From assembly GCA_028276405.1 (NCBI GenBank), contig JAPYWJ010000004.1, positions 1-64,000 of the forward strand: a stretch of 64,000 nt of DNA. The letters run 5' to 3'. A model generated the notes under the pieces. It did no database searches and had not been told where the DNA came from. It saw only the letters and a list, made by a program, of their open reading frames with translations. A program made the position numbers and the translations under genes. Source of the DNA: Hydrogenobacter sp. GTDB taxonomy: Bacteria; Aquificota; Aquificia; Aquificales; Aquificaceae. Of the stretch, positions 1 through 64,000 are shown piece by piece; positions within the stretch are counted from its first letter, which is position 1; each line of letters opens with the position of its first letter.

Positions 1-398
<398 letters not shown>

Positions 399-480
399 AA
401 CCCCAAGCTGTAGGGTCCTTCCTCCTTATTCAGTTGCCAAGATGACAAGGGGCTTTCTACACCCCTCAACTATCACTACA

Positions 481-517
481 GAATTTTAATTATACATCCA
501 TTTTTTGGCTTTGTCAA
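481..517 (-). promoter_or_regulatory. rRNA operon promoter, perfect sigma-70 consensus
   Basis: On the minus strand, TTGACA (512-517) and TATAAT (489-494) are both exact consensus hexamers with an exact 17-bp spacer. Transcription should start near 482, giving a leader of about 85 nt before the 16S 5' end. The leader contains a short GC hairpin (GGGG...CCCC) typical of pre-rRNA. The insertion relic begins 13 bp upstream of the -35 box. Confidence 0.88.
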
Positions 518-530
518 GTACTTTAAAAAG

Positions 531-817
531 GCTGTTCTAAAAATCTACCAGACCCCTTAGCGTAGCTATAGTGCAAGATACCAGACAGAAATAACAAAAA
601 TAAGTAAGTCGCAAGCACCCAGAAGTTCCAAAGAATAGCACAGGCAATGGATGCTTTTCTTGATAAGTCCTCCCTCAGCAATTTAAAGCTTGAACCGATC
701 TTTTGCTTTTTCAAGGGTTTCCTTACCAAAGTGTAAAGCTTTTTTAGGGGCAACTTACTTTTCCGCACAAAATCTAAGTTTATTCTCGCCACACCTAAGG
801 CATTATTTTTAGAACAG
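531..817 (-). mobile_element. Short insertion-sequence relic (MITE-like), copy 1
   Basis: About 287 bp bounded by inverted ends GCTGTTCTAAAAAT and ATTTTTAGAACAG. The inner left end, with CTCGCC...CCTAAGGCATTA next to the right terminus, closely matches the element at 7380-7572, so these are copies of one family. An 89-codon minus-strand frame (523-792, GTG start) runs almost end to end: a basic N-terminal half, then a hydrophobic stretch, ending in RFLEQP encoded by the terminus itself. It looks like fused ends of an internally deleted transposase. The parent IS family was not identified. Confidence 0.6.
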
Positions 818-874
818 TCTCCCTATGGAGATGGACAAAAGGACTTGTTGGTATAAACTATTAAGGTGATTCAT
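809..874 (-). pseudogene. Gene start truncated by insertion relic copy 1
   Basis: A minus-strand ATG at 874 is preceded by a perfect Shine-Dalgarno AAGGAGGT (five bases away). The frame encodes only 21 residues (MNHLNSLYQQ...) and stops at 809 inside the terminal repeat of the insertion relic. The strong ribosome site suggests the start of a formerly longer gene, upstream of the rRNA promoter, whose body was displaced by the insertion. It could equally be the start of an older transposase. Family unknown. Confidence 0.35.
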
Positions 875-884
875 TGTTCTACCT

Positions 885-928
885 CCTTAGTGGGATTTGA
901 GGGTATTATAAACCTCTGCCCACTAAGG
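885..928. promoter_or_regulatory. Inverted repeat around a -10-like box, overlapping a Shine-Dalgarno site
   Basis: CCTTAGTGGG (885-894) and CCCACTAAGG (919-928) form perfect 10-bp arms with a 24-base centre. On the minus strand the centre carries TATAAT (905-910), and the right-hand arm as transcribed runs into the AAGGAGGT of the truncated gene. It could be an operator flanking a -10 box, or a hairpin hiding the ribosome site in read-through transcripts; IS transposase genes often use the latter arrangement. Confidence 0.4.
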
Positions 929-1002
929 GCTATTTTCAGAGGATTTTTCCAGCTTTTCTGAATTTCTCACCCAGCGTATTATAAGTATTATATTTATATA
1001 TT

Positions 1003-2118
1003 ATGCTTGCAGAAGTAAAAAACAGGATTGAGGAGTTAAAAGAGAGATTCTTTGATGTACAGCAAGCTATGGATATAAACTCAATGAAAGATGAACTAAA
1101 AAAGATAGACATTAGTATGTCCATGCCAAGCTTTTGGGAGGATCAAGAAAAAGCGAAGGAGCTTACTCAAAGAAGAAAATGGCTTGAAGAGACCATAAAG
1201 GAGTTTGAAAGGATAAGAAGCTCCTTAGAAGGTGCCGAAGAGCTTTTAAAAGAGATAAAAGAAGATGATTTAGAAACTCTTTCCATGATAGCCGAAGAGA
1301 TCCAGTCTGTAGAAAAACCTATCAGAGAGCTTGAGATAAAGACTTTCCTTTCTGAAGAGATGGACAGGAAAAACGCATACCTGACGGTACAAGCGGGAGC
1401 TGGTGGCACGGAAGCGTGCGATTGGGCAAGTATGCTTTTAAGAATGTACAGAAGATGGGCAGAAAGACACGGTTATGAGGTGGAAGTTATAGACATAAAC
1501 CCTGACGACATTGCGGGTATAAAAAGCGCAACCCTTCTGATAAAAGGACCTTACGCTTACGGATATCTCAAAGGAGAGAGCGGTGTTCATAGGCTCGTTA
1601 GGATATCTCCTTTCGATGCCAATGCAAGAAGGCATACATCTTTCGCATCCGTGTCAGTAGTACCACAAATAGACGAAAGCATAAACATAGAGATAAGGGA
1701 GGAAGATATAGAGATGGAAACCTTTAGAGCAAGTGGTGCAGGTGGTCAGTATGTAAACAAAACGGATACCGCAGTAAGGATAAGACACATACCCACGGGC
1801 ATAGTGGTCTCCTGTCAGCAGGAAAGATCCCAGTTTCAAAACAGACTGAAGGCTCTTGAACTCCTAAAGGCTAAACTTTACCAGCTTGAACTCCAAAAGC
1901 TTGAGGAAAAGAAAAAATCTTTGGAAGGCGAAAAAACGGACATAGGTTGGGGTTATCAAATAAGGTCTTATGTATTCCAACCATACCAGATGGTAAAAGA
2001 CTTGAGAACTGGCTTAGAAGTGGGGAATGTAGAAGCGGTGATGGATGGAGATATAGACAGTTTTATAGAAGAGTATCTCAGGTGGAGAGCTAAAGAAAAC
2101 ACAAGCATAAAAAGATAA
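1003..2118 (+). CDS. prfB: Peptide chain release factor 2
   Basis: Class-I release factor that recognises UGA and UAA stop codons on the ribosome and triggers peptide hydrolysis. The 371 residues match the family length. The RF2 codon-recognition tripeptide SPF is at 202-204 (RF1 would carry PxT), and the catalytic GGQ at 247-249 sits in GAGGQYVNK. The N-terminal 100 residues form the usual helical domain. There is no in-frame UGA and no programmed frameshift site near codon 25, unlike E. coli prfB. The ATG is preceded only by AT-rich DNA with TATTAT boxes (977-991) and no Shine-Dalgarno sequence, so the mRNA may be leaderless. Confidence 0.96.
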
Positions 2119-2169
2119 GGTCTTAAAACTGCTTGATTAATAATAGAGAATGTAAGATAATAACTCTGT

Positions 2170-2934
2170 ATGTTCAAGATTCTTTCTAAGGAGTTTTTAG
2201 GTGAAAGATTTTTGTTCCTAAGGATTTATGCTCCTCACATATCAAACGCAAAAGTTGGGCAATTTGTCATGTTGCAGCTTAAGGAGGATTCGGAAAGAAT
2301 ACCTGTGTTTGTTTTAGAAACTTTTCAAGACGGATTTTCTTGTATATTGGAAGTGGTAGGAAGAAGTACTCTTGAGATCAAAGAAGAAGGAGAAGAGTTT
2401 TATTATATAGGTGGTCCTTTGGGAAAACCTTTTCCCGCTTATTACTATGGAAAGGTAGTTTTATATTCAAAAAACTGGGGTATTGTAGGTGCAATAAATG
2501 TGGGAAGAGTTTTAAAAAAACTGGGAAATCATATAAAATTTGTCTATTTTGAGTTCGCTTTTAACGATCTTTTGCAAAAAGAAGGATTTGACGAGATTAT
2601 TTTAGAAAATGAGCTGAAAGCTCATAAGCCAGCTGATCTCGTCGTTTCCGTTGGTGATAACTTGCTTTCAAAAAAATTGTCAGAGATGTATCCTTCTGTA
2701 AAACACATAGCGATGCCTAAAGTGTATATGCTATGCTCTGTAGGACTTTGTCTTACATGTAGGTTAAAAGTCGGAGACAGGTATTTCTTAGCGTGTACAG
2801 ATGGTCCATGGTTTGATGCTAACAGTATAGACTGGGAAGAAATAATTAAAAAAGAAGATACCTACAAAGAAGAAGAGAAGTTAGCTCTTGAAGAGTATTT
2901 GAAAAAGCTTGCAAGAAAGCAGATCAGTGCTTAG
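2170..2934 (+). CDS. PyrK/NfnA-like flavin and 2Fe-2S electron-transfer subunit
   Basis: 254 residues resembling the FAD/[2Fe-2S] electron-transfer subunits of the ferredoxin-reductase superfamily (PyrK, NfnA/SudB). An N-terminal beta-barrel-like half (1-100) is followed by a nucleotide-binding-like half with a degenerate glycine motif. The C-terminal cluster has the family pattern C-x4-C-x2-C-x~11-C-x-DGP (about residues 194-215). These proteins normally pair with a GltD-like or dihydroorotate dehydrogenase subunit. No partner is adjacent; a GltD-like gene lies at 46579. The classical flavin motif RxYS is not evident, so cofactor content is uncertain. It overlaps the end of trmD by 11 bp, tail to tail. 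Confidence 0.7.
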   Translation: MFKILSKEFLGERFLFLRIYAPHISNAKVGQFVMLQLKEDSERIPVFVLETFQDGFSCILEVVGRSTLEIKEEGEEFYYIGGPLGKPFPAYYYGKVVLYSKNWGIVGAINVGRVLKKLGNHIKFVYFEFAFNDLLQKEGFDEIILENELKAHKPADLVVSVGDNLLSKKLSEMYPSVKHIAMPKVYMLCSVGLCLTCRLKVGDRYFLACTDGPWFDANSIDWEEIIKKEDTYKEEEKLALEEYLKKLARKQISA

Positions 2935-3667
2935 TTATCCACTCCTCAAAGCTCATGCCTTTTTTTATGCTCTCCAAGATGTGTTTTTCTGTAGGTGTAA
3001 GATCTTGTGGTATAAGGTCTGGTCTGTACTTTAAAGTCCTTTCTATGGCATGCCAGAGTTTCCACATTTCTATAAGTTTGTGATTTCCAGATAGCAAAAC
3101 TTCCGGAACCTTCATACCTTCGTACTCGGGGGGTCTTGTGTAAACAGGGTACCCCATCCACCTTCTGAAAGAATCAGACAAAAGACTTTCTGGTTCTGTA
3201 AGCACGCCCGGTAGTAGTCTTACAATACCTTCAAGCAGTGCGAGAGCAAATACTTCTCCCCCGGAAAGCACAAAATCTCCCAAGGAAAGCTCTTCGTCCG
3301 CAAGAGTGCTGATACGTTCATCCAAACCTTCGTACCTACCGCATATTACCGCTATACTATCTTTTTTGGATAGCCTCTCAAAATCCTTTTGGATAAGTCT
3401 TTTACCCCAAGGTTGGGGTATTATGGTATAAGGCTTGCCGTATTTTTGGACCACCTCCTTATAGGCACTAAACACGGGTTCTGGCTTTATCACCATACCC
3501 GGAAGACCACCGTAAGCAGCGTCGTCTACCTTTCCCTTGTCTGCATACCGCCTTATATCTATCACTCTCAGATCCACAAGGGACTTCTTTATAGCTTGTT
3601 TGACTGTGCCATACTGAGCGTAGCATTCTATTATTTGAGGGAAGATGGTAAGCATGAAAAATTTCAT
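2924..3667 (-). CDS. trmD: tRNA (guanine-37-N1)-methyltransferase
   Basis: SPOUT-family methyltransferase that makes m1G37 next to the anticodon and so prevents +1 frameshifting. The 247 residues fit the family. Visible signatures are the start MKFFMLTIFPQ, the central DDAAYGGLPGMV region, CGRYEGLDERI, and the trefoil-knot SAM site around LSLGDFVLSGGE. The start overlaps the stop of the upstream recombinase gene by 4 bp (ATGA), so the two are translationally coupled. It is not in the usual rpsP-rimM-trmD-rplS operon. Confidence 0.96.
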   Translation of the reverse strand: MKFFMLTIFPQIIECYAQYGTVKQAIKKSLVDLRVIDIRRYADKGKVDDAAYGGLPGMVIKPEPVFSAYKEVVQKYGKPYTIIPQPWGKRLIQKDFERLSKKDSIAVICGRYEGLDERISTLADEELSLGDFVLSGGEVFALALLEGIVRLLPGVLTEPESLLSDSFRRWMGYPVYTRPPEYEGMKVPEVLLSGNHKLIEMWKLWHAIERTLKYRPDLIPQDLTPTEKHILESIKKGMSFEEWITKH

Positions 3668-4530
3668 TTTAAAAAGCTTTCTACTAACTGTCTTGCCCTT
3701 TCTTGACTAAACTTGTAGTATATGTCTATGGTAGTTCTTATGTGAGAGTGTCCAGCAAACTCTTTTACCACTTCCGCAGGAAAACCACTATTTACTAAAT
3801 TTGTTATGTAAGTATGCCTAAAGCTATGCACAGAAAAAGGGATGCCCAATCTGTGAGATAATCGATTAGTATATACTTGAAGAGAGCCCCTTTTGACATT
3901 AAAGTTTTCTTCATAAGACTCTATCCATTCAAGCAGTTTACGTGTGGCTTTGTATGTATCTTCTTTTGTACTTCCTAAGACAGGGACGAGCCTTTCCTTT
4001 CTACCCTTGGTAATATCTGCAGAAAGCCTTATCCATAAAAGACCGCTTTTATCTTGATAGAAACTGCTTTTCCTAAGGCCAAGATATTCAGAAAGCCTCA
4101 CACCACTGTGAAGAAGGAGCATATATACTTTCTCGTACTTGGTTCCGCGTACCTCCGATAGAATCCTTTTGGTTTCTTCCTTTGACAAGGCTTTTGGATA
4201 CCTATCTGCTATATTCCTTCCTATCTCTTCTCTCACTTCGTCTATAACCGTTTCTATCTGTGAGTATCTCTCCTTGTCTATGTATCCTCTTCTAAAGGCA
4301 AACTTATAAAAGTGCTTTATGGCAGATAAGTGAGTAAGTATGGAAGAAGTGTTAAGCAAGGAAGCGTCTACATAACTGTATATACTTTTTGGGTCTACCT
4401 GGGTAAAGTCTTGGCTTTGTATGTGTTTTGCAAAGGACTGAAAACTCCTTATGTATGTAATAACGGTTCTTGGACTTTTTGTTCTTTCTAGACTATTTTT
4501 CCAAAGCCTTAGGAGATGATCTCTGTCCAT
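3664..4530 (-). CDS. xer: Tyrosine recombinase (XerC/XerD/XerH-like)
   Basis: Site-specific tyrosine recombinase, 288 residues, the size of chromosomal Xer proteins. The N-terminal SAM-like DNA-binding domain spans about 1-95. The catalytic set is complete: R145 (HSGVRLSEY), K175 (TKGRK), H235-x-x-R238 (HSFRH), H261 (GHSHIRTT) and Tyr 271 or 272 (DIYYKFS). No phage or integron genes surround it and it is coupled to trmD, so a housekeeping role in chromosome dimer resolution is more likely than a phage integrase. It is the only Xer-type gene in the window; a dif-like site is at 50843-50880. Confidence 0.88.
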   Translation of the reverse strand: MDRDHLLRLWKNSLERTKSPRTVITYIRSFQSFAKHIQSQDFTQVDPKSIYSYVDASLLNTSSILTHLSAIKHFYKFAFRRGYIDKERYSQIETVIDEVREEIGRNIADRYPKALSKEETKRILSEVRGTKYEKVYMLLLHSGVRLSEYLGLRKSSFYQDKSGLLWIRLSADITKGRKERLVPVLGSTKEDTYKATRKLLEWIESYEENFNVKRGSLQVYTNRLSHRLGIPFSVHSFRHTYITNLVNSGFPAEVVKEFAGHSHIRTTIDIYYKFSQERARQLVESFLK

Positions 4531-4637
4531 GAATTTTAATTCTAATCCTTGAAGGCTCTTAACTCAAGTCTAGGCAACTATCCTCATCTAACTACTCCAA
4601 CAAATTAGGTTAAAATATCAATAAACGGAGGGTAGAT

Positions 4638-5138
4638 ATGTCCTATGTTATCTACGCTGCATACGGTTCTAATCTACTTAAGGAAAGGTTCTTAGTTTAT
4701 ATAAAAGGTGGGATTTTCATGGGGATAGATTACGAAGGCTGTAGAGACAAAACAGAACCCGAATCTCTTGGATGGATGTGGGTTCCCTATAGAGTCTACT
4801 TCGCAAAGGGTTCTAAAAGGTGGAATTATCAGGGAGTAGCCTTTTTATCCTGTGAAAAGGAAACTAACCCGGAGTATCATGCAGTGGTCAGACTGTGGAA
4901 AATAAAGGAAGGTCAGCTTGAAGATTTGCAAAAACAAGAAGGAAGAGGGTGGTATGATGAAATAATCACACTGGGGGAAAAGGACGGCTTGAAGATACTT
5001 ACCTTTACTGGATGCTGGTATAATGAGAAAAGCACGCCCTCTCAGCTCTATTTGGATGTTCTCAAAGAGGGGCTGAAAGAAACTACCGGCTGGACGGACG
5101 AAGAGATAGACAAATACTGGGAGAAGTTTTTGAAGTAG
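4638..5138 (+). CDS. Gamma-glutamylcyclotransferase-like (GGCT/AIG2-fold) protein
   Basis: 166 residues with the fold signature near the N-terminus: a hydrophobic strand followed by AAYGSNLL (residues 7-14), the YGSN motif that binds the substrate carboxylate. The middle part (EYHAVVRLWKI, then a helical DLQKQEGRGW) follows the usual layout. The family acts on gamma-glutamyl amines, 5-oxoproline formation or glutathione turnover; the substrate here is unknown. A -10-like TAAAAT (4611-4616) and a GGAGGG ribosome site precede the start. It lies at the edge of an accessory patch with an exported protein and IS relics. Confidence 0.72.
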   Translation: MSYVIYAAYGSNLLKERFLVYIKGGIFMGIDYEGCRDKTEPESLGWMWVPYRVYFAKGSKRWNYQGVAFLSCEKETNPEYHAVVRLWKIKEGQLEDLQKQEGRGWYDEIITLGEKDGLKILTFTGCWYNEKSTPSQLYLDVLKEGLKETTGWTDEEIDKYWEKFLK

Positions 5139-5322
5139 GGCAAGACTGCTGACGGTTAATAAAGAGCCCCTCTTTAGCCCAAAGCCTCCAAAAGGGGATG
5201 GATACAACACAATGTACTACTGCTTCCAAAGGATATCTTCAGTTTATAGATGGTCAGAAAATGCTGAAAAGGTGAGTTATATATAGTGTATGGTAGCAGT
5301 TAGGAGAAGAAACAAAAGTATG

Positions 5323-5353
5323 AGCCTTCCTAACAAGGGAGGGCTTTCTCTTT
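5323..5353 (+). terminator. Possible intrinsic terminator
   Basis: AGCCTTCC and GGAGGGCT form an 8-bp stem (one G-U pair) with a 7-base loop, followed by TTCTCTTT. It sits 185 bp after the GGCT-like gene and 48 bp before the next start, so it could end the first transcript or act as a leader hairpin for the second. The remaining 5139-5400 sequence shows no convincing ORF. Confidence 0.35.
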
Positions 5354-5400
5354 GGGGTCTTTGGACCCTTTCTTGCAACGAAAGATAAAGGAGGTCGGAG

Positions 5401-6789
5401 ATGAAAAAGTCCTTATTAGCGGTACTTAGCTTAGCCTTAGCCCTTCCAAGTTTTGGGCAGGAAAATGACAAACAATATCGCTCACTCAGAGAGCTATTTT
5501 ATTCAGGCTCAAGGCATCAATTTTTATTTGTTAGTCCTTCGGAAACGGAAACCCTCCTTGTAAAAAACTATTCTGGGGATTTTTCAATTTATCACGCAAA
5601 AGAAATTTGCCAAGCTTTAGGAGGAAAAGCATATCTTGTTAAAGTTAAAAAGGTAGAAGGATTTGGTGGCAATTATGTGATTGAGGAGAAAATCCCTGCT
5701 GAGGAAAGGTCAGGATTTTTAGGCTTTCTAAAATCTGCTTGGGTGGATGGATATGCCCTTCCTACTCTGTGTGAGAAAGACGGCAAAGAAATATTTTTCT
5801 CTGAAACAGGTAGATGGATAGGAAAGTGGTTTTATACCAACTATGGCTGTTATGTACATAGAGTTAGACGCATTCCTGAACCAAAGATAACATCCTTTGA
5901 AATAGAAGACAGAGACAAAATAAAATCATCCAATTCTTTGTTTGAGTATCTTCAAACGCTAAAAGCAAAGTTTGACATCTTGCCTGATGGGTCATACAAA
6001 ACCAAAGACAGTACAGGAGAATGTGGTCCCTTTGATACATCCTATCTTAGAAAATCCGCAAACTATTGCTACCAAAAGGGTGGGACTTTCAAAAGAGCGG
6101 ATGGACAGGATCTCAAGGAGTTAATAACAAAATTATTAACCACTGCCTATTCTGTGGATGGGTGGCTTAAAGAGTTTGACGGACATACCTTTTACTGCGA
6201 TGGTCCTGAAAAGTTTATGGTCTATGTAGAGGTAGATAAACAGCGTAGAAAACCAAATATCACTGCTGTTCCTTATATTTTCTACTTTAGACAGGGTATA
6301 GATCAAGACCTTTTAGAAAAAGCTCAAGAAAAAATCAAAAAAGCGCAAGCTAAACCTGTTTCGGAAGATGCTATTATTTCTATGATAAAGATGACCGCAA
6401 GCTCCAAAGCACCCTCTATGCAGGTAATAGGGCAAATGCGGTATGAGACTATCTATATGTATCCTGACGGAGGATGTGATTTAGTAGCACTAATCACAAG
6501 AGGTCCAGGGTACACACAGATAGACAACTTCAAAGTATGTCAAGATGGTGTTCAATCTATTGGCAGTTCCAATGATTACAGAGCTCTAACTGTGGATAGT
6601 ATAGATTGGGAGACCAAATTGCAGTTTTATAAGAACTGTAGATCTTATCGCAGAATGACAAGTCTTTACAGAGGATACAGAATTGATTGTAGGATTCCTA
6701 ATCCACAGCTCCCTTGCAACGGAGAGGTTCTCATAACAAGAGATAACAAGCTTGTAGATTTTCAGGTGCAAAATATATGTATCCGATAA
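5401..6789 (+). CDS. Exported cysteine-rich protein of unknown function
   Basis: 462 residues starting with a clear Sec signal peptide (MKKSLLAVLSLALALPSFGQ, probable cleavage after about residue 19). The mature part has twelve cysteines spread along its length, most in aromatic or Gly-rich contexts (for example NYGCYV, ANYCYQ, TFYCDG, KNCRSY), which suggests disulfides in the periplasm or outside the cell. There is no transmembrane helix after the signal. An AAGGAGG-type ribosome site precedes the ATG. I do not recognise the family. A DsbC-like gene lies about 0.85 kb downstream on the other strand, beyond IS relics. Neighbouring mobile debris suggests accessory gene content. Confidence 0.75.
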   Translation: MKKSLLAVLSLALALPSFGQENDKQYRSLRELFYSGSRHQFLFVSPSETETLLVKNYSGDFSIYHAKEICQALGGKAYLVKVKKVEGFGGNYVIEEKIPAEERSGFLGFLKSAWVDGYALPTLCEKDGKEIFFSETGRWIGKWFYTNYGCYVHRVRRIPEPKITSFEIEDRDKIKSSNSLFEYLQTLKAKFDILPDGSYKTKDSTGECGPFDTSYLRKSANYCYQKGGTFKRADGQDLKELITKLLTTAYSVDGWLKEFDGHTFYCDGPEKFMVYVEVDKQRRKPNITAVPYIFYFRQGIDQDLLEKAQEKIKKAQAKPVSEDAIISMIKMTASSKAPSMQVIGQMRYETIYMYPDGGCDLVALITRGPGYTQIDNFKVCQDGVQSIGSSNDYRALTVDSIDWETKLQFYKNCRSYRRMTSLYRGYRIDCRIPNPQLPCNGEVLITRDNKLVDFQVQNICIR

Positions 6790-6793
6790 TTAG

Positions 6794-7379
6794 ATGAAGT
6801 GGGCGGAAGGGGAGGGGATCAGGAGTGTTTGCGAGGATAGAGATGTTTTGAGTTTCTCTTGTAGGTTCAAGAGCAATTTGAGCTTTGGCATAGGGAATGG
6901 GCATGTAGCTTCTCGATACGAGACACTTTTTATACTGCATGTTGTTGAATTTTTTTGCCTATCTGTTTGATGAATGGCAAAGTTGATGCCATCTAAAGAG
7001 GGGGGGTTTTCAAGATGGAATTCATAATTTGCTTTTGCTGATAAATACAAACTCAAATGGTATAGGGGAACAGAAATAAAAACTGTTCAGGCTCGTGTCA
7101 GACTTGAGGTAGTTATCGCCAAAACCTCCAAAGGTAAGAGAAAGGAAGGTTTTGGATAGGATAGAACTTGAGAGAGACAAGGCTTTTGTAGCAGACAGGG
7201 GATACGATGCGGTGGATATAATTCAGAAGATACTGAATAAGGGTTTAAAGTCTGCAATAAAGGTAAAGGAAACCGTGCGGATGAGAATCAGAAATCCTTC
7301 AAGGCAGCTTGCCAAGAGATACTGGAAAGAGTATGGGAAGGAGAGATACAGCATAGAGCAGTTGTTTGGTAGTGTGGAG
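6794..7379 (+). pseudogene. Degenerate transposase gene, interrupted by relic copy 2
   Basis: Several plus-strand frames in series read as pieces of one DDE-type transposase. A 56-codon frame from 6794 is followed, after a stop and a frame change, by a piece ending near 7147 (KWYRGTEIKT... to VIAKTSKGK). A frame from 7152 then carries VADRGYDA, the typical second-Asp motif, and ERYSIEQLFGSVE, the typical C-terminal Glu motif. The last frame is cut by the terminal repeat at 7380. At least two frame breaks and the insertion make it nonfunctional. Confidence 0.6.
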
Positions 7380-7572
7380 GCTGTTCTAAAAATCTGCAAG
7401 TTCTTTTAGCAATAACAAAAATAAAGAAAAGGAGAAGCTTGGCACATGCTTCTAAGATGCTCTTTAAGTATTTGAAACACAGGGTGATGATCAAGGCGGA
7501 TTCGTATTTCTGTGGTCTTCCTTATCTAAGATTATCTCTCGCCCACCCCTAAGGCATTATTTTTAGAACAGC
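7380..7572 (-). mobile_element. Short insertion-sequence relic (MITE-like), copy 2
   Basis: About 193 bp with termini GCTGTTCTAAAAATCT and ATTATTTTTAGAACAGC, inserted in the transposase relic just after its IEQLFGSVE codons. Relative to copy 1 it shares AATAACAAAAATAA near one end and CTCGCC...CCTAAGGCATTA near the other, but the middle differs and is shorter. A minus-strand frame again ends in RFLEQP through the terminus. The 7573-7632 stretch after it holds nothing recognisable. Confidence 0.6.
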
Positions 7573-7632
7573 TTCAGTCTTTCGCAATTCATCTCCACCT
7601 TACAGAAGATGGAGACTTCTTGCGGAGTTGGG

Positions 7633-8127
7633 TTAAAAACCCAATTCTTTAAGAAGATGGGGGTTATATCCTTCTATCACCTTGTAGTTTCTCAGGACTA
7701 TGTTATATGGAGTTGACTGGACACCAAGCTTTTGGGCTATCTTTATGTGTTCGTAAACCAGAGGGCACTCTTTTACCTTGGGAGGTTCGCCGTCAAACTT
7801 ACCAGAAAGGACATCATCAAGGGCTTTTAGCCTGTTTTTACTGCATGCTATGTAAAAAGCTTTAGGATAGCTCTCGGGAAACCTTTTAAAAGGTAGCAAA
7901 AATACATAAACTTTCAACTTGTGAAGATAAGGTCTTAGTTCTTTCCACTCTTGCCTACAGTGGGGACAGTCTGGATTTATAAAGGTAATAAGCTTATTGT
8001 CTCCCTTTCCTACAATAACAGCTTTTTTCAGTGGTATTCCCTTTACTTGCTCTTTAACAAACTCAGAGTACAGGTCTTCAGAAAACACGGTTCCTAAAAG
8101 TAAAACTATCAAGCTGAGGATGAGCAT
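7633..8127 (-). CDS. DsbC/DsbG-like periplasmic thiol:disulfide protein
   Basis: Thioredoxin-fold protein with a CPHC active site in FINPDCPHCRQEW and the cis-proline loop GVQSTPYNIV, as in DsbC/DsbG isomerases. The start is set at ATG 8127 because it gives a compact signal peptide (MLILSLIVLLLGTVFSE); the longer frame from 8175 adds an unlikely 16-residue N-terminus. That leaves 164 residues with no DsbC dimerisation domain visible beyond a short N-terminal segment. Two further cysteines flank the helical insert. A TATAGT box lies about 20 bp upstream. It probably oxidises or isomerises disulfides in exported proteins. Confidence 0.8.
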   Translation of the reverse strand: MLILSLIVLLLGTVFSEDLYSEFVKEQVKGIPLKKAVIVGKGDNKLITFINPDCPHCRQEWKELRPYLHKLKVYVFLLPFKRFPESYPKAFYIACSKNRLKALDDVLSGKFDGEPPKVKECPLVYEHIKIAQKLGVQSTPYNIVLRNYKVIEGYNPHLLKELGF

Positions 8128-8189
8128 GTGATCTATTTTAGCACTATAAAGCTTGAAAGGTAAAATAAAAGGCATATTTATTTTATTCT

Positions 8190-8699
8190 ATGACAAGAGA
8201 GATACTGAAGTTTCCACATCCAGCCTTGAAAACACCCACCAAGAGGGTGGATGTTATAGATAGAGAACTGCACGAGCTTATAAAAGATATGTTTGAGACC
8301 ATGTACCATGCGGAAGGTGTGGGGCTTGCTGCGAACCAGATAGGTGTAGAGCTGAGCGTGATGGTTATAGACACATCAAAAAAGGAGGGGAGTCCACCCA
8401 TAAAAGCGGTGCTTATAAACCCAGAGATACTATTTACGGAGGGGCAGATCAAATACAAAGAAGGTTGTTTATCTTTTCCGGGATTAGTGGTAGAAGTAAG
8501 CAGGTACAGTAAGGTTAGGGTAAAGGCTCTTGATCTTACAGGTGAGGAAAAGATATACGAGTTTGAAGGGTTTCCAGCTATAGTGTTTCAACACGAAATG
8601 GATCACCTGAACGGTATAACCTTTATAGATAGAGTCAGCGGTGTGAAAAAGCGCTTGGCTCTTGATAGGTATGCCAAGTTACAGAAAGAAAAGGTATGA
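8190..8699 (+). CDS. def: Peptide deformylase
   Basis: Metalloenzyme removing the N-formyl group from nascent proteins. All three family motifs are present: GVGLAANQIG (43-52), EGCLSFPG (91-98, with Phe where Val is usual) and HEMDH (135-139); Cys93, His135 and His139 bind the metal. The 169 residues are the normal length. The stop overlaps the next gene's start (ATGA), so def and the SpoVG-like gene are coupled, and a tRNA follows directly. Confidence 0.97.
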   Translation: MTREILKFPHPALKTPTKRVDVIDRELHELIKDMFETMYHAEGVGLAANQIGVELSVMVIDTSKKEGSPPIKAVLINPEILFTEGQIKYKEGCLSFPGLVVEVSRYSKVRVKALDLTGEEKIYEFEGFPAIVFQHEMDHLNGITFIDRVSGVKKRLALDRYAKLQKEKV

Positions 8700-8962
8700 A
8701 TGTGCAACTGGTAAAGTTTTATCCCTTTGAGACATCCTTAAGAAAGCCCAGGCTTTTAGGTTATGCAGATGTGGAATTAGATGGTATCCTGGTGCTCAGA
8801 AACATAAAGCTTTTTGAGAGCAAGTACGGAGGATACTTCATACAACTTCCTGAAATACAAAAAGATGGAAAAAGCTATGCCATAATAGATATAAAATCAA
8901 AGGAGCTTCTTGAGAGCATACGAAGGGTCATAGTAGATTACTATAAAGAAAACCTTTTGTAG
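8696..8962 (+). CDS. spoVG: SpoVG-family nucleic-acid-binding protein
   Basis: 88 residues matching the SpoVG fold: an N-terminal strand with a variable arm, then GYADVELDGILVLRNIKLF and the Phe-containing strand GGYFIQLPE, corresponding to the family's 'F(V)xMP' region, and a C-terminal helix (ELLESIRRVIVDYYKE). SpoVG proteins bind DNA or RNA and act as regulators in Firmicutes and spirochaetes; the role in Aquificales is unknown. The stop codon TAG shares its last base with the first base of the following tRNA. Confidence 0.72.
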   Translation: MNVQLVKFYPFETSLRKPRLLGYADVELDGILVLRNIKLFESKYGGYFIQLPEIQKDGKSYAIIDIKSKELLESIRRVIVDYYKENLL

Positions 8963-9038
8963 TGCCCTTAGCTCAGATGGACAGAGCGTGGGTCTCCGAA
9001 GCCCAAGGTCGGGGGTTCAAGTCCCCCAGGGCACGCCA
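8962..9038 (+). tRNA. tRNA-Arg (anticodon CCG)
   Basis: Complete cloverleaf of 77 nt. The acceptor arm GTGCCCT pairs with AGGGCAC, followed by discriminator G and an encoded CCA. The anticodon stem TGGGT/GCCCA closes the loop CTCCGAA, giving anticodon CCG for CGG codons. The T-arm is GGGGGTTCAAGTCCCCC. It is co-transcribed after def and the spoVG-like gene, with a one-base overlap. Confidence 0.95.
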
Positions 9039-9081
9039 AAATATTCTTTATTTACTTTTATGAAGCTATAATTTTTAAGTT

Positions 9082-10524
9082 ATGGGTTTAAAAGAGGCGC
9101 TTTTTCGTATTTCTGATTATGTTTATATGCTGAAAGAAAACACTGTAGTAGGTCAAAGGGTACCTGTTTACTTCTATATAAGCGACAGGCTTTTTGAACA
9201 CCTTGAAGAGGATGCCATAAGGCAGGCGGCTAACGCTGGGACACTTCCAGGTGTTGAGAAAGCTATATATGTGATGCCGGATGTTCATGTGGGTTATGGT
9301 TTTCCAGTAGGAGGGGTTATGGCGGTAGATACACAAACAGGCATTATAAGCCCCGGGTCCATAGGATACGATATAAACTGCGGAGTTAGGCTCGTAGCCA
9401 TAAACCTTTCAGAAGAAAGAATACTTCCCATAAGGCAAGAGCTAATGCAAGAGATATTGAACAAGGTGCCTGCGGGTGTAGGTTCAAGAGGAAGGTTAAA
9501 ACTATCAAAAGAACAACTTAAAGAAGTTGCTATAAAAGGTGCAAGGTGGGCAGTGGAACACGGTTTTGGGTTTGAGGAGGACCTTACGCACATAGAAAGT
9601 TCGGGAACACTTCCTGATGCGGATCCGGATAAAGTATCAAACTTCGCTTATGAGAGAGGTGCTCAAGAGTTAGGAACGGTGGGTTCAGGAAATCATTTCG
9701 TTGAAATACAGGCGGTTGATGAGATATACGACGAGCATACTGCACAAAAGCTCTGCATCAGCGTGGGACAGGTTGTAATCATGGTGCATTCTGGTTCAAG
9801 GGGATTTGGACACCAGGTATGCGTAGATTACCTAAAAGTTGCAAAGGATGCCCTTGATAAGTATAAAATACACATACCAGACATGCAGCTTGCGTGCATG
9901 CCCTTTAAGTCAGAAGAAGGACAGAGCTATTTTAAAGCCATGAATTCAGCAGCCAATTATGCCTTTGCCAACAGGCAGATACTGGGTTTTATCACTGCGG
10001 ATACCATCAGAAGATTCCTTGGCGTATCGTGGGAAGAACTGGGCTACAGAGTAGTGTATGACCTTGCCCATAACATAGGAAAGGTGGAAAGGTATAAAGT
10101 TGACGGTGAAGAAAAAGAACTCTTAGTACACAGAAAAGGTGCAACAAGAGCCTTCCCTCCTTACAATCCAGATGTACCACCAGCTTACAGAGATGTGGGT
10201 CAGCCCGTACTTATACCAGGTGATATAGGTAGATACTCCTTTCTTCTTGTAGGCACGCCCAAGAGTATGGAAATAAGTTTTGGAAGTGCGTGCCACGGTG
10301 CTGGTCGGCTCATGTCCCGAACAAAAGCTAAGGAATATGCAAGAAAAGAAGGCATAGAGAAAGTGCTCAGCGGTATTGTGGTAGTTGCAAGGGGCAAGGG
10401 TACCATTATGGAAGAGATACCTCAGGCGTACAAAGATGTAACAGAGGTAGTTAAAGTTGTAGACGCTCTTGGAATAGCAAAGCTTGTAGCAAGACTAAAA
10501 CCCCTTGGGACTTTAAAAGGTTGA
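9082..10524 (+). CDS. rtcB: RNA-splicing ligase RtcB
   Basis: GTP- and Mn2+-dependent ligase joining 2',3'-cyclic phosphate (or 3'-phosphate) and 5'-OH RNA ends. The 480 residues match the family. Signatures in order: MPDVHVGYGFPVGGVMA, GSIGYDINCGVRL (metal-binding Cys), GTVGSGNHFVEIQ, HSGSRGFGHQ, AHNIGK, HRKGATRAFPP and GSACHGAGRLMSR around the guanylated His. A perfect -10 box TATAAT (9067-9072) ends only 9 bp before the ATG and no Shine-Dalgarno is present, so the transcript is probably leaderless. No archease or RtcA gene adjoins it. Substrates could include tRNA or damaged rRNA. Confidence 0.97.
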   Translation: MGLKEALFRISDYVYMLKENTVVGQRVPVYFYISDRLFEHLEEDAIRQAANAGTLPGVEKAIYVMPDVHVGYGFPVGGVMAVDTQTGIISPGSIGYDINCGVRLVAINLSEERILPIRQELMQEILNKVPAGVGSRGRLKLSKEQLKEVAIKGARWAVEHGFGFEEDLTHIESSGTLPDADPDKVSNFAYERGAQELGTVGSGNHFVEIQAVDEIYDEHTAQKLCISVGQVVIMVHSGSRGFGHQVCVDYLKVAKDALDKYKIHIPDMQLACMPFKSEEGQSYFKAMNSAANYAFANRQILGFITADTIRRFLGVSWEELGYRVVYDLAHNIGKVERYKVDGEEKELLVHRKGATRAFPPYNPDVPPAYRDVGQPVLIPGDIGRYSFLLVGTPKSMEISFGSACHGAGRLMSRTKAKEYARKEGIEKVLSGIVVVARGKGTIMEEIPQAYKDVTEVVKVVDALGIAKLVARLKPLGTLKG

Positions 10525-10559
10525 TAGGTGTATTATAATATAACCTTCTGGAGGAACTC

Positions 10560-12146
10560 ATGGGCGAATTTGAAAGACTGCTTGAGAAAAGTCTTGAAGA
10601 AGCAAAAGAGATAAGGAAGGGGGAAGTAATACCTTGTAAAGTTATAAAGGTAGATGATAGAAATGTATATGTGGACATAGGCTACAAAGTGGAAGGAATA
10701 ATTCCAAGAGAAGAACTGCCTAATGTAAAGGAAGGTGACCAAGTGAAGGCGGTAGTAATAAAAATAGCAAGGGGAGGTTCACCCATACTCTCTTACAAGA
10801 AGTACATAGAGGAAAAGTATGTACACTTTTTGCGCTCTGCATATGAAAAAGGAAGATTCCTAACAGGAAAGGTTAAAGAAAAGACTCAAGAAGGTTATAC
10901 GGTGGATATAAATGGTATTAGTGCCTTGATGCCCTATAACGAGGCTGGTAGAAGGCTCAAGGAAGGCTCAAGGGTGGTGGTAAAGATAATAGAGTTTCAA
11001 AATACAAAGGAAGGCATAAAACTAAAGGTATCTCAGAAAGCTTACCTGATACAACAAGAAAAGCGCAAGAAGGAAAGACTTTTAGGAAAACTAAAAGTTG
11101 GGGATGTGGTAGAAGGCAAAGTGATAAAGATAGACCCGGAAAAAGGCATAACCCTACTGGTTCATGGTGTTTTAAGAGCGTTCCTTCCAAAGGAAGAGCT
11201 ATCTTGGGGTAGAGATAAGAATCCCTACAACTATGCGGAAATAGACGAAAAACTAAGAGCCAAGGTAAAGCGCATACCCAAAGACGGCGAGTTCATATTT
11301 GTAAGTCTCAGGGACATGAAGGAAAATCCTTGGGAAAAGATAAAGGATAAGATAAACAGGGGAGATACTGTATCCGGTAAAGTAGTAGAAATATCAGAAA
11401 GAGGATTGGTTGTAGAACTGCAGGAAGGCGTAGAAGGTTTTGTACCTAAAGAAGAGATAGCTTACGACAGTGAAGTGAATTACAAGAAGGGCTCGGAGGT
11501 AAAGGCAAAGGTATTGGAGTTTGAACCCGCAAAGAAAAGGTTGATCCTTAGCATAAAGAGAGCCCTGCCAAAGCCTTGGGAGGAGTTTTTCAAGAAACAT
11601 CCTGCAGGTAGCAAAGTAAAGGGTACTGTAGAACGAATAGAAGGTGCAAAAGCTATAGTGGACTTAGGAGGTGGAGTAAAGGGTGTGATACACAGAAGCG
11701 ATCTATCCTGGGTAAGGCCCGGCAGGGTGGAGGAACTTCTCAAAGCTGGTGAGGAAAAGGAGTTTGCAGTTCTTGCCCTAGAGGGTAGGTTTATAAAGCT
11801 TGGACTAAAACAATTAACACCTAATCCTTGGGACCTTATAAAACAAAGATACCAAGTAGGACAAAAAGTAGCCCTAAGGGTAAAGTCTACTCATCCCTTT
11901 GGTGTATTTCTTGAGTTTCCAGAAGGCTTAGATGGTCTTCTGCCCCTTTCTGAAGTACCAAAAGGTACAGAGATAAAAGAAGGCTCACAAGTAGAAGTCA
12001 AGATCCTTGAAATATCTCCCGAGGATGGAAGGATAACGCTGACAATTAAAGAAGATAAGGAGGAGAAAAAAGAGGAGGTTATTACTACCACATCCGAGGG
12101 TGGTTTTACCTTAGGAGATATACTTAAAAAGAAAATGAAACTATAA
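10560..12146 (+). CDS. rpsA: S1-domain RNA-binding protein, ribosomal protein S1-like
   Basis: 528 residues composed of about six consecutive S1 OB-fold domains (roughly 18-82, 95-160, 175-248, 264-333, 345-412, 428-498), each beginning KxGxxVxGKV-like and containing G(F/I)(V/L)P or a variant. This is the architecture and length of bacterial S1, which recruits mRNA to the 30S subunit. The last 30 residues are Glu/Lys-rich. GGAGG lies 6 bp before ATG and a TATAAT-like box just upstream. It overlaps the HU-type gene by one base (TAATG). Confidence 0.88.
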   Translation: MGEFERLLEKSLEEAKEIRKGEVIPCKVIKVDDRNVYVDIGYKVEGIIPREELPNVKEGDQVKAVVIKIARGGSPILSYKKYIEEKYVHFLRSAYEKGRFLTGKVKEKTQEGYTVDINGISALMPYNEAGRRLKEGSRVVVKIIEFQNTKEGIKLKVSQKAYLIQQEKRKKERLLGKLKVGDVVEGKVIKIDPEKGITLLVHGVLRAFLPKEELSWGRDKNPYNYAEIDEKLRAKVKRIPKDGEFIFVSLRDMKENPWEKIKDKINRGDTVSGKVVEISERGLVVELQEGVEGFVPKEEIAYDSEVNYKKGSEVKAKVLEFEPAKKRLILSIKRALPKPWEEFFKKHPAGSKVKGTVERIEGAKAIVDLGGGVKGVIHRSDLSWVRPGRVEELLKAGEEKEFAVLALEGRFIKLGLKQLTPNPWDLIKQRYQVGQKVALRVKSTHPFGVFLEFPEGLDGLLPLSEVPKGTEIKEGSQVEVKILEISPEDGRITLTIKEDKEEKKEEVITTTSEGGFTLGDILKKKMKL

Positions 12147-12442
12147 TGGCAAGAAAAAGTATAGTAGACCAAATTTGGAAAGAGGGTAGTATTTCAAAAA
12201 AAACTCTCTACAGTATGCTCAATTATGTGTTTAATCTTATAAGCGAAGCCCTCCAAGAAGGAGAGGAAGTTAAGATTTCTGGGTTTGGGACTTTTAAAGT
12301 TAGACAAACCAAAGATAGAAGAGGAAGAAACCCAAAAACCGGTGAAATGAAGGTCATAAAGGCTACACGAACAGTCCAGTTTAAGGCAAGCAAAAAGCTA
12401 ACTGTAAGGTTGAACATGTTGGTCAAAAAGTGTAAAATTTAG
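12146..12442 (+). CDS. HU/IHF-family DNA-binding protein
   Basis: 98-residue histone-like protein with the family signature ISGFGTFKVRQTKDRRGRNPKTGE, where the arm wraps the DNA minor groove through the RNPKTGE Pro. The N-terminal helices (SIVDQIWKEGSISKKTLYSMLNYV) are more divergent than in HU. The order S1-IHF also occurs in E. coli (rpsA-ihfB), but the sequence alone does not separate HU from IHF beta. The C-terminus is basic and extended by a few residues. Confidence 0.85.
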   Translation: MARKSIVDQIWKEGSISKKTLYSMLNYVFNLISEALQEGEEVKISGFGTFKVRQTKDRRGRNPKTGEMKVIKATRTVQFKASKKLTVRLNMLVKKCKI

Positions 12443-12451
12443 TTTAAGCAA

Positions 12452-12524
12452 CGGGGTGTGGCGCAGGTGGAAGCGCGCTGGCATGGGGGGCCAGAGGTCA
12501 CGGGTTCAAGTCCCGTCACCCCGA
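12452..12524 (+). tRNA. tRNA-Pro (anticodon GGG)
   Basis: 73-nt cloverleaf. The acceptor CGGGGTG pairs with CACCCCG, discriminator A; CCA is not encoded, unlike the tRNA-Arg in this window. The anticodon stem CTGGC/GCCAG closes loop ATGGGGG, giving anticodon GGG. The T-arm is ACGGGTTCAAGTCCCGT. A TATAAT box follows at 12537-12542, probably the -10 of rpmI. Confidence 0.95.
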
Positions 12525-12562
12525 TTTATTTTGTGCTATAATGCGTATAAGGAGGCAAGCTC

Positions 12563-12763
12563 ATGGCTAAGGTGAAGATGAAAAGTAATCGGTCTGCAAA
12601 GAAAAGGTTTAAAATAACTGCAAAGGGCAAAATAAAAAGGTGGCGTGCAGGTGCTTCTCACTACAACACTAGAAAAGCAAAAGATAGAAAGAGAAGGCTC
12701 AGGAAACCTACCCTTGTTAACAGCGGCTGGGAAGATAAGGTAAGGGGACTTTTGAAGGAATAA
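12563..12763 (+). CDS. rpmI: 50S ribosomal protein bL35
   Basis: 66-residue, strongly basic protein with the bL35 pattern: MAKVKMKSNRSAKKRFK, then TAKGKIKRWRAGASHYNTRKAKDRKRRLRKP. It sits in the large subunit near the E-site. AAGGAGG precedes the ATG and TATAAT lies at 12537-12542. Normally rpmI directly precedes rplT; here htpX follows, and the end of rplT is seen 51 kb away ahead of pheS. Confidence 0.97.
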   Translation: MAKVKMKSNRSAKKRFKITAKGKIKRWRAGASHYNTRKAKDRKRRLRKPTLVNSGWEDKVRGLLKE

Positions 12764-12841
12764 ACCGTTGAAATGGAAAAAAAAGAGTTAAGGGAATAAA
12801 TTATTTATAACCCCGTAGATGATATCTCATGGAGGAACAGC

Positions 12842-13711
12842 ATGGGTTATATGATAAGGACAGTTATACTTTTGGGTGTTCTAACGGGCCTCTTTCTTTT
12901 TGTGGGACAACTAATAGGTGGCAAAACTGGTATGACTATAGCCCTTGTCCTTGCAGGTATTATGAACTTTATAGCCTATTGGTTTTCTGACAAAATAGTT
13001 CTGTCTATGTATGGTGCTAAGGAAATAAGCTACGAGGAGGCACCGTGGCTCCACAGAATAGTAGAGGAATTAGCACAAAGGGCTAATATTCCTAAACCCC
13101 GCATCTATCTTGTTCCTATGGAACAGCCTAATGCTTTTGCCACGGGAAGGGGTCCAGGAAACGCCGCGGTTGCGGTCACATCAGGCATATTGCACCTTTT
13201 GGATGAAAAAGAACTAAGAGGTGTTTTAGCGCACGAAATAGGTCACATAAAGAATAGAGATGTTCTGGTGGCTACCATGGCAGCAACCATAGCGGGTGCC
13301 ATATCTTACCTCGTAAACATGTTCCAGTGGATGCTACTTTTTGGAGGAGGCAGGGATGAGGAAAACAGAGGAGGATGGGCAGGATTGTTAGGCAGTCTTT
13401 TACTTATCATTCTGACACCCATAATAGCCATGATCATACAGATGGCCATATCAAGGTCAAGGGAATATTTGGCAGATGAGACTGGTGCCAAGATAAGCGG
13501 AGATCCTTTAGCTCTTGCAAGAGCTCTTGAGAAAATACACAACTATGTTTATCAAATCCCTGCAGAAGTCAATCAGGGCACAGCTCATCTTTTCATAGAA
13601 AACCCTCTATCTGGAGAAGGTATATGGGAACTCTTCTCTACACATCCGTCAACAGAGAAAAGAATAGAAAGGCTCAAAGAACTTGCCAGAAAGATGGGCT
13701 ATGTGGGATAA
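12842..13711 (+). CDS. htpX: HtpX-type membrane zinc metalloprotease
   Basis: M48-family protease that degrades misfolded inner-membrane proteins. The 289 residues are typical. Two N-terminal membrane segments (about 4-24 and 28-48) are followed by the zinc motif HEIGH (131-135) with the third ligand in SREYLADE near 208-215, and two more membrane segments in between (about 140-160 and 177-198). A GGAGG ribosome site is present. The end overlaps the convergent TauE-type gene by 13 bp. Confidence 0.95.
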   Translation: MGYMIRTVILLGVLTGLFLFVGQLIGGKTGMTIALVLAGIMNFIAYWFSDKIVLSMYGAKEISYEEAPWLHRIVEELAQRANIPKPRIYLVPMEQPNAFATGRGPGNAAVAVTSGILHLLDEKELRGVLAHEIGHIKNRDVLVATMAATIAGAISYLVNMFQWMLLFGGGRDEENRGGWAGLLGSLLLIILTPIIAMIIQMAISRSREYLADETGAKISGDPLALARALEKIHNYVYQIPAEVNQGTAHLFIENPLSGEGIWELFSTHPSTEKRIERLKELARKMGYVG

Positions 13712-14451
13712 AAGTTTATAAAAAAGATAAAGCAAAGTAAAAACCCCCAAAACACTACAAAGAGCTTTACCTTTTTCCTGTTAAACTTCAAGGACAGCCT
13801 TGCACCTGTATATCCTCCTAAGGCAAACCCTAACATCATCAAAGGTATGTAAGACCAAAGCACATGCCCGCTAAAAAGAAAGTAGACAGACGCTATACCA
13901 TTTATAGCCATACCTAAGATATTCTTCAAACCATTGGCTATGTGTATGTCCTTTATTCCTACCATACTTAAAGATGCAAGCATAATTATCCCTATACCTG
14001 CACCAAAGTATCCACCGTACAAAGATGTGAGCAACTGAACCAAAAACACCAAAAGATAAGGATTGCCTTTTGAGTAAGCCTTTGCCCATAAGGTAATCTT
14101 TTCATTAAGCATTAGTAAAATGGTTGCGAAAAGTATGAGAAAAGGTATGAGTATTCTGAAGGTGTTTGAGGGTGTTTTTACAAGAAGATATGCACCGGCA
14201 AAACCCCCCAGAATGGAGGGTATGAGCAGCGTTTTTAAGTGTTCTTTTCCCATCCTTATATGATCCTTAAAACCCAAAGCGGAGAAGAGACTTCCCATCC
14301 AAAGGGATACAGTGTTAGTTATGTTTGCTGAGATGGGATCTGTTCCGAGCCACACAAGAGCAGGGAAAGTAATAAAAGTCCCTCCTCCTGCTACGGCGTT
14401 GGTAGCACCAGCAAGAAAGGACGCCAAAAGCACTACTAAAGACTCTGTCAT
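13699..14451 (-). CDS. TauE/SafE-family (TSUP) membrane permease
   Basis: 250-residue polytopic protein with about eight membrane segments and the TSUP signature near the start (FLAGATNAVAGGGTFITFPALV) and its internal repeat (LYGGYFGAGIGIIML). The family exports sulfite, organosulfonates or other C2/sulfur anions. The start overlaps the nitroreductase stop by 4 bp, making it the last gene of the namA-iorAB-nitroreductase-permease run. Its substrate may therefore relate to the products or substrates of those redox enzymes (inference). Confidence 0.88.
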   Translation of the reverse strand: MTESLVVLLASFLAGATNAVAGGGTFITFPALVWLGTDPISANITNTVSLWMGSLFSALGFKDHIRMGKEHLKTLLIPSILGGFAGAYLLVKTPSNTFRILIPFLILFATILLMLNEKITLWAKAYSKGNPYLLVFLVQLLTSLYGGYFGAGIGIIMLASLSMVGIKDIHIANGLKNILGMAINGIASVYFLFSGHVLWSYIPLMMLGFALGGYTGARLSLKFNRKKVKLFVVFWGFLLCFIFFINFYPT

Positions 14452-15068
14452 ACCACCTTGCCAAACTCCTCGAACTTAAACCTGTAGGCTCTCGGAAGGA
14501 GTTTTTTGGTTGGGTCTTTGTAGCCTATGGCAAGAATCATAATAACTATCTTTTCCTTGTCTATGTTTAAAAATTCTTTCAAAAGGTTCTCATCAAAGCC
14601 TTCCATAGGGTGAGTTTCAAGTCCATAAGCCCTTGCCACGATCATAACAGTCATACCAAAAAGTGCAGTGTCCCTTATGGCTTTCCTTTTGGCTTTTTCC
14701 TTATCTTTCCAACCTTCTAATATCCTTTCTCTGAGTATGTCTCTGTTTTCTGCCGGTATGTAGCCTAAGTCTATCCAGCTATCTAACACCTTATCCACAT
14801 GTTCAAAGCCAGCTTTGGTATTTGCTATGAGCACTATGTTAGCAGATGCATCTTCTACCTTTTGCTGTCCGTAGCATATCTCTTTTAGCTGTCTCTTCTT
14901 CTCTTTGTCCTTAACCACAATAACTTCCCACGGTTGTAAGTTGTATCCAGAAGGAGCACTTGCGGATATCTCAAGTATCTCTTTTATTGTTTCATCAGGT
15001 ACATCTTTTGTAGAGTCAAAGAAAGTTATAGACCTTCTTTCTGTTATAAGCTTAAGACATTCCTTCAT
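14448..15068 (-). CDS. Nitroreductase-family flavoprotein
   Basis: 206 residues of the FMN-dependent nitroreductase fold: RRSITFF near the N-terminus (FMN phosphate Arg-Arg-Ser), SASAPSGYNLQPWEVIVV (FMN-binding loop with the usual Asn-Gln-Pro-W), and a C-terminal ILAIGY segment. It probably reduces nitro groups, quinones or enones with NAD(P)H. Translation is coupled to the permease downstream, and it lies 22 bp after the molybdenum hydroxylase gene in the same operon. Confidence 0.9.
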   Translation of the reverse strand: MKECLKLITERRSITFFDSTKDVPDETIKEILEISASAPSGYNLQPWEVIVVKDKEKKRQLKEICYGQQKVEDASANIVLIANTKAGFEHVDKVLDSWIDLGYIPAENRDILRERILEGWKDKEKAKRKAIRDTALFGMTVMIVARAYGLETHPMEGFDENLLKEFLNIDKEKIVIMILAIGYKDPTKKLLPRAYRFKFEEFGKVV

Positions 15069-15090
15069 ATCAAAAAACCTCCTTGAGGGT

Positions 15091-17208
15091 TTACAGAAGT
15101 GATCTTATACTTTCTGGCGTCATGGGTAGGTTGTTTATTTGTATACCATAACCCCAAAGCAGTGCGTTTGCAACCGCTGGAGCTACGGGTGGTAGTGCCG
15201 GTTCTCCTACACCACCCATAGGTCCTTCACTTCTTACTATGTGAACCTCTACATGAGGGGCTTCTGACATAGTAAGGAGAGGATAGGTATCAAAATTTAG
15301 ACTAATGGGTCCATTCTTAGAAAAGCTAACCTTTTCCTTTGTTGCAGCACTCAAGCCCATTACCACAGCGCTTTCTACCTGAGAGATTAAAAGGTTTGGA
15401 TGTACTACTAAAGGTCCTATATCTATAGCGCACACTACTCGATGAACTCTTATTTGCCCTGAGTTCTTATCTAGGGAGACTTCAGCTACTTGGGCTACAT
15501 GACTGCCAAAGGAATAGTGGTAAGCAAGGCCCATAGCGTCTCCGTGTTTTGGTCTCTTACCCCAACCTGCCTTTTCCGCGGCTACTTGTATAACCTTCTG
15601 AGCTCTTTCGTGGTTTTTTAAGAGCTCTAATCTTAACTCCACTGGATCTCTGTTTCCTATCTTTGCTAGCCTATCTATGAAAGTTTCTAAGGTAAAAGCA
15701 TTATGAGTACTACCAACAGACCTCCAGAACCAAACGGGAATGGGGAGGTCAACCTTTACAAACTCTACATGTACATGGGGAATCTCATAAAACATATTCT
15801 CTATGCCTTCAACCGCTGCCTTGTCAACTTGGGAAGGTCTCCCTGCCCACTCAAAGACTGCAGGCACTGCTATTTTGTGATAAATAGCAATTACCCTTCC
15901 CTTTTCGTCTAATGCTCCTTCCAAATGCGTTGCGTTCATGGGTCTGTACCAGCCAGATTTCACATCATCTTCCCTTGTGTAGATAAGCTTTACGGGTTTT
16001 TTAATTCTTTTGGATATCTCAAGAGCTTCTTTTACAAACTCCACATTGGACTTTCTACCAAAACCTCCACCTAAGTAAGTGGTGTAAACTTCAATCTTAT
16101 CTTCTGGAAGCCCAGTGATCCTCTTGGCAGTCTGTAATGTCCATGTCTGAGCCTGAACAGGAGCGTATATGATACACCTGTCTTCTTTTACATCCACAAC
16201 GCATGCCATGGGTTCCATGGTAGCATGGTAAAGGTACGGGAGTAAGTATACTGCGGAGGTTTTTCTTTTAGCTTTTTCAAGTACTAAAATGGGGTCTCCA
16301 TCTTTTCTTGCCACTACTCCTTTCTTTTTTAGCATATCAAGGTAATACTGACTTAACCTTTCGTCATCAAAGCCTTCTAGGGGACTTTTTGTCCATGCTA
16401 CTCTTAGCTTTTCTCTCCCTTTTAGAGCACCTTCTACTGTTTTGGCACATACCGCTACACCGCTTGATATGGTAAAAACATCCAAAACGTCTTTCATTTG
16501 GCGAGCTTGTGAGTCATCTACACTTTGTGGTTTTGCACCAAAGTACGGGGGTCTTTCTACGACAGCATATACCATGTCCTTCCGCCTGACATCTATACCG
16601 AATATGGCTTTACCTTCTACTTTTTCCTCAGTGTCTATACGCGGGACACCTTTACCTATGTATAGGAACTCAGAAGGGTCCTTTAGTCTTACCTTTGTGG
16701 GAATGGGAAGTTTTAGCGCCTTTTCCCAAAGCTCACCATAGCTTGCTTTTTTGTTTGTATAGCTTACATAACCCATTTGGGCTTGCAGTTTTTCTTTTGG
16801 TACTTTCCATTCGCGTGATGCGCTCTCTAAGATCATCTCTTTCATAGATGCACCAAGGAGTCTTAAAAATTCGTACATGTTTCTTATGCTGGTGCTTCCA
16901 CCTGTTAGCTGTGATCCCATCTTCTTGTCTATGTAAGTATCTTTTGCAGGTGCTGGTTTTACTATAACCCTCCCCCAAGGAAAGTCCAGTTCATCAGCCA
17001 CTATCATGGACAAACCTGTATAAACACCTTGCCCCATCTCTGACTTGTTTATCAAAAGCACAAGATAGTTATCCTTTGTTATGCTTGCCCATAAGTGGGG
17101 TTTAATCTGTGGATTTTCGGAGGCTTTCACGAGCATAAATCCGTCAGGTAAAAGAGCAATACCTAAACCTAAACCGCTGAGTTTTAAAAGGTCCCTTCTA
17201 GTGATCAT
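15091..17208 (-). CDS. Molybdenum hydroxylase large subunit (IorB/aldehyde oxidase type), Tat-exported
   Basis: 705 residues binding molybdopterin cytosine dinucleotide in the xanthine oxidase family, closest in layout to isoquinoline 1-oxidoreductase beta. The start is ATG 17208, with GGAGGT six bases upstream and ATGA overlap with the small subunit; the longer frame is spurious. The N-terminus TRRDLLKLSGLGLGIALL is a Tat signal, so the enzyme acts in the periplasm. Visible motifs are GVYTGLSMIVADEL, TYLGGGFGRK, VWFWRSVGSTHNAF and the active-site GVGEPALPPVAPA (catalytic Glu). The FAD subunit of classical xanthine dehydrogenases is absent, so a membrane or cytochrome acceptor is likely. The physiological substrate cannot be told from sequence. 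Confidence 0.86.
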   Translation of the reverse strand: MITRRDLLKLSGLGLGIALLPDGFMLVKASENPQIKPHLWASITKDNYLVLLINKSEMGQGVYTGLSMIVADELDFPWGRVIVKPAPAKDTYIDKKMGSQLTGGSTSIRNMYEFLRLLGASMKEMILESASREWKVPKEKLQAQMGYVSYTNKKASYGELWEKALKLPIPTKVRLKDPSEFLYIGKGVPRIDTEEKVEGKAIFGIDVRRKDMVYAVVERPPYFGAKPQSVDDSQARQMKDVLDVFTISSGVAVCAKTVEGALKGREKLRVAWTKSPLEGFDDERLSQYYLDMLKKKGVVARKDGDPILVLEKAKRKTSAVYLLPYLYHATMEPMACVVDVKEDRCIIYAPVQAQTWTLQTAKRITGLPEDKIEVYTTYLGGGFGRKSNVEFVKEALEISKRIKKPVKLIYTREDDVKSGWYRPMNATHLEGALDEKGRVIAIYHKIAVPAVFEWAGRPSQVDKAAVEGIENMFYEIPHVHVEFVKVDLPIPVWFWRSVGSTHNAFTLETFIDRLAKIGNRDPVELRLELLKNHERAQKVIQVAAEKAGWGKRPKHGDAMGLAYHYSFGSHVAQVAEVSLDKNSGQIRVHRVVCAIDIGPLVVHPNLLISQVESAVVMGLSAATKEKVSFSKNGPISLNFDTYPLLTMSEAPHVEVHIVRSEGPMGGVGEPALPPVAPAVANALLWGYGIQINNLPMTPESIRSLL

Positions 17209-17663
17209 GCTTTTACCTCCATAAGCTTTTGGGCTCTCTGTATGGCTTTCAGTATCCTCCCATAAGTTCCACACCTACAGAGGTGAGAAGACATAACAGA
17301 GACTATCTCTTCTTTGCTTGCCTTTGGCTTTTTCTTAAGCAGTGCGTAAGCTTCAACTATCTGTCCCGGCTGGCAATAACCACACTGTGGCACATCAAGC
17401 TCTATCCATGCACGCTTTACGGGGTGATCAGATGGAATGCCTTCTATGGTAATTATCCTTTTGCCCTTTACAGAACCTACAGGGGTTATACAGGATCGTG
17501 TAGGATTTTCTTCCACGAGGACGGTACAAGCACCGCATATACCCTTTCCGCAGCCAAATTTGGTGCCAGTAAAGCCTATGTGCTCCCTTATTACCCACAA
17601 AAGGGGTGTATCTTCCTCTGCGTTTACTTTATAGCGTCTTCCGTTTAGATAAAGCTCAACCAT
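17205..17663 (-). CDS. Molybdenum hydroxylase 2Fe-2S subunit (IorA/CoxS type)
   Basis: 152 residues carrying two [2Fe-2S] clusters. The N-terminal plant-ferredoxin type uses Cys in GCGKGICGACTVLV plus a later SC; the C-terminal helical type uses CGYCQPGQI and SHLCRCGTYGRI, both canonical for the family. It transfers electrons from the molybdenum site of the large subunit. It has no signal peptide and probably travels with the Tat substrate. It starts 12 bp after namA and overlaps the large subunit by 4 bp. Confidence 0.93.
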   Translation of the reverse strand: MVELYLNGRRYKVNAEEDTPLLWVIREHIGFTGTKFGCGKGICGACTVLVEENPTRSCITPVGSVKGKRIITIEGIPSDHPVKRAWIELDVPQCGYCQPGQIVEAYALLKKKPKASKEEIVSVMSSHLCRCGTYGRILKAIQRAQKLMEVKA

Positions 17664-17674
17664 GCTTCACCTCC

Positions 17675-18730
17675 TTAGAGCCATGCTCTTATATACTGCC
17701 TTGGTACTTCAGGCTTTAGTCCTTTGCTTTTTGCCCACCTTATGGGTAGGTAAGGATCTCTCAAAAACTCCCGTGCCATGGCAACAAGATCTGCCCTTGA
17801 GTTTCCTATTATGTCCTCCGCTTGCTCGTAAGTGGTTATGAGTCCTACGCTCATGGTTTTTATGCCTACCTCCTTTTTTATTCTTTCTGCATAGGGTACC
17901 TGAAAGCTCGCATACGCATTAACTTTCTCTTCTTCAACTATACCACCCGAAGAGCAGTCTATAACATCACAACCCTCCTCTTTCAACGCTCTTGCTAGAT
18001 GGATACTATCTTCTAATGTCCAACCGCCTTCTACATAATCAACGCAGGAAAGTCTCACAAAAAGAGGCACGCTGTCGGGAATTACTTTTCTTACTGTTCG
18101 TACCACTTCTATTAAAAACCTCTCCCGGTTTTCCAGGCTACCACCGTACTTATCAGTCCTTTTATTAGAGATGGGGGATAAAAACTCGTGAAGAAGGTAT
18201 CCGTGTGCAGAATGTATTTCTATTACATCAAAGCCTGCGTTAACCGCTCTTTTTGCGCCTTCTGCAAAAGCTTTCTGAACCGCTTGTATATCTTCGTGAT
18301 CCATTCCCTTAGGAACAAGCCAGTCTTTTCCGTAGGGGATTGGGCTGGGTGCTATTGCGTGCTTTGAGCCTTTTATCTTTGTCTTTTCTCTTTCCCAAGG
18401 TGCATAGTCCTCTGCCTTTCTTCCTGCATGAGCAAGCTGTATACCCACCTTGGCTCCAAAAGAGTGGCAAAAATCCACGATCCTTTTTAGAGCTTCCATG
18501 TGTTCATTTTTCCATATGCCAAGGTCCAACGGAGAGATTCTTCCCCTTGGTTCTACAGCCGTAGCTTCAGTGAATATAAGCCCTGCACCGCCTACTGCTC
18601 TTGAACCAAGATGAACTAAATGCCAATCGTTAGCAAAACCATCTTCTGAAGAATACATGCACATGGGAGAGACCACTATCCTGTTTTTTAAGGTGATTCC
18701 ACGAATTTTAAGGCTTGAAAACACAGTCAT
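17675..18730 (-). CDS. namA: Old yellow enzyme family NADPH dehydrogenase (YqjM/NamA type)
   Basis: 351-residue FMN-dependent ene-reductase, first gene of the minus-strand redox operon. Signatures: LKNRIVVSPMCMYS (the Cys that tunes FMN in YqjM), IQLAHAGRKAE (substrate His and FMN site), IEIHSAHGYLLHEFLSP with SNKRTDKYGGSLENR, and the C-terminal MAREFLRDP. The start is placed at the internal ATG 18730, because the upstream ATG (18739) lies in the -10 box TAAAAT (18738-18743). With -35 TTGACA at 18760-18765, transcription should begin at or next to 18730, a leaderless mRNA. These enzymes reduce activated C=C bonds in enals, enones, quinones and nitro compounds. Confidence 0.92.
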   Translation of the reverse strand: MTVFSSLKIRGITLKNRIVVSPMCMYSSEDGFANDWHLVHLGSRAVGGAGLIFTEATAVEPRGRISPLDLGIWKNEHMEALKRIVDFCHSFGAKVGIQLAHAGRKAEDYAPWEREKTKIKGSKHAIAPSPIPYGKDWLVPKGMDHEDIQAVQKAFAEGAKRAVNAGFDVIEIHSAHGYLLHEFLSPISNKRTDKYGGSLENRERFLIEVVRTVRKVIPDSVPLFVRLSCVDYVEGGWTLEDSIHLARALKEEGCDVIDCSSGGIVEEEKVNAYASFQVPYAERIKKEVGIKTMSVGLITTYEQAEDIIGNSRADLVAMAREFLRDPYLPIRWAKSKGLKPEVPRQYIRAWL

Positions 18731-18737
18731 AACCAAC

Positions 18738-18793
18738 ATTTTACCAAGAAAGGATTTCCTGTCAAGTACTTACAGTTTTGTGATATACTTACA
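18738..18793. promoter_or_regulatory. Shared divergent promoter namA/hxlR with paired TACTTACA sites
   Basis: Minus strand: TTGACA (18760-18765), 16-bp spacer, TAAAAT (18738-18743) for namA. Plus strand: TATACT (18784-18789) is the likely -10 of the regulator, with no good -35. Two direct copies of TACTTACA (18767-18774 and 18786-18793) start 19 bp apart. One abuts the namA -35 and the other covers the hxlR -10, so a protein binding both could control both directions. Operator function is inference. Confidence 0.6.
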
Positions 18794-18817
18794 AAAAAGG
18801 AACTAAAGGAGGTGTTC

Positions 18818-19165
18818 ATGAAAGAATGTCCCATAGAGCTAACATTGAACGTCATAGGTGGTAAGTGGAAGTTTCTTATCATAAAAGAGCTTTTGGATGG
18901 ACCCAAAAGGTTTTCACAGCTTCAAAAATCTATAAAAGGCATAACTCAAAGAATGCTAACAAAACAGCTCAGAGAACTTGAGCGTGATGGTATAGTAAAT
19001 AGGATACTCTATCCCCAAGTTCCACCAAAAGTAGAGTATACCTTAACACCTGTGGGCAAAGAACTCAAAAGCGTGTTGTCATCTTTACATAACTGGGGAT
19101 TGATCTACATGCAAGAAAATGGACACAGCGTAAGCTCAAGTTGTGAAACCCAGTGGCTTAAATAA
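18818..19165 (+). CDS. HxlR-family winged-helix transcriptional regulator
   Basis: 115 residues with the HxlR/DUF24 layout: CPIELTLNVIGGKWKFLIIKEL, a recognition helix in GITQRMLTKQLRELERDGIV and the wing around VPPKVEYTLTPVGKEL. The N-terminal Cys just before PIE is the position that senses thiol-reactive electrophiles in YodB/HypR relatives; two more cysteines lie near the start and end. The start is ATG 18818 (AGGAGG five bases upstream), not the upstream GTG, which is part of the Shine-Dalgarno region. It diverges from the OYE-molybdenum hydroxylase operon and probably regulates it. Confidence 0.9.
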   Translation: MKECPIELTLNVIGGKWKFLIIKELLDGPKRFSQLQKSIKGITQRMLTKQLRELERDGIVNRILYPQVPPKVEYTLTPVGKELKSVLSSLHNWGLIYMQENGHSVSSSCETQWLK

Positions 19166-19411
19166 TTAATCGTCCCAATCTCTCCAATGCTTCCAGTGTT
19201 TGTGTTTGTGGATGATGATCACCCTTTCCACCGGCATGTAGTAAACGGGAGGGGGATAATATGGGCGGTACACTGCAGGCCTTTCTACATAAACTATCCT
19301 TTCTGGGCAATGGTGAGGGACGCCTAAATTTACACCTAAGGAGAAGAACACTCTGTCGTGTGCTAAGGATACACCTGAAACCAAAAGAAAAGCCACAATG
19401 AGCTTTCTCAT
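19166..19411 (-). CDS. Small exported His/Tyr/Pro-rich protein
   Basis: 81 residues: signal peptide MRKLIVAFLLVSGVSLA, then a short mature part with PYYPPPVYYMPVERV and a C-terminal run IIIHKHKHWKHWRDWDD. The histidines and acidic end could bind metal (inference). AGGAGGT lies upstream of the ATG, supporting a real gene. Its stop directly abuts the convergent hxlR stop. I do not recognise a named family; similar short exported Pro/Tyr-rich proteins are common in Gram-negative thermophiles. Confidence 0.7.
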   Translation of the reverse strand: MRKLIVAFLLVSGVSLAHDRVFFSLGVNLGVPHHCPERIVYVERPAVYRPYYPPPVYYMPVERVIIIHKHKHWKHWRDWDD

Positions 19412-19499
19412 GATGGCACCTCCTATTCTTAAATTTAGAGATTTTTTTATGAACCAAAAATGAAAAGAGATGTTTTGATATGTTATATTTTAAAAGGGT

Positions 19500-20927
19500 A
19501 TGTTTAGGAAAGTTTTGATAGCAAACAGGGGCGAAGTAGCACTTAGGATCATAAGAGCTTGTAAAGAGTTAGGTATAAAAACCGTTGCTATTTACTCAGA
19601 AGCGGATGCAAGATCTCTTTATGTAAAAAAGGCAGATGAGTCTTACCTTATACCTGGAGATCCCATATGGGCTTATTTGGATTATGTAAGAATAGTGGAC
19701 CTTGCCAAATCTGTAGGTGCAGATGCTATACATCCTGGTTATGGTTTTCTGGCAGAAAATGCTGATTTTGCAAGATTTTGCCAAAGGAGGGGTATAACCT
19801 TCATAGGACCTAAGCCAGAACATATAGAGATCTTCGGGGATAAGGTTAAAGCCAAAAGTATGATGAAAAAGCTGGGCATTCCTACTGTTCCTGGTGTAGA
19901 CCAACCTTTGAAAGACCCTACAGATGCACTCCACTATGCTAAGGAGATAGGTTTTCCAGTCATACTAAAATCTGCCTACGGTGGGGGAGGTAGAGGTATG
20001 AGGGTAGTAAAAAAAGAAGAAGAAATGCTACCCCTTTTTGAATCCGCTTACAGAGAAGCAGAAACCTTCTTTGGTAAAGGAGACCTTTTTATAGAGAAGT
20101 ATTTGGAAAATCCCAAGCACATAGAGGTTCAAATTATAGGCGATAAATACGGCAATGTTATACACTTGGGAGAGAGAGACTGCTCTATACAAAGAAAGCA
20201 TCAGAAGATCATAGAGGTAACTCCATGCCCTGTTTTACCAAAAGATATGAGAAGTAAAATGCTTGGACTTAGTGTGCGTGCCATGATGCAGGTAGGGTAC
20301 GAAAGTGCGGGTACTCTTGAATTTCTCGTGGACCTTCAGAAGGGAGAGTTTTACTTCATAGAAATGAACACAAGGCTACAAGTGGAGCATACCATAACAG
20401 AAATGATCTCAGGCGTTGATATAGTGGAGCATATGATAAGGGTTGCCTATGGAGAGCCTCTACCCTTTACTCAAAGTGATATAACTTTTAGAGGATACGC
20501 TATAGAGTTCAGAATAAATGCAGAAGACCCCAGAAGGAACTTTGCACCAACGCCGGGCAAGATCACAGCCTATTACTCACCGGGTGGTCCAGGCGTTAGG
20601 ATGGATGCTGGAGTTTACAAAGATTTTGTCATTCCACCTTACTACGATTCTATGATAGCCAAGCTGAGCGTGTGGGCTCTCACATGGGATAGAGTTATAG
20701 CAAGAGCGAGAAGATCCATAGATGAGTTTATAGTCAGAGGGGTGCCTACTAACATACCTCTTCACAGAGAGATAGTAAGGGATGAGGACTTTATAAAAGG
20801 ACACTTTGGCATAAGATTTCTTGAAGAAAAACTACCCACATACGATTTTGAGATAGAAGATCAGAAAAACCCAGAAGACATAACCTTAGCCATATCTGCC
20901 GCTATAGCTTCTTATTACGGATTGTAA
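19500..20927 (+). CDS. Biotin carboxylase subunit (AccC / PycA / CfiB type)
   Basis: 475-residue ATP-grasp enzyme that carboxylates biotin on a carrier protein. Domains: MFRKVLIANRGEVALRIIRACKELG at the N-terminus, the Gly-rich ATP lid SAYGGGGRGMR, the active-site ERDCSIQRKHQK, FIEMNTRLQVEHTITE with the catalytic Glu/Arg, and a C-terminal lobe to 475. There is no biotinyl domain. In Aquificales such subunits serve acetyl-CoA, pyruvate or 2-oxoglutarate carboxylase, the last two feeding the reductive TCA cycle. No carrier or carboxyltransferase gene is adjacent, so the acceptor is undecided. It ends 13 bp into the convergent lipoprotein gene. Confidence 0.9.
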   Translation: MFRKVLIANRGEVALRIIRACKELGIKTVAIYSEADARSLYVKKADESYLIPGDPIWAYLDYVRIVDLAKSVGADAIHPGYGFLAENADFARFCQRRGITFIGPKPEHIEIFGDKVKAKSMMKKLGIPTVPGVDQPLKDPTDALHYAKEIGFPVILKSAYGGGGRGMRVVKKEEEMLPLFESAYREAETFFGKGDLFIEKYLENPKHIEVQIIGDKYGNVIHLGERDCSIQRKHQKIIEVTPCPVLPKDMRSKMLGLSVRAMMQVGYESAGTLEFLVDLQKGEFYFIEMNTRLQVEHTITEMISGVDIVEHMIRVAYGEPLPFTQSDITFRGYAIEFRINAEDPRRNFAPTPGKITAYYSPGGPGVRMDAGVYKDFVIPPYYDSMIAKLSVWALTWDRVIARARRSIDEFIVRGVPTNIPLHREIVRDEDFIKGHFGIRFLEEKLPTYDFEIEDQKNPEDITLAISAAIASYYGL

Positions 20928-21664
20928 GTGATGCTTACACCAGGGCTTTCAAACCCTAGCTTGTTTCTCACTTTAACCGTATAAGTGGTTTTTTCTTTGG
21001 GCGCAGTATCTTGGTACATATAAGCTTGTGTGGTTTCTACCAGTTTACCGTTTTTATACACTACAAACTCACTAAACAGCTCATCGGGAGTGTAGGACCA
21101 AAATATGTATAGCTTGCCAGACACTTCTTGATAACCAAGCCTTTGAACATCCTCCACAGGTGGTGGGGGTTTGGGAGCTATACAGAGCTCGTAAGGTTGA
21201 CTTTCTCGCTGATCCTTTTCACCTGTTATGGCGTAGCATCTTTCACGATAATCCCTGAATATCGTATACTGCTCTTTGAACTGCACTCCTTCAGACGGGT
21301 TTAGTCTACTGTCTAAAACAGGGTAAATCCTGTAGGAAGGAAAACCTTCTGCTAACACCAAGACGCTATCTTGGCTTTCCCTAACATAAACTACTGGTTT
21401 TGTTTCTAAGGCTTTCTTCACACAGAACTCCTCGGTGCGCCCTGCAAGTCTTTTAACCTTAAAGCAAAAGGCGGAACTTTGCTCTCTTACAAACCACTCT
21501 CCCACCTTTTCAAAACCTTCTACCTGAATTTCACCTTGCAAAGACCGTACATAAGCCTTATTTCCTATTCTTTTTACCTCAACTACGGGCAGTGCAAGAG
21601 GCTGAGGATTAGTCTTTACACCACACGAAAGGAGAAGTAAAGGCAACAAGAAAAGGTAGAGCAT
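20915..21664 (-). CDS. Predicted lipoprotein with a C-terminal Fn3-like domain
   Basis: 249 residues beginning with a lipoprotein signal (MLYLFLLPLLLLSCG; lipidated Cys14). The middle holds beta-rich sequence with several cysteines. The last 85 residues (DVQRLGYQEVSGKLYIFWSY... to YTVKVRNKLGFES) resemble a fibronectin type III fold with a 'YTVxVxNxxG' strand. This suggests an outer-membrane or periplasmic lipoprotein with an adhesive or scaffolding role; no specific family recognised. It follows the rhodanese gene by 9 bp on the same strand. Confidence 0.65.
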   Translation of the reverse strand: MLYLFLLPLLLLSCGVKTNPQPLALPVVEVKRIGNKAYVRSLQGEIQVEGFEKVGEWFVREQSSAFCFKVKRLAGRTEEFCVKKALETKPVVYVRESQDSVLVLAEGFPSYRIYPVLDSRLNPSEGVQFKEQYTIFRDYRERCYAITGEKDQRESQPYELCIAPKPPPPVEDVQRLGYQEVSGKLYIFWSYTPDELFSEFVVYKNGKLVETTQAYMYQDTAPKEKTTYTVKVRNKLGFESPGVSITYNP

Positions 21665-21673
21665 TTAAACATA

Positions 21674-21991
21674 TTAACCCATACCGCTTTCCTTTTCGTA
21701 GGGCCAAAGCAGGATGCCTCCAGCTAAGTTGTACGCTTCGTACCCCATGTGTCTTAGAAAGTAGGTAGCAAAAGCGCTTCTTTCACCACTTCTGCAGTAA
21801 ACTATGTACTTTTTGTCCTTGGGAAGGTCACGATAAGCGTAGCGAAGCTCGTCCAAGGGTATGAGCTTAGAGTTGGGTATTCTGATCTGTGCATGTTCTT
21901 GAGGTGTCCTAACATCAAGCAGTACCACTTCTTTATCCTCTTGGAGCATCCTCTTTACTTCTTCGGAAGAAACTTCAGGAACTTGAAACAT
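21674..21991 (-). CDS. Single-domain rhodanese-like protein
   Basis: 105 residues with LLDVRTPQEHAQIRIPNS and the active-site loop YCRSGERSAFAT, whose Cys carries a persulfide in rhodaneses, and the C-terminal NLAGGILLWPYE. The start is ATG 21991 with AGGAGG upstream; the longer frame begins in AT-rich non-coding DNA. No signal peptide, so cytoplasmic. In sulfur-oxidising Aquificales such proteins move sulfane sulfur; the partner is unknown. Confidence 0.9.
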   Translation of the reverse strand: MFQVPEVSSEEVKRMLQEDKEVVLLDVRTPQEHAQIRIPNSKLIPLDELRYAYRDLPKDKKYIVYCRSGERSAFATYFLRHMGYEAYNLAGGILLWPYEKESGMG

Positions 21992-22096
21992 GCAAAACCT
22001 CCTACACAATATAATTATATACATAAACTCTTATAAACCACATTTACTACCCCCCTTTGCAAAAGCATCTTATAATATCCTTATGGAGGAACCAAC

Positions 22097-22954
22097 ATGC
22101 AAAGGGTTATACTTATTCTTGCCATAGTATTTACTTACATAGTTATGGTATGGGGGGGAATGGTAAGATCATCAGATTCGGGGCTTGCCTGTCCCAGCTG
22201 GCCTTTGTGTTATGGGAACTTTGAACCCCCCAAGGATACAGCAGCAAAACTTGAGATGGGACACAGAACAGTCAGTAGTCTTGCTGGTCTTTTCACACTG
22301 CTAGGCTTTGTATATGTTTGGAGAAGAGAAAAAGGTACTTCTAGACTTACCTCCGGTTTAGCTCTACTTTTTACCCTCAGTGCGGCGCTCACGGGCATGA
22401 AGATGATAAAGGGTGAAACACCTCATCTTAAGTATCTTTCCCACATGCTTTTAGAATCCATGCACATATACGAATCCATGATAATACTGGGTTTTTTGGT
22501 GCTTACCTACAGGCTTATTTACAAAGAGGGTAGTCAGGAAGGTGTACCTTTGTATGCTTATGCATTTGCCCTTGCTACCATGATAACTGGTGTGCTGGTA
22601 AGGTATACAGCTTCCGGTGAAGCATGCGGACACGAATGGCCTACATGTAACGGAAGTCTTGTACCAGAATTCACTAATTGGAAAGTGACCCTTCAGTTCA
22701 TACACAGAAACTTAGCTTATGTTACATGGATTGCCTTTTTACTTGCCCTCGTGTCCAACTTTAGCAGAACTACCCTTCTGGCTTTTGTCTTCATAAACTT
22801 ACAGTTTTTGTTTGCCATATCTATGGTGCTTACTGGATTTTTCCTACCCTTGAGCTTTATGGACACAGCTATGGGATTCTTCTTGTTTGCTTGGCTAACT
22901 TACCATGTGCAGGTAAAACCCACAATAAATCCAAAGGTTAGAGAGGCATGGTAG
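22097..22954 (+). CDS. ctaA: Heme A synthase (CtaA/Cox15)
   Basis: 285-residue membrane protein converting heme O to heme A for aa3/ba3-type oxidases. It has eight predicted membrane segments in two four-helix halves. Conserved features: GGMVRSSDSGLACPSWPLCYG (Cys pair loop), the heme-ligand His in MGHRTVSS, HMLLESMHIYESM, the second-half counterpart VRYTASGEACGHEWPTC and QFIHRNLAYV. TATAAT and GGAGG precede the ATG. It overlaps ctaB by 7 bp. Confidence 0.93.
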   Translation: MQRVILILAIVFTYIVMVWGGMVRSSDSGLACPSWPLCYGNFEPPKDTAAKLEMGHRTVSSLAGLFTLLGFVYVWRREKGTSRLTSGLALLFTLSAALTGMKMIKGETPHLKYLSHMLLESMHIYESMIILGFLVLTYRLIYKEGSQEGVPLYAYAFALATMITGVLVRYTASGEACGHEWPTCNGSLVPEFTNWKVTLQFIHRNLAYVTWIAFLLALVSNFSRTTLLAFVFINLQFLFAISMVLTGFFLPLSFMDTAMGFFLFAWLTYHVQVKPTINPKVREAW

Positions 22955-23829
22955 TCAAAACGGTAATGGCATACAGAAGCGTAGTTAGAGATTATATCCT
23001 CCTTACAAAGCCGGGTATAGTATTGCTTGTGCTTATAACTTGCCTAACAGGTATGTACCTTGCAGAAAAAGGCTTTCCAGATCCGTGGCTCGTTTTTTGG
23101 TCTTTGCTGGGCACTGGGCTCGCCTCTGCGGGTTCTGCCGTTTTCAACCAGTTTTTTGACAGGGACATAGATGCCATCATGTCAAGGACAAAGAGCAGAC
23201 CTCTACCTTCTGGTAATATTAGTCCTTTAAGCGCCCTGATCTTTGGCTCTGTTCTTCTTATTGCATCCTTTTACATAATGGCTGTCTTTGTAAACCCTGT
23301 TGCTACTTTCTTTACCCTGATGGCATCTTTTTTCTATGTGGTGGTTTATACCCTTGCTCTTAAAAGGAAAAGCCCTCTGGCTACCGAGATAGGAGGTATT
23401 TCTGGTGCTCTTCCTCCCGTTATAGGTTATACGGCGGTCACTGGAAAGTTTGGGATAGAGCCTTTCATACTCTTTTTGATTATGTTTGTGTGGCAACCTC
23501 CACACTTCTGGGTGCTTGCAGTAAAGTACGCCGAAGATTATAAAAAGGCTGGTGTGCCTACACTTCCCGTGGTGAAAGGTGTATTCCAAACAAAAGTAAG
23601 GACACTCTTCTATACCGCAATGCTGTTTCCTCTGAGCTTGCTACCTACACTTTATGGTATGGCGGGTAAGGTTTACTTTTTCACCGCTTTTGTTCTGAGC
23701 TTTATATACCTCATTTTAACGTTAAAATTTTTCTTCTCAAGGAGTTCTAAGGGTATGTTTCTTTTCTTTTACTCTATAATATATCTTGCTCTTCTTTTCT
23801 CTGTGATGGTTTTTGACATGACAAGGTGA
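22948..23829 (+). CDS. ctaB: Protoheme IX farnesyltransferase (heme O synthase)
   Basis: 293-residue UbiA-type prenyltransferase adding a farnesyl group to heme B. The two Asp-rich motifs are present: NQFFDRDIDAIMSRTKSRPLP and YAEDYKKAGVPTLPVV, with a conserved PPHFWVLA before the second. About nine membrane helices. The order ctaA-ctaB followed by an oxidase-like gene is the usual heme A operon logic. ATG 22948 lies inside the end of ctaA; a second ATG seven codons on is possible. Confidence 0.95.
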   Translation: MVVKTVMAYRSVVRDYILLTKPGIVLLVLITCLTGMYLAEKGFPDPWLVFWSLLGTGLASAGSAVFNQFFDRDIDAIMSRTKSRPLPSGNISPLSALIFGSVLLIASFYIMAVFVNPVATFFTLMASFFYVVVYTLALKRKSPLATEIGGISGALPPVIGYTAVTGKFGIEPFILFLIMFVWQPPHFWVLAVKYAEDYKKAGVPTLPVVKGVFQTKVRTLFYTAMLFPLSLLPTLYGMAGKVYFFTAFVLSFIYLILTLKFFFSRSSKGMFLFFYSIIYLALLFSVMVFDMTR

Positions 23830-23833
23830 TGAC

Positions 23834-25105
23834 ATGGATAAAAAGTGGTTTCTTCTTTCTATAGTTTCCTTGGGTTTAGGTGGTTTTCTTGCTTTTGTGG
23901 TAGCCATGGCAAGAACGCCGGGTGTGTATAAGTATTTTCCACCCGGATATTTTTACTATGCCCTTATAGGGCATGTGGACCTTGCTATAGTAATATTCCT
24001 CCTTTCCTTTACCATCCTCATCTGGAGCAGGACCTATAAAAAGGATCTTAAATTAGCATTTTACTTGTCTTTTCTTGGTTTTATGGGTGTAGCTCTGTCC
24101 TCATTCCTTGGAAAAGGTATTGCGGTATCTAACAACTACCTACCCACAATAGTGCACCCTCTTTTTCTGAGTGGGATAGTTCTTTACTTTTTAGGCTTTA
24201 CCCTTCATGCCCTTCTTGTCTCAAAAGAAGCTTTGCTTACCTTGTTTTCCAAAGAACCCATCAAAAACTCAGTAGCAACAAGCGTTATTCTTGGTCTTCT
24301 TATGATGGTTGCGGTAATACCCTCTTACTTGCGAGCTGGTGACCCTTCCAATATTTACATATTTTATGAGAGGCTCTTTTGGACACCCGGACATATACAC
24401 CAATTTTTAAACGGTGCCATACTTCTCTACGCTTGGTACTACCTCCTTCATCTGTTAGGAAAAGATAAAGAGCTTGGCTTTTTAAGGTTTGTAAACATTT
24501 CTTTTATACTCTTTGCCCTTCTCATGCTCCTTGTACCGGTCCTTTATTCAGACCCCATATCAAGAAACGCCAAGATATTTACAGAAATTAGTTATGCGGT
24601 TGGTCTTGGTATCCCCATGTTCCTTCATGCTTTTAATGTAATAAGGGACATGAGATGGGACTGGAAAAATCCCTTTTCTTCTGCTTTGTTCATCTCTCTC
24701 TGTCTTTACTTTCTTGGAGTTTTTATAGCTTATGCAGGTATAAAGGCTGATCTACGAGTCCCGGCTCACTATCACGGAACTGTAACAAGTCTTACTTTAG
24801 CTCTGATGGCCATATCTTACAAACTTTTGCGGGAATATGGTTATACTAAAAAGCTAAGCACCCTGACCAAAATCCAACCTTATCTTTACGGTGTAGGTAT
24901 GATAATGTTTATATTGGGTCTTTACTTTGCAGGAAGGGAAGGGGCACCTAGAAAGACTTACGGTACAGGCTACACGCAAGATCCCACAGTGCTCGCTTCT
25001 CTTATCATAATGGGAGTAGGTACTATGATGGCGGTCATAGGTGGTGTGCTCTTTGTCCTTTACATTTTAAAGTCAGTGTTGATGTATCATGAAGATAAAG
25101 GATGA
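23834..25105 (+). CDS. Heme-copper oxidase subunit I-like membrane protein
   Basis: 423 residues with about 12 membrane helices, starting 4 bp after ctaB. It has several hallmark histidines of heme-copper oxidase subunit I: H47 (ALIGHVDLAI, helix 2), the FWTPGHIHQF motif in helix 6 (H187, H189) and AHYHGT (H312, H314, helix 10). The adjacent His-His pair of helix 7, which completes the CuB site, is not visible; the equivalent stretch reads YSDPISRNAKIF. It may bind heme without a normal binuclear centre, or be a divergent oxidase or a heme/copper assembly factor. The next frame encodes a tiny membrane peptide. Confidence 0.72.
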   Translation: MDKKWFLLSIVSLGLGGFLAFVVAMARTPGVYKYFPPGYFYYALIGHVDLAIVIFLLSFTILIWSRTYKKDLKLAFYLSFLGFMGVALSSFLGKGIAVSNNYLPTIVHPLFLSGIVLYFLGFTLHALLVSKEALLTLFSKEPIKNSVATSVILGLLMMVAVIPSYLRAGDPSNIYIFYERLFWTPGHIHQFLNGAILLYAWYYLLHLLGKDKELGFLRFVNISFILFALLMLLVPVLYSDPISRNAKIFTEISYAVGLGIPMFLHAFNVIRDMRWDWKNPFSSALFISLCLYFLGVFIAYAGIKADLRVPAHYHGTVTSLTLALMAISYKLLREYGYTKKLSTLTKIQPYLYGVGMIMFILGLYFAGREGAPRKTYGTGYTQDPTVLASLIIMGVGTMMAVIGGVLFVLYILKSVLMYHEDKG

Positions 25106-25202
25106 TAAGGCTATAGCGGTTGCCATATCTCTTTTTGCCTTGGTGCTTATAACCTATCTCATCACCATAATGATAGCTTATGTAATTGCTAATCATCGCT
25201 GA
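25089..25202 (+). CDS. 37-residue single-helix membrane peptide
   Basis: ATG at 25089 lies 17 bp inside the end of the oxidase-like gene in another frame. The peptide is MKIKDDKAIAVAIS, then a hydrophobic LFALVLITYLITIMIAYVIA, ending NHR. It has a charged N-terminus and one membrane helix, the layout of small oxidase subunits such as CcoQ or CydX. There is no clear Shine-Dalgarno, so translational coupling is likely. It overlaps the convergent tadA end by 10 bp. No homology can be claimed. Confidence 0.55.
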   Translation: MKIKDDKAIAVAISLFALVLITYLITIMIAYVIANHR

Positions 25203-25645
25203 TCCCTGAGGTTTTTAAAAAAATCCTTCATGAGCTTTTGAGCCTCTTCCACGGGCAAATACTCCCACTTTACCATGTGATTTAACCTTACATCATCAAG
25301 AAGATTATACATACTCATAACTCCCCCGTGTTTATAATCCTGTGCAAAAAAAACAACCTTTTCTACCCTCCTGAGTATCATGGCATAAGCACACATTACA
25401 CACGGTTCAAGGCTTACATACACATGGCATCCGTAAAGGTACTTTTCACCAAGATGCTTAGATGCAAAAGCAAGGGCTAACATCTCCGCGTGAGCTGTTG
25501 GGTCTTTTAGCTTTTCAACACAGTTATGAGCCTGTGCTATTACCTTATGGTCTTTTACTACCACACAGCCTACTGGAACCTCTCCTAATAGATAAGCTTT
25601 CTTTGCTTGCTCAAGGCACAGCTCAATAAAGTGTTCTTGGGACAT
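25193..25645 (-). CDS. tadA: tRNA-specific adenosine deaminase
   Basis: 150-residue zinc deaminase converting A34 to inosine in tRNA-Arg(ACG). Motif HAE (52-54) provides the zinc His and proton-shuttle Glu; PCVMC (81-85) gives the two zinc cysteines. The start MSQEHFIELCLEQAKKA and the loop with VPVGCVVV are typical. The window also holds a tRNA-Arg(CCG), which is not its substrate. Confidence 0.95.
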   Translation of the reverse strand: MSQEHFIELCLEQAKKAYLLGEVPVGCVVVKDHKVIAQAHNCVEKLKDPTAHAEMLALAFASKHLGEKYLYGCHVYVSLEPCVMCAYAMILRRVEKVVFFAQDYKHGGVMSMYNLLDDVRLNHMVKWEYLPVEEAQKLMKDFFKNLRDQR

Positions 25646-25653
25646 GTTATTAA

Positions 25654-25878
25654 ATGTATCTTGGATCTATGAAGAAAGTGTACACTAAGGAAGAGCTTGT
25701 AAGAAAAAACATTTACATACAGAGCGAGATTCCTGACAGTATAGAAGTGGACGAACAGTTGATAGTGGTGAAAAGAGGACATCAAAGCCTTGAGATTCCT
25801 GTAAATTCTATGCGTGGAAAAGCACTCTTAGACAGACTCTCTTATAAGGGAGAGCTAACACAGGAGATATACTTATAA
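25654..25878 (+). CDS. Small uncharacterised protein upstream of lipA
   Basis: 74 residues (69 if the internal ATG at 25669 is used), acidic/basic mixed, with [24 protein letters not shown] and no membrane or metal motif. It ends 2 bp before lipA, suggesting co-transcription. The sequence has normal coding composition but I recognise no family. Confidence 0.55.
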
Positions 25879-25880
25879 TT

Positions 25881-26708
25881 ATGAACAAGCCCAGGTTATT
25901 GTTGTCAGAAACTCACACTGTTAAAAAACTACTCAGAGATCTCAAGCTCAATACCGTGTGTGAAGAGTCCCGTTGCCCCAATATTTCCGAATGCTTTGGT
26001 GCTGGGACGGCTACCTTTATGATACTTGGAGAGATATGTACGCGTGGGTGTAGTTTTTGTAATGTGTCCAAAGGCAAACCTAAAGGTCTTGATGAGCAAG
26101 AACCCTATAGACTTCTTGACGCTGTAAAGAAGCTGGGACTTAAATATGTAGTCATAACTTCTGTAACCAGAGATGACCTCCCCGACGGTGGGGCGGATCA
26201 TTTTGCCAAATGTGTGAGCATACTAAAAGAAAGCATAAAAGATATAAAGGTAGAGGTATTAGTGCCTGACTTTAAAGGTTCTCAGAAGGCATTAAAAAAG
26301 GTTCTTTCTTCCGGACCTGATGTATTAAACCACAATGTGGAGACGGTGCCAAGACTCTACGGAGCTGTTAGGAAAGGAGCAAGCTACGAAAGAAGCCTTT
26401 ACATCTTAAAGAGTAGCAAAGAGCTTTTCCCTCACATATGGACTAAGTCTGCCATCATCCTAGGTTTTGGCGAGACAAAGCAAGAGGTCATATCTGTAAT
26501 GCAAGACCTTAGGAATGTAAGATGTGATTTTCTTACCATAGGACAGTATTATCAACCATCTTTAAAACACCACCCAACGGTTAAGTATTACACATACGAG
26601 GAGTTTGAGGAACTAAGGCAGTTAGCTTTGTCCATGGGATTTAAGTATGTAGCCAGTGGTCCAAATGTGAGAAGCTCTTACAAAGCCTTTGAATCTATAA
26701 GTACCTGA
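25881..26708 (+). CDS. lipA: Lipoyl synthase
   Basis: 275-residue radical-SAM enzyme inserting two sulfurs into octanoyl groups on E2 or GcvH proteins. Both [4Fe-4S] clusters are marked: the auxiliary cluster C27-x4-C32-x5-C38 and the radical-SAM cluster C53-x3-C57-x2-C60. [11 protein letters not shown] and the C-terminal [10 protein letters not shown] (Ser ligand region) complete the signature. It overlaps the end of the convergent manC by 31 bp, unusually long. Confidence 0.97.
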
Positions 26709-28063
26709 TCATCTTCCCCAAGATACTCACCAACACGCACCTCTATGAGCTCAGCGGGGATAAACCCCGTATTTTTTATGGAGTAAGCCTGAGCTTTGCC
26801 TATAAAGAGGTTTTCACCTGTGCTGGCATATTTTTCGCTGTCCTTTAGTTTAAAAAGGAGTGTTCCCTTTAGAACCATCCAAGTTCTCGTGCTGTGCATG
26901 TGCATGTAAGGTCCCATCTGTCTGTTTGGGTAGATGGTAAGCTTGTATATCTTGTAGGCTTCCCCTTCATCAAGAAGAAGTCTTTTTCCCCATCTTTCGT
27001 GCACTTCTACATGGTACTTAGCCTCCCTTCTTCCCATTTTTTTGAGCACACCTACCAGATCCTTTACCTTATGCGACATATCCCTTTTTATAACAAGTAG
27101 CGCATCTCTCTCTTCCACTACCGCTACATTTTTAACTCCTACAAGAGCTAAGAGCCTTTCCACGCTGTAAGCTAAGGTGTTTTCTGTATCTATACATAAA
27201 GTGTTGCCCACACATACATTACCATTGTTATCTCTGGGAAGTACCCTGTAGAGCCCTTCAAAAGAACCTATATCGCTCCACTCAATGTCCATAGGTATCA
27301 CTACGCCCCTCTTTGTTTTTTCCATCTCTATGTAATCAAAGGCTACCTCTGTAAGTTTTGAATAGTTTTCCATTAAGTGATGAAAACCTTTTTGTGCCCA
27401 TTGCCACAGCTCAGGTGCGTTTGTTTTGAATTCCTCAAGCCCTACTTTTAAAGTGAATGCAAAGTTGCCCGAATTCCACATGTAAGAACCTTCCTTCAGA
27501 AAATCCTGTGCGGTTTGGTAGGGAGGTTTTTCCACAAAGTAATCTATCCTATACGCGCTCAGGTCTTTTTCTGAGAAGATGGTATCTCCCAGTTTTATGT
27601 ACCCAAAGTTAGTGTCTGGATAAGAGGGTTTTATGCCAAAGGCTACCATATAGCCCATCTTGGCTAACTTTTCACCAAAGCTAAGATACTGTGCATATCT
27701 CTCTTCTGGTTTTACATAGTGGTCTGAGGGTATAACTAGCAAAACCTCATCTTCTTTTGCTGAAAGTTTCTCAAGAGCAAACAACACTCCAAGAAGTATG
27801 GTGGGTCCTGTGTTTTTCCTTTCCGGCTCTAATATGAGAGAATAGCCTTCGTAAGGATAAAGGTCATTTCTAACATGATACTCATATTCCCCAGATGTGG
27901 CAACTATTATATCTTTGTGATCCACAAGCTTTAGGAGTCTTTCGTAGGTAATGCGTAGCAAAGATTTATCTCCCAATATTTTGAGAAATTGCTTAGGGTA
28001 TGTCTCCCTTGATAGAGGCCAGAGCCTCGTACCGCTCCCACCTGCCATTATGAGCACTTTCAT
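26678..28063 (-). CDS. manC: Mannose-1-phosphate guanylyltransferase / mannose-6-phosphate isomerase
   Basis: 461-residue bifunctional type II enzyme making GDP-mannose for surface polysaccharide. The N-terminal nucleotidyltransferase has [19 protein letters not shown] (8-26 region), IPSDHY and FGYIKLG; the FVEKP block marks the sugar site. The C-terminal 120 residues form the cupin isomerase domain (VHERWGKR... [15 protein letters not shown]... with metal His). The start is 18 bp from the divergent QueD-like gene. Confidence 0.93.
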
Positions 28064-28081
28064 GCATTATAATTATACACA

Positions 28082-28429
28082 ATGCCTTGGACTCTTATAG
28101 TAAAGAGAAAGTTCCATGCTGCTCACTTCTTGACAGATTATCATGGTTCTCCCGAACCTATGCACGGACACACTTGGGAAGTGGAACTTCACATAAAGGC
28201 TGAAACTCTTGACAGTGGTGGTATGGGCTTTGACTTTGTTGAGATTAATAACTTCCTTAAAGAGACGCTTCCTGATTACAAACTTCTCAACGATCTTTTT
28301 GATTTTTCTCCAAGTGCAGAAAACATAGCCAAATGGCTCTACCATAAGACGAAGGAAAAGTACCCTACCCTTCAGAAGGTGGTAGTTTGGGAAACAGAAA
28401 ACTGCGGTGCAGAGTATTTTGAGTTATAA
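28082..28429 (+). CDS. 6-pyruvoyltetrahydropterin synthase / QueD-family protein, atypical active site
   Basis: 115 residues of the T-fold family. Zinc ligands are HAAH (12-15 region) and HGHTW. The substrate-anchoring Glu near the C-terminus is in VWETENCGAEY. In QueD and PTPS a catalytic Cys precedes HGH; here the segment reads GSPEPMHGHTW with no Cys, so the queuosine or biopterin reaction may not occur as usual. PTPS-III proteins, which lack this Cys and feed folate synthesis, are an alternative. There is a 9-bp gap to the next gene. Confidence 0.82.
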   Translation: MPWTLIVKRKFHAAHFLTDYHGSPEPMHGHTWEVELHIKAETLDSGGMGFDFVEINNFLKETLPDYKLLNDLFDFSPSAENIAKWLYHKTKEKYPTLQKVVVWETENCGAEYFEL

Positions 28430-28437
28430 TAAAAAGC

Positions 28438-28851
28438 GTGCCCATAGACGAAGGTTTTAAAGAGCTAGCCCTTGAGAAACTTAGGAAGGTAGAAGAATTC
28501 ATAAAACAAAAAAGAGAGGATATATTGGAAGATACAGACCAAGAAGACCTTGAGTATGGACTCAGTAGGGAGCTTGTCTTGAAGGGTTTGGGAAAGTTAT
28601 GGGAAGAAGGTGTGGAGAAGAACAACTACATGGAAGTGGTATTTACCGAAATTATGGAACATCATGACGGTGCTTACCTCAAAGCGAGTTTTAGGAACTC
28701 CTTAGGTGATGCCTATGCAGAAAGGTATGTAAGTATTTGGAGTTCCGGAAAAGTGGACATCTCTCATGCTCTTTTTGTGAGGTTTGAAGGTATTCATATG
28801 AGGATTGAAAGGGTAAAAGGAGATACTTTTAAGCTCTTTATGAAAAGATAA
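28438..28851 (+). CDS. Uncharacterised protein upstream of lpxB
   Basis: 137 residues from a GTG start. The N-terminal half is strongly charged and helical (KEL..EKLRKVEEFIKQKRED); the second half is predicted beta (YMEVVFTEIMEHHDGAYLKASFRNS and the following strands). It stops directly before the lpxB ATG, so the two are co-translated. No motif recognised; cytoplasmic. Confidence 0.6.
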   Translation: MPIDEGFKELALEKLRKVEEFIKQKREDILEDTDQEDLEYGLSRELVLKGLGKLWEEGVEKNNYMEVVFTEIMEHHDGAYLKASFRNSLGDAYAERYVSIWSSGKVDISHALFVRFEGIHMRIERVKGDTFKLFMKR

Positions 28852-29964
28852 ATGCGTGTTTTCTTCTCTGTAGGTGAAAGGTCAGCCAGTAATTACCTGT
28901 ATCATACCTTTAAAGAAATAAAAGGTATAGAAGCTTGGGGTATAACGGACGAAAGACTTGAAAGTATAGGCTTTAAAAGTGTAGCAAAAATAGAAGATCT
29001 TTCTGTTGTGGGTATAGTGGAAGCTCTTCCTAAGGTACCTTTTGTCCTAAGGTTATACAAAAAAATAGAAAAACTTCTTCCTTACATGGATGTACTTGTA
29101 CTTTGTGATGCACCTGCTTTTAACCTGCCTTTGCTCAAAAGGGTAAGGCATAAAGTAAAGAAGGTCATATACTTTATATCTCCGCAAGTGTGGGCATGGA
29201 AAGAAGACAGAGCTAAGGTAATAGCTCAGCAAGTAGACCACCTGATAGTTCTTTTTCCTTTTGAGGTGGAATTTTACAAGAGGTATTCCAATGGAAGGCT
29301 ACATATTCACTATGTAGGGCATCCCCTTGTGGATATAGCAAAACCCTCACAGAGTAAGGAAAGCTTTGAAAAGCTTGTGGGTGCACAAAGGGTTGTTGGG
29401 CTTTTTCCGGGAAGCAGGTGGAACGAGGTAAAAAGACACACTCAGTATCTTAGGCGCGTGTTTGCGCAGTTAAGCAGGAAAGAACACATTTACGGGGTTA
29501 TACCTACCTTTGAAACCTTCAAAGACTATATAGAGTTAGCTTTTAAAGACCTTCCCGTCAAGGTTCTTACACATAAAGACACACCTACCCCTGCTTATGA
29601 TGTAATGTCTTATTCCGTTATGTCTCTGATAGCCAGTGGTACTGCAGAGCTCGAAGCAAGTCTACTTCTAAATCCCCATGTGGTCTTCTACCAAGTAAAT
29701 CCATTAACTTACCTATTGGGAAAGATGCTCGTAAAGGTAAAGTGGATCTCTCTGACCAACCTTATACTCAAAAGACAGGCTGTTCCAGAAATAGTACAAA
29801 AGGATTGGGGCACCCTTTACAGGCATGCAGAACACCTTCTTACTTCAGAGCATCTAAAGCAAGAGATGAAAGAAAGCTTTTTAGAACTTCGTAAGCTTTT
29901 AGGACAGGAAGGCGTTTTAGAAAAACTACGTGAGCTTTTCTTAAGCATTTTCCAAGAAAGCTAA
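28852..29964 (+). CDS. lpxB: Lipid-A-disaccharide synthase
   Basis: 370-residue GT19 glycosyltransferase joining UDP-2,3-diacylglucosamine and lipid X. Signatures: a start MRVFFSVGERSASNYL (family GExSGD is modified to GERSAS), FISPQVWAWKE, YVGHPLVD, LFPGSRWNEVKRH and ASGTAELEASLL. The genome therefore makes lipid A, with the heptosyltransferase at 48428 adding core sugar. The C-terminus overlaps the convergent pseudouridine synthase by 24 bp. Confidence 0.93.
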   Translation: MRVFFSVGERSASNYLYHTFKEIKGIEAWGITDERLESIGFKSVAKIEDLSVVGIVEALPKVPFVLRLYKKIEKLLPYMDVLVLCDAPAFNLPLLKRVRHKVKKVIYFISPQVWAWKEDRAKVIAQQVDHLIVLFPFEVEFYKRYSNGRLHIHYVGHPLVDIAKPSQSKESFEKLVGAQRVVGLFPGSRWNEVKRHTQYLRRVFAQLSRKEHIYGVIPTFETFKDYIELAFKDLPVKVLTHKDTPTPAYDVMSYSVMSLIASGTAELEASLLLNPHVVFYQVNPLTYLLGKMLVKVKWISLTNLILKRQAVPEIVQKDWGTLYRHAEHLLTSEHLKQEMKESFLELRKLLGQEGVLEKLRELFLSIFQES

Positions 29965-30906
29965 AACATCCCTAAAAGGTTTTGGATCTTGCACCTGAAA
30001 ATCCATCCACTCTCCAGTATGAGGATGATAAAAACCCAAGCGATAGCTAACAAGCATGTGGCAATCACCAAGTAGTTTTTTTAAGTTTTCTCCAACAGAC
30101 GAAGGCTTAAAGCCGTAAGTTATATCACCAAGAATGGGATACCCTAAGGAAGAAAGATGAACTCTTATTTGGTGAGTCCTTCCTGTGTATATGCGCAGCT
30201 CTAAAAGGCTAATGTGGTGTTTCTCAAACCTTTTGAGCACTCTGTACTCTGTCTTGGCGGGTTTTCCCTCTTGGCTTACCCAAAACTTTTTCCTATCCTT
30301 AGGGTGTCTCCAGATAGGTTTTTCTATAACTCCTTCATCTTCTTTGGGAAGACCGCTAATAAGTGCTCTGTATAGCTTAAGAACTCTTCTTTCTTTGAAC
30401 TCTTCTGCCAAGCGTAGGTGTGCCTTGTCAGTCTTTGCAACCACCATAAGCCCCGCTGTGTTTTTGTCCAATCTGTGGACTATTCCCGGCCTTTCCCACC
30501 CCCCAATGCCAGAAAGATGCTTTACCCTAAAAAGAAGGGCATTTACTAAAGTGCCAGAGGAGTATCCGGGAGATGGATGCACCACAAGACCACAAGGTTT
30601 TATAAGCACTAAGATGTGCTCGTCTTCGTAAACAACATCAAAAGGTATGTCTTCGGGTAATACTTCTACAGGCTGTGGCTCTGGCACAAAGAAAGTGAGC
30701 CTTTGCCCAGGTTTTAGCCTTTTAGATGGTTTTTTGACTTGTAAATTATCAACCAACACAAAGCCGTCTTCTATAAGCTTCTGTATATAACTTCGCGAAA
30801 ACTCTCCATAAGCTTCTGTTAAGAAAGTATCTAACCTCTTGTTTTCAAAAGGTTCTTCAACGGTAAATTCAAGAACTTCCGCTATCTTCCTTTTCGACTC
30901 TAACAT
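29941..30906 (-). CDS. rluD: RluD-family 23S rRNA pseudouridine synthase
   Basis: 321 residues: N-terminal S4 RNA-binding domain (RLDTFLTEAYGEFSRSYIQKLI), then the synthase core with catalytic Asp in GIVHRLDKNTAGLMVVAKT and TGRTHQIRVHLSSLGYPILGD. Length and architecture fit RluD/RluC. The start codon lies inside a 57-codon upstream frame, so the two are probably coupled. Confidence 0.93.
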   Translation of the reverse strand: MLESKRKIAEVLEFTVEEPFENKRLDTFLTEAYGEFSRSYIQKLIEDGFVLVDNLQVKKPSKRLKPGQRLTFFVPEPQPVEVLPEDIPFDVVYEDEHILVLIKPCGLVVHPSPGYSSGTLVNALLFRVKHLSGIGGWERPGIVHRLDKNTAGLMVVAKTDKAHLRLAEEFKERRVLKLYRALISGLPKEDEGVIEKPIWRHPKDRKKFWVSQEGKPAKTEYRVLKRFEKHHISLLELRIYTGRTHQIRVHLSSLGYPILGDITYGFKPSSVGENLKKLLGDCHMLVSYRLGFYHPHTGEWMDFQVQDPKPFRDVLAFLENA

Positions 30907-31042
30907 GTATAACTATATCTTTTGGCTCCTCTTCAAGATTTAAGCTTTTTATCAAACCAAAAACTAAGTTATAAGCAACCCTTTTTGGAAAATCCTTTAA
31001 CCTTATGTCCTTTCCATTAACCTTTATAACCACCTGTCTCAT
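30869..31042 (-). CDS. 57-residue basic protein overlapping the rluD start
   Basis: A frame from ATG 31042 to TGA at 30869 encodes MRQVVIKVNGKDIRLKDFPKR, then a hydrophobic-amphipathic AYNLVFGLIKSLNL and a charged tail ending in KEDSGSS. It overlaps the rluD start by 38 bp in another frame. Composition, a beta-strand followed by a helix, and position in an otherwise empty gap argue for a real small gene. Shine-Dalgarno is weak. Family unknown. Confidence 0.5.
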   Translation of the reverse strand: MRQVVIKVNGKDIRLKDFPKRVAYNLVFGLIKSLNLEEEPKDIVIHVRVEKEDSGSS

Positions 31043-31059
31043 AGAAGAATAATTTTAAC

Positions 31060-33942
31060 TCAAGTGGTCTCAATTTTTATAAAGGATTGATCGCCCCTTT
31101 TCTCTATAAGTATTTTCTGGTCAAACTTTTCTGCCAAATCCTCAAGATGGCTGATTATACCTACCATTCTTCCCACATTTAGCTTTATAAGTTCAAAAAA
31201 CTCTCCCAAGGACTCTCTTGTTTCTCTGTCAAGGGAGCCAAAACCTTCATCTATGAACATGCTTTCCAAAGGTGCGTTGTGTGAAACTATATCACTGACT
31301 GCAAAGGCAAGGGACAGACTGGCAAGAAAAGTCTCCCCTCCACTTAGCGTTAGTATACTTCTCTCATGACCAGAAGACCTATCGATAATGTAGAGATTGT
31401 CTCTCTCAGCGTCAACAAGCTTAAACTCGTATAACCCAGAGCTAAACTTAAGAAGGTAGTAACTGGCTCTGTCAAGTATGTTGTGTAGCATGTACTTGCT
31501 TATAAAGTCCGGAAAGTGATCGCTTCTCATGTCTCTCTCTAACACTCTGTACTTTTGAAGTTCCCGTGTCAGCTGGGCAAGTTCCTGCTCTATTTCCTTT
31601 TTCCTGTGGAAATTTTCTTTAGCCTGCTGTAAATCCTTAGACAAACTCCCCAACTCTTGATGCATCTGATTTATAGTGTTTTCTATGAATCTTAGCTTTT
31701 CCTCTATGCTCTGCCTGTTTATACCTTGTGGGTATTGAGCAAGGGATTTTTCTAAACTTTGTAGTTCTTCCTGTAGGCTTTTAACAGACATGTTATACTG
31801 AGAGATCTCTTCCTCGAGCTTTTGTAGTTCTTCCTTTGGCATACACAGAGATTTTAGATTTTCTATGTCTCCAAACTTTCTCCTTGCTGGCTCAAGAGCT
31901 TGATATATCTCCCCAAGCTTTTCTCTTGTTTCCTCTCTACTCCTTTCGTTTTGCCTTAATTTTTCATCTATAATTGAAAGATTATTAATTAAAGATTCCC
32001 TGTAATTCCTTATTTGTTTGTATTTTTCTTGCACTTGCCTTATGCTTTCTTGTTTTTCTATATGCTCCCGCTCAATGGCTGAAAGCTCTTTATATGGATC
32101 CTCTATCTTTCTGCCCAGCCTTTCTAAAATTTCCTCTTTTTCTTTATTTAGCTGAGCTATGTCTTTATTGATATGTTCCAAGCTTGCACGGATGGCGGTT
32201 AGCTCTTCTGACTTTTTTAACACTCTGGACATTAAGTCTTCGCGCTGTTTTCTTACTTTTTTCTCCTCTTCCTTTAGTTTTACGAAGGTTTCGTATTCTT
32301 CTTTGATCTGTGAGTAGGTTTTATAAAAGTCTTCGCGGTCTGCAAGCTCGCTCTTTTTTTGCTCAAGGTCTTTTTTCCTGCTTTCCATACTTGCTCTATC
32401 ACTAAGGGTTTTTCGTTCCTGCTGTCTGATCTTTTCAAGCTCTTGCTTTATGTGGGTAAACTCTTCAGTGCCTTTGTCAGATAGTAGGGGCAAAGTTTGG
32501 ACCTTGTTGCCACAAACGGGACATGGCTGTCCAGGTGAAAGTCTGCGTGCTATTTGGTGAATGCTTGCCTCAAAAAGCTTAGACTCTAACTTCTCTCTTT
32601 CAGACTGAAGTTTTTTAAGCAGTTCTTCAAGCTTCTTCATCTGTGTTTCTATCTCTTGTATTTCTAAATCTATCCTGGGGAACTCATCGTACCTTGTTTT
32701 AAGTTCTTGGGCTTTTGCATACTTAGTTTCTATACCTTCCAGCTCTTTAAGTTGGTTTTCCATCTGAGAGAGCTTATCTTCTTTATTTTTTAGGTCTTCT
32801 TGAAGATACTTTAGTTCTCCTTCAAGATTTTCTTTTAACCTTTGTTTTTCTTCTAAATCTGAAGTAGTCTGCTTTATCTTTTGTTCTATTTTTAATAGTT
32901 GATTAATAAGGTCTTTTTCTCTTTCTAAATGCGTGATTTCCAATGTGAGTTTTTCAAGATTTTCATACTTTTTTTCTATACTTTTGTACTCTTCTTCCGT
33001 ATTCTGAAGTTCATGTTTATACTTTATTAGTTCATTTTCCAATTGTTTTTTTTCTTCTATAAGCTTTTGTTTTTGTTTTTCTAACCGCTCATATTCTTTC
33101 AAAAGATGCTCGTATTCTGAAACTTCTTTAGCTATTTTCCACTTTTCCTGTTTTTTCTGCATCTGTTCTTGCTCTTTTAGAAGCTCTAAAAGCCTTGACC
33201 TTTTATTTGATAATTCTTCTTCTATCCTTTCCTTTTCTATTGCTTTGTTAAGTTGGGGTCTTAAAGCTTCTTTTTCTTTTTCAAGGACCTCTATATGCTT
33301 TTTTTTATCTTCCAACTGTTGCTCCATGTTAACTATGGTCTCTTTTGTAATGCTTCCTAAGTTTGCGTATTGTGCCTCAAGGACATTCTTCTTTCCTTCT
33401 AGGTCCTCTAAGGTCTTCTTTATGATCTTATTCATTTTTTCAAAGATCTCGTCGTATCCCAAAAGTTTGTTTAGAATTTCTCTGCGCTCCATGGGTTGTT
33501 GTGGCTTTAGAAACTTATCAAACTGTCCTTGAGGTAACACTATGACCTTTGTGAAGGTCTCATAATCCATACCCAGTATCTTGGATATGTAGCCTTCTAC
33601 TTCTTTGACTTTAAGGTTTACTAGTCTGGAGCCTTCGTAAAACCTCACCACCTGAGGCTTTGAAATCTCATACAGCCTGTCTATGGCGTATCTTTTGCCT
33701 TTTACTGAAAACTCAAAGCGGACCCGCATGTGCCTCTGTCCCTTTGAGAGAAGGTATTCCTGTGGGTTTGCCCCTTTGTATCTGGGTGCTTTTCCGTATA
33801 AAGCATAGCATATGGCATCTATAAGGCTTGTTTTGCCTGCACCTGTTCTTCCCTGAATTATAAAGAAGTTAAGGTCCGAAAAATCAATCCTCTGTCTTCT
33901 ATAAACGGTGAAGTTTTCAAGTTCAAGCAGTATGGGTCTCAT
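31060..33942 (-). CDS. sbcC: SbcC/Rad50-type DNA repair ATPase
   Basis: 960-residue SMC-like ATPase of the Mre11-Rad50 nuclease complex for DNA ends and hairpins. Walker A QGRTGAGKTSLIDAICYALYG near the N-terminus, a zinc hook CPVCG near residue 475 in the middle of two long coiled coils, and the C-terminal signature LSGGETFLASLSLAFA with Walker B MFIDEGFGSLD. The ATG at 33942 is preferred (AAAGG upstream) over the TTG at 33957. It overlaps the sbcD end by 20 bp. Confidence 0.95.
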   Translation of the reverse strand: MRPILLELENFTVYRRQRIDFSDLNFFIIQGRTGAGKTSLIDAICYALYGKAPRYKGANPQEYLLSKGQRHMRVRFEFSVKGKRYAIDRLYEISKPQVVRFYEGSRLVNLKVKEVEGYISKILGMDYETFTKVIVLPQGQFDKFLKPQQPMERREILNKLLGYDEIFEKMNKIIKKTLEDLEGKKNVLEAQYANLGSITKETIVNMEQQLEDKKKHIEVLEKEKEALRPQLNKAIEKERIEEELSNKRSRLLELLKEQEQMQKKQEKWKIAKEVSEYEHLLKEYERLEKQKQKLIEEKKQLENELIKYKHELQNTEEEYKSIEKKYENLEKLTLEITHLEREKDLINQLLKIEQKIKQTTSDLEEKQRLKENLEGELKYLQEDLKNKEDKLSQMENQLKELEGIETKYAKAQELKTRYDEFPRIDLEIQEIETQMKKLEELLKKLQSEREKLESKLFEASIHQIARRLSPGQPCPVCGNKVQTLPLLSDKGTEEFTHIKQELEKIRQQERKTLSDRASMESRKKDLEQKKSELADREDFYKTYSQIKEEYETFVKLKEEEKKVRKQREDLMSRVLKKSEELTAIRASLEHINKDIAQLNKEKEEILERLGRKIEDPYKELSAIEREHIEKQESIRQVQEKYKQIRNYRESLINNLSIIDEKLRQNERSREETREKLGEIYQALEPARRKFGDIENLKSLCMPKEELQKLEEEISQYNMSVKSLQEELQSLEKSLAQYPQGINRQSIEEKLRFIENTINQMHQELGSLSKDLQQAKENFHRKKEIEQELAQLTRELQKYRVLERDMRSDHFPDFISKYMLHNILDRASYYLLKFSSGLYEFKLVDAERDNLYIIDRSSGHERSILTLSGGETFLASLSLAFAVSDIVSHNAPLESMFIDEGFGSLDRETRESLGEFFELIKLNVGRMVGIISHLEDLAEKFDQKILIEKRGDQSFIKIETT

Positions 33943-35059
33943 ATTCAGCCCTTTCAAGCAGTTTAATAAACTCTTTTATCAGCTCTTGGGATGGTTTCTG
34001 TTTAAGGAACCTCTCGTAGTAATCTTTGTAAGCGGATACCAGATCTATGCTTTGTGGTTTGTACCATCTCTCACTGTTATCTTGGTCTAATGGCTGTATC
34101 TCAAACCTTACGAGACTATTGCCAAGTACTTCCTCTATCTGTTTTTTCTTTACATTTATACTGCTGTCTCTCATGTCTGCGGTTAAAATCACTTTAAAAA
34201 GACCTCTCAGGTCTTTGAGCCTTTCAAGCACCTCAAAAAAGTTTTCTCTGTGATCCACTTTTATCTCATGAAGTTCCCTTTTAATATCTAACTTTATAGG
34301 TCTTACTTGAAGCTCATCTTCAAGAATTATCAAGTTAGCAAACTTTTCCATGCCTTTTTCAGAAAAGTCTATCTGATAAAGACTCCCCGAGTAGTAAGCT
34401 CTGTTTATTCTTTGATATCTGTGTACATGTCCAAGAGCTATATAATCAAAACATTCTGGTATATGCTCTAATTTTACTGCATAAAACTCTCCTACTGTAG
34501 ACTGCCTTTCTGTTCCTGAGATCTTGGCGTTCTCTACCATTAGATGTGCCAAAAGCACCTTATAGCGTGCAGACTCAACATGTTTGGCTACTGCTTTCAG
34601 GTAGTTAGCTACTTTTTCCGTGTAGCTTCTGTGTGGGTTTTCGTGCAGGTGAGTTAAGAGCCTTTCGTTGGGGTAGGGGACGCATGCCACACTTAGGTCT
34701 CCAAATCCCAATATGCAATCCTTTGGGTCCTTACATGGTCTGTCCACTACATGCAAACGAGCTATCCTTCTAAGGTGCTTGTAGGACCTTATAAGGTCGT
34801 AGCTGTCATGGTTGCCTGCTATGAGTACTGTGTGAATGCCTTCCGTGTGTATTTTGGTTAAGAAGTCAAGTATCATGTCCTGTGATTCGTGGTCTGGGTT
34901 TGCTTTGTCATAAATGTCTCCTGCTATAAGAAGCACATCTACCTTTTCCTCTTTACATATATTTATCACCTGGTTAAGGGCGTACTCAAGATCCTCATTT
35001 CTGTTTATCCTTCCTAAGGATTTCCCTGCATGAAGGTCTGATATGTGCAATAGCCTCAT
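33923..35059 (-). CDS. sbcD: SbcD/Mre11-type nuclease
   Basis: 378-residue metallophosphoesterase subunit working with SbcC. All five motifs are visible: LHISDLHAGK, LLIAGDIYDKA, IAGNHDS, LLAHLMVE and LGHVHRYQ. The start is ATG 35059, because GGAGGG just upstream is a Shine-Dalgarno and the GTG at 35071 is part of it. It is the first gene of the sbcDC pair and diverges from hypB by about 100 bp. Confidence 0.95.
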   Translation of the reverse strand: MRLLHISDLHAGKSLGRINRNEDLEYALNQVINICKEEKVDVLLIAGDIYDKANPDHESQDMILDFLTKIHTEGIHTVLIAGNHDSYDLIRSYKHLRRIARLHVVDRPCKDPKDCILGFGDLSVACVPYPNERLLTHLHENPHRSYTEKVANYLKAVAKHVESARYKVLLAHLMVENAKISGTERQSTVGEFYAVKLEHIPECFDYIALGHVHRYQRINRAYYSGSLYQIDFSEKGMEKFANLIILEDELQVRPIKLDIKRELHEIKVDHRENFFEVLERLKDLRGLFKVILTADMRDSSINVKKKQIEEVLGNSLVRFEIQPLDQDNSERWYKPQSIDLVSAYKDYYERFLKQKPSQELIKEFIKLLERAEYETHTA

Positions 35060-35160
35060 CTTTCCCTCCACTTACAGAGCATTATACTACTCTTGCCTCC
35101 TTGAAAGGGACATCCTACGGCGTATATTTTAAAGAATGAATACATATTCGGAGGAATGTC

Positions 35161-35886
35161 ATGTGTAGAGAGTGTGGTTGTTCAGTTAATCATCAGCACG
35201 AACATAAACACGAAGATACAAAGACTTTAGAGGTATTTACTAAGATACTTGAAGCTAACGACAGACAAGCACAGGAAAACAGGGAGCATTTTGAAGAACA
35301 CGGCGTTTATTGCATAAATCTCATGAGCTCTCCCGGTGCTGGGAAGACGAGCCTTCTTGAGAAAACCATAGAACTCGTGGGCAGGGAACTAAGAATAGGA
35401 GTCATAGAAGGAGACCTGGAAACCAACAGGGACGCAGAAAGGATAAAGTCAAAGGGTGCACCTGCCTACCAAATTACTACAGGAAGCGCTTGTCATCTTG
35501 ATGCTTCAATGGTTCACAAAGGGATACATCATCTTCCTTTGGAAGAGCTTGATATAGTTTTTGTGGAGAATGTGGGAAACCTTGTTTGTCCAGCCTCTTA
35601 CGATGTGGGAGCACACCTAAATGTGGTCCTCCTGTCCGTAACAGAGGGTGATGATAAGCCAGAGAAGTATCCGGTAATGTTTAGGTCTGCAGACCTTATG
35701 CTGATAACCAAAACAGACCTTCTTCCTTATGTGGATTTCTCTGTTGATAGGGCAGTTAGCAGCGCAAAAAAAATAAAGCCAAATATGGACTTTATGATGT
35801 TGTCCACAAAAACGGGAGAAGGGCTTGAAGACTGGATAGATTACTTGAAGTTTAAAGTAAAGTTCTACAGGAAAGCATTTAAATGA
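35161..35886 (+). CDS. hypB: Hydrogenase nickel incorporation GTPase HypB
   Basis: 241-residue GTPase delivering Ni to hydrogenase large subunits. The N-terminus has the high-affinity metal motif CxxCGC (MCRECGC) and a short His stretch (HQHEHKHE). The P-loop SPGAGKT lies at 57-63, ITKTDLL is the G4 motif, and the metal-binding GSACHLDA and NVGNLVCP occur between. GGAGG precedes the ATG. It leads a run hypB-hydS-hydL-hypE-hypA-hypF with overlapping ends, so maturation and structural genes are co-expressed. Confidence 0.97.
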   Translation: MCRECGCSVNHQHEHKHEDTKTLEVFTKILEANDRQAQENREHFEEHGVYCINLMSSPGAGKTSLLEKTIELVGRELRIGVIEGDLETNRDAERIKSKGAPAYQITTGSACHLDASMVHKGIHHLPLEELDIVFVENVGNLVCPASYDVGAHLNVVLLSVTEGDDKPEKYPVMFRSADLMLITKTDLLPYVDFSVDRAVSSAKKIKPNMDFMMLSTKTGEGLEDWIDYLKFKVKFYRKAFK

Positions 35887-36740
35887 ATGTGCTTTGGCTC
35901 CAGAGACTTTCTTGTTGCGGAAACACTCACTCTCTTTTGAACTGTGAAACTTTTAATGCTCTTCTTAAAGAGGTGAACTTCCTTTTTCATCCATCTCTTT
36001 CTTTGGAAAGCGAGGAAGAGCTGCTAAGTGATATAACGAAAGGTAATGTAAAGCTTGACCTTCTGATCCTTGAAGGTGCAGTAAAGATGGATGACCAGAG
36101 GATAAAAGAGCTTTGCTATATCGCTGAGTATGTGATAGCAGTAGGCAGTTGTGCAGTTTACGGCAATGTGCCAGCTTTAAAGGACGGTAATGTGTGCGGA
36201 CTTCAGTACAGATTTAAAGAAAAGGGAGGGCTCTTGGGAGAAGATTTTGTTTCTAAAGGGGGACTTCCGGTCATCAATTTATCTGGCTGTCCTGCGCATC
36301 CCGAATGGATAGTAGGTGTTATAAGGTCCCTTTCAAAAGGCATAAAACCCGCGCTAGATAGTTTTGGAAGACCAAAGGAATTTTACTCAAGTCTTACCCA
36401 CTGGGGATGTACAAGAAACGAGTACTTTGAGTGGAAGATAGAACCAGAAAGCCTAGGTTCAAAAAAGGGGTGTCTTTTTTACAATTACGGATGCAGAGGA
36501 CCTATGACTTATTCTTCTTGCAATACAATTTTGTGGAACGGTATGAACTCAAAGACAAGAGCAGGCACACCATGCTTTGGTTGTACAGAGTTTGATTTTC
36601 CAAGGGTCGGGCTTTTTGAAACAAAGCAGTTTGCAGGTTTGCCAGCCGAACTACCCATAGGTGTTTCAAAGAGAGGCTACATAATGCTTTCTGGCGTTGC
36701 AAAGATGTTTGCACCAGAGAGGTTAAAAAGTGAGGATTGA
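35883..36740 (+). CDS. [NiFe] hydrogenase small subunit, cytosolic, group 2-like
   Basis: 285-residue Fe-S subunit without Tat signal, so cytoplasmic. The N-terminus reads LWLQRLSCCGNTHSLLN: where most small subunits have CxxC, the second Cys is Asn14, with C11 and C12 before it. The other proximal ligands are present (VGSCAVYGN, LSGCPAHPEW). Medial/distal ligands are in HWGCTRNEYF, GCLFYNYGCRGPMTYSSC and AGTPCFGC. A CxGNT start is, from memory, also seen in group 2a Huc-type enzymes whose proximal cluster is [3Fe-4S]. It overlaps hypB by 4 bp and the large subunit by 11 bp. Confidence 0.88.
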   Translation: MNVLWLQRLSCCGNTHSLLNCETFNALLKEVNFLFHPSLSLESEEELLSDITKGNVKLDLLILEGAVKMDDQRIKELCYIAEYVIAVGSCAVYGNVPALKDGNVCGLQYRFKEKGGLLGEDFVSKGGLPVINLSGCPAHPEWIVGVIRSLSKGIKPALDSFGRPKEFYSSLTHWGCTRNEYFEWKIEPESLGSKKGCLFYNYGCRGPMTYSSCNTILWNGMNSKTRAGTPCFGCTEFDFPRVGLFETKQFAGLPAELPIGVSKRGYIMLSGVAKMFAPERLKSED

Positions 36741-38046
36741 GAAAAGGCTTCTTTCAAGAGTAGAAGGTACAGCAGAACTTGAACTTATATGGGGAAACGG
36801 CTATGTACAGGATGTCAAGATAAAAATACCAAGTTCAAGAGGCATTGAAAGGGTACTTGAAGGGAGACCTTTTATGGATGCTCTTGTGATAACACCCAGA
36901 GTGTGTGGTATATGTGGACATGCTCATTTAATGGCTTGTGTAAAAGCCTTAGAGGATGCTATAGGAAATGTAAAGCTTACCCAAAAGGCTAAACTGGTGC
37001 GGGACATAACGCTTACTGTAGAGATGATACAGAACCATATAAAGTGGTTTTACCTATTTGTAATGCCAGACTTTATAAGGCTTGGAGAGAAAATTGAAGA
37101 TTTTGAACCCTTTAAAGGTAAAAAGTGGAAAAAAGCTATAAATGCATCATCGCAGGTGGTTAAAATAATAGCCATATTTGGTGGTCAGTGGCCACACTCT
37201 TCTTACGCCGTTCCGGGAGGTATAACTTCAAACTTTACTACCTCAGATATTTCAAGAGCATTATCCATAGCAGAAAGTGTCGCTGAGTTTTTTCTTGAGG
37301 ATGTGGTGGGTATGGATGAAGAGGGCTTTCGCTCTTTTAGAAGTGCCGGTCTGTGGGAAGAACTAAAGGGAGATATAGGACTATTTGTAAACTTGTGCAT
37401 AAAACACAAACTTGAAAAGGTAGGATCTTCCTACGGAAGACTGCTTACAGGGGGTGAAGTATTTCCTTGCATAACTCCGGGCCACTTTACCGGAGAAAAA
37501 AAGTTGTGTTCCCTTAACCTTTCAAAAATAAAAGAGGTTGGTAGCCCCTCTTATTCCAGTGTAAAAGTGGTAAGATACAACGGACTTCCCTACGAAACTG
37601 GACCCCTATCGCGCCAGTTTCTTTCTAATAATCCTTTCATTAAAAAACTCTATAAAGCATACAAAGATAGTTACATGACAAGAGTAATGGCCCGTCTTCT
37701 TGAGATTTGGGAACTCTTAGATGCTATTAGAGAAAAGCTCTACGGATTATATGCTTTAATAAAGGAACCCTCTTACTATCATCCATACCAAAAAGTGGAA
37801 AAAGTTTCAGGAGAAGGCTTAGGCATGGTTGAGGCTGCAAGAGGTACACTTATACACCGCGTACATATAAGCAAAGGCATTATAACTAAGTACCATATCA
37901 TAACTCCTTCCGTGTGGAACCTAGGTCCCAGGTGTGAAAAGTACTTGGGTGTGGCAGAAAAAGCAATTATTGGTTTGGAACACCCCTTACACGCGGAGAT
38001 GGTTCTTAGAAGTTTTGATGTTTGTTCTGTATGCACAACACACTAA
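36730..38046 (+). CDS. [NiFe] hydrogenase large subunit, group 2-like, no C-terminal extension
   Basis: 438-residue catalytic subunit from a GTG start. The Ni-Fe ligands are RVCGICGH (C59, C62) and DVCSVCTTH at the very C-terminus (C432, C435). The protein ends at that His, so there is no peptide for a maturation protease to remove, unlike the hyaB product. Lack of the extension is known in regulatory (HupV/HoxC) and some other hydrogenases. No cytochrome b or diaphorase gene accompanies it. Candidate roles are ferredoxin or quinone reduction for CO2 fixation, or H2 sensing; the sequence does not decide. Confidence 0.9.
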   Translation: MRIEKRLLSRVEGTAELELIWGNGYVQDVKIKIPSSRGIERVLEGRPFMDALVITPRVCGICGHAHLMACVKALEDAIGNVKLTQKAKLVRDITLTVEMIQNHIKWFYLFVMPDFIRLGEKIEDFEPFKGKKWKKAINASSQVVKIIAIFGGQWPHSSYAVPGGITSNFTTSDISRALSIAESVAEFFLEDVVGMDEEGFRSFRSAGLWEELKGDIGLFVNLCIKHKLEKVGSSYGRLLTGGEVFPCITPGHFTGEKKLCSLNLSKIKEVGSPSYSSVKVVRYNGLPYETGPLSRQFLSNNPFIKKLYKAYKDSYMTRVMARLLEIWELLDAIREKLYGLYALIKEPSYYHPYQKVEKVSGEGLGMVEAARGTLIHRVHISKGIITKYHIITPSVWNLGPRCEKYLGVAEKAIIGLEHPLHAEMVLRSFDVCSVCTTH

Positions 38047-38059
38047 AAGGAGGTAGCCA

Positions 38060-39061
38060 ATGAGGAGAATCCTTCTATCACAAGGTGGTGGTGGAGAGGA
38101 AACATGGAAACTCATAAAAGATGTTTTTTTAAAGCACTTTTCTAACGAACACATAGAAAAGCTTGAAGATGCCACCTTGCTTGAGATAGACTCTAAGATA
38201 GCTTTTACCACGGATTCTTTTACAGTAAACCCCCTCTTTTTTAAGGGAGGAAACATTGGAAAGCTTGCAGTTGCTGGGACAGTGAACGACCTTGCGGTAA
38301 TGGGAGCAAAGCCACTTTATATGTCAGTGGGATTTATCATAGAAGAGGGATTCCCTTACGATGACCTTGAAAGAATAGTGGTAAGTATGAAAGAAGAAGC
38401 AAAAGCATCTGATGTAATGGTTGTTGCTGGCGATACCAAGGTGGTCCCTAAAGGAGCGGCTGATGGCATCTTTATAAATACCGCAGGTATAGGTAAAGTA
38501 CTTTACGAAGGCTTGTCCTGTAGGAACATAAAGGAAGGAGACATCATCATAGTGTCTGGAGGAATAGGTGAGCACGGCGCGTGCATACTTTCCCAAAGGG
38601 AAGGTATATATATGGACATAGAGCTTGAGAGTGATTGTAGAAGCCTGTGGAATCTTGTAAAGAGCATCATCTCTTCTAATGTGGAAATACACGCCATGAG
38701 AGATCCCACAAGAGGTGGTCTTTCCGCGGTTCTTCACGAGTGGGCAAGAAGCTCTCATGTTTCCTTCTTAGTGGAAGAAGAGAGCATACCGGTAAAGGAA
38801 CCCGTTTTGGGACTCTGTGATCTTTTAGGCCTTGAGCCTTATCACCTTGCCTCTGAGGGGAGGCTTGTTATAGCAGTCCCTGGAAAAGAGGCAAAGAGGA
38901 TACTTGAAATAATAAAGGCACACCCTGACGGGAAGGATGCGCAGATTATAGGTAGAGCTATTCCTGCAGAAGGACAACCCAAGGTTATTCTTAAAACTTC
39001 TTACGGTACCCATAGAGTGCTTGATCCCCCTGCAGGCGAGCTTTTACCGAGGATATGCTAA
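38060..39061 (+). CDS. hypE: Hydrogenase maturation protein HypE
   Basis: 333-residue PurM-like enzyme that dehydrates a C-terminal thiocarboxamide to the cyano ligand of the Ni-Fe site. The protein ends in PRIC, the conserved carbamoyl-accepting Cys. ATP-site features DATLLEI, FTTDSFTVNPLFFKGGNIG and MRDPTRGGLSAVLHEW are present. GGAGG precedes ATG; 13 bp after the large subunit and one base before the hypA start. Confidence 0.97.
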   Translation: MRRILLSQGGGGEETWKLIKDVFLKHFSNEHIEKLEDATLLEIDSKIAFTTDSFTVNPLFFKGGNIGKLAVAGTVNDLAVMGAKPLYMSVGFIIEEGFPYDDLERIVVSMKEEAKASDVMVVAGDTKVVPKGAADGIFINTAGIGKVLYEGLSCRNIKEGDIIIVSGGIGEHGACILSQREGIYMDIELESDCRSLWNLVKSIISSNVEIHAMRDPTRGGLSAVLHEWARSSHVSFLVEEESIPVKEPVLGLCDLLGLEPYHLASEGRLVIAVPGKEAKRILEIIKAHPDGKDAQIIGRAIPAEGQPKVILKTSYGTHRVLDPPAGELLPRIC

Positions 39062-39062
39062 C

Positions 39063-39419
39063 ATGCATGAATTTTCCGTAGTGCAGAGCCTAATGGAACT
39101 CATAGAGAAGTATGCAGAGGAGAACAAAGCGAAGAGGGTTGTTAAAGTTATTATAAGGGTAGGCATACTTTCAGGTATAGAGCCACACCTTCTTGAGCTT
39201 GCCTTCAACACTTTTAAAGAAGGTACCATAGCGGAAGGTGCCCTCTTAGTTATTGAAAGGGAGAACTTGAAGGTTAAGTGTCAGGAATGCGGTGCAGAAG
39301 GTGAAAAAGATGAGCTCAACACACTATGTCCCTTCTGTGGATCATTGAATACAAACATAATCGCTGGACAGGAAATGCTTCTTAAAAGTCTTGAGTTAGA
39401 GTGTGAAGATGAGACTTAA
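39063..39419 (+). CDS. hypA: Hydrogenase nickel chaperone HypA
   Basis: 118 residues starting at ATG 39063, giving the invariant Ni-binding N-terminus MHEFSVVQSL (family MHE). The zinc domain has CQECG and CPFCG, two CxxC pairs. The longer upstream frame only reads back through hypE. It overlaps the hypF start by 11 bp. It works with HypB in Ni insertion. Confidence 0.97.
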   Translation: MHEFSVVQSLMELIEKYAEENKAKRVVKVIIRVGILSGIEPHLLELAFNTFKEGTIAEGALLVIERENLKVKCQECGAEGEKDELNTLCPFCGSLNTNIIAGQEMLLKSLELECEDET

Positions 39420-41637
39420 GGTAAACCTGAAAGGTGCAGTCCAAGGTGTAGGCTTTAGACCCTTTGTTTTTCGGCTTGCCACTGAGTTAGGACTAAAAGG
39501 ATGGGTGATAAACGATTCTTCTGGTGTGGAGATAGAAGTTGAAGGAGAAGAGCATGTTTTACAAACCTTTTTGATACGGCTGAACGCCGAAAAACCTCCC
39601 CTGGCCCATATATATTCCCAGGAAGTGGAATATTTAGAGGATAAAGGATACGAAAACTTTGAGATAAGGGAAAGCAAAGAAAAGGGAAAGAAGGAGGTTT
39701 TAGTACTTCCAGATATAGCCACATGCGACGAGTGCCTGAAAGAACTCTTCAATCCGCAAGACAGAAGATACATGTATCCTTTTATAAATTGCACTAACTG
39801 TGGTCCAAGGTTTACCATAATTGAGAAGCTTCCCTACGATAGACCCAACACAAGCATGAAGGTTTTTCCTATGTGTGAAGACTGTTTTATGGAGTATAAG
39901 GATCCTACTAACAGAAGATTCCACGCACAACCTAATGCTTGTCATATTTGCGGTCCTTGGGTAAGCCTCTACTCAAGTGATGGAAAACTTTTGGCAGAAA
40001 GAGATGATGCTATAAACCTCCTTATAAAAGCTCTGAGAGATGGCCTCATCGTTGCTGTGAAGGGTATAGGAGGCTTTCATCTCATGTGTGATGCCACAAA
40101 AGAAGCATCGGTAAAACTTCTCAGGGATAGGAAGAGGAGGCTAGAAAAGCCCTTTGCTGTCATGTTCAAAGATATAAAGCAGGTAAGTGTGTATGCAGAA
40201 CCAACAGAACTTGAAAAGGCACTGCTCTTATCTCCAGAAAGACCAATAGTTCTAATAAAAAAACAAAAGGAACTTGCACCATCCATAGCACCGGGGCTCA
40301 AAAGAGTTGGAGCTTTTTTACCTTATTCACCTCTCCATCACATAATCTTAAAAGCTCTTGATTTTCCTTTGGTCGCAACTTCCGGCAACCTTTCTGACGA
40401 ACCCATAGTCAAGGATAATGAAGAGGCTTTAAGGAAACTATCCTTATTTGCAGACATGATTCTTATACATAACAGAGATATAAGAAGAAGATGCGATGAT
40501 TCAGTTTTCAAAGTGGTAGGCGGGATACCACAGCCCATTAGAAGGTCAAGGGGGTACGCTCCGCTTCCCGTAAAGCTACCTTTTAAACTCCCCAAAAAGA
40601 CCCTTGCCGTAGGTGGGATGCTAAAGAACACTTTTGCTATAGGTTTTGATGATACGGTAATTCTAAGTCAACATGTAGGTGATGTGGAAAATTTGGAAAC
40701 GCAAAGAAATTTTGAAAGCATGGTATTTGACCTTATGAAGCTTTACGAATTCAAACCAGAGGTAGTAGTGTGTGACCTTCATCCCAGATACGAAACCACA
40801 AGGTGGGCAGAATACTTTTCTCATAAAGAAAACATACCTCTTATCAAAGTTCAACACCACTATGCTCATATACTTTCGTGTATGGCAGAAAGAGGCATAA
40901 AAGGTAAAGTGTTAGGTATTGCATGGGATGGTACGGGGTATGGTGATGACGGAACACTTTGGGGTGGGGAGTTTATGCTATGTGATTATCAGGGTTATGA
41001 AAGGATTTTTTACATGAAACCTTTCAGACTCATAGGTGGAGAAAAAGCGGTTAAAGAACCAAGAAGGGTAGCTCTATCCTTACTGTTTGAGCTTTACGAA
41101 AAAGATGTCTTCGATATACCTCTACCCACTGTGAGGTCTTTTAAGAAAAGTGAGCTTACAACCCTCTACACAGCGTGGTCTAAAGGCATAAATTCCCCTT
41201 ACTCAAGCTCAGTAGGGAGGCTTTTTGATGCCGTTGCTTCCCTTTTGAACATAAGGCAAACCCTATCTTACGAAGGACAGGCAGCGATGATGCTTGAAGA
41301 CCTTTACGACCCATATGTTAAGGACCATTATCCTTACCTCATTGAAGAAAAGCACATAGATTGGAAGCCTACCGTATTGGCTATTATTGAAGACAGAGAA
41401 AAAGAAAAAATACCTTCTAGGTTTATAAACACATTGGCTAGAATATGCCTTGATGTGTCTATCAGGCTTGATGTTGAACAGGTTTGTTTATCTGGTGGTG
41501 TTATGCAGAACGATCCCTTGGTGAGCAAGATAAAAGAGCTTCTAAGTGATAGAGGTTTCAAAGTTTATACACACCAAAAAGTCCCAGCCAACGACGGAGG
41601 ACTATGTTTGGGACAGGTTGTTTATCTTTTGGTATGA
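39409..41637 (+). CDS. hypF: Carbamoyltransferase HypF
   Basis: 742-residue enzyme making the carbamoyl group for the CO-free cyanide ligands. Domains in order: acylphosphatase (KGAVQGVGFRPFVFRLA), two zinc fingers with C-x2-C pairs (CDECLKELF, CTNCGPRF, CEDCFMEYKDPTNRRFH, CHICGPW), a YrdC-type adenylylation domain (about 200-380) and the Kae1-like carbamoyltransferase with HHYAHILSCMAERG and the metal site GLAWDGTGYGDDGT-like. The ATG at 39409 is preferred over the GTG two codons earlier. Ends convergent with the hupH-like gene, overlapping 16 bp. Confidence 0.96.
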   Translation: MRLKVNLKGAVQGVGFRPFVFRLATELGLKGWVINDSSGVEIEVEGEEHVLQTFLIRLNAEKPPLAHIYSQEVEYLEDKGYENFEIRESKEKGKKEVLVLPDIATCDECLKELFNPQDRRYMYPFINCTNCGPRFTIIEKLPYDRPNTSMKVFPMCEDCFMEYKDPTNRRFHAQPNACHICGPWVSLYSSDGKLLAERDDAINLLIKALRDGLIVAVKGIGGFHLMCDATKEASVKLLRDRKRRLEKPFAVMFKDIKQVSVYAEPTELEKALLLSPERPIVLIKKQKELAPSIAPGLKRVGAFLPYSPLHHIILKALDFPLVATSGNLSDEPIVKDNEEALRKLSLFADMILIHNRDIRRRCDDSVFKVVGGIPQPIRRSRGYAPLPVKLPFKLPKKTLAVGGMLKNTFAIGFDDTVILSQHVGDVENLETQRNFESMVFDLMKLYEFKPEVVVCDLHPRYETTRWAEYFSHKENIPLIKVQHHYAHILSCMAERGIKGKVLGIAWDGTGYGDDGTLWGGEFMLCDYQGYERIFYMKPFRLIGGEKAVKEPRRVALSLLFELYEKDVFDIPLPTVRSFKKSELTTLYTAWSKGINSPYSSSVGRLFDAVASLLNIRQTLSYEGQAAMMLEDLYDPYVKDHYPYLIEEKHIDWKPTVLAIIEDREKEKIPSRFINTLARICLDVSIRLDVEQVCLSGGVMQNDPLVSKIKELLSDRGFKVYTHQKVPANDGGLCLGQVVYLLV

Positions 41638-41993
41638 AGCAATACCTTTAACCTGTCCTCAAGTAGTTTTATAGATTCCCGTATATCTTCCCCTTGTGAG
41701 GATGCCAAGCGTGGAAATGTTGTTATTTCAATGGTTTCTAATATGGGCTTGTTATCTCTATCAAAGAACACACCTATCCAAACACCGTATATACCCGTTT
41801 CTTTCCACTCTGCAGGCTGAGTTTTAGAATTGAGCTTTATACTTACCTGCCCTTCTCCAAGCGTATCCAATATGGCTATCCTGTCTTCCTCAGTTAAGGG
41901 TAGTTTGTTTATGTATATAATGTGCTCTTCGCCTTTTTCGTAAAGGTTCCTGAGAGCTTGAAGTATTTCGTTGAGTATGGCTGGAGCGTTCAT
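41622..41993 (-). CDS. HupH/HyaF-like hydrogenase expression protein
   Basis: 123 residues matching the C-terminal part of HupH/HyaF: HIIYINKLPLTEEDRIAILDTLGEGQVSIKL followed by WKETGIYGVWIGVFFD and a helical LASSQGEDIRESIKLLEDRLKVLL. Full HupH proteins are about twice this length, so this is a short form. The ATG at 41993 overlaps the upstream stop (ATGA). It serves assembly of the Fe-S-rich small subunit in group 1 hydrogenases. Last gene of the hya operon. Confidence 0.75.
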   Translation of the reverse strand: MNAPAILNEILQALRNLYEKGEEHIIYINKLPLTEEDRIAILDTLGEGQVSIKLNSKTQPAEWKETGIYGVWIGVFFDRDNKPILETIEITTFPRLASSQGEDIRESIKLLEDRLKVLLHTKR

Positions 41994-42301
41994 AAGCATG
42001 ATAAAGCCTCCACATATTCGTTCCAAGCCTTTATACCCTCAAGCTTCACCACTTCTTTGCCTTCTTTAAAGATTACAACCGCAGGCACGAGATACTCTTT
42101 AAGAAGGTATGGATAGTCATCCACATTTATGTAGTAAAAATTAAGACTTTTCCCAAGACTCTTTTCCAGCTCAGGCACCACAATATCCGTATCAAAAATC
42201 TCTCTTATTTTTTCCTTTTTCATCTCACTGCGCACATAAAGAACAAAGGTTTCTTTGGCATCAAGTAAAGCTTTAAGTTCTTGCTGGCTTAACTCTTTCA
42301 T
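41990..42301 (-). CDS. HyaE/HupG-like thioredoxin-fold hydrogenase chaperone
   Basis: 103 residues with thioredoxin-like strands (ETFVLYVRSEMKKEKIREIFD... LNFYYINVDDYPYLLKEYLVPAVVIFKEGKEV) but no CxxC. That is the HyaE/HupG pattern, a chaperone that holds the Tat-type small subunit until assembly. The cis-Pro loop is VPAVV. It overlaps hyaD by 29 bp, consistent with coupled translation. Confidence 0.72.
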   Translation of the reverse strand: MKELSQQELKALLDAKETFVLYVRSEMKKEKIREIFDTDIVVPELEKSLGKSLNFYYINVDDYPYLLKEYLVPAVVIFKEGKEVVKLEGIKAWNEYVEALSCL

Positions 42302-42764
42302 AATTTATACCCCATTCTCTTAACTGTTCCAAAACTTTATCTATCAGATCCTGCATCCTTCTTTTAATTGAGTATGAAAGCTCTACAGAAATGTCTAAAC
42401 TCTCTGGCTCTATGCCAATAAGAACTATCTCTTCCGGTTTTCTACCCAAAAGGTCTGCTAATGCAAGGACCTCCTGAAAACCAAGCTCGTGTGCGGATAC
42501 TTTTTTCCTAAAATAAGCTTTTACCTCATCACCTTTGAACTTATAAAGGGTGCCAGGGGAGTCCCCCCCAAGCACCGCGTCAATAACAAGAAGTTTTTGA
42601 AAGCCTTCCATAAAGTAAAGCAGGTCTATACCGAGCGTTCCGCCGTCCATTATTTCCACACCATCAGAGAAGGAGTAGTTTTTCCTAAGTTCCTCTACAG
42701 CTCTTACCCCAATACCTTCATCAGATAGCAGTATGTTTCCTATACCCAACACAAGCACCTTCAT
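42273..42764 (-). CDS. hyaD: Hydrogenase maturation endopeptidase (HyaD/HupD)
   Basis: 163-residue protease that removes the large-subunit C-terminal tail after Ni insertion. Ni-sensing residues are Glu16 (GNILLSDEGIGVRA), Asp in the VIDAVLGG strand and His in SAHELGF. It should act on the hyaB product, which has a tail; the other large subunit in this window has none. It overlaps hyaC by 4 bp. Confidence 0.95.
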   Translation of the reverse strand: MKVLVLGIGNILLSDEGIGVRAVEELRKNYSFSDGVEIMDGGTLGIDLLYFMEGFQKLLVIDAVLGGDSPGTLYKFKGDEVKAYFRKKVSAHELGFQEVLALADLLGRKPEEIVLIGIEPESLDISVELSYSIKRRMQDLIDKVLEQLREWGINYERVKPART

Positions 42765-43465
42765 TCCTCTATATCCTTTATATCAACAGGCTCCTTTTCA
42801 AACACCTTATAACCGCTGAACATGGAAGATAGCTCACCGTTTTTCTTGATGGCTTCCTCTCTTATAACGAAATAAACATGAAGCACCGCGAAAATTATGA
42901 TAAGCCATGCTACCCAATGATGCCATGCATGTACGCTAAACTCACCACCTAAGAAGCCTAAAAGCCATCCCAACAGAAAGGACCAAAAGCTACTGGGTTT
43001 GGACATACCATACATGGCAAAACCCGTTGCTATCATAAAGAGAATCATAAGATAAACGAGAGGATAAAAGGTTCGTGCAAGTGCATTTCTTATATACTCA
43101 TAACCTTCTTTATCCTTCATTATAAAGGTGTACTTTAGGGTGATCTCTTTCAGGCTTGTCCAGTAATCCTTTCTCCAAACAGCAGGGAATACCAACCTGT
43201 CCCTCTTGTTAAATACAGCGATTATGACCCTGAAGAGAAAGGAAGCAAGGAGGACATACCCTGCTATAAAATGTACTTTCCTGATAAAGTCCATAGTTAT
43301 ACCTTCTCTGTAGGCGTATGTGGCTTCAACACCCACAGGACCCAAGAAAAAGGGATTCCCTATATAAAGTCCAGTAAAGAAGAGAACCATTATGGTTAAA
43401 AAGTTTATCCAATGCCATACCCTCAAGCCGGGACTAAATATGTAGATCTTTTTTGCTTCTATCAT
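42761..43465 (-). CDS. hyaC: Hydrogenase b-type cytochrome subunit
   Basis: 234-residue membrane cytochrome b of group 1 hydrogenases, passing electrons to quinone. Four to five membrane helices carry the heme His residues: SPGLRVWHWINF, RKVHFIAGYVLLASFLFRV and FSVHAWHHWVAWLIIIFAVLHVYFVIREE. It lies 14 bp after hyaB and overlaps hyaD. Confidence 0.93.
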   Translation of the reverse strand: MIEAKKIYIFSPGLRVWHWINFLTIMVLFFTGLYIGNPFFLGPVGVEATYAYREGITMDFIRKVHFIAGYVLLASFLFRVIIAVFNKRDRLVFPAVWRKDYWTSLKEITLKYTFIMKDKEGYEYIRNALARTFYPLVYLMILFMIATGFAMYGMSKPSSFWSFLLGWLLGFLGGEFSVHAWHHWVAWLIIIFAVLHVYFVIREEAIKKNGELSSMFSGYKVFEKEPVDIKDIEE

Positions 43466-43479
43466 GGTTCACACCTCCC

Positions 43480-45381
43480 TTAGTAGCATGTATTGGTACC
43501 CTGCACCTTGATGCTGACTATTTCTTTTCCTTCTGTATCGTAAAGATGTGTAGAACATGCAAGGCAAGGATCAAAGGAGTGAATGCCTCTGAGCACCTCA
43601 AGAGGTTTGTCCACTACCTTAACAGGTGTGTCTTTCATACACTCTTCGAACGCACCCTGCCCTCCCATGGGATCTCTTGCTCCACCGTTCCATGTGGTGG
43701 GAACAACACATTGATAATTTGCTATCTTACCATCCTTTATTATTACCCAGTGCCCCAATGCTCCTCGCGGTGCATCCGTTATACCAACACCCTTTGCCTC
43801 CTTTGGCCATGTAGAAGGATCCCACTTTTCTGTGTTGGCAACCGCTGTATCTCCTGCTTTTATGTTGTCGTATAACTTCTTGAGGAAATAGAGATTAGCA
43901 GCAGCACCCAACTGAGCTTCTAATCCTCTAGCAGCAGTCCTTCCTACGGTAGTAGGTAGCCAGACATGTGGGGGCAGATCGAGTACTTTTGAGACTGTGT
44001 CTATCTGTTTTATCACCATCTCATCCATCCAGCTGGGTTTTATATGACCTTGCTTTGTAGCTGTATAGACAACTATGTACCTTGCCAAGGGACCAACCTC
44101 GCAAGGTTTACCTCTCCATCGTGGAGATTTTATCCATGAATACTTACCTTGTTCATTTAGATACTTCCACTGAGTCTTAGTTCCCTCCTTCGGTCCAGTG
44201 TAGTTGGGTTCCGTTATACCGTCCCAAGGATGAAGTCCTTTGGTCTCGTCAGGATACTTATACCAGGAATGAGCTACATATTCTTGTATCACATTGGGAT
44301 CTGCAAAATCCTTTCCCACCATGGGATAGTACTTGGCTTTATCAACACCTTCCGCAAAGTTTTCTACAACACCGTTGCAATGATAAAGTATCCTGTTGTG
44401 ATATTCTCCCGTCTTGATGCCTTTGTAGGGCTCATCCGGAAACTCACCATACCCGATCACTCTTTTCTTTGCCAGACCACCACCGTAAACCTGTCCCTTC
44501 TGTACATATATGTGTCCTATTGCTAATAGGTCTATGAGATAGAAGAGGTTTACCGCTTCTATTTGTGTGTATATGGCATCCTCAACCACAGCAAGTCTTT
44601 CGGTGTTTATAGGCGCGTTCATATCGTTCATAGATATGGAACAGGTCATTCCACCTACTAGGTAATGGGGATGCGGGTTTTTACCTCCAAAAACTACTTG
44701 AGGAATAAAGAGCTCCCTTTGAACATCAAGCATGTTAAGATAGTGGGCTACTGCCATCAAGTGAACTTCGGGAGGTAAAAGCTTGTAATCAGGATGATCC
44801 CACCAGTGTGCAGCAAAAATGCCCAGCTGTCCACTTTCCACTATTTTCTTGATCTTTTCCTGAAAAGTCCTGTAGTATCCAGGTGTAGCCTTAGGAAACT
44901 TTTTTGGGTAAGCTCTGTGAGCCAAAAAATCCGGCATGACTTCTGCAATAGCTCCATACTTTTCTAAAAGCTGATTTTGTAAAACCGCCGTCTGAACTGG
45001 GTCTGCCTTGAGTGCCTCTACAGGGGAAACCCAATCAAGAGCGTGGAGGTGGTAAAAATGTACTAAATGATCGTGTACCTGCAAACTTCCGTACATGATG
45101 TTCCTTATATAGTTAGCGTTTTTGGGAATCTGAATCTCAAGGGCGTCTTCTATGCAACGCACTGAGGCAAGCGCATGGATAGATGTACACACACCGCATA
45201 TCCTTTGAGCAAAAGCCCATGCGTCCCTTGGGTCTCTTCCCCTTAGGATAAGCTCTATACCTCTCCACATGGTGCCCGAGGACACAGCATCCCGAACCTT
45301 TCCTGTTTTTTCATCTACCACGATCTCGATCCTCAAGTGACCTTCTATCCTTGTCACAGGATCAACTACCACTCTTGCCAT
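43480..45381 (-). CDS. hyaB: [NiFe] hydrogenase large subunit, group 1 (membrane-bound)
   Basis: 633-residue catalytic subunit. N-terminal RICGVCTSIHA (C62, C65) and C-terminal DPCLACSTH bind Ni-Fe. A 21-residue tail follows the last His, to be cut by HyaD. RVVVDPVTRIEGHLRIE at the start and HDHLVHFYHLHALDW-like histidine stretch fit group 1d/1b uptake enzymes. It starts one base after hyaA and is exported with it through Tat. Confidence 0.97.
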   Translation of the reverse strand: MARVVVDPVTRIEGHLRIEIVVDEKTGKVRDAVSSGTMWRGIELILRGRDPRDAWAFAQRICGVCTSIHALASVRCIEDALEIQIPKNANYIRNIMYGSLQVHDHLVHFYHLHALDWVSPVEALKADPVQTAVLQNQLLEKYGAIAEVMPDFLAHRAYPKKFPKATPGYYRTFQEKIKKIVESGQLGIFAAHWWDHPDYKLLPPEVHLMAVAHYLNMLDVQRELFIPQVVFGGKNPHPHYLVGGMTCSISMNDMNAPINTERLAVVEDAIYTQIEAVNLFYLIDLLAIGHIYVQKGQVYGGGLAKKRVIGYGEFPDEPYKGIKTGEYHNRILYHCNGVVENFAEGVDKAKYYPMVGKDFADPNVIQEYVAHSWYKYPDETKGLHPWDGITEPNYTGPKEGTKTQWKYLNEQGKYSWIKSPRWRGKPCEVGPLARYIVVYTATKQGHIKPSWMDEMVIKQIDTVSKVLDLPPHVWLPTTVGRTAARGLEAQLGAAANLYFLKKLYDNIKAGDTAVANTEKWDPSTWPKEAKGVGITDAPRGALGHWVIIKDGKIANYQCVVPTTWNGGARDPMGGQGAFEECMKDTPVKVVDKPLEVLRGIHSFDPCLACSTHLYDTEGKEIVSIKVQGTNTCY

Positions 45382-45382
45382 C

Positions 45383-46438
45383 TTACTTACCTCCTTTATT
45401 CCTAATCTTAGAGATCACACCGTGAGCAACGGCACCTGCTGCAGCGGCGGCTACAGCCACTGCCCCTACTTTGTCGGGGCTTGCCTCTACATTAGGTAAA
45501 GGTATCGTAGTGAGCCTTTGGTAGAAGGGAGCTTTGTCCCAAAAGTCTTCTTCTGCACAGCCTATACAACCATGACCAGCCTGTATAGGGTAAGAAAGAC
45601 CATTGTACCAACGGATGTTTCCACAGGAGTTATAAGTAGTTGGTCCTCTGCATCCCACTTTATAGAGACACCACCCTTTCTTTGCTCCGTCGTCGTCAAA
45701 TCTTTCCACAAACTGACCTGCGTTAAAAAAGGCTCTTCTGTAGCATGTGTCGTGTATGCGATTGCCATAAAATTGCTTAGGTCTTCCCTGAGAATCTAAA
45801 GGAGGTATAGCATCAAAAAGGACAAGATACATAATGACACCCGTCATTACCTCTGCGATGGGAGGACAGCCAGGAACTTTTATAATAGGTTTGTCCGTTA
45901 TAACCTTGTGTATGGGAACTGCAGTAGTAGGGTTTGGTTTTGCAGCTTGGACACAGCCCCAGCTAGCACATGAACCCCAAGCTATTACAGCTTTTGCTCC
46001 CTTTGCGGACTCTTTGAGATTCTCAAGGAAAGCTCTCCCTCCTACTACGCAGTACATCCCATCCTCACCTAATGGAGGGTTTCCTTCAACGGCAAGTATG
46101 TAATTCCCCCAGTACCTTTTTATGATCTCCTCCCTGTGTTTTTCAAGGGCTTCTCCTGCAGCAGCAGAAAGCGTATCATCGTACTCAAGGGATATCATAG
46201 AAAGTACTACATCGGAAGCTAAAGGTGTAGCAGACCTTATAAAAGATTCAGAGCAGCAAGTACACTCAAGCCCGTGTATCCACAAAACAGGCACTCTCGG
46301 TTTTGTTTCTAAAGCCCTAACTACATGGGGTATCATGGAAGGAGAGAGTCCCATCATGCCCGTTATGGTGGTTGCAAACTTTAGAAAGTCTCTTCTGCTC
46401 ACACCGTGTCTCTTAAAAGTCTCCCAAAATGTTTCCAT
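45383..46438 (-). CDS. hyaA: [NiFe] hydrogenase small subunit, O2-tolerant group 1 type
   Basis: 351 residues. The twin-arginine signal [11 protein letters not shown] (14-24) is followed by the mature protein with [10 protein letters not shown] (C59, C61, C62). The extra Cys beside the usual CxxC, together with the Cys in [11 protein letters not shown], is the six-Cys hallmark of the [4Fe-3S] proximal cluster of O2-tolerant enzymes. The C-terminus has an Ala-rich hydrophobic anchor (about 322-345). The start ATG 46438 is preceded by AAGGAGGT. It is the first gene of the hyaABC-D-E-H operon. Confidence 0.96.
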
Positions 46439-46578
46439 GCTTTACCTCCTTATTGAATATTCGTTCAATAATATGATGAAACATACATTGATTTTTGTCA
46501 ATAAAGAAGTTTTTATAGTTTTAATAAGAAACGCTTATACAGACTTTTCAGCGGGAATTATAATATAGTTATATTGAA
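46439..46578. promoter_or_regulatory. Divergent hya / gltD-like promoter region with a palindrome
   Basis: Minus strand: TTGACA (46496-46501) is a likely -35 for hya, with a weak CATCAT -10 at 46473-46478. An inverted repeat with 8-bp arms TTATTGAA (46450-46457) and TTCAATAA (46464-46471) lies between it and the AAGGAGGT ribosome site. Plus strand: TATAAT (46559-46564) with TATACA 17 bp upstream for the GltD-like gene, leaving a leader of about 8 nt. The palindrome is well placed to repress hya; the protein that binds it is unknown. Confidence 0.55.
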
Positions 46579-48006
46579 ATGGGTAAAAGCATAAGGTATT
46601 TGGACAGAAACGCTGAACCTATGTTACCTCCCCAGGAGAGGAACAAGACTTTTAGGGAGTATGCACTGGGATTTTCTGTAAGTATGGCTATTGACGAAGC
46701 CAAAAGATGTCTTTTTTGCAGAGATGCGGAAAAAAGGTGTATAAAAGGGTGTCCTGTTAATGTGGATATTCCAGGCTTTATTAAGAAAATAACCGAAGGT
46801 GACCTTGTGGGTGCGTACAAAAAGATCATAGAAACAGACCTATTTCCCTCCATATGCGGGAGGGTATGCCCCCAAGAAAGACAGTGCGAAGGTTCTTGCA
46901 TACTCTACTATGATACTGTAAAAGGCAGGAAGAATAAAGGACTACCCGTCAGTATAGGTGCTCTTGAAAAGTTCGTAGGAGACTTCATCCGCATATCTGG
47001 TATTCAGATAGAAGAAGAAAAGAGAGCACCTACAGGAAAAAAGGTAGCTATAGTAGGAGCAGGTCCCGCAGGTCTTTCTTGTGCTTACGACCTTTTAAGG
47101 TGGGGACACGAGGTACACATATACGAAGCTTTGCACAAGGCAGGAGGAGTTATGGCTTATGGCATTCCACCTGCAAGGTTGGACAGAGACTTGCTTGATT
47201 GGGAGATAGGTAGGCTTAAAAGGCTCGGTGCCAAGTTCTTCTTCGGTTATGTAGTTGGGAGAACAGTTAGTCTGGGAGAGCTGTTAGACAGATACGATGC
47301 TGTCTTTTTAAGCGTGGGTGCAGGCAGAGGATCGTTGGGAATAAAGGGAGATCACCTGATGGGTGTCTATTCTGCCATAGAAGTGTTAATGCGCATAAAT
47401 CTGATGCATGCCAAAGACTTTCCTCAGACTTCAACGCCTTTAAACTTAGGAAAAAGGACAGTCATAATAGGCGGAGGATTTACCGCTGTTGACTGTGCTA
47501 TCAGTGCTTTAAGGTTAGGCGTAGAGACCCATGTGGTCTATAGAAGGACAAGAGAGACATCCTCAGCAAGAGACGAAGAGTGGGATCACATAAAAGAAGA
47601 GGGTGCTGTGATCCACTGGCTTACACAACCTATAGAGATACTGGGAGATGAGAAGAACAGAGTTATAGGTGTCAAGTGTATAAAGATGCGGTTAGGAGAA
47701 CCTGACGAAAGCGGAAGACCCAGACCAGTAGCTATACCTAACTCTGAACACATTATAGAGTGCGATTCTGTTATATTCGCTATAGGACAAAAACCTAATC
47801 CTATAGCTTACGAAGACCTTCAGGATATTGAGCTTACAAAGTGGGGTACCATAAAGGTGGATGAACACTTTAGGACAAACACTGCAGGGCTCTTTGCGGG
47901 AGGTGATGTAATAAACGGTGGGGATACGGTAGTAAGAGCCATATCTCACGGTAGAAAAGCAGCAAAAGCTATAGATGAATACCTTATAAAGGAGGTAAGA
48001 AGATGA
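46579..48006 (+). CDS. GltD/NfnB-like NAD(P)-dependent FAD/Fe-S oxidoreductase
   Basis: 475 residues of the glutamate-synthase small-subunit family. The N-terminal Fe-S part has AKRCLFCRDAEKRCIKGCPVNVDIPGFI and CGRVCPQERQCEGSC, for two [4Fe-4S] clusters. Then FAD-binding VAIVGAGPAGLSCAYDL, GGVMAYGIPPARL, the NAD(P) fold TVIIGGGFTAVDCA and FAGGDVINGGDTVVRA. It may be GltD, or the large subunit of an NfnAB/SudAB-type ferredoxin-NADP reductase; no GltB adjoins. The small-subunit candidate is 44 kb away at 2170. Confidence 0.85.
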   Translation: MGKSIRYLDRNAEPMLPPQERNKTFREYALGFSVSMAIDEAKRCLFCRDAEKRCIKGCPVNVDIPGFIKKITEGDLVGAYKKIIETDLFPSICGRVCPQERQCEGSCILYYDTVKGRKNKGLPVSIGALEKFVGDFIRISGIQIEEEKRAPTGKKVAIVGAGPAGLSCAYDLLRWGHEVHIYEALHKAGGVMAYGIPPARLDRDLLDWEIGRLKRLGAKFFFGYVVGRTVSLGELLDRYDAVFLSVGAGRGSLGIKGDHLMGVYSAIEVLMRINLMHAKDFPQTSTPLNLGKRTVIIGGGFTAVDCAISALRLGVETHVVYRRTRETSSARDEEWDHIKEEGAVIHWLTQPIEILGDEKNRVIGVKCIKMRLGEPDESGRPRPVAIPNSEHIIECDSVIFAIGQKPNPIAYEDLQDIELTKWGTIKVDEHFRTNTAGLFAGGDVINGGDTVVRAISHGRKAAKAIDEYLIKEVRR

Positions 48007-48431
48007 AAAAGGTAGCTGTAGGCATAGGCTTAGTCTTACTTGTCTTTTTTGTAATCAAGTCCTGCGGCAAATCACCAGAAAGGCAGGCAGAGGATACGGT
48101 CAGAGACTTTATTTCTGCCATAAAAGATAGGGAAGGTGAGGACGCAGTAAAGCTCCTTTACCCACCTTTTAGAGATGCTCTTGCGCAGAATGTAAAACTG
48201 CCAGTAGAAATTACAGAACTTAAACCTTCCGAACTTTTAGCTTGCGTGCTTTCAAGTATGGGGAATAACATTAAAAAGGTAAGGTATCTTGATGCTAAAA
48301 ATATAGATGACAAACACGTGGAGGTACTCGTCAAGGTAATAGACAAAAACGGTATAGAAAAGCTCTTTAGCTTCATACTTATAAAAGACGAGAAAAAGTG
48401 GAAGATAGCCAGCATATCCCCCATCAGATGA
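48003..48431 (+). CDS. Membrane-anchored small protein, possible lipoprotein
   Basis: 142 residues: an N-terminal hydrophobic helix VAVGIGLVLLVFFVIKSCG, where Cys21 is a possible lipidation site though the lipobox is poor. The mature part, EDTVRDFISAIKDREGEDAVKLLYPP... [11 protein letters not shown], has the NTF2-like fold pattern of DUF4878-type proteins. It overlaps the upstream gene by 4 bp and the heptosyltransferase start by 4 bp. Function unknown. Confidence 0.6.
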   Translation: MKKVAVGIGLVLLVFFVIKSCGKSPERQAEDTVRDFISAIKDREGEDAVKLLYPPFRDALAQNVKLPVEITELKPSELLACVLSSMGNNIKKVRYLDAKNIDDKHVEVLVKVIDKNGIEKLFSFILIKDEKKWKIASISPIR

Positions 48432-49378
48432 GGATACTCATATGGCAGACAGCTTACCTAGGCGATGTTATATTAACCACACCCCTTATAAGGACCTTGG
48501 AGAGAAATTTTCCAGATGCTAAATTGAGCTTTGTAGGAAGACCCTTTATAACAGAGGTTTTCAGAGGGTATAACTTACAAGTGATCCCATTTAACAAAGG
48601 TTTTTTTGAATCTTTCTCAATAGTAGACAAGATAAGAGATCACCATATAGTTTTATCTCCTCACAGATCTGCCAGATCTTCAGTCCTTTTATTTTTATCA
48701 GGCATACCTGTGCGTATAGGTTTTGATAGATCCGAACTTTCTTGGCTTTATACCCACACTGTAGCCCACTCTTGGAAAAAACACGAAGTGGAGAGAAATT
48801 TAGACCTCCTGATACCATTAGGCATTAGACAGAACATCATGGTAAAAGATACAAAACTTTTTGTTGGTGATGAGGAGATAAAGGCAGTGCGAGAAAAGTT
48901 CCACTTACCAAAAGAGTATATTGTGTTTGCCCCCTTTTCTAATTTCCCTCTGAAAGAGTGGTACACAGAAGGTTGGATAGAGCTTGCCAGCGCTCTTTCG
49001 CTACCAAAAGTACTTGTAGGAACAGAGAGAGATTTACAAAAGGCACTACACATGAAGAAAAGGACGAATTTAATAAACCTTGTAGGCAGAACATCTCTCA
49101 GGGAGTTATTTGCAGTAATCTCAGGAGCAAAACTCGTGATCTCATCAGACTCTTCACCCGTACACATAGCTAACGCTCTTGGCATTCCCGCTATTTGTAT
49201 ATACACATCTACCTCACCCTCTTACGGTTTTTATCCGAGAATAGGCTCTTATCTTACCCCGCAAATTCCTTGCTCTCCGTGTTCTCCAAATCCTAAAAAA
49301 TGTAAAACGGGAAGTTATGAGTGTCTCAAAGGAGTAAAGCCAGAAGATGTAATAGGGAAAGCTAACCTTTTCCTGTAA
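48428..49378 (+). CDS. Heptosyltransferase family protein (GT9)
   Basis: 316 residues from ATG 48428, overlapping the preceding stop as ATGA. Start [24 protein letters not shown] and the donor site [13 protein letters not shown], then [26 protein letters not shown] are the GT9/WaaF signatures. It probably adds heptose or a related sugar to the lipopolysaccharide core. A C-terminal [11 protein letters not shown] segment is also typical. One-base overlap with rsmH. Confidence 0.88.
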
Positions 49379-50241
49379 TGCATCTGCCCGTGCTTTTAAA
49401 GGAAACCTTAGGTATACTCTTGAAAACTCAAGGAGGAATTTACGTGGATTGCACCGTAGGAATAGGAGGACACACAAAAGCCATTCTCCAAAAAGACCCC
49501 ACTGCGTATGTAATAGGCATAGACAGAGATCCTTATGCATTAAAGTTAGCCCAAGAGAACCTCAAAGTTTTTGATGGAAAGTATTCCTTATATCAGGCCA
49601 ACTTTAAGGATTTGGACCAGGTTTTGAAAGAGGAAGGTATAAAAGAGGTAGATGGTTTTTTATTTGATCTTGGTGTATCCATGTTACAGCTTAAAAGCGA
49701 TAGAGGTTTTTCTTTTCAGAGAGATGAACCTTTGGACATGAGGATGAACCCAGAAGACAAGAAAACCGCCTATCATGTGGTGAATACCTACAGCGAGAGA
49801 GAACTTGCAAGGATATTCAGGGAATACGGGGAAGAGCGTTATGCAGAAAAGATAGCCAAAGCCATAGTTATGCAAAGAGTAAAAAAACCTATAGAAACCA
49901 CTGCTCAACTTGTGCAGGTCATACTATCTGTAATACCCTACAAACATGGCAGGATACACCCTGCAACTAAGGTCTTTCAAGCCTTGAGAATAGAAGTAAA
50001 CCAAGAGCTTACCTCTCTTGAGGTTGCCCTTGAGAAAACCGTTCCTTTTTTAAAAAAAGTAGGAAGATTAGTGGTGATCTCTTTCCATTCACTTGAAGAT
50101 AGGATAGTAAAGAACTTTTTTAAAAAACACGCAGATATATTCAAAGTGTTGACAAAAAAGCCCATAAGACCTACTATAGATGAGGTAAGACAAAACCCAG
50201 CAAGCAGGAGTGCTAAGCTTAGAGCAGGTGAAAAGATATGA
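49378..50241 (+). CDS. rsmH: 16S rRNA (cytosine-1402-N4)-methyltransferase
   Basis: 287-residue SAM enzyme. Signatures: [13 protein letters not shown], the motif-I region [43 protein letters not shown] and [15 protein letters not shown]. It usually opens the dcw (division and cell wall) cluster ahead of ftsL and ftsI; here only an ftsL-like gene follows. Confidence 0.97.
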
Positions 50242-50486
50242 AATACCTGATAGTGAGTTTGATGCTTTTATTCCTTAATTTGCTTTACTCAGCTTATGCG
50301 CTAAAAACATCTAAAGAGTATGCCCAAAAACTCTCCGAACTCAGATCCCAGTCGGAAAGGTACCTCAAGCTCAAAGCAGAGATAGAGGGTAAGGTTAATT
50401 ATTCAACAGCAAAAGACTATGCCAAAGATGACGCCTTTGTACCTGTAGACTGGAGCAGGATAAGTATCTTGAAGGAAACCAAGTGA
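50238..50486 (+). CDS. ftsL: FtsL-like small division protein
   Basis: 82 residues: a membrane helix (about 3-20) followed by a periplasmic coiled coil ([25 protein letters not shown]) and a short tail. Topology, size and position right after rsmH with ATGA overlap fit FtsL, which is always poorly conserved. No ftsI or mur gene follows; the next DNA is a relic-rich gap. Confidence 0.6.
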
Positions 50487-50735
50487 CCTGGTCACCAAAA
50501 GTATACAAAACTGCACTCATTTTGTGCAGTCGTCCCCTGACCAGGAGGAGGGACTAACCTACGAGCCACCCTTACCCAATCCCTAGGGAAGGCTCCGGCT
50601 GTGGAGAAAACTTGCCAGCTTTTTCCCAGGAGCTAATCTCCTGCCCCTCACCCGTTCCATCTCTCGGGGTGTGGCCGGCGTAGGGGTTACGGGCTCTTGG
50701 GTAGCTGGCTCACTGTCTCCACTGTCATACAAAAT
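50487..50735 (-). ncRNA. GC-rich structured element A with a TnpB-like tail (possible guide-RNA relic)
   Basis: A GC-rich island in AT-rich DNA, read on the minus strand. Its 5' part (50735-50583) also reads as a protein tail from GDSEPATQEP to HSRSLP and a stop, like the disordered C-terminus of TnpB proteins whose guide RNA overlaps the gene end. Downstream come GGTTAGTCCC...GGGGAC, a closed hairpin, and a second nested structure: CCTGGTCA (50487-50494) pairs with TGACCAGG (50538-50545) around CTGCAC/GTGCAG. No TnpB body is present. A different structured RNA is possible; tmRNA and SRP RNA motifs were not found. Confidence 0.4.
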
Positions 50736-50842
50736 TATTTACCTTTCTACAGAATTCCGCAACTGTTTCGCACCTCCTCCCTCTCAAAATACTCCTTTAA
50801 AATCCACTTGTTTTTTTAATAACTTGATCCTAACATGTCCAG

Positions 50843-50880
50843 AAATATGTTAACATAATCGCTCTTATGTTAACATATTT
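50843..50880. other. dif-like Xer recombination site (candidate)
   Basis: Perfect 16-bp inverted repeat: AAATATGTTAACATAA (50843-50858), centre TCGCTC (50859-50864), TTATGTTAACATATTT (50865-50880). The six-base centre and the inner arm TTATGTTAA reproduce the dif layout (11-6-11) and its XerD-side half-site exactly; the XerC side ends CATAA as in the consensus. Perfect symmetry suits a single-recombinase system. The 50737-50842 stretch before it shows nothing else. A regulator operator is the main alternative. Confidence 0.5.
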
Positions 50881-50885
50881 AAGGA

Positions 50886-51192
50886 TTACTTCCAAAACTC
50901 CCACCACCTCCTAACAAGTTTAGCTCTAAGCTCTGCTATAAGCTCCTCCTTAGCGTGTAGCTGTTCTTGAAGCTCTCCCAATTTATACATGGCTTGTTTT
51001 AGCTGTTCTTGGACCTTGTAGTATTCGGAAAAGGACACTATTGCCCTGCTCGCTGATCTGTTTTTCTTTCTTCAACTTTATGTAGAAGTTGTGAATAGCA
51101 CGTGATATAACTTCTGTCTCTGACACACCAAGAATTTGGGATATTTCGCTTAGCTCCCTTATCGTCTCGTAAGAAAACCCGAAGTTCTTACT
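50886..51192 (-). pseudogene. Decayed ribbon-helix-helix/coiled-coil protein gene
   Basis: Two minus-strand frames join into one protein. The first reads YETIRELSEISQILGVSETEV then ISRAIHNFYIKLKKEK, the helix part of a CopG-like ribbon-helix-helix domain. The second reads RAIVSFSEYYKVQEQLKQAMYK then a heptad-rich helix and ends RRWWEFWK. The switch falls in a run of five A (51061-51065 as T on the plus strand), and the first frame has a stop just upstream, where the IS terminus at 51205 begins. So it is both N-truncated and frameshifted, unless the homopolymer is a sequencing error or a slippage site. Confidence 0.55.
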
Positions 51193-51204
51193 CTATCTAT
51201 CTGA

Positions 51205-51435
51205 GGCTGTTCTAAAAATCCCATCTCGGGACCGTCCCCCCAGCGGATAAGGGAACTAACCCTTTCCTCACCCTATCCCACGCTCCCTTGCGGGAGGGGA
51301 AGAGTCTTTTCCTCCCAAGAACAGGGAAAAGGAGGGCTACCTTCAGAACCTGCTGGGCGGTGGCAAGGATTGTCCAATCCTTCCCGTCTTCAGGGTTCCT
51401 TCCATTGGTCCCCCAATGGGCACCTAGCAAGCTCT
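51205..51435 (-). ncRNA. GC-rich structured element B, abutting a third IS terminus
   Basis: A second GC-rich island on the minus strand. It ends like element A with GGTTAGTTCCC...GGGGGAC forming the terminal hairpin, preceded by a CTCCCGCAAGGGAG hairpin. A 72-codon frame (51212-51430) runs through it but looks like chance or another TnpB-type tail. Its 3' edge merges into GGATTTTTAGAACAGCC (51205-51221), the same terminus as the two IS relics, with no partner terminus found. Elements A and B are about 0.5 kb apart, same strand. Between 51436 and 51517 nothing is recognisable. Confidence 0.35.
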
Positions 51436-51517
51436 AAAAGCTTCTCATAAGAAAAATTATATCACTTCTCAGGAACTTTCAATAGGTTTGTATTTTTGGA
51501 ACACCTTCCTATCTATC

Positions 51518-51552
51518 TTGACATTTTTAAATTGTAAGTATATATATACTTA
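51518..51552 (+). promoter_or_regulatory. Hemerythrin operon promoter with an 18-bp palindrome over the -10
   Basis: TTGACA (51518-51523), 17-bp spacer and TATATA (51541-51546). The perfect palindrome TAAGTATATATATACTTA spans 51535-51552 and so covers the -10 and the start point near 51553. A dimeric repressor bound there would block RNA polymerase. The start codon at 51569 has GGAGG upstream. Confidence 0.7.
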
Positions 51553-51568
51553 TGAAGGAGGTAATAGA

Positions 51569-51994
51569 ATGAGTGTAAAAACATATCTCACGGAAGAGCA
51601 TAGGCAGTGCGATGAGCTTTATGCGAAGGTTGAGAAACTCATACAGGAAGATAATTGGGATAATGTGTTGGAAGCTTTCGATGCCTTTAAGAAAGCTACT
51701 CTTTTACATTTCAAAAAAGAAGAGGACATTTTATTTCCGGCTTTTGAAGAAACCACTGGTATAGTTATGGGACCCACGCAGGTGATGAGGATGGAACACA
51801 CACAGGCAAAAGAACTTATAGACAGGATGGAAAAAGCTATTAAAGAAAGAAACAAAAATACTTTCCTATCCTTAGGTGATACCTTTATGGTGCTTATTCA
51901 ACAACACAACATGAAAGAAGAGCAGATCCTTTATCCCATGTGTGATCAGCACCTTATCATAAGCGACATAATAGAAAGTATGGAAAGATTATGA
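51569..51994 (+). CDS. Hemerythrin HHE-domain protein
   Basis: 141-residue di-iron protein from ATG 51569 (GAAGGAGG upstream); the longer frame starts inside the promoter. Four-helix ligands: His11 (EEHRQCD), HFKKEED (HxxxE), RMEHTQ and QQHNMKEEQ. Such proteins bind O2 or NO, or repair NO-damaged Fe-S clusters (Ric/YtfE family, though the N-terminal Cys domain is absent). It overlaps the NnrS-like gene by 4 bp, supporting a nitric-oxide or O2 stress role. Confidence 0.92.
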   Translation: MSVKTYLTEEHRQCDELYAKVEKLIQEDNWDNVLEAFDAFKKATLLHFKKEEDILFPAFEETTGIVMGPTQVMRMEHTQAKELIDRMEKAIKERNKNTFLSLGDTFMVLIQQHNMKEEQILYPMCDQHLIISDIIESMERL

Positions 51995-53169
51995 CGGGGC
52001 TTTCTTTACAACAAGCGCCACCTTTTATAATAGTCTTTGGTTTTTTCTTAACTGCCTGCTTATTTGGTTTAGTTATTTCCCTTACAGAACTTTATATGGC
52101 TTTGGAGCATTCTCTTTTCTTACCCCTTTTAGTACATCTATACACCTTAGGCTTTGCCCTCTTTACCATGTTTGGTGCACTCTTTCAGATGCTACCAGTA
52201 GTTGCAGGTGCGGTTATAAAGAGCCCCAAACCTAAAGCTTTTATCTCTTTATTCTTGCTCATTACTGGGATACCCACATTTATTTATTCCTTTATCTTTG
52301 GCAAGTTTATGCTTCTTGGTGCTTTCTTGACTTATACAGGTATACTTTATACATCCTTCCTCATGCTGTATCACCTTCTTAAAATTAAGAGTTTTATGCC
52401 TACACCAAAGGGTATGAAGTTTTCTTTGGTATTTCTTTTGCTGGGCGCTACAGCAGGTTTATGTCGCGTACTTTCTTACTATGGCTACTTACCTATATCA
52501 GACAAAGTGCTTTATTTTCACTATACATCGCTCCTCTTCGGATGGATAGGACTGCTCATATCCTCGGTATCCTTTCAAGTAGTGGAGATGTTTTTTGTAG
52601 CTGAGAGTTATCCTAAACATTTTTCAGAAAATTATCCCTTGCTTGTTTCATTGTCCATCTTTCTATCTATCATTGGTAATTTTTTCAGTCTACCTCTGCT
52701 TTTTCTATTCTTTGCGTACTCTTTTTTGACAATAAAAAGACTAATAGCAAGAAAAAGAAAGATTAAAGACTACACTCTGTACTTTTGGTATCTTGGGCAG
52801 ATCAGTCTCATAATCTCTCTTGTGTTTTTTGCCCTTAGAGAAACCTTATTCCTTCCTTTTCTGTTTTTCTATGCTGTTTTCTTTACCAGCATTATCATGG
52901 GCATGATGTACAGGATAATACCTTTCCTTGTGTGGTTTCACTCAAGCAATGAAGGAAGAAAAGAGGTTCCACTTATGTCGGAAGTTGTACCTCCTGAGAG
53001 GATAAAAGGAAATTTTTATCTACACTTAGTCTGGGTTTTGTTATCCATCTTTGCTTACATTTTGGATAAAGGGTACTTAGTTCCATCTACGGTACATTTG
53101 GTATCTTCTGTCTTTCTTCTTTACAACATATGCAGAGGTGGGATGCTTTACTTTAAAACTCAACCCTGA
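51991..53169 (+). CDS. NnrS-like polytopic membrane protein
   Basis: 392 residues with about 12 membrane helices. Conserved histidine and Met-rich segments HLYTLGFALFTMFGALFQMLP and MGMMYRIIPFLVWFH resemble the NnrS/heme-copper-like family linked to NO tolerance. Co-transcribed with the hemerythrin. Heme or copper binding is plausible but not shown. It ends 17 bp into the convergent kup gene. Confidence 0.65.
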   Translation: MTGLSLQQAPPFIIVFGFFLTACLFGLVISLTELYMALEHSLFLPLLVHLYTLGFALFTMFGALFQMLPVVAGAVIKSPKPKAFISLFLLITGIPTFIYSFIFGKFMLLGAFLTYTGILYTSFLMLYHLLKIKSFMPTPKGMKFSLVFLLLGATAGLCRVLSYYGYLPISDKVLYFHYTSLLFGWIGLLISSVSFQVVEMFFVAESYPKHFSENYPLLVSLSIFLSIIGNFFSLPLLFLFFAYSFLTIKRLIARKRKIKDYTLYFWYLGQISLIISLVFFALRETLFLPFLFFYAVFFTSIIMGMMYRIIPFLVWFHSSNEGRKEVPLMSEVVPPERIKGNFYLHLVWVLLSIFAYILDKGYLVPSTVHLVSSVFLLYNICRGGMLYFKTQP

Positions 53170-54961
53170 CTGCTACACCGTGAAGTTTTCCATGAGGAAA
53201 TCTGTAAAACTCCACAAAACTTGGTGTGGCACGCTTTAGAAAACTGAAAAGTTTCCAAAGGAACTTATCTGTGTATATGTATTCAACTCCATAGAATATA
53301 GTCCTTTCGTAGATGCCCACTGCTTTTAGCTCTTTATCAATGTCTAATACTTCCATGTATCCGTATCTAATCTCCACAAGCCTAAGTCCCGGCGTGATAC
53401 TTCCTTTTAAGAAGGTGCTCACACCAAAAGGTTCTTCTTTCTTTACCAAGGACAGAAAGACATTGTCCTCGTATAGTATGCCGTGCTCAAAGAAGGTTTG
53501 AGTAACATAGGGAGGAATACTTTTTAGGTCTCTTATTAAGAATATGGCTGTGCCCTTTATTTTGGGATTCTGGGCATAGAGCTGTTCAAACTTGAGAACA
53601 AATTCTTTGAAAGGTGTGAAGCTCATCTTCCTGTAGAGCTTGGATTGACCAGCGGTGTAAAGGATCATTATAGATATGGGAACAGTAGCAAAGATAACTG
53701 ACCAATAAGCACCGTGTGGTATTTTGTAGAAGTTAGAGAGGAAAAAAGCTATATCCACAAAAAGTAAGAAAACAGAACCCACGAAGTAAAAAACTTCTCT
53801 TTTTAGAAAGTGTATAAAAGTTAAGAATAAGCCCGTTATTGTCATTACAGCACTAACTGCAAATCCGTAGGCAGATGCCATGTTATCAGAAGTTTTAAAG
53901 TTAAAGTACATAAAAATTACACCCACCATCAGAGCCCAGTTAACTGCAGGTATGTATATCTGAGTGCTTAACTCGGTTGATGTATGCTTTATGTTTAACA
54001 GTGGTGCTATCCTTACATTTATAGCCTGAAAAACTATGGAAAAGGCACCGCTTATGAGAGCTTGAGATGCTATAACACCAGCAACAATTACCAAGATTAA
54101 GAAGGGAATGTAGAGGGTATCCCCAAGCATCGCATGTGCAGATTCAAAAAACACTGCTTGCTCTTTGGAGCTTGTTTCCCTTAAAAGAAAAGAAGCCTGA
54201 CCCATATAGTTAAGCACTAACATGGGAAAGACATAAACCCATGCCTGTCTTATGGCAACACTTCCCAAATGTCCCATGTCTGCATACAGCGCCTCACCAC
54301 CCGTTGCAGCAAGCAGAACCTCAGAAAGGGCTATAAAACCCTTTAAAGGATTGTTTATCAAAAACTCAACAGCGTGATGTGGGCTCAAAGCGTAAAGCAC
54401 ACTGGGATAGTGAATAACATGATAAAAACCTATCAATCCTATGCTGGTAAACCAAAGGAACATAACAGGTCCAAAGTACTCACCTATCTTTCCGGTGCCT
54501 TTTGGTTGTAAAAGGAAAAGTCCTATGGTGATTATAAGGGCTATGAGTATTATCTCAAACTGGGGTGTGTTTTCAAATCCCGGAATTAGTCTTACACCTT
54601 CTGCAGAACTGAGTATAGTTATTGCCGGCGTTATAACACCATCTCCCAACAAGAACCCAAGACCTAAAAATACAAGTATTCTATAAAGTTTTCTTAGCTT
54701 TTGGTTTTTTGTTAATGACTTTGCTATTTCTCCAAGCACCACTGTGCCACCTTCGCCTTTTATGCTAAGGTTCATAGCAAACCACGCATACTGCACAGTA
54801 ACAAGGATAATAAGCGTCCAAACTATGAGAGAAACTATACCAAATATCTCTTTTTGCGTAGGTTTTGTCAGCAATACTATAACACTAAAAGTATATAAAG
54901 GGCTTGTTCCTATGTCCCCAAAAACAGCCCCCATAGCTCTGAGTGCGTTCTTAAGCATCAC
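53153..54961 (-). CDS. kup: KUP-family potassium uptake protein
   Basis: 602-residue K+/H+ symporter. The family start ALRAMGAVFGDIGTSPLYTFSV is present, with twelve membrane helices to about residue 440 and the conserved GTGGEALYADMGHLG segment between helices; the remaining 160 residues are the cytoplasmic domain. Its start overlaps the aspS stop (ATGA), an unusual pairing. Confidence 0.97.
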   Translation of the reverse strand: MMLKNALRAMGAVFGDIGTSPLYTFSVIVLLTKPTQKEIFGIVSLIVWTLIILVTVQYAWFAMNLSIKGEGGTVVLGEIAKSLTKNQKLRKLYRILVFLGLGFLLGDGVITPAITILSSAEGVRLIPGFENTPQFEIILIALIITIGLFLLQPKGTGKIGEYFGPVMFLWFTSIGLIGFYHVIHYPSVLYALSPHHAVEFLINNPLKGFIALSEVLLAATGGEALYADMGHLGSVAIRQAWVYVFPMLVLNYMGQASFLLRETSSKEQAVFFESAHAMLGDTLYIPFLILVIVAGVIASQALISGAFSIVFQAINVRIAPLLNIKHTSTELSTQIYIPAVNWALMVGVIFMYFNFKTSDNMASAYGFAVSAVMTITGLFLTFIHFLKREVFYFVGSVFLLFVDIAFFLSNFYKIPHGAYWSVIFATVPISIMILYTAGQSKLYRKMSFTPFKEFVLKFEQLYAQNPKIKGTAIFLIRDLKSIPPYVTQTFFEHGILYEDNVFLSLVKKEEPFGVSTFLKGSITPGLRLVEIRYGYMEVLDIDKELKAVGIYERTIFYGVEYIYTDKFLWKLFSFLKRATPSFVEFYRFPHGKLHGVAVRVEF

Positions 54962-56751
54962 TCAAACACCTTTATGTGAACTTCTTTAAGTTGTTTGGGG
55001 CTCACATAGTCTGGTGCACCGGTTAAGGGACATATGCCTTTTTGAGTTTTAGGGAACGCTATAACATCCCTTATGGAGTCTAACCCTCTCATTATGGCTA
55101 TTAGTCTATCAAGACCAAAGGCAAGTCCTCCATGAGGGGGAGCACCGTACCTCAAAGCCTTGAGAAGAAAACCAAACTTTTCTTCTGCTTCCACCTGTGA
55201 TATACCTAAAAGTTTAAACACAAGGTCCTGAACCTCCTTTTTGTGTATGCGGATAGAACCTCCACCCACCTCATAACCGTTGATGACAAGGTCGTAAGCT
55301 CTTGCTTTTACATGCTCAAGGAGTTTCTTTTTCTCATCAAGATTTTGAGTACCTAAAGCCTGTTGTAAAAGGGGTATGTGCTCCTCTTTTGGTGATGTAA
55401 AAGGATGGTGAAGGGACACAAACCTACCCTCTTCCTCGTCCCACTCCATGAGGGGAAAATCTACAACCCAAAGCACATCAAAGGCGTTCCCCTTTATAAG
55501 GTTGTATTTTTTAGCCATGTGTAGCCTTAAATTGCCAAGAACCTTATAGACTGTATCTTTTTTATCTGCAGAAAAGAAGATGGTATCTCCTTCCTCTGGG
55601 TGCAGTCTTTCCAAAAGAGAGGTCTTTTCTTCTTGACTAAGGAACTTCAAAATAGGTGAGGTCAGTTTGTCTTTTTCCACTTTTATCCATGCGAGACCTT
55701 TTGCACCCACAGACTGTACGAACTGTGCAAGCTCGTCTATTTCCTTTCTTGACAGGTTTGAGTTTTTGAAGTTTATGGCTTTTACCATACCGCCTGTCTT
55801 TATGGCATCTGCAAAAACTTTAAATTCACTGTTTTTAAAGATGTCAGTAAGGTCCACAAGCTCCAATCCAAACCTTCTATCTGGCTTGTCCGTGCCGTAC
55901 ATTTCCATAGCCTGTGCATAAGAGAGCCTGTCAAAGGGTCTTTTTAATTCCACACCCAAAAGCTCACTAAAGAGTGTGCTTATAAGCTCTTCGCTAAAGG
56001 ACATGATGTCCTCTTCATCTACAAAGGACATTTCAAAGTCTATCTGTGTAAATTCTGGTTGGCGGTCTGCGCGCAGGTCTTCATCTCGTAGACACCTTAC
56101 TATCTGAAAGTACCTGTCAAAACCTGCTACCATGAGTATCTGCTTGAAAAGTTGAGGAGACTGAGGAAGAGCGTAGAACTTTCCCGGATGAAGTCTGGAG
56201 GGCACCAAAAAGTCCCTTGCACCTTCTGGTGTGGATTTGGTCAAAAAGGGCGTCTCTATCTCTAAAAAACCGTGTTTAAGAAAGACGCTTCTGATAACTT
56301 GATAAGCTCTATGCCTGAAGAGTATGTTCTCTTTCATACTTTCCCGCCTGAGGTCAAGATACCTGTATCTTAGCTTGAGCTCTTCTGATATGGGGGTTTC
56401 TTCGTCAACAGGAAAGGGGATCTGATCCGAAGCGTTTAGAATTTGTATTTCCTGTGCTACCACTTCATAGTTTCCTGTCTTTAGCTTGGGATTTTCTGTT
56501 CCGGGTGGCCTTTTTCTGACAGTGCCTTTGAGCGCCACTACATACTCGGATTTTAGGCTATCTGCCACTTGGTAAGTTTTAGGCTGGCTTTTTTCCTCCA
56601 CCACTACTTGCACAATACCCTCTCTATCCCTTAGGTCTATGAAGACGACACCGCCGTGATTCCTAACCCTGTGTACCCATCCACACAGAACTAACTCTTT
56701 TCCAATATCTTCCTCAGATACATGCCCACAGTACTTGGTCCTTTTAAGCAT
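54958..56751 (-). CDS. aspS: Aspartyl-tRNA synthetase
   Basis: 597-residue class IIb synthetase, bacterial type: N-terminal OB-fold (VLCGWVHRVRNHGGVVFIDLRDR), motif 2 FRDEDLRADRQPEFTQID, a bacterial GAD insert (about 285-420), and motif 3 GLAFGLDRLIAIMRG. Whether it is discriminating or also charges tRNA-Asn cannot be told here; Aquificales use the Asp/Asn transamidation route in several cases. Confidence 0.96.
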   Translation of the reverse strand: MLKRTKYCGHVSEEDIGKELVLCGWVHRVRNHGGVVFIDLRDREGIVQVVVEEKSQPKTYQVADSLKSEYVVALKGTVRKRPPGTENPKLKTGNYEVVAQEIQILNASDQIPFPVDEETPISEELKLRYRYLDLRRESMKENILFRHRAYQVIRSVFLKHGFLEIETPFLTKSTPEGARDFLVPSRLHPGKFYALPQSPQLFKQILMVAGFDRYFQIVRCLRDEDLRADRQPEFTQIDFEMSFVDEEDIMSFSEELISTLFSELLGVELKRPFDRLSYAQAMEMYGTDKPDRRFGLELVDLTDIFKNSEFKVFADAIKTGGMVKAINFKNSNLSRKEIDELAQFVQSVGAKGLAWIKVEKDKLTSPILKFLSQEEKTSLLERLHPEEGDTIFFSADKKDTVYKVLGNLRLHMAKKYNLIKGNAFDVLWVVDFPLMEWDEEEGRFVSLHHPFTSPKEEHIPLLQQALGTQNLDEKKKLLEHVKARAYDLVINGYEVGGGSIRIHKKEVQDLVFKLLGISQVEAEEKFGFLLKALRYGAPPHGGLAFGLDRLIAIMRGLDSIRDVIAFPKTQKGICPLTGAPDYVSPKQLKEVHIKVFE

Positions 56752-56775
56752 GGAAAATTTATTATAATAGCACTT

Positions 56776-57228
56776 ATGGTGCTGAGAGATATAATGTTAT
56801 TCCTTCACATAGTTCTTGCTTCTCTGTGGGTAGGTGGTATGCTCTTCCTCGTATTGGTACTTGCTCCTTTTGTCAGAAAGCTACCTGCTAAGGATCAGGT
56901 CTTCCAGGAAGTAGGTAGGCGTTTTAGTTTTTACGGCACACTTATCGCTCTTTTGGGACTCTTTATTACTGGGCTTTTCAATGTGCACTACACACTGGGA
57001 TTTTCCAACATCTTTAACTTTTCAAACCCTTATACGCTTACACTGTGGCACAAAATAGGCCTCTTTATCCTAATAGTTGTGATTTCTTTACTTCACGACC
57101 TTTACTTTGGGAAAAAAGCTTTAGAAGGGGTTTTTCACAGATGGATGGCACGTCTCTTGGGTTTTGTGAACCTTCTTCTTAGCCTTGCGGTTGTGTACTT
57201 TGCAGTGCTTCTTAGGTTTGGTGGATGA
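56776..57228 (+). CDS. CopD-like small membrane protein
   Basis: 150 residues, four to five membrane helices, with MLFLHIVLASLWVGGMLFLVLVLAPFVR and LWHKIGLFILIVV. These match the CopD/DUF2269-type bundle with His in helices 1 and 3. The start is placed at ATG 56776 so that it does not run into aspS; ATG 56794 is also possible. Substrate unknown, perhaps copper or heme. It overlaps aroA by 17 bp, tail to tail. Confidence 0.7.
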   Translation: MVLRDIMLFLHIVLASLWVGGMLFLVLVLAPFVRKLPAKDQVFQEVGRRFSFYGTLIALLGLFITGLFNVHYTLGFSNIFNFSNPYTLTLWHKIGLFILIVVISLLHDLYFGKKALEGVFHRWMARLLGFVNLLLSLAVVYFAVLLRFGG

Positions 57229-58510
57229 GCGTCTCAAGATCCCTAAAAAAGTTTGGATAAGATACAGACACACACTGAGGATTATCTATGATGGTTTCCC
57301 CGTCAGCCACAAGACCTGCTATTGAGAAAGTCATAGCTATGCGGTGGTCTGCGTAGGTTCTTATGTAGGCACCTTTTAATCTCTCAACACCCTCTATGTG
57401 AAAGCCATCTTCGTACTCCTCTATCTTTGCACCCATGCTCCTTAGATTTTCTACAACCGCCTTGATCCTGTCGCTTTCCTTTACTCTAAGCTCTTGAGCA
57501 CCCCTAACAGAAGATGAGCCTTCTGCCAATGACATCACCAGAGCTAAAAGAGGAAGCTCATCTATAACAGATGGAACATCTTCCTCACTCACATTTATCC
57601 CCCTTAACCTTCCCTTACCTTTAACCCATATGTCCGCTATAGGTTCTCCAGAAATCTCTCTTAGGTTTAGATACTCTACATGAGCTCCCATTTGCCTGAG
57701 CTTTCTAAAAAAGCCATCTCTGGTTGGATTAACAAGCACATCTTTGAGTATGAGTTCAGAACCTTCTGTAAGAACTGCAAGCGCAACAAAGAAGGCAGAG
57801 GAAGATGGGTCTGCAGGACAGTATACATCGCAAGCGTAAAGTTTTTGGGTACCCTTTATCTTTACCATATGTCCCTCTTTACCTTCCAACTGGGTTAGCT
57901 CTGCTCCAAAAAGCCTAAGCATTCTTTCCGTGTGGTCCCTTGAAAGGTAAGGCTCTGTTATTTCAGTAAAACCTTCAGCTTTTAATGACGCCAAAAGCAA
58001 TGCAGACTTTACCTGTGCGGATGCCCTCTTGTTAAAAAAAGACATACCTTTTAGCTTACCCCCTCTTATGGCTACGGGGAGCTTATTTCCTTTTTCCTTA
58101 CCGTCAAGCGTTGCTCCCATCTGTCTTAGGGGTTCTACAACCCTAAGCATGGGTCTGCTTCTTAGACTATCATCTCCTGTAATGACGCTAAAAAAATCTT
58201 GGGTTGAAAGCACGCCCATAAGTAACCTTGCGGTTGTCCCAGAATTTTTGGCATCAAGGACATTTGATGGTTCATTGAATAAGTAATTCCTTCCTTCCAC
58301 CACCACTTCGCTGCCTTTTATCAGCGCTTTTACTCCTAACTGTATCATGGCATTAAAAGTTGCCATAGTGTCCTCAGAGACAAGCCAGTTTTTTACAACA
58401 CTTTTACCTTCCGCTATGGAAGATATAAAGATGGCTCTATGAGATATGGATTTATCAGAAGGCACTCTAATTTCACCTTTTACCATCTTTATCTTTTTTA
58501 GGGTTAACAT
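57212..58510 (-). CDS. aroA: 3-phosphoshikimate 1-carboxyvinyltransferase (EPSP synthase)
   Basis: 432-residue shikimate-pathway enzyme. Signatures: VPSDKSISHRAIFISSIAEG (S3P site), LDAKNSGTTARLLMGVL, GDDSLRSRPM, and the C-terminal RVKESDRIKAVVENLRSMGAK with DHRIAMTFSIAGL. The Ala and Arg of the class II form are consistent with AKNSGTTA. Aromatic amino acid synthesis. Confidence 0.97.
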   Translation of the reverse strand: MLTLKKIKMVKGEIRVPSDKSISHRAIFISSIAEGKSVVKNWLVSEDTMATFNAMIQLGVKALIKGSEVVVEGRNYLFNEPSNVLDAKNSGTTARLLMGVLSTQDFFSVITGDDSLRSRPMLRVVEPLRQMGATLDGKEKGNKLPVAIRGGKLKGMSFFNKRASAQVKSALLLASLKAEGFTEITEPYLSRDHTERMLRLFGAELTQLEGKEGHMVKIKGTQKLYACDVYCPADPSSSAFFVALAVLTEGSELILKDVLVNPTRDGFFRKLRQMGAHVEYLNLREISGEPIADIWVKGKGRLRGINVSEEDVPSVIDELPLLALVMSLAEGSSSVRGAQELRVKESDRIKAVVENLRSMGAKIEEYEDGFHIEGVERLKGAYIRTYADHRIAMTFSIAGLVADGETIIDNPQCVSVSYPNFFRDLETLIHQT

Positions 58511-58572
58511 CTTACCAAAGTATTATAACAGTTTATAAAAAATTTATGCTTCCCACTTAAACTTGAAAGATA

Positions 58573-59004
58573 ATGGACATAGTAGAAGTAAATACGCCAG
58601 AGCTTTTGGAAAAGCTAAAATCCTTAGAACTAAAAGTTTGGAAAGGTTCCAGTGATATTGAAGTAAAAGAACTGATACGGCATAAAAAAGCTTACATGTT
58701 TAGGTCTTCAACACAGGAAGTAGGGTATTTAGTTTACAGTTATAGAAAGGGTAGAGCCTACATTGAGGATCTCGTAATTAGTGATCCTGCTCACTTTATA
58801 CCCATAATGAGAAGTATAGAAAAGATCTTTAAGCCTCTGTCCATAGTTGCCCTTATAGAGCCCAACTTTATGTGGTTTTTCTCACCTACAAGAGAAAGAA
58901 TACTTAAAAACTCAGGTTATAAATTAAGTAAAGTTAGGAGGTTTAACCTTTTTGGCGAAAGCTTCCTTTATGTGAGGTTAGTATATGAAGGTTCTTCTGG
59001 TTGA
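58573..59004 (+). CDS. Uncharacterised GNAT-like protein
   Basis: 143 residues with a possible N-acetyltransferase-like topology (EVGYLVYSYRKGRAYIEDLVISDPAHFIPIMRSIE, then ALIEPNFMWFFSPTRERILKNSGYKLSK). The acetyl-CoA pyrophosphate motif is not canonical, so activity is doubtful. It overlaps the response regulator start by 20 bp, making it the first gene of the two-component operon. Confidence 0.5.
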   Translation: MDIVEVNTPELLEKLKSLELKVWKGSSDIEVKELIRHKKAYMFRSSTQEVGYLVYSYRKGRAYIEDLVISDPAHFIPIMRSIEKIFKPLSIVALIEPNFMWFFSPTRERILKNSGYKLSKVRRFNLFGESFLYVRLVYEGSSG

Positions 59005-59665
59005 AGACGAAATGGACTTGGCACTTCCTATAAGCAGGTTTTTATCCTCTGCAGGCTGGGATTGTGCAGTAGCCAAAAGTGTAAGTTCTGCTCTTGAGTT
59101 TCTTGAGAGGGAAGTTTTTGATGTATGCGTGCTTGATCTTTTTCTTGGTAGAGAAGATGGAAGTAAGCTCATACCAGTACTGAGCGATAAAAACATTCCC
59201 ACCATAGTCTTAACAGTAGTAGACGATGTCTCTGAAAAGGTAAGGTGTTTAAGGATGGGGGCTGATGATTATATGGTAAAACCTTTTAATCCGGAGGAGC
59301 TCTTAGCAAGAATAGAGACGGTGCTCAGAAGAGTTAAGAACATAACCAAGAATAGAACCCTAGTGTACGAAGATATGGAAATAGATCCCTTTTCTATGAT
59401 TGTGCGCATAAAGGGACAGACCCTTTCACTTCCTAAAAAACAGGTGATGATCCTTATAAAGCTGCTGGAAAATGTAGGAAAGGTGACCTCTTATAACACT
59501 TTATTTTCTTATGCATGGAGCTCTTACGAAGATGCAAGCATTGACGCCCTAAGGACCCATGTTTACAACCTAAGAAAATTATTAAGAAATCACGGATTTG
59601 ACATAATAAGCTATCCAGGTATAGGATATACCTTAAAGTATGAAAAGTCCAAAGAACCTGTATAA
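58985..59665 (+). CDS. OmpR/PhoB-family response regulator
   Basis: 226 residues: receiver domain with acidic pocket E7-D8, phospho-acceptor D51 (VCVLDLF), T/Lys switch (TVVDD, MVKPFNP) and a C-terminal winged helix (about 130-222, DALRTHVYNLRKLL and ISYPGIGYTLKY). Coupled to the histidine kinase by a 26-bp overlap. Target genes are unknown; the following membrane protein is the nearest candidate. Confidence 0.95.
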   Translation: MKVLLVEDEMDLALPISRFLSSAGWDCAVAKSVSSALEFLEREVFDVCVLDLFLGREDGSKLIPVLSDKNIPTIVLTVVDDVSEKVRCLRMGADDYMVKPFNPEELLARIETVLRRVKNITKNRTLVYEDMEIDPFSMIVRIKGQTLSLPKKQVMILIKLLENVGKVTSYNTLFSYAWSSYEDASIDALRTHVYNLRKLLRNHGFDIISYPGIGYTLKYEKSKEPV

Positions 59666-60788
59666 AGCTTTCCTTTTTAACTTTTTCAAATTCCTCTTGC
59701 CCATAGGTACTTTTTTCACACTTAGCTTTTGGAGCTTTAAATCATACATAAATGACTTAGAAAGCGACTACCTTTTGAAGACAGGTGAAAAGCTTGTAGA
59801 TTTTTTGAGCCACGATGAGGATATTTTGGACAATCAGTACTTTGGCTATGACTATATAATCCTGATAACGGACAGTAAAGGGAGAATTCTCAGCTCTAAC
59901 AGAAAGTTGGATAATTTAGGGGACATAAACTACCTGATAAACCTAAAACCTATGCCCAGTCAAGCTCAGGACATTAGGAATTACTTAGTTTATGTGGATA
60001 AATTTCTGTGTGGTACCTCTTTTTGTAAGGTAGTTGTTGCACTTCCCAAGGCAAAGATAGAAAAGAGAGTAAATTTACTTCTTCTTTCTTCTGTGTTTTC
60101 TTCTATCATAACCGCTTTGCTTATAGCTTTTCTGTCTGTGCTTGATATAAGAAAACATCTGCATGACTATGAGCTTTACTCAAAAGAGCTAAGGAAAGTT
60201 GCTCTTTATTTGTCTCATGAGGTAAAAACTCCTCTAAGTATAATACTCATGAACATGTCTCACATAAAGGTAGATGAGGATGTAAGGCAGGCTATAGAAA
60301 GAGCCATAAGGCGCATCATAAAGCTTATGAAAAATCTAAAGGTGCTTTCAGAACTTGAGTTAAAGCCCACAAGGATCACCCTGATAAACATAAAGGGTCT
60401 TATATCTGAGCTGGTGGAGTTTTACCAAGCCAACCTGTATGCCAAAAACCTGACCATAAGCGTTGATCATGTTCCCCATGTACAAGTGCTTTCCGATTAC
60501 GAACTCATTTATACTCTGTTTCTTAACTTACTGGATAATGCGGTAAAATACGCTAAGGAGGGTACAGAGATAAAAATAAGCGGAGAGCTCAGAAACGACA
60601 AACTAAGAGTGTTTATGAGCAATATAACTGACGAGAAAAGTCGCCTTGACATGGAAGACGAGTCTTATGGGTTAGGTCTTACCATAGTGGATGAGGTAGC
60701 CAGAAGACTGGGCATACAGGTAAGTTTTAAAAGGGATGCTTCTCTTTTTACAGTAGTGGTGGACATGCAAGTAAATAAAGAAGAGTGA
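59640..60788 (+). CDS. Sensor histidine kinase
   Basis: 382 residues. Membrane helices at about 12-34 and 146-168 enclose a ~110-residue periplasmic sensor with two cysteines (C124, C129). Then the dimerisation H-box with His193 (YLSHEVKTPLS), N-box LNLLDNAVKYA, and G-box ESYGLGLTIVDEVARR. The Cys pair may allow redox or metal sensing (inference). The stop overlaps the next start (TGATG). Confidence 0.94.
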   Translation: MKSPKNLYKAFLFNFFKFLLPIGTFFTLSFWSFKSYINDLESDYLLKTGEKLVDFLSHDEDILDNQYFGYDYIILITDSKGRILSSNRKLDNLGDINYLINLKPMPSQAQDIRNYLVYVDKFLCGTSFCKVVVALPKAKIEKRVNLLLLSSVFSSIITALLIAFLSVLDIRKHLHDYELYSKELRKVALYLSHEVKTPLSIILMNMSHIKVDEDVRQAIERAIRRIIKLMKNLKVLSELELKPTRITLINIKGLISELVEFYQANLYAKNLTISVDHVPHVQVLSDYELIYTLFLNLLDNAVKYAKEGTEIKISGELRNDKLRVFMSNITDEKSRLDMEDESYGLGLTIVDEVARRLGIQVSFKRDASLFTVVVDMQVNKEE

Positions 60789-61834
60789 TGCTTTTCCTCT
60801 TATATATACTTTTTGAGTTCGTAGACACTATATTTTCTTCTTTTTTAATTTACATCTACTTTCCGTCAAAAAGCTATGAGATTTTTAGTGCAAGCACCTA
60901 CGGTTATGCCATAACGATGGCAAACGCTTTGGGTTTTTTACTCCTGTTAATGGGTATATATGTTTTCAAAGCCTTAAATTACAGTTTTTATGTTATTACA
61001 CTTGGGTTTATTTGCATCTCAATAGGTTTTTTCCCTTACAGCTCTTTTGTGTTGATTCTCCTTTTTCTTTTTGTGGTCTTTCACACCGCTTTCTTCTTCT
61101 GGTATGAAGTGTTGGCGACTAAGTTTGAAAAGTTTGAAATTGCAGTAGGGTTATCTTACGCAGGTGGTTTTTTGGCTTTGGGTTTGCTTATGCTCTTTGA
61201 AAGCTCAAATTTACCTACGCTGTCTATACTTTACTCTCTGACCTTAATTTCCATGCTGTTCTTAAGAGGTGTTCCTTTTAACATTAAAAAGCTAAGTTTT
61301 TCCCAAATAAAGAAACCTAAGTTCTTGGCAGAGGTGTTTACAGTTTGGGTTATGGGTGAGTATGCAGAAGTTTTGTCTTCTATGGCTTACTATGTGCTTA
61401 GAGATAGCTCTACACTGGCTGAAGCTTACATACACAGGCTTTTTGGTATAGCTTTAATTACTGCGTTTTTCTGTGCCATACTCTCACCTTTTTTGATGGA
61501 AAAGCTTGGTATAAAAAACTTTGGAACGCTTACCATCTTGATCATGATGTGCGTACCCGTCTTTCTGGGCTTTCCCAGGTTTTTTACCCTTCTTGCAGCA
61601 ATGGTAGGCATCAGTATAGCCTTCTACTGGGTATTTTTCCGTACCTACCTTTACTATAGGTATCCAAAGGAAGAGTACATACACAGGTTCATGTTCTTTT
61701 ATTTTGCATCGCATCTTGGGGGTATTTTCCTGTACTCCACACTATTTGAGCTTTTTCATAGCCATCAGCTTAGTCTTTTGGCTTTTTCTGCGTTATTGAT
61801 CCCCGCACTTGTTTTAAATCTTTTCTTTATGTGA
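60788..61834 (+). CDS. Polytopic membrane protein, MFS-like
   Basis: 348 residues with about ten membrane helices and very low charge. The layout, with a central linker (VPFNIKKLSFSQIKKPKFLAEV) splitting two halves, suggests a small MFS-type transporter, but no family motif is visible. ATG 60788 overlaps the kinase stop. It probably responds to the upstream two-component pair. Confidence 0.6.
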   Translation: MLFLLYILFEFVDTIFSSFLIYIYFPSKSYEIFSASTYGYAITMANALGFLLLLMGIYVFKALNYSFYVITLGFICISIGFFPYSSFVLILLFLFVVFHTAFFFWYEVLATKFEKFEIAVGLSYAGGFLALGLLMLFESSNLPTLSILYSLTLISMLFLRGVPFNIKKLSFSQIKKPKFLAEVFTVWVMGEYAEVLSSMAYYVLRDSSTLAEAYIHRLFGIALITAFFCAILSPFLMEKLGIKNFGTLTILIMMCVPVFLGFPRFFTLLAAMVGISIAFYWVFFRTYLYYRYPKEEYIHRFMFFYFASHLGGIFLYSTLFELFHSHQLSLLAFSALLIPALVLNLFFM

Positions 61835-62722
61835 GCTTAGCTTTAGCTTAAGTCTACAAACATTGCAAAGGGAATTAATAGAAGGTTCCCCACAAACTTC
61901 ACACTTTTGTAGGTTTCCTCTTGGACTTTCTTTCAAGAGGGGATACAGCTTCCTTAAAAACTCACTGTAAAACCTCAGCTTTGTTCCTGGGCTTTTATCC
62001 TCAAGTTGCGAAAGGTAAAGCTTATACTCTATAGATGTGGCACCTTCCGAGAAAGGGCATTCTTCTTCTATGTAATCTATACCTGCCAAAACCGCATACA
62101 GAGCACTTTCTTTCTCGCTTATTTTACACAGAGGCTTTACCTTTCTGACAAACCCGTCATCTTCTGGCAAAACAGGATACTGCCTTCGCAGATATTCCAC
62201 ATTCCAGCTTAAGGCGTTTGCAAACAGAACTGCAGACTCATCATCTAAATTGTGTCCAGTAGCCAGCACCGCGTATCCCTTCTCTTTCGCGTATTTGTTC
62301 ATGTAGTACCTCTTTACGCTACCACACAGAGAACACGTGGGCCTGCTATCGTAAGCCTTTAAATCAGGAATACTTGCTATCTCCTTAGAAAGGTCTAAGG
62401 TGTGTAATGTAAGTTGGTACTTATCCGCAAAATTCTTAGCTTTTTGCAAAGACTTTTGAGAGTAATCACCTATACCCAGGTTTATGTAAAAACCGTCTGC
62501 TTGGTAGCCAAGTTTGATGAGTGTATGCCACAAAGAAAGGCTATCTTTACCCCCAGACACCGCAACAAGTATTTTCTCTTCCTTTGTAAACATGTTAAAC
62601 TCTTTTATGGTTCTCTCTACCCTGTTTTCAAACCACTCCAAATAGTGCTCACTGCAAAGGGAAAGCCTGTGGCTGTACAGGTAAATTTGTGCCTTCTTAC
62701 CACATCTGACACACTTTCTCAA
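61814..62722 (-). CDS. ttuA: tRNA-5-methyluridine(54) 2-sulfurtransferase
   Basis: 302-residue TtuA-type enzyme that makes s2T54, the tRNA modification that stiffens thermophile tRNAs. N-terminal zinc finger CxxC...CxxH (MRKCVRCGKK... CSEH), PP-loop SGGKDS at 56-61, an Fe-S binding CSLCG and CPF region, and a C-terminal finger CEVCGEP...CNVC. The start codon is TTG; GGAGGT lies five bases upstream inside ttuB. Sulfur is supplied by the TtuB thiocarboxylate. Confidence 0.92.
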   Translation of the reverse strand: MRKCVRCGKKAQIYLYSHRLSLCSEHYLEWFENRVERTIKEFNMFTKEEKILVAVSGGKDSLSLWHTLIKLGYQADGFYINLGIGDYSQKSLQKAKNFADKYQLTLHTLDLSKEIASIPDLKAYDSRPTCSLCGSVKRYYMNKYAKEKGYAVLATGHNLDDESAVLFANALSWNVEYLRRQYPVLPEDDGFVRKVKPLCKISEKESALYAVLAGIDYIEEECPFSEGATSIEYKLYLSQLEDKSPGTKLRFYSEFLRKLYPLLKESPRGNLQKCEVCGEPSINSLCNVCRLKLKLSSHKEKI

Positions 62723-62928
62723 AGGGTACCTCCGGATATGGCATTTACGACTCTTATGTGATCACCAGGGTTTATGGTTTCTTCTTCACTTACCACCTGA
62801 TCGTTTTTGACAACAAAGGCGTAATCTTTTGAGAGGTTCAGGGCTTTGAGAATGTCTTTTGCCTTCACTTTTTCTCCTTCAAGGTGCAAAGTCATCTCTT
62901 GCCCTCTGTAGATGACCTTTATCTCCAT
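62719..62928 (-). CDS. ttuB: TtuB/ThiS/MoaD-like sulfur carrier
   Basis: 69-residue beta-grasp protein: EIKVIYRGQEMTLHL, VKAKDILKALNL, INPGDHIRVVNAISGGTL. The thiocarboxylate-forming Gly-Gly is followed by TL, so it is not strictly terminal. The adjacent ttuA makes tRNA thiolation the likely role over thiamine synthesis. The GGA GGT codons of Gly-Gly also form the ttuA ribosome site, and the stop overlaps the TTG start. Confidence 0.8.
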   Translation of the reverse strand: MEIKVIYRGQEMTLHLEGEKVKAKDILKALNLSKDYAFVVKNDQVVSEEETINPGDHIRVVNAISGGTL

Positions 62929-62930
62929 AA

Positions 62931-63947
62931 TTATATAAATTGTTTCAGAAATCTAAGGTCGTTCTCGTAGAAGAGCTTTATGTTGTCTATGCCAAAGTAG
63001 AGCATAGAAAGCCTTTCCACACCCATTCCAAAGGCAAAACCTTGGTAAAGCTCCGTATCTACACCGCAGTTTTCTAAAACATTAGGATGGACCATACCAC
63101 AACCCATCACCTCTAACCATCCAGAACCCTTGCATACCCTACATCCTAAACCTTCACATATTACACAACCTATGTCAACTTCTGCAGAAGGCTCTGTAAA
63201 AGGGAAGTAAGAGGCTCTGAACCTTACGGGCATACTTTTCTCAAAGAAAGTCCTTAAGAAAGCTTCTATGGTATACTTCATGTGTTTAAAGTTTACATAT
63301 TCGTCTACTACAAGACCTTCTACTTGATGAAACATAGGAGAATGAGTAGGATCATCATCTCTTCTGTAAACTTTGCCCGGTGCTATAACCTGTATGGGTG
63401 GTTTTTGGGAAAGCATAACCCTTATCTGTGCTGGGGAAGTGTGAGTCCTCAGGAGATACCCTTCCGTGTTTAGATAAAAAGTGTCTTGCATGTCCCTTGC
63501 TGGATGTTCCTTGGGTATGTTTAGAAGGTCAAAGTTGTAGATTTCAAGTTCCATCTCTGGACCTTCAAATACGGAAAAACCCATACTGACAAATATGTCT
63601 CTTATCCTCATAAGCGTCTGTGTGATGGGATGCAAAGCCCCTACCAGACCTTCTAAGGGTACGGACATATCTACCCATTGAGCACTTAGCCTTTTTTCTA
63701 TCTCAAGGTTCTTAAGGTATTCTTCCTTTTCTTTTACGACTTTCTCCACAAACTCCTTAAGAGCGTTCAGTTGCGAACCGTAATCTTTTCTCTTCTCTTG
63801 GGGTAGATCCTTTATGCCTTTGAGTGCAAGGCTGATAGTTCCCTCTTTTCCAAGATACTTTGCCTTTACTTGGGAGAGTTTTTGCAAACTGTCCGCCTTT
63901 TTTACCTCTTCCTCTACCTGTCTCTTGAGCTCAGAAGGGTCTATCAT
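62931..63947 (-). CDS. pheS: Phenylalanyl-tRNA synthetase alpha subunit
   Basis: 338-residue catalytic subunit of the heterotetramer. N-terminal coiled-coil arm (about 1-85), then motif 2 MQDTFYLNTEGYLLRTHTSP, RRDDDPTHSPMFHQVEG, and motif 3 AFGMGVERLSMLYFGID. The start overlaps the rplT stop by one base. pheT is not beside it within the window (ttuB follows). Confidence 0.97.
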   Translation of the reverse strand: MIDPSELKRQVEEEVKKADSLQKLSQVKAKYLGKEGTISLALKGIKDLPQEKRKDYGSQLNALKEFVEKVVKEKEEYLKNLEIEKRLSAQWVDMSVPLEGLVGALHPITQTLMRIRDIFVSMGFSVFEGPEMELEIYNFDLLNIPKEHPARDMQDTFYLNTEGYLLRTHTSPAQIRVMLSQKPPIQVIAPGKVYRRDDDPTHSPMFHQVEGLVVDEYVNFKHMKYTIEAFLRTFFEKSMPVRFRASYFPFTEPSAEVDIGCVICEGLGCRVCKGSGWLEVMGCGMVHPNVLENCGVDTELYQGFAFGMGVERLSMLYFGIDNIKLFYENDLRFLKQFI

Positions 63948-64000
63948 CAGGTGCTCGTTAAAGCTGATCTAGCTTTGTTTACTATGTGCGCAAATCCCTC
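63947..64000 (-). CDS. rplT: 50S ribosomal protein bL20, C-terminal end (partial)
   Basis: The last 17 codons before a TGA shared with the pheS ATG read EGFAHIVNKARSALTST. This resembles the end of bL20 (compare the helix 'xxFxxLVxxAKxAL') and rplT normally precedes pheS. The rest lies right of the window. Confidence 0.75.
   Translation of the reverse strand, partial: EGFAHIVNKARSALTST

Follow-up and report, generated by a model that had tools for sequence, protein, structure and literature searches.

Site-specific recombination by Xer proteins at dif is described in several forms. The classical XerCD/dif system of E. coli has two recombinases and FtsK, and its 28-bp site is single copy, is intergenic and contains the XerD half-site core TTATGTTAA (PMC3025954). 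Among single-recombinase systems, streptococcal XerS is genetically linked in many members to its site difSL, which is atypical in its 31-bp length and is FtsK-dependent (PMC5357621). The epsilonproteobacterial XerH/difH site has nearly identical arms with a one-base insertion in one of them, may adjoin the recombinase gene, and is described as FtsK-dependent and as unassociated with specific genes (PMC2731167, PMC5241119). Archaeal XerA/dif of Thermococcales consists of a single recombinase and a 28-bp site of 11-6-11 layout with nearly identical arms, has no FtsK, and sometimes has xer adjoining dif; the dif of Pyrococcus abyssi was recombined in vitro by XerA (PMC2958812). For the control of Xer recombination without FtsK in archaea, a partner binding dif-flanking sequence has been suggested, as has HerA as an analogue of FtsK (PMC2958812). 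XerCD was a requirement of a large published survey of dif, in which no Aquificae are listed, and we found no paper on an Aquificae dif in the open-access full-text literature.

A stretch of 64,000 nucleotides from Hydrogenobacter sp. (Aquificaceae; contig JAPYWJ010000004.1, positions 1 to 64,000), hereafter the window, was analysed for such a site. Judged from sequence comparison, a 28-bp element in the window is very probably the chromosomal dif of a single-recombinase Xer system lacking FtsK. This reading extends the known kinds of dif to a family for which no published dif was found. The element has in common with archaeal XerA/dif the single recombinase, the layout, the nearly identical arms, the missing FtsK and the occasional adjacency to xer, and 17 of the 28 positions of P. 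abyssi dif are equal to the Aquificaceae site. It differs in its bacterial host, in a Xer protein that falls under the NCBIfam XerA cut-off and in a coiled-coil gene that usually lies beside dif. The latter also sets it apart from difH, with which it has the single Xer, the arms and the possible adjacency to the recombinase gene in common; the likeness to difSL lies in the single, often linked recombinase. Length, half-site core, single copy and intergenic position are those of E. coli dif, but one recombinase is present here and no FtsK. A deep-branching bacterial family would thus show the archaea-like, FtsK-less plan with a single recombinase.

Direct reading of positions 50843-50880 gave AAATATGTTAACATAA-TCGCTC-TTATGTTAACATATTT, exactly the perfect 16-bp inverted repeat with a six-base centre that the initial annotation of the window had reported, and the palindrome TATGTTAACATA is present inside each arm. 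A scan of the window for inverted repeats with spacers of 0-20 bases found arms of at most 9 bp elsewhere, the site's own offsets aside. Hairpin folding is possible, as for any inverted repeat, and a transcription terminator or a chance AT-rich palindrome might be considered; however, the stem is AT-rich, the expectation at the same base composition is about 2.5e-5 perfect 16-bp arm pairs around a 6-base centre per window, and the primary sequence is kept across genera with differing neighbours, which leaves this explanation scarcely conceivable. At the site, Rfam gave no RNA family (one weak, meaningless match). Consistent with a dif site, the inner 24-mer TTAACATAA-N6-TTATGTTAA has one exact copy in the 1.36-Mb Hydrogenobacter genome, the runner-up having two mismatches, and its backward control pattern gave no match in that genome. 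The initial annotation had identified the inner half-site with the XerD half of the dif consensus, as the E. coli core confirms, and had named several genomic copies as a ground for refutation; a single one was found. The site lies in a gap of about 1 kb (50487-51487) between an 82-aa open reading frame after rsmH and a gene for a hemerythrin-domain protein. Features of the locus are listed in Table 1.

Table 1. Coordinates of the candidate dif, its surroundings and the xer gene in the 64-kb window.
Feature	Position	Strand	Description	Evidence
xer	3664..4530	-	288 aa; R145, K175, H235-x-x-R238, H261, Y271 or Y272 conserved	sole tyrosine recombinase of the genome
Extra sequence between upstream 82-aa gene and candidate dif	50487..50846	.	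~360 bp versus ~40 bp in G002	part 76% like a stretch on contig C33
Full perfect inverted repeat	50843..50880	.	16-bp arms	outer 5 bp per side unconserved among relatives
Candidate dif core	50848..50875	.	11-bp arm TGTTAACATAA, centre TCGCTC, 11-bp arm TTATGTTAACA	genome-unique exact copy; 28 conserved columns in 29 sites
Frameshifted ribbon-helix-helix (RHH) and coiled-coil relic	50886..51195	-	tail RRWWEFWK; 3' end towards dif	independent profile match 50904-51065, E=2.8e-6
Dispersed repeat at 5' end of relic	51197..51490	.	~294 bp	92-94% copies on contigs C39 and C9, and more diverged copies

Comparative analysis of 60 relatives and the Hydrogenobacter genome, with two mismatches at most, revealed motif matches in 42 of 61 genomes against eight for the backward control. 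By our count a bona fide site is present in 28 of the 37 family genomes, once in each single-chromosome assembly and in every such assembly; the nine family genomes in which it was not found are all drafts of about 10 or more contigs. G001 and G025 yielded no site and also no neighbour gene of the type described below. The sites read with their flanks have the consensus TGTTAAYATAA-TNGCNA-TTATRTTAACA, and conservation over the 28 columns of the 29 aligned sites ends sharply at the 28-bp edges. Conservation of the inner columns is partly built in, since these served as the search pattern. Columns outside the pattern (the outer TG/CA and the centre T-N-G-C-N-A) are conserved as well, and the six flanking bases on each side are nearly random and carry almost no information; the unit is therefore 28 bp arranged 11-6-11, which is the layout of dif. 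Conservation in relatives, proposed beforehand as a check, is thus seen as one motif per genome across the family. In three genomes of a sister family (G051, G058 and G060) the motif reads TTACCATAA-N6-TTATGGTAA, with both arms altered alike and a Xer just 26-29% identical, which suggests that dif is symmetric there too and that its arm sequence has shifted.

The gene at 3664 had been taken for a complete Xer recombinase, and our analysis found it to be both complete and Xer-type. Its product is the single PF00589 match of the genome in a profile search and scores above the cut-off for PF00589 and for PF02899 (SAM-like N-terminal domain). Relatives share the catalytic R-K-H-R-H-Y residues, which line up with those of XerA and XerD. 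Tyrosine recombinases, XerA included, match the AlphaFold2 model of the protein (mean pLDDT 80); the closest sequence match in the PDB is the XerA entry 4a8e, and the gene is 89% identical to xer of a Hydrogenobacter MAG. The equivalog cut-offs of NCBIfam for XerC, XerD, XerS and XerA were not reached (best score 89.8 bits against the 220-335 required), and the protein therefore represents a single-Xer type of its own. One genomic recombinase and near-identical arms in 29 sites fit a single protein on both arms, as had been supposed from the arms of the window's own site. In nine relatives (G003, G004, G006, G008, G012, G014, G021, G027 and G033) xer is separated from the site by about 0.7 kb, with the same spacing in the Aquificaceae MAGs SKYG33 and SKYG16, possibly the same genomes as some of those counted; in other relatives it is distant. 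Facultative linkage of recombinase and site is reported for XerS/difSL, XerH/difH and some archaeal XerA/dif systems.

Profile searches further indicate that the Aquificaceae Xer/dif system apparently runs without canonical FtsK. The FtsK gamma domain (PF09397) had no match in the Hydrogenobacter genome, against matches in 8 of 14 control genomes. FtsK_SpoIIIE matches occurred in 12 family genomes, all of them weak, and the one examined (in G004) belongs to an ATPase in which a phospholipase-D domain is joined to a HerA-type domain. This protein of 624 amino acids (L072, 649-2523) is a possible FtsK/HerA-like DNA motor, and most of the family genomes tested have a match to it with an open frame of similar length.

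By analogy with the Xer/dif family, the single Xer would bind both near-identical arms, the two dif sites of a chromosome dimer would come together, and exchange of strands over the six-base centre would resolve the dimer into monomers, presumably without canonical FtsK as in archaeal XerA/dif. Most relatives encode, roughly 100 bp away, a DNA-binding coiled-coil protein whose probable targets are the boxes that separate dif from the gene itself, and which may, speculatively, serve as an accessory or positioning factor; in the Hydrogenobacter genome this gene has decayed.

The neighbour gene is the surprising part of the locus. In 24 of the 28 site-bearing genomes a gene for a DNA-binding domain, either helix-turn-helix (HTH) or RHH, followed by a coiled coil starts about 85-115 bp from the site. 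In 17 genomes it encodes a protein of about 200 amino acids, modelled by AlphaFold2 with a mean pLDDT of 93, in which a MerR-like HTH is joined to some 150 residues of coiled coil, and this gene remains at dif even where xer sits elsewhere. Seven genomes of two genera (g6 and g8) have an RHH and a coiled coil instead, mostly with a KRRWFF-like tail; the best match of the RHH coiled-coil profile adjoins dif in all seven. Between dif and the start codon, the HTH group has 39 TGTCA/TGACA boxes versus 3.0 expected from mononucleotide shuffling, some of them within TTGACA promoter elements. In the five g6 genomes GTAATAC lies 14 and 79-80 bases away from the inner 24-mer; G009, G017, G024 and G030 each have a single exact array of the two boxes with a spacing of 65 bases, invariably beside dif. 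Both kinds of box are presumed binding sites of the neighbour protein.

The proximity of this gene, held even when xer is elsewhere, would suit an operator through which the coiled-coil protein represses its own gene, the palindrome then being no recombination site. However, one and the same 28-mer is found beside genes for two unrelated DNA-binding domains, or beside neither, which disfavours an operator, and the HTH and RHH genes each have other boxes (TGTCA/TGACA or GTAATAC) closer to the promoter. Two Aquifex-type genomes (G007 and G029) retain the site with neither gene beside it, and in G000 and G002 it persists although the gene beside it has become a pseudogene whose 3' end points to it. 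Genes adjoining the site vary between genera, and it therefore does not behave as the operator of a fixed gene, the finding that the initial annotation had named as adverse to dif. Taken with the exact 11-6-11 geometry and the single copy, these observations make an operator improbable and favour dif.

Neither neighbour protein had a sequence family match. Foldseek searches with the HTH coiled-coil model gave weak MerR-like matches only (CadR, RacA and BldC), none with E<0.001, and no family is therefore claimed for it. An N-terminal DNA-binding domain followed by a long coiled coil is also the plan of the HTH and coiled-coil segregation proteins RocS, pSK1 Par and KfrA (PMC11500499, PMC7821693). 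The short W/F-rich tail of the dif-side RHH protein is a further point of likeness; the neighbour proteins show no sequence family match to them and membership is not claimed. That the coiled-coil protein replaces FtsK in its hypothetical accessory or positioning role, with HTH and RHH heads both recruited to the same job, is a tentative suggestion that we consider rather unlikely. The Aquificaceae nevertheless offer a concrete candidate partner gene with presumed boxes, so that FtsK-less control becomes directly testable.

A position at the terminus, which a skew switch at this spot had been expected to support, is partly supported. As the Hydrogenobacter genome is a draft of 55 contigs, relatives were used: in stretches sampled from five of them, skew at third codon positions was computed with a correction for gene strand. 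Skew is strong in G013 and turns from plus to minus between the sample of 361-381 kb and that of 520-540 kb (fitting 400-520 kb); the site of this genome, at 361 kb of 1,560 kb, is about 20-160 kb off the switch. In G005 agreement is weak: the GC3 switch at 840-960 kb includes the site (916 kb of 1,368 kb), and the TA signal favours 640-660 kb instead. The sampled stretches of G004, G012 and G019 gave no significant skew, being within permutation noise or too weak, and GC skew of the 64-kb window alone showed nothing clear. The distance from dnaA to dif ranges from 7 kb to nearly opposite, and dnaA was dropped as an origin marker. It lies 7 kb from the site in G009 and 28 kb in G027, which counts against dif unless dnaA is off the origin there; in both genomes dnaA is probably away from the replication origin.

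The surrounding relics had been interpreted as insertions collecting near the terminus. The insertions are real: the sister genome G002 has the same order and a decayed relic, but neither of the two additional stretches that stand on either side of the dif-relic block of the window; the terminus itself stands as described above. The dispersed repeat at 51197-51490 had no Rfam match. Orientation of the window's relic is opposite to that of intact cases, and an intact orthologue (51% identity over 45 residues) is present beside a second dif-like palindrome in another genome, G032 (L016, contig C73, 969-1524). The putative dif has thus outlived its neighbour gene in this lineage, and the neighbour can therefore be dispensed with, at least in this case.

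The insertions and the gene relic beside the site could also point to an attachment site or remnant of a mobile element, served by Xer or by an integrase of the element itself, in place of a host dif. To these may be added the intact RHH gene of G032, which stands by restriction-type genes together with the second dif-like palindrome, and a phage-like contig with the exact core. Yet the site is single copy at differing loci in all single-chromosome family genomes, has no flanking duplicate and is conserved as a single copy in strains without insertions at the site, e.g. G002 and G007, and the Hydrogenobacter genome has no integrase besides xer. A mobile element is thus highly improbable, and the host dif is preferred. 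Viral contigs with the core palindrome were rejected: most of them either share a conserved flank of another kind or come from unrelated hosts, and their palindromes probably arose by chance. The phage-like contig (L144, IMGVR_UViG_3300021973_000005; terminase, portal, 25% GC) has the 28-bp core at 8092-8119 with the centre TTGCCA, as in G004, G007 and G019; it is a possible Xer-using phage, and a chance match is also possible. The palindrome of G032 reads TGTTAACATAA-TCCAAT-TTATGTTAATG; its neighbours are a helicase/restriction-like gene and a GNAT gene, and the region may be a mobile element that uses dif, or else a contaminant in the draft.
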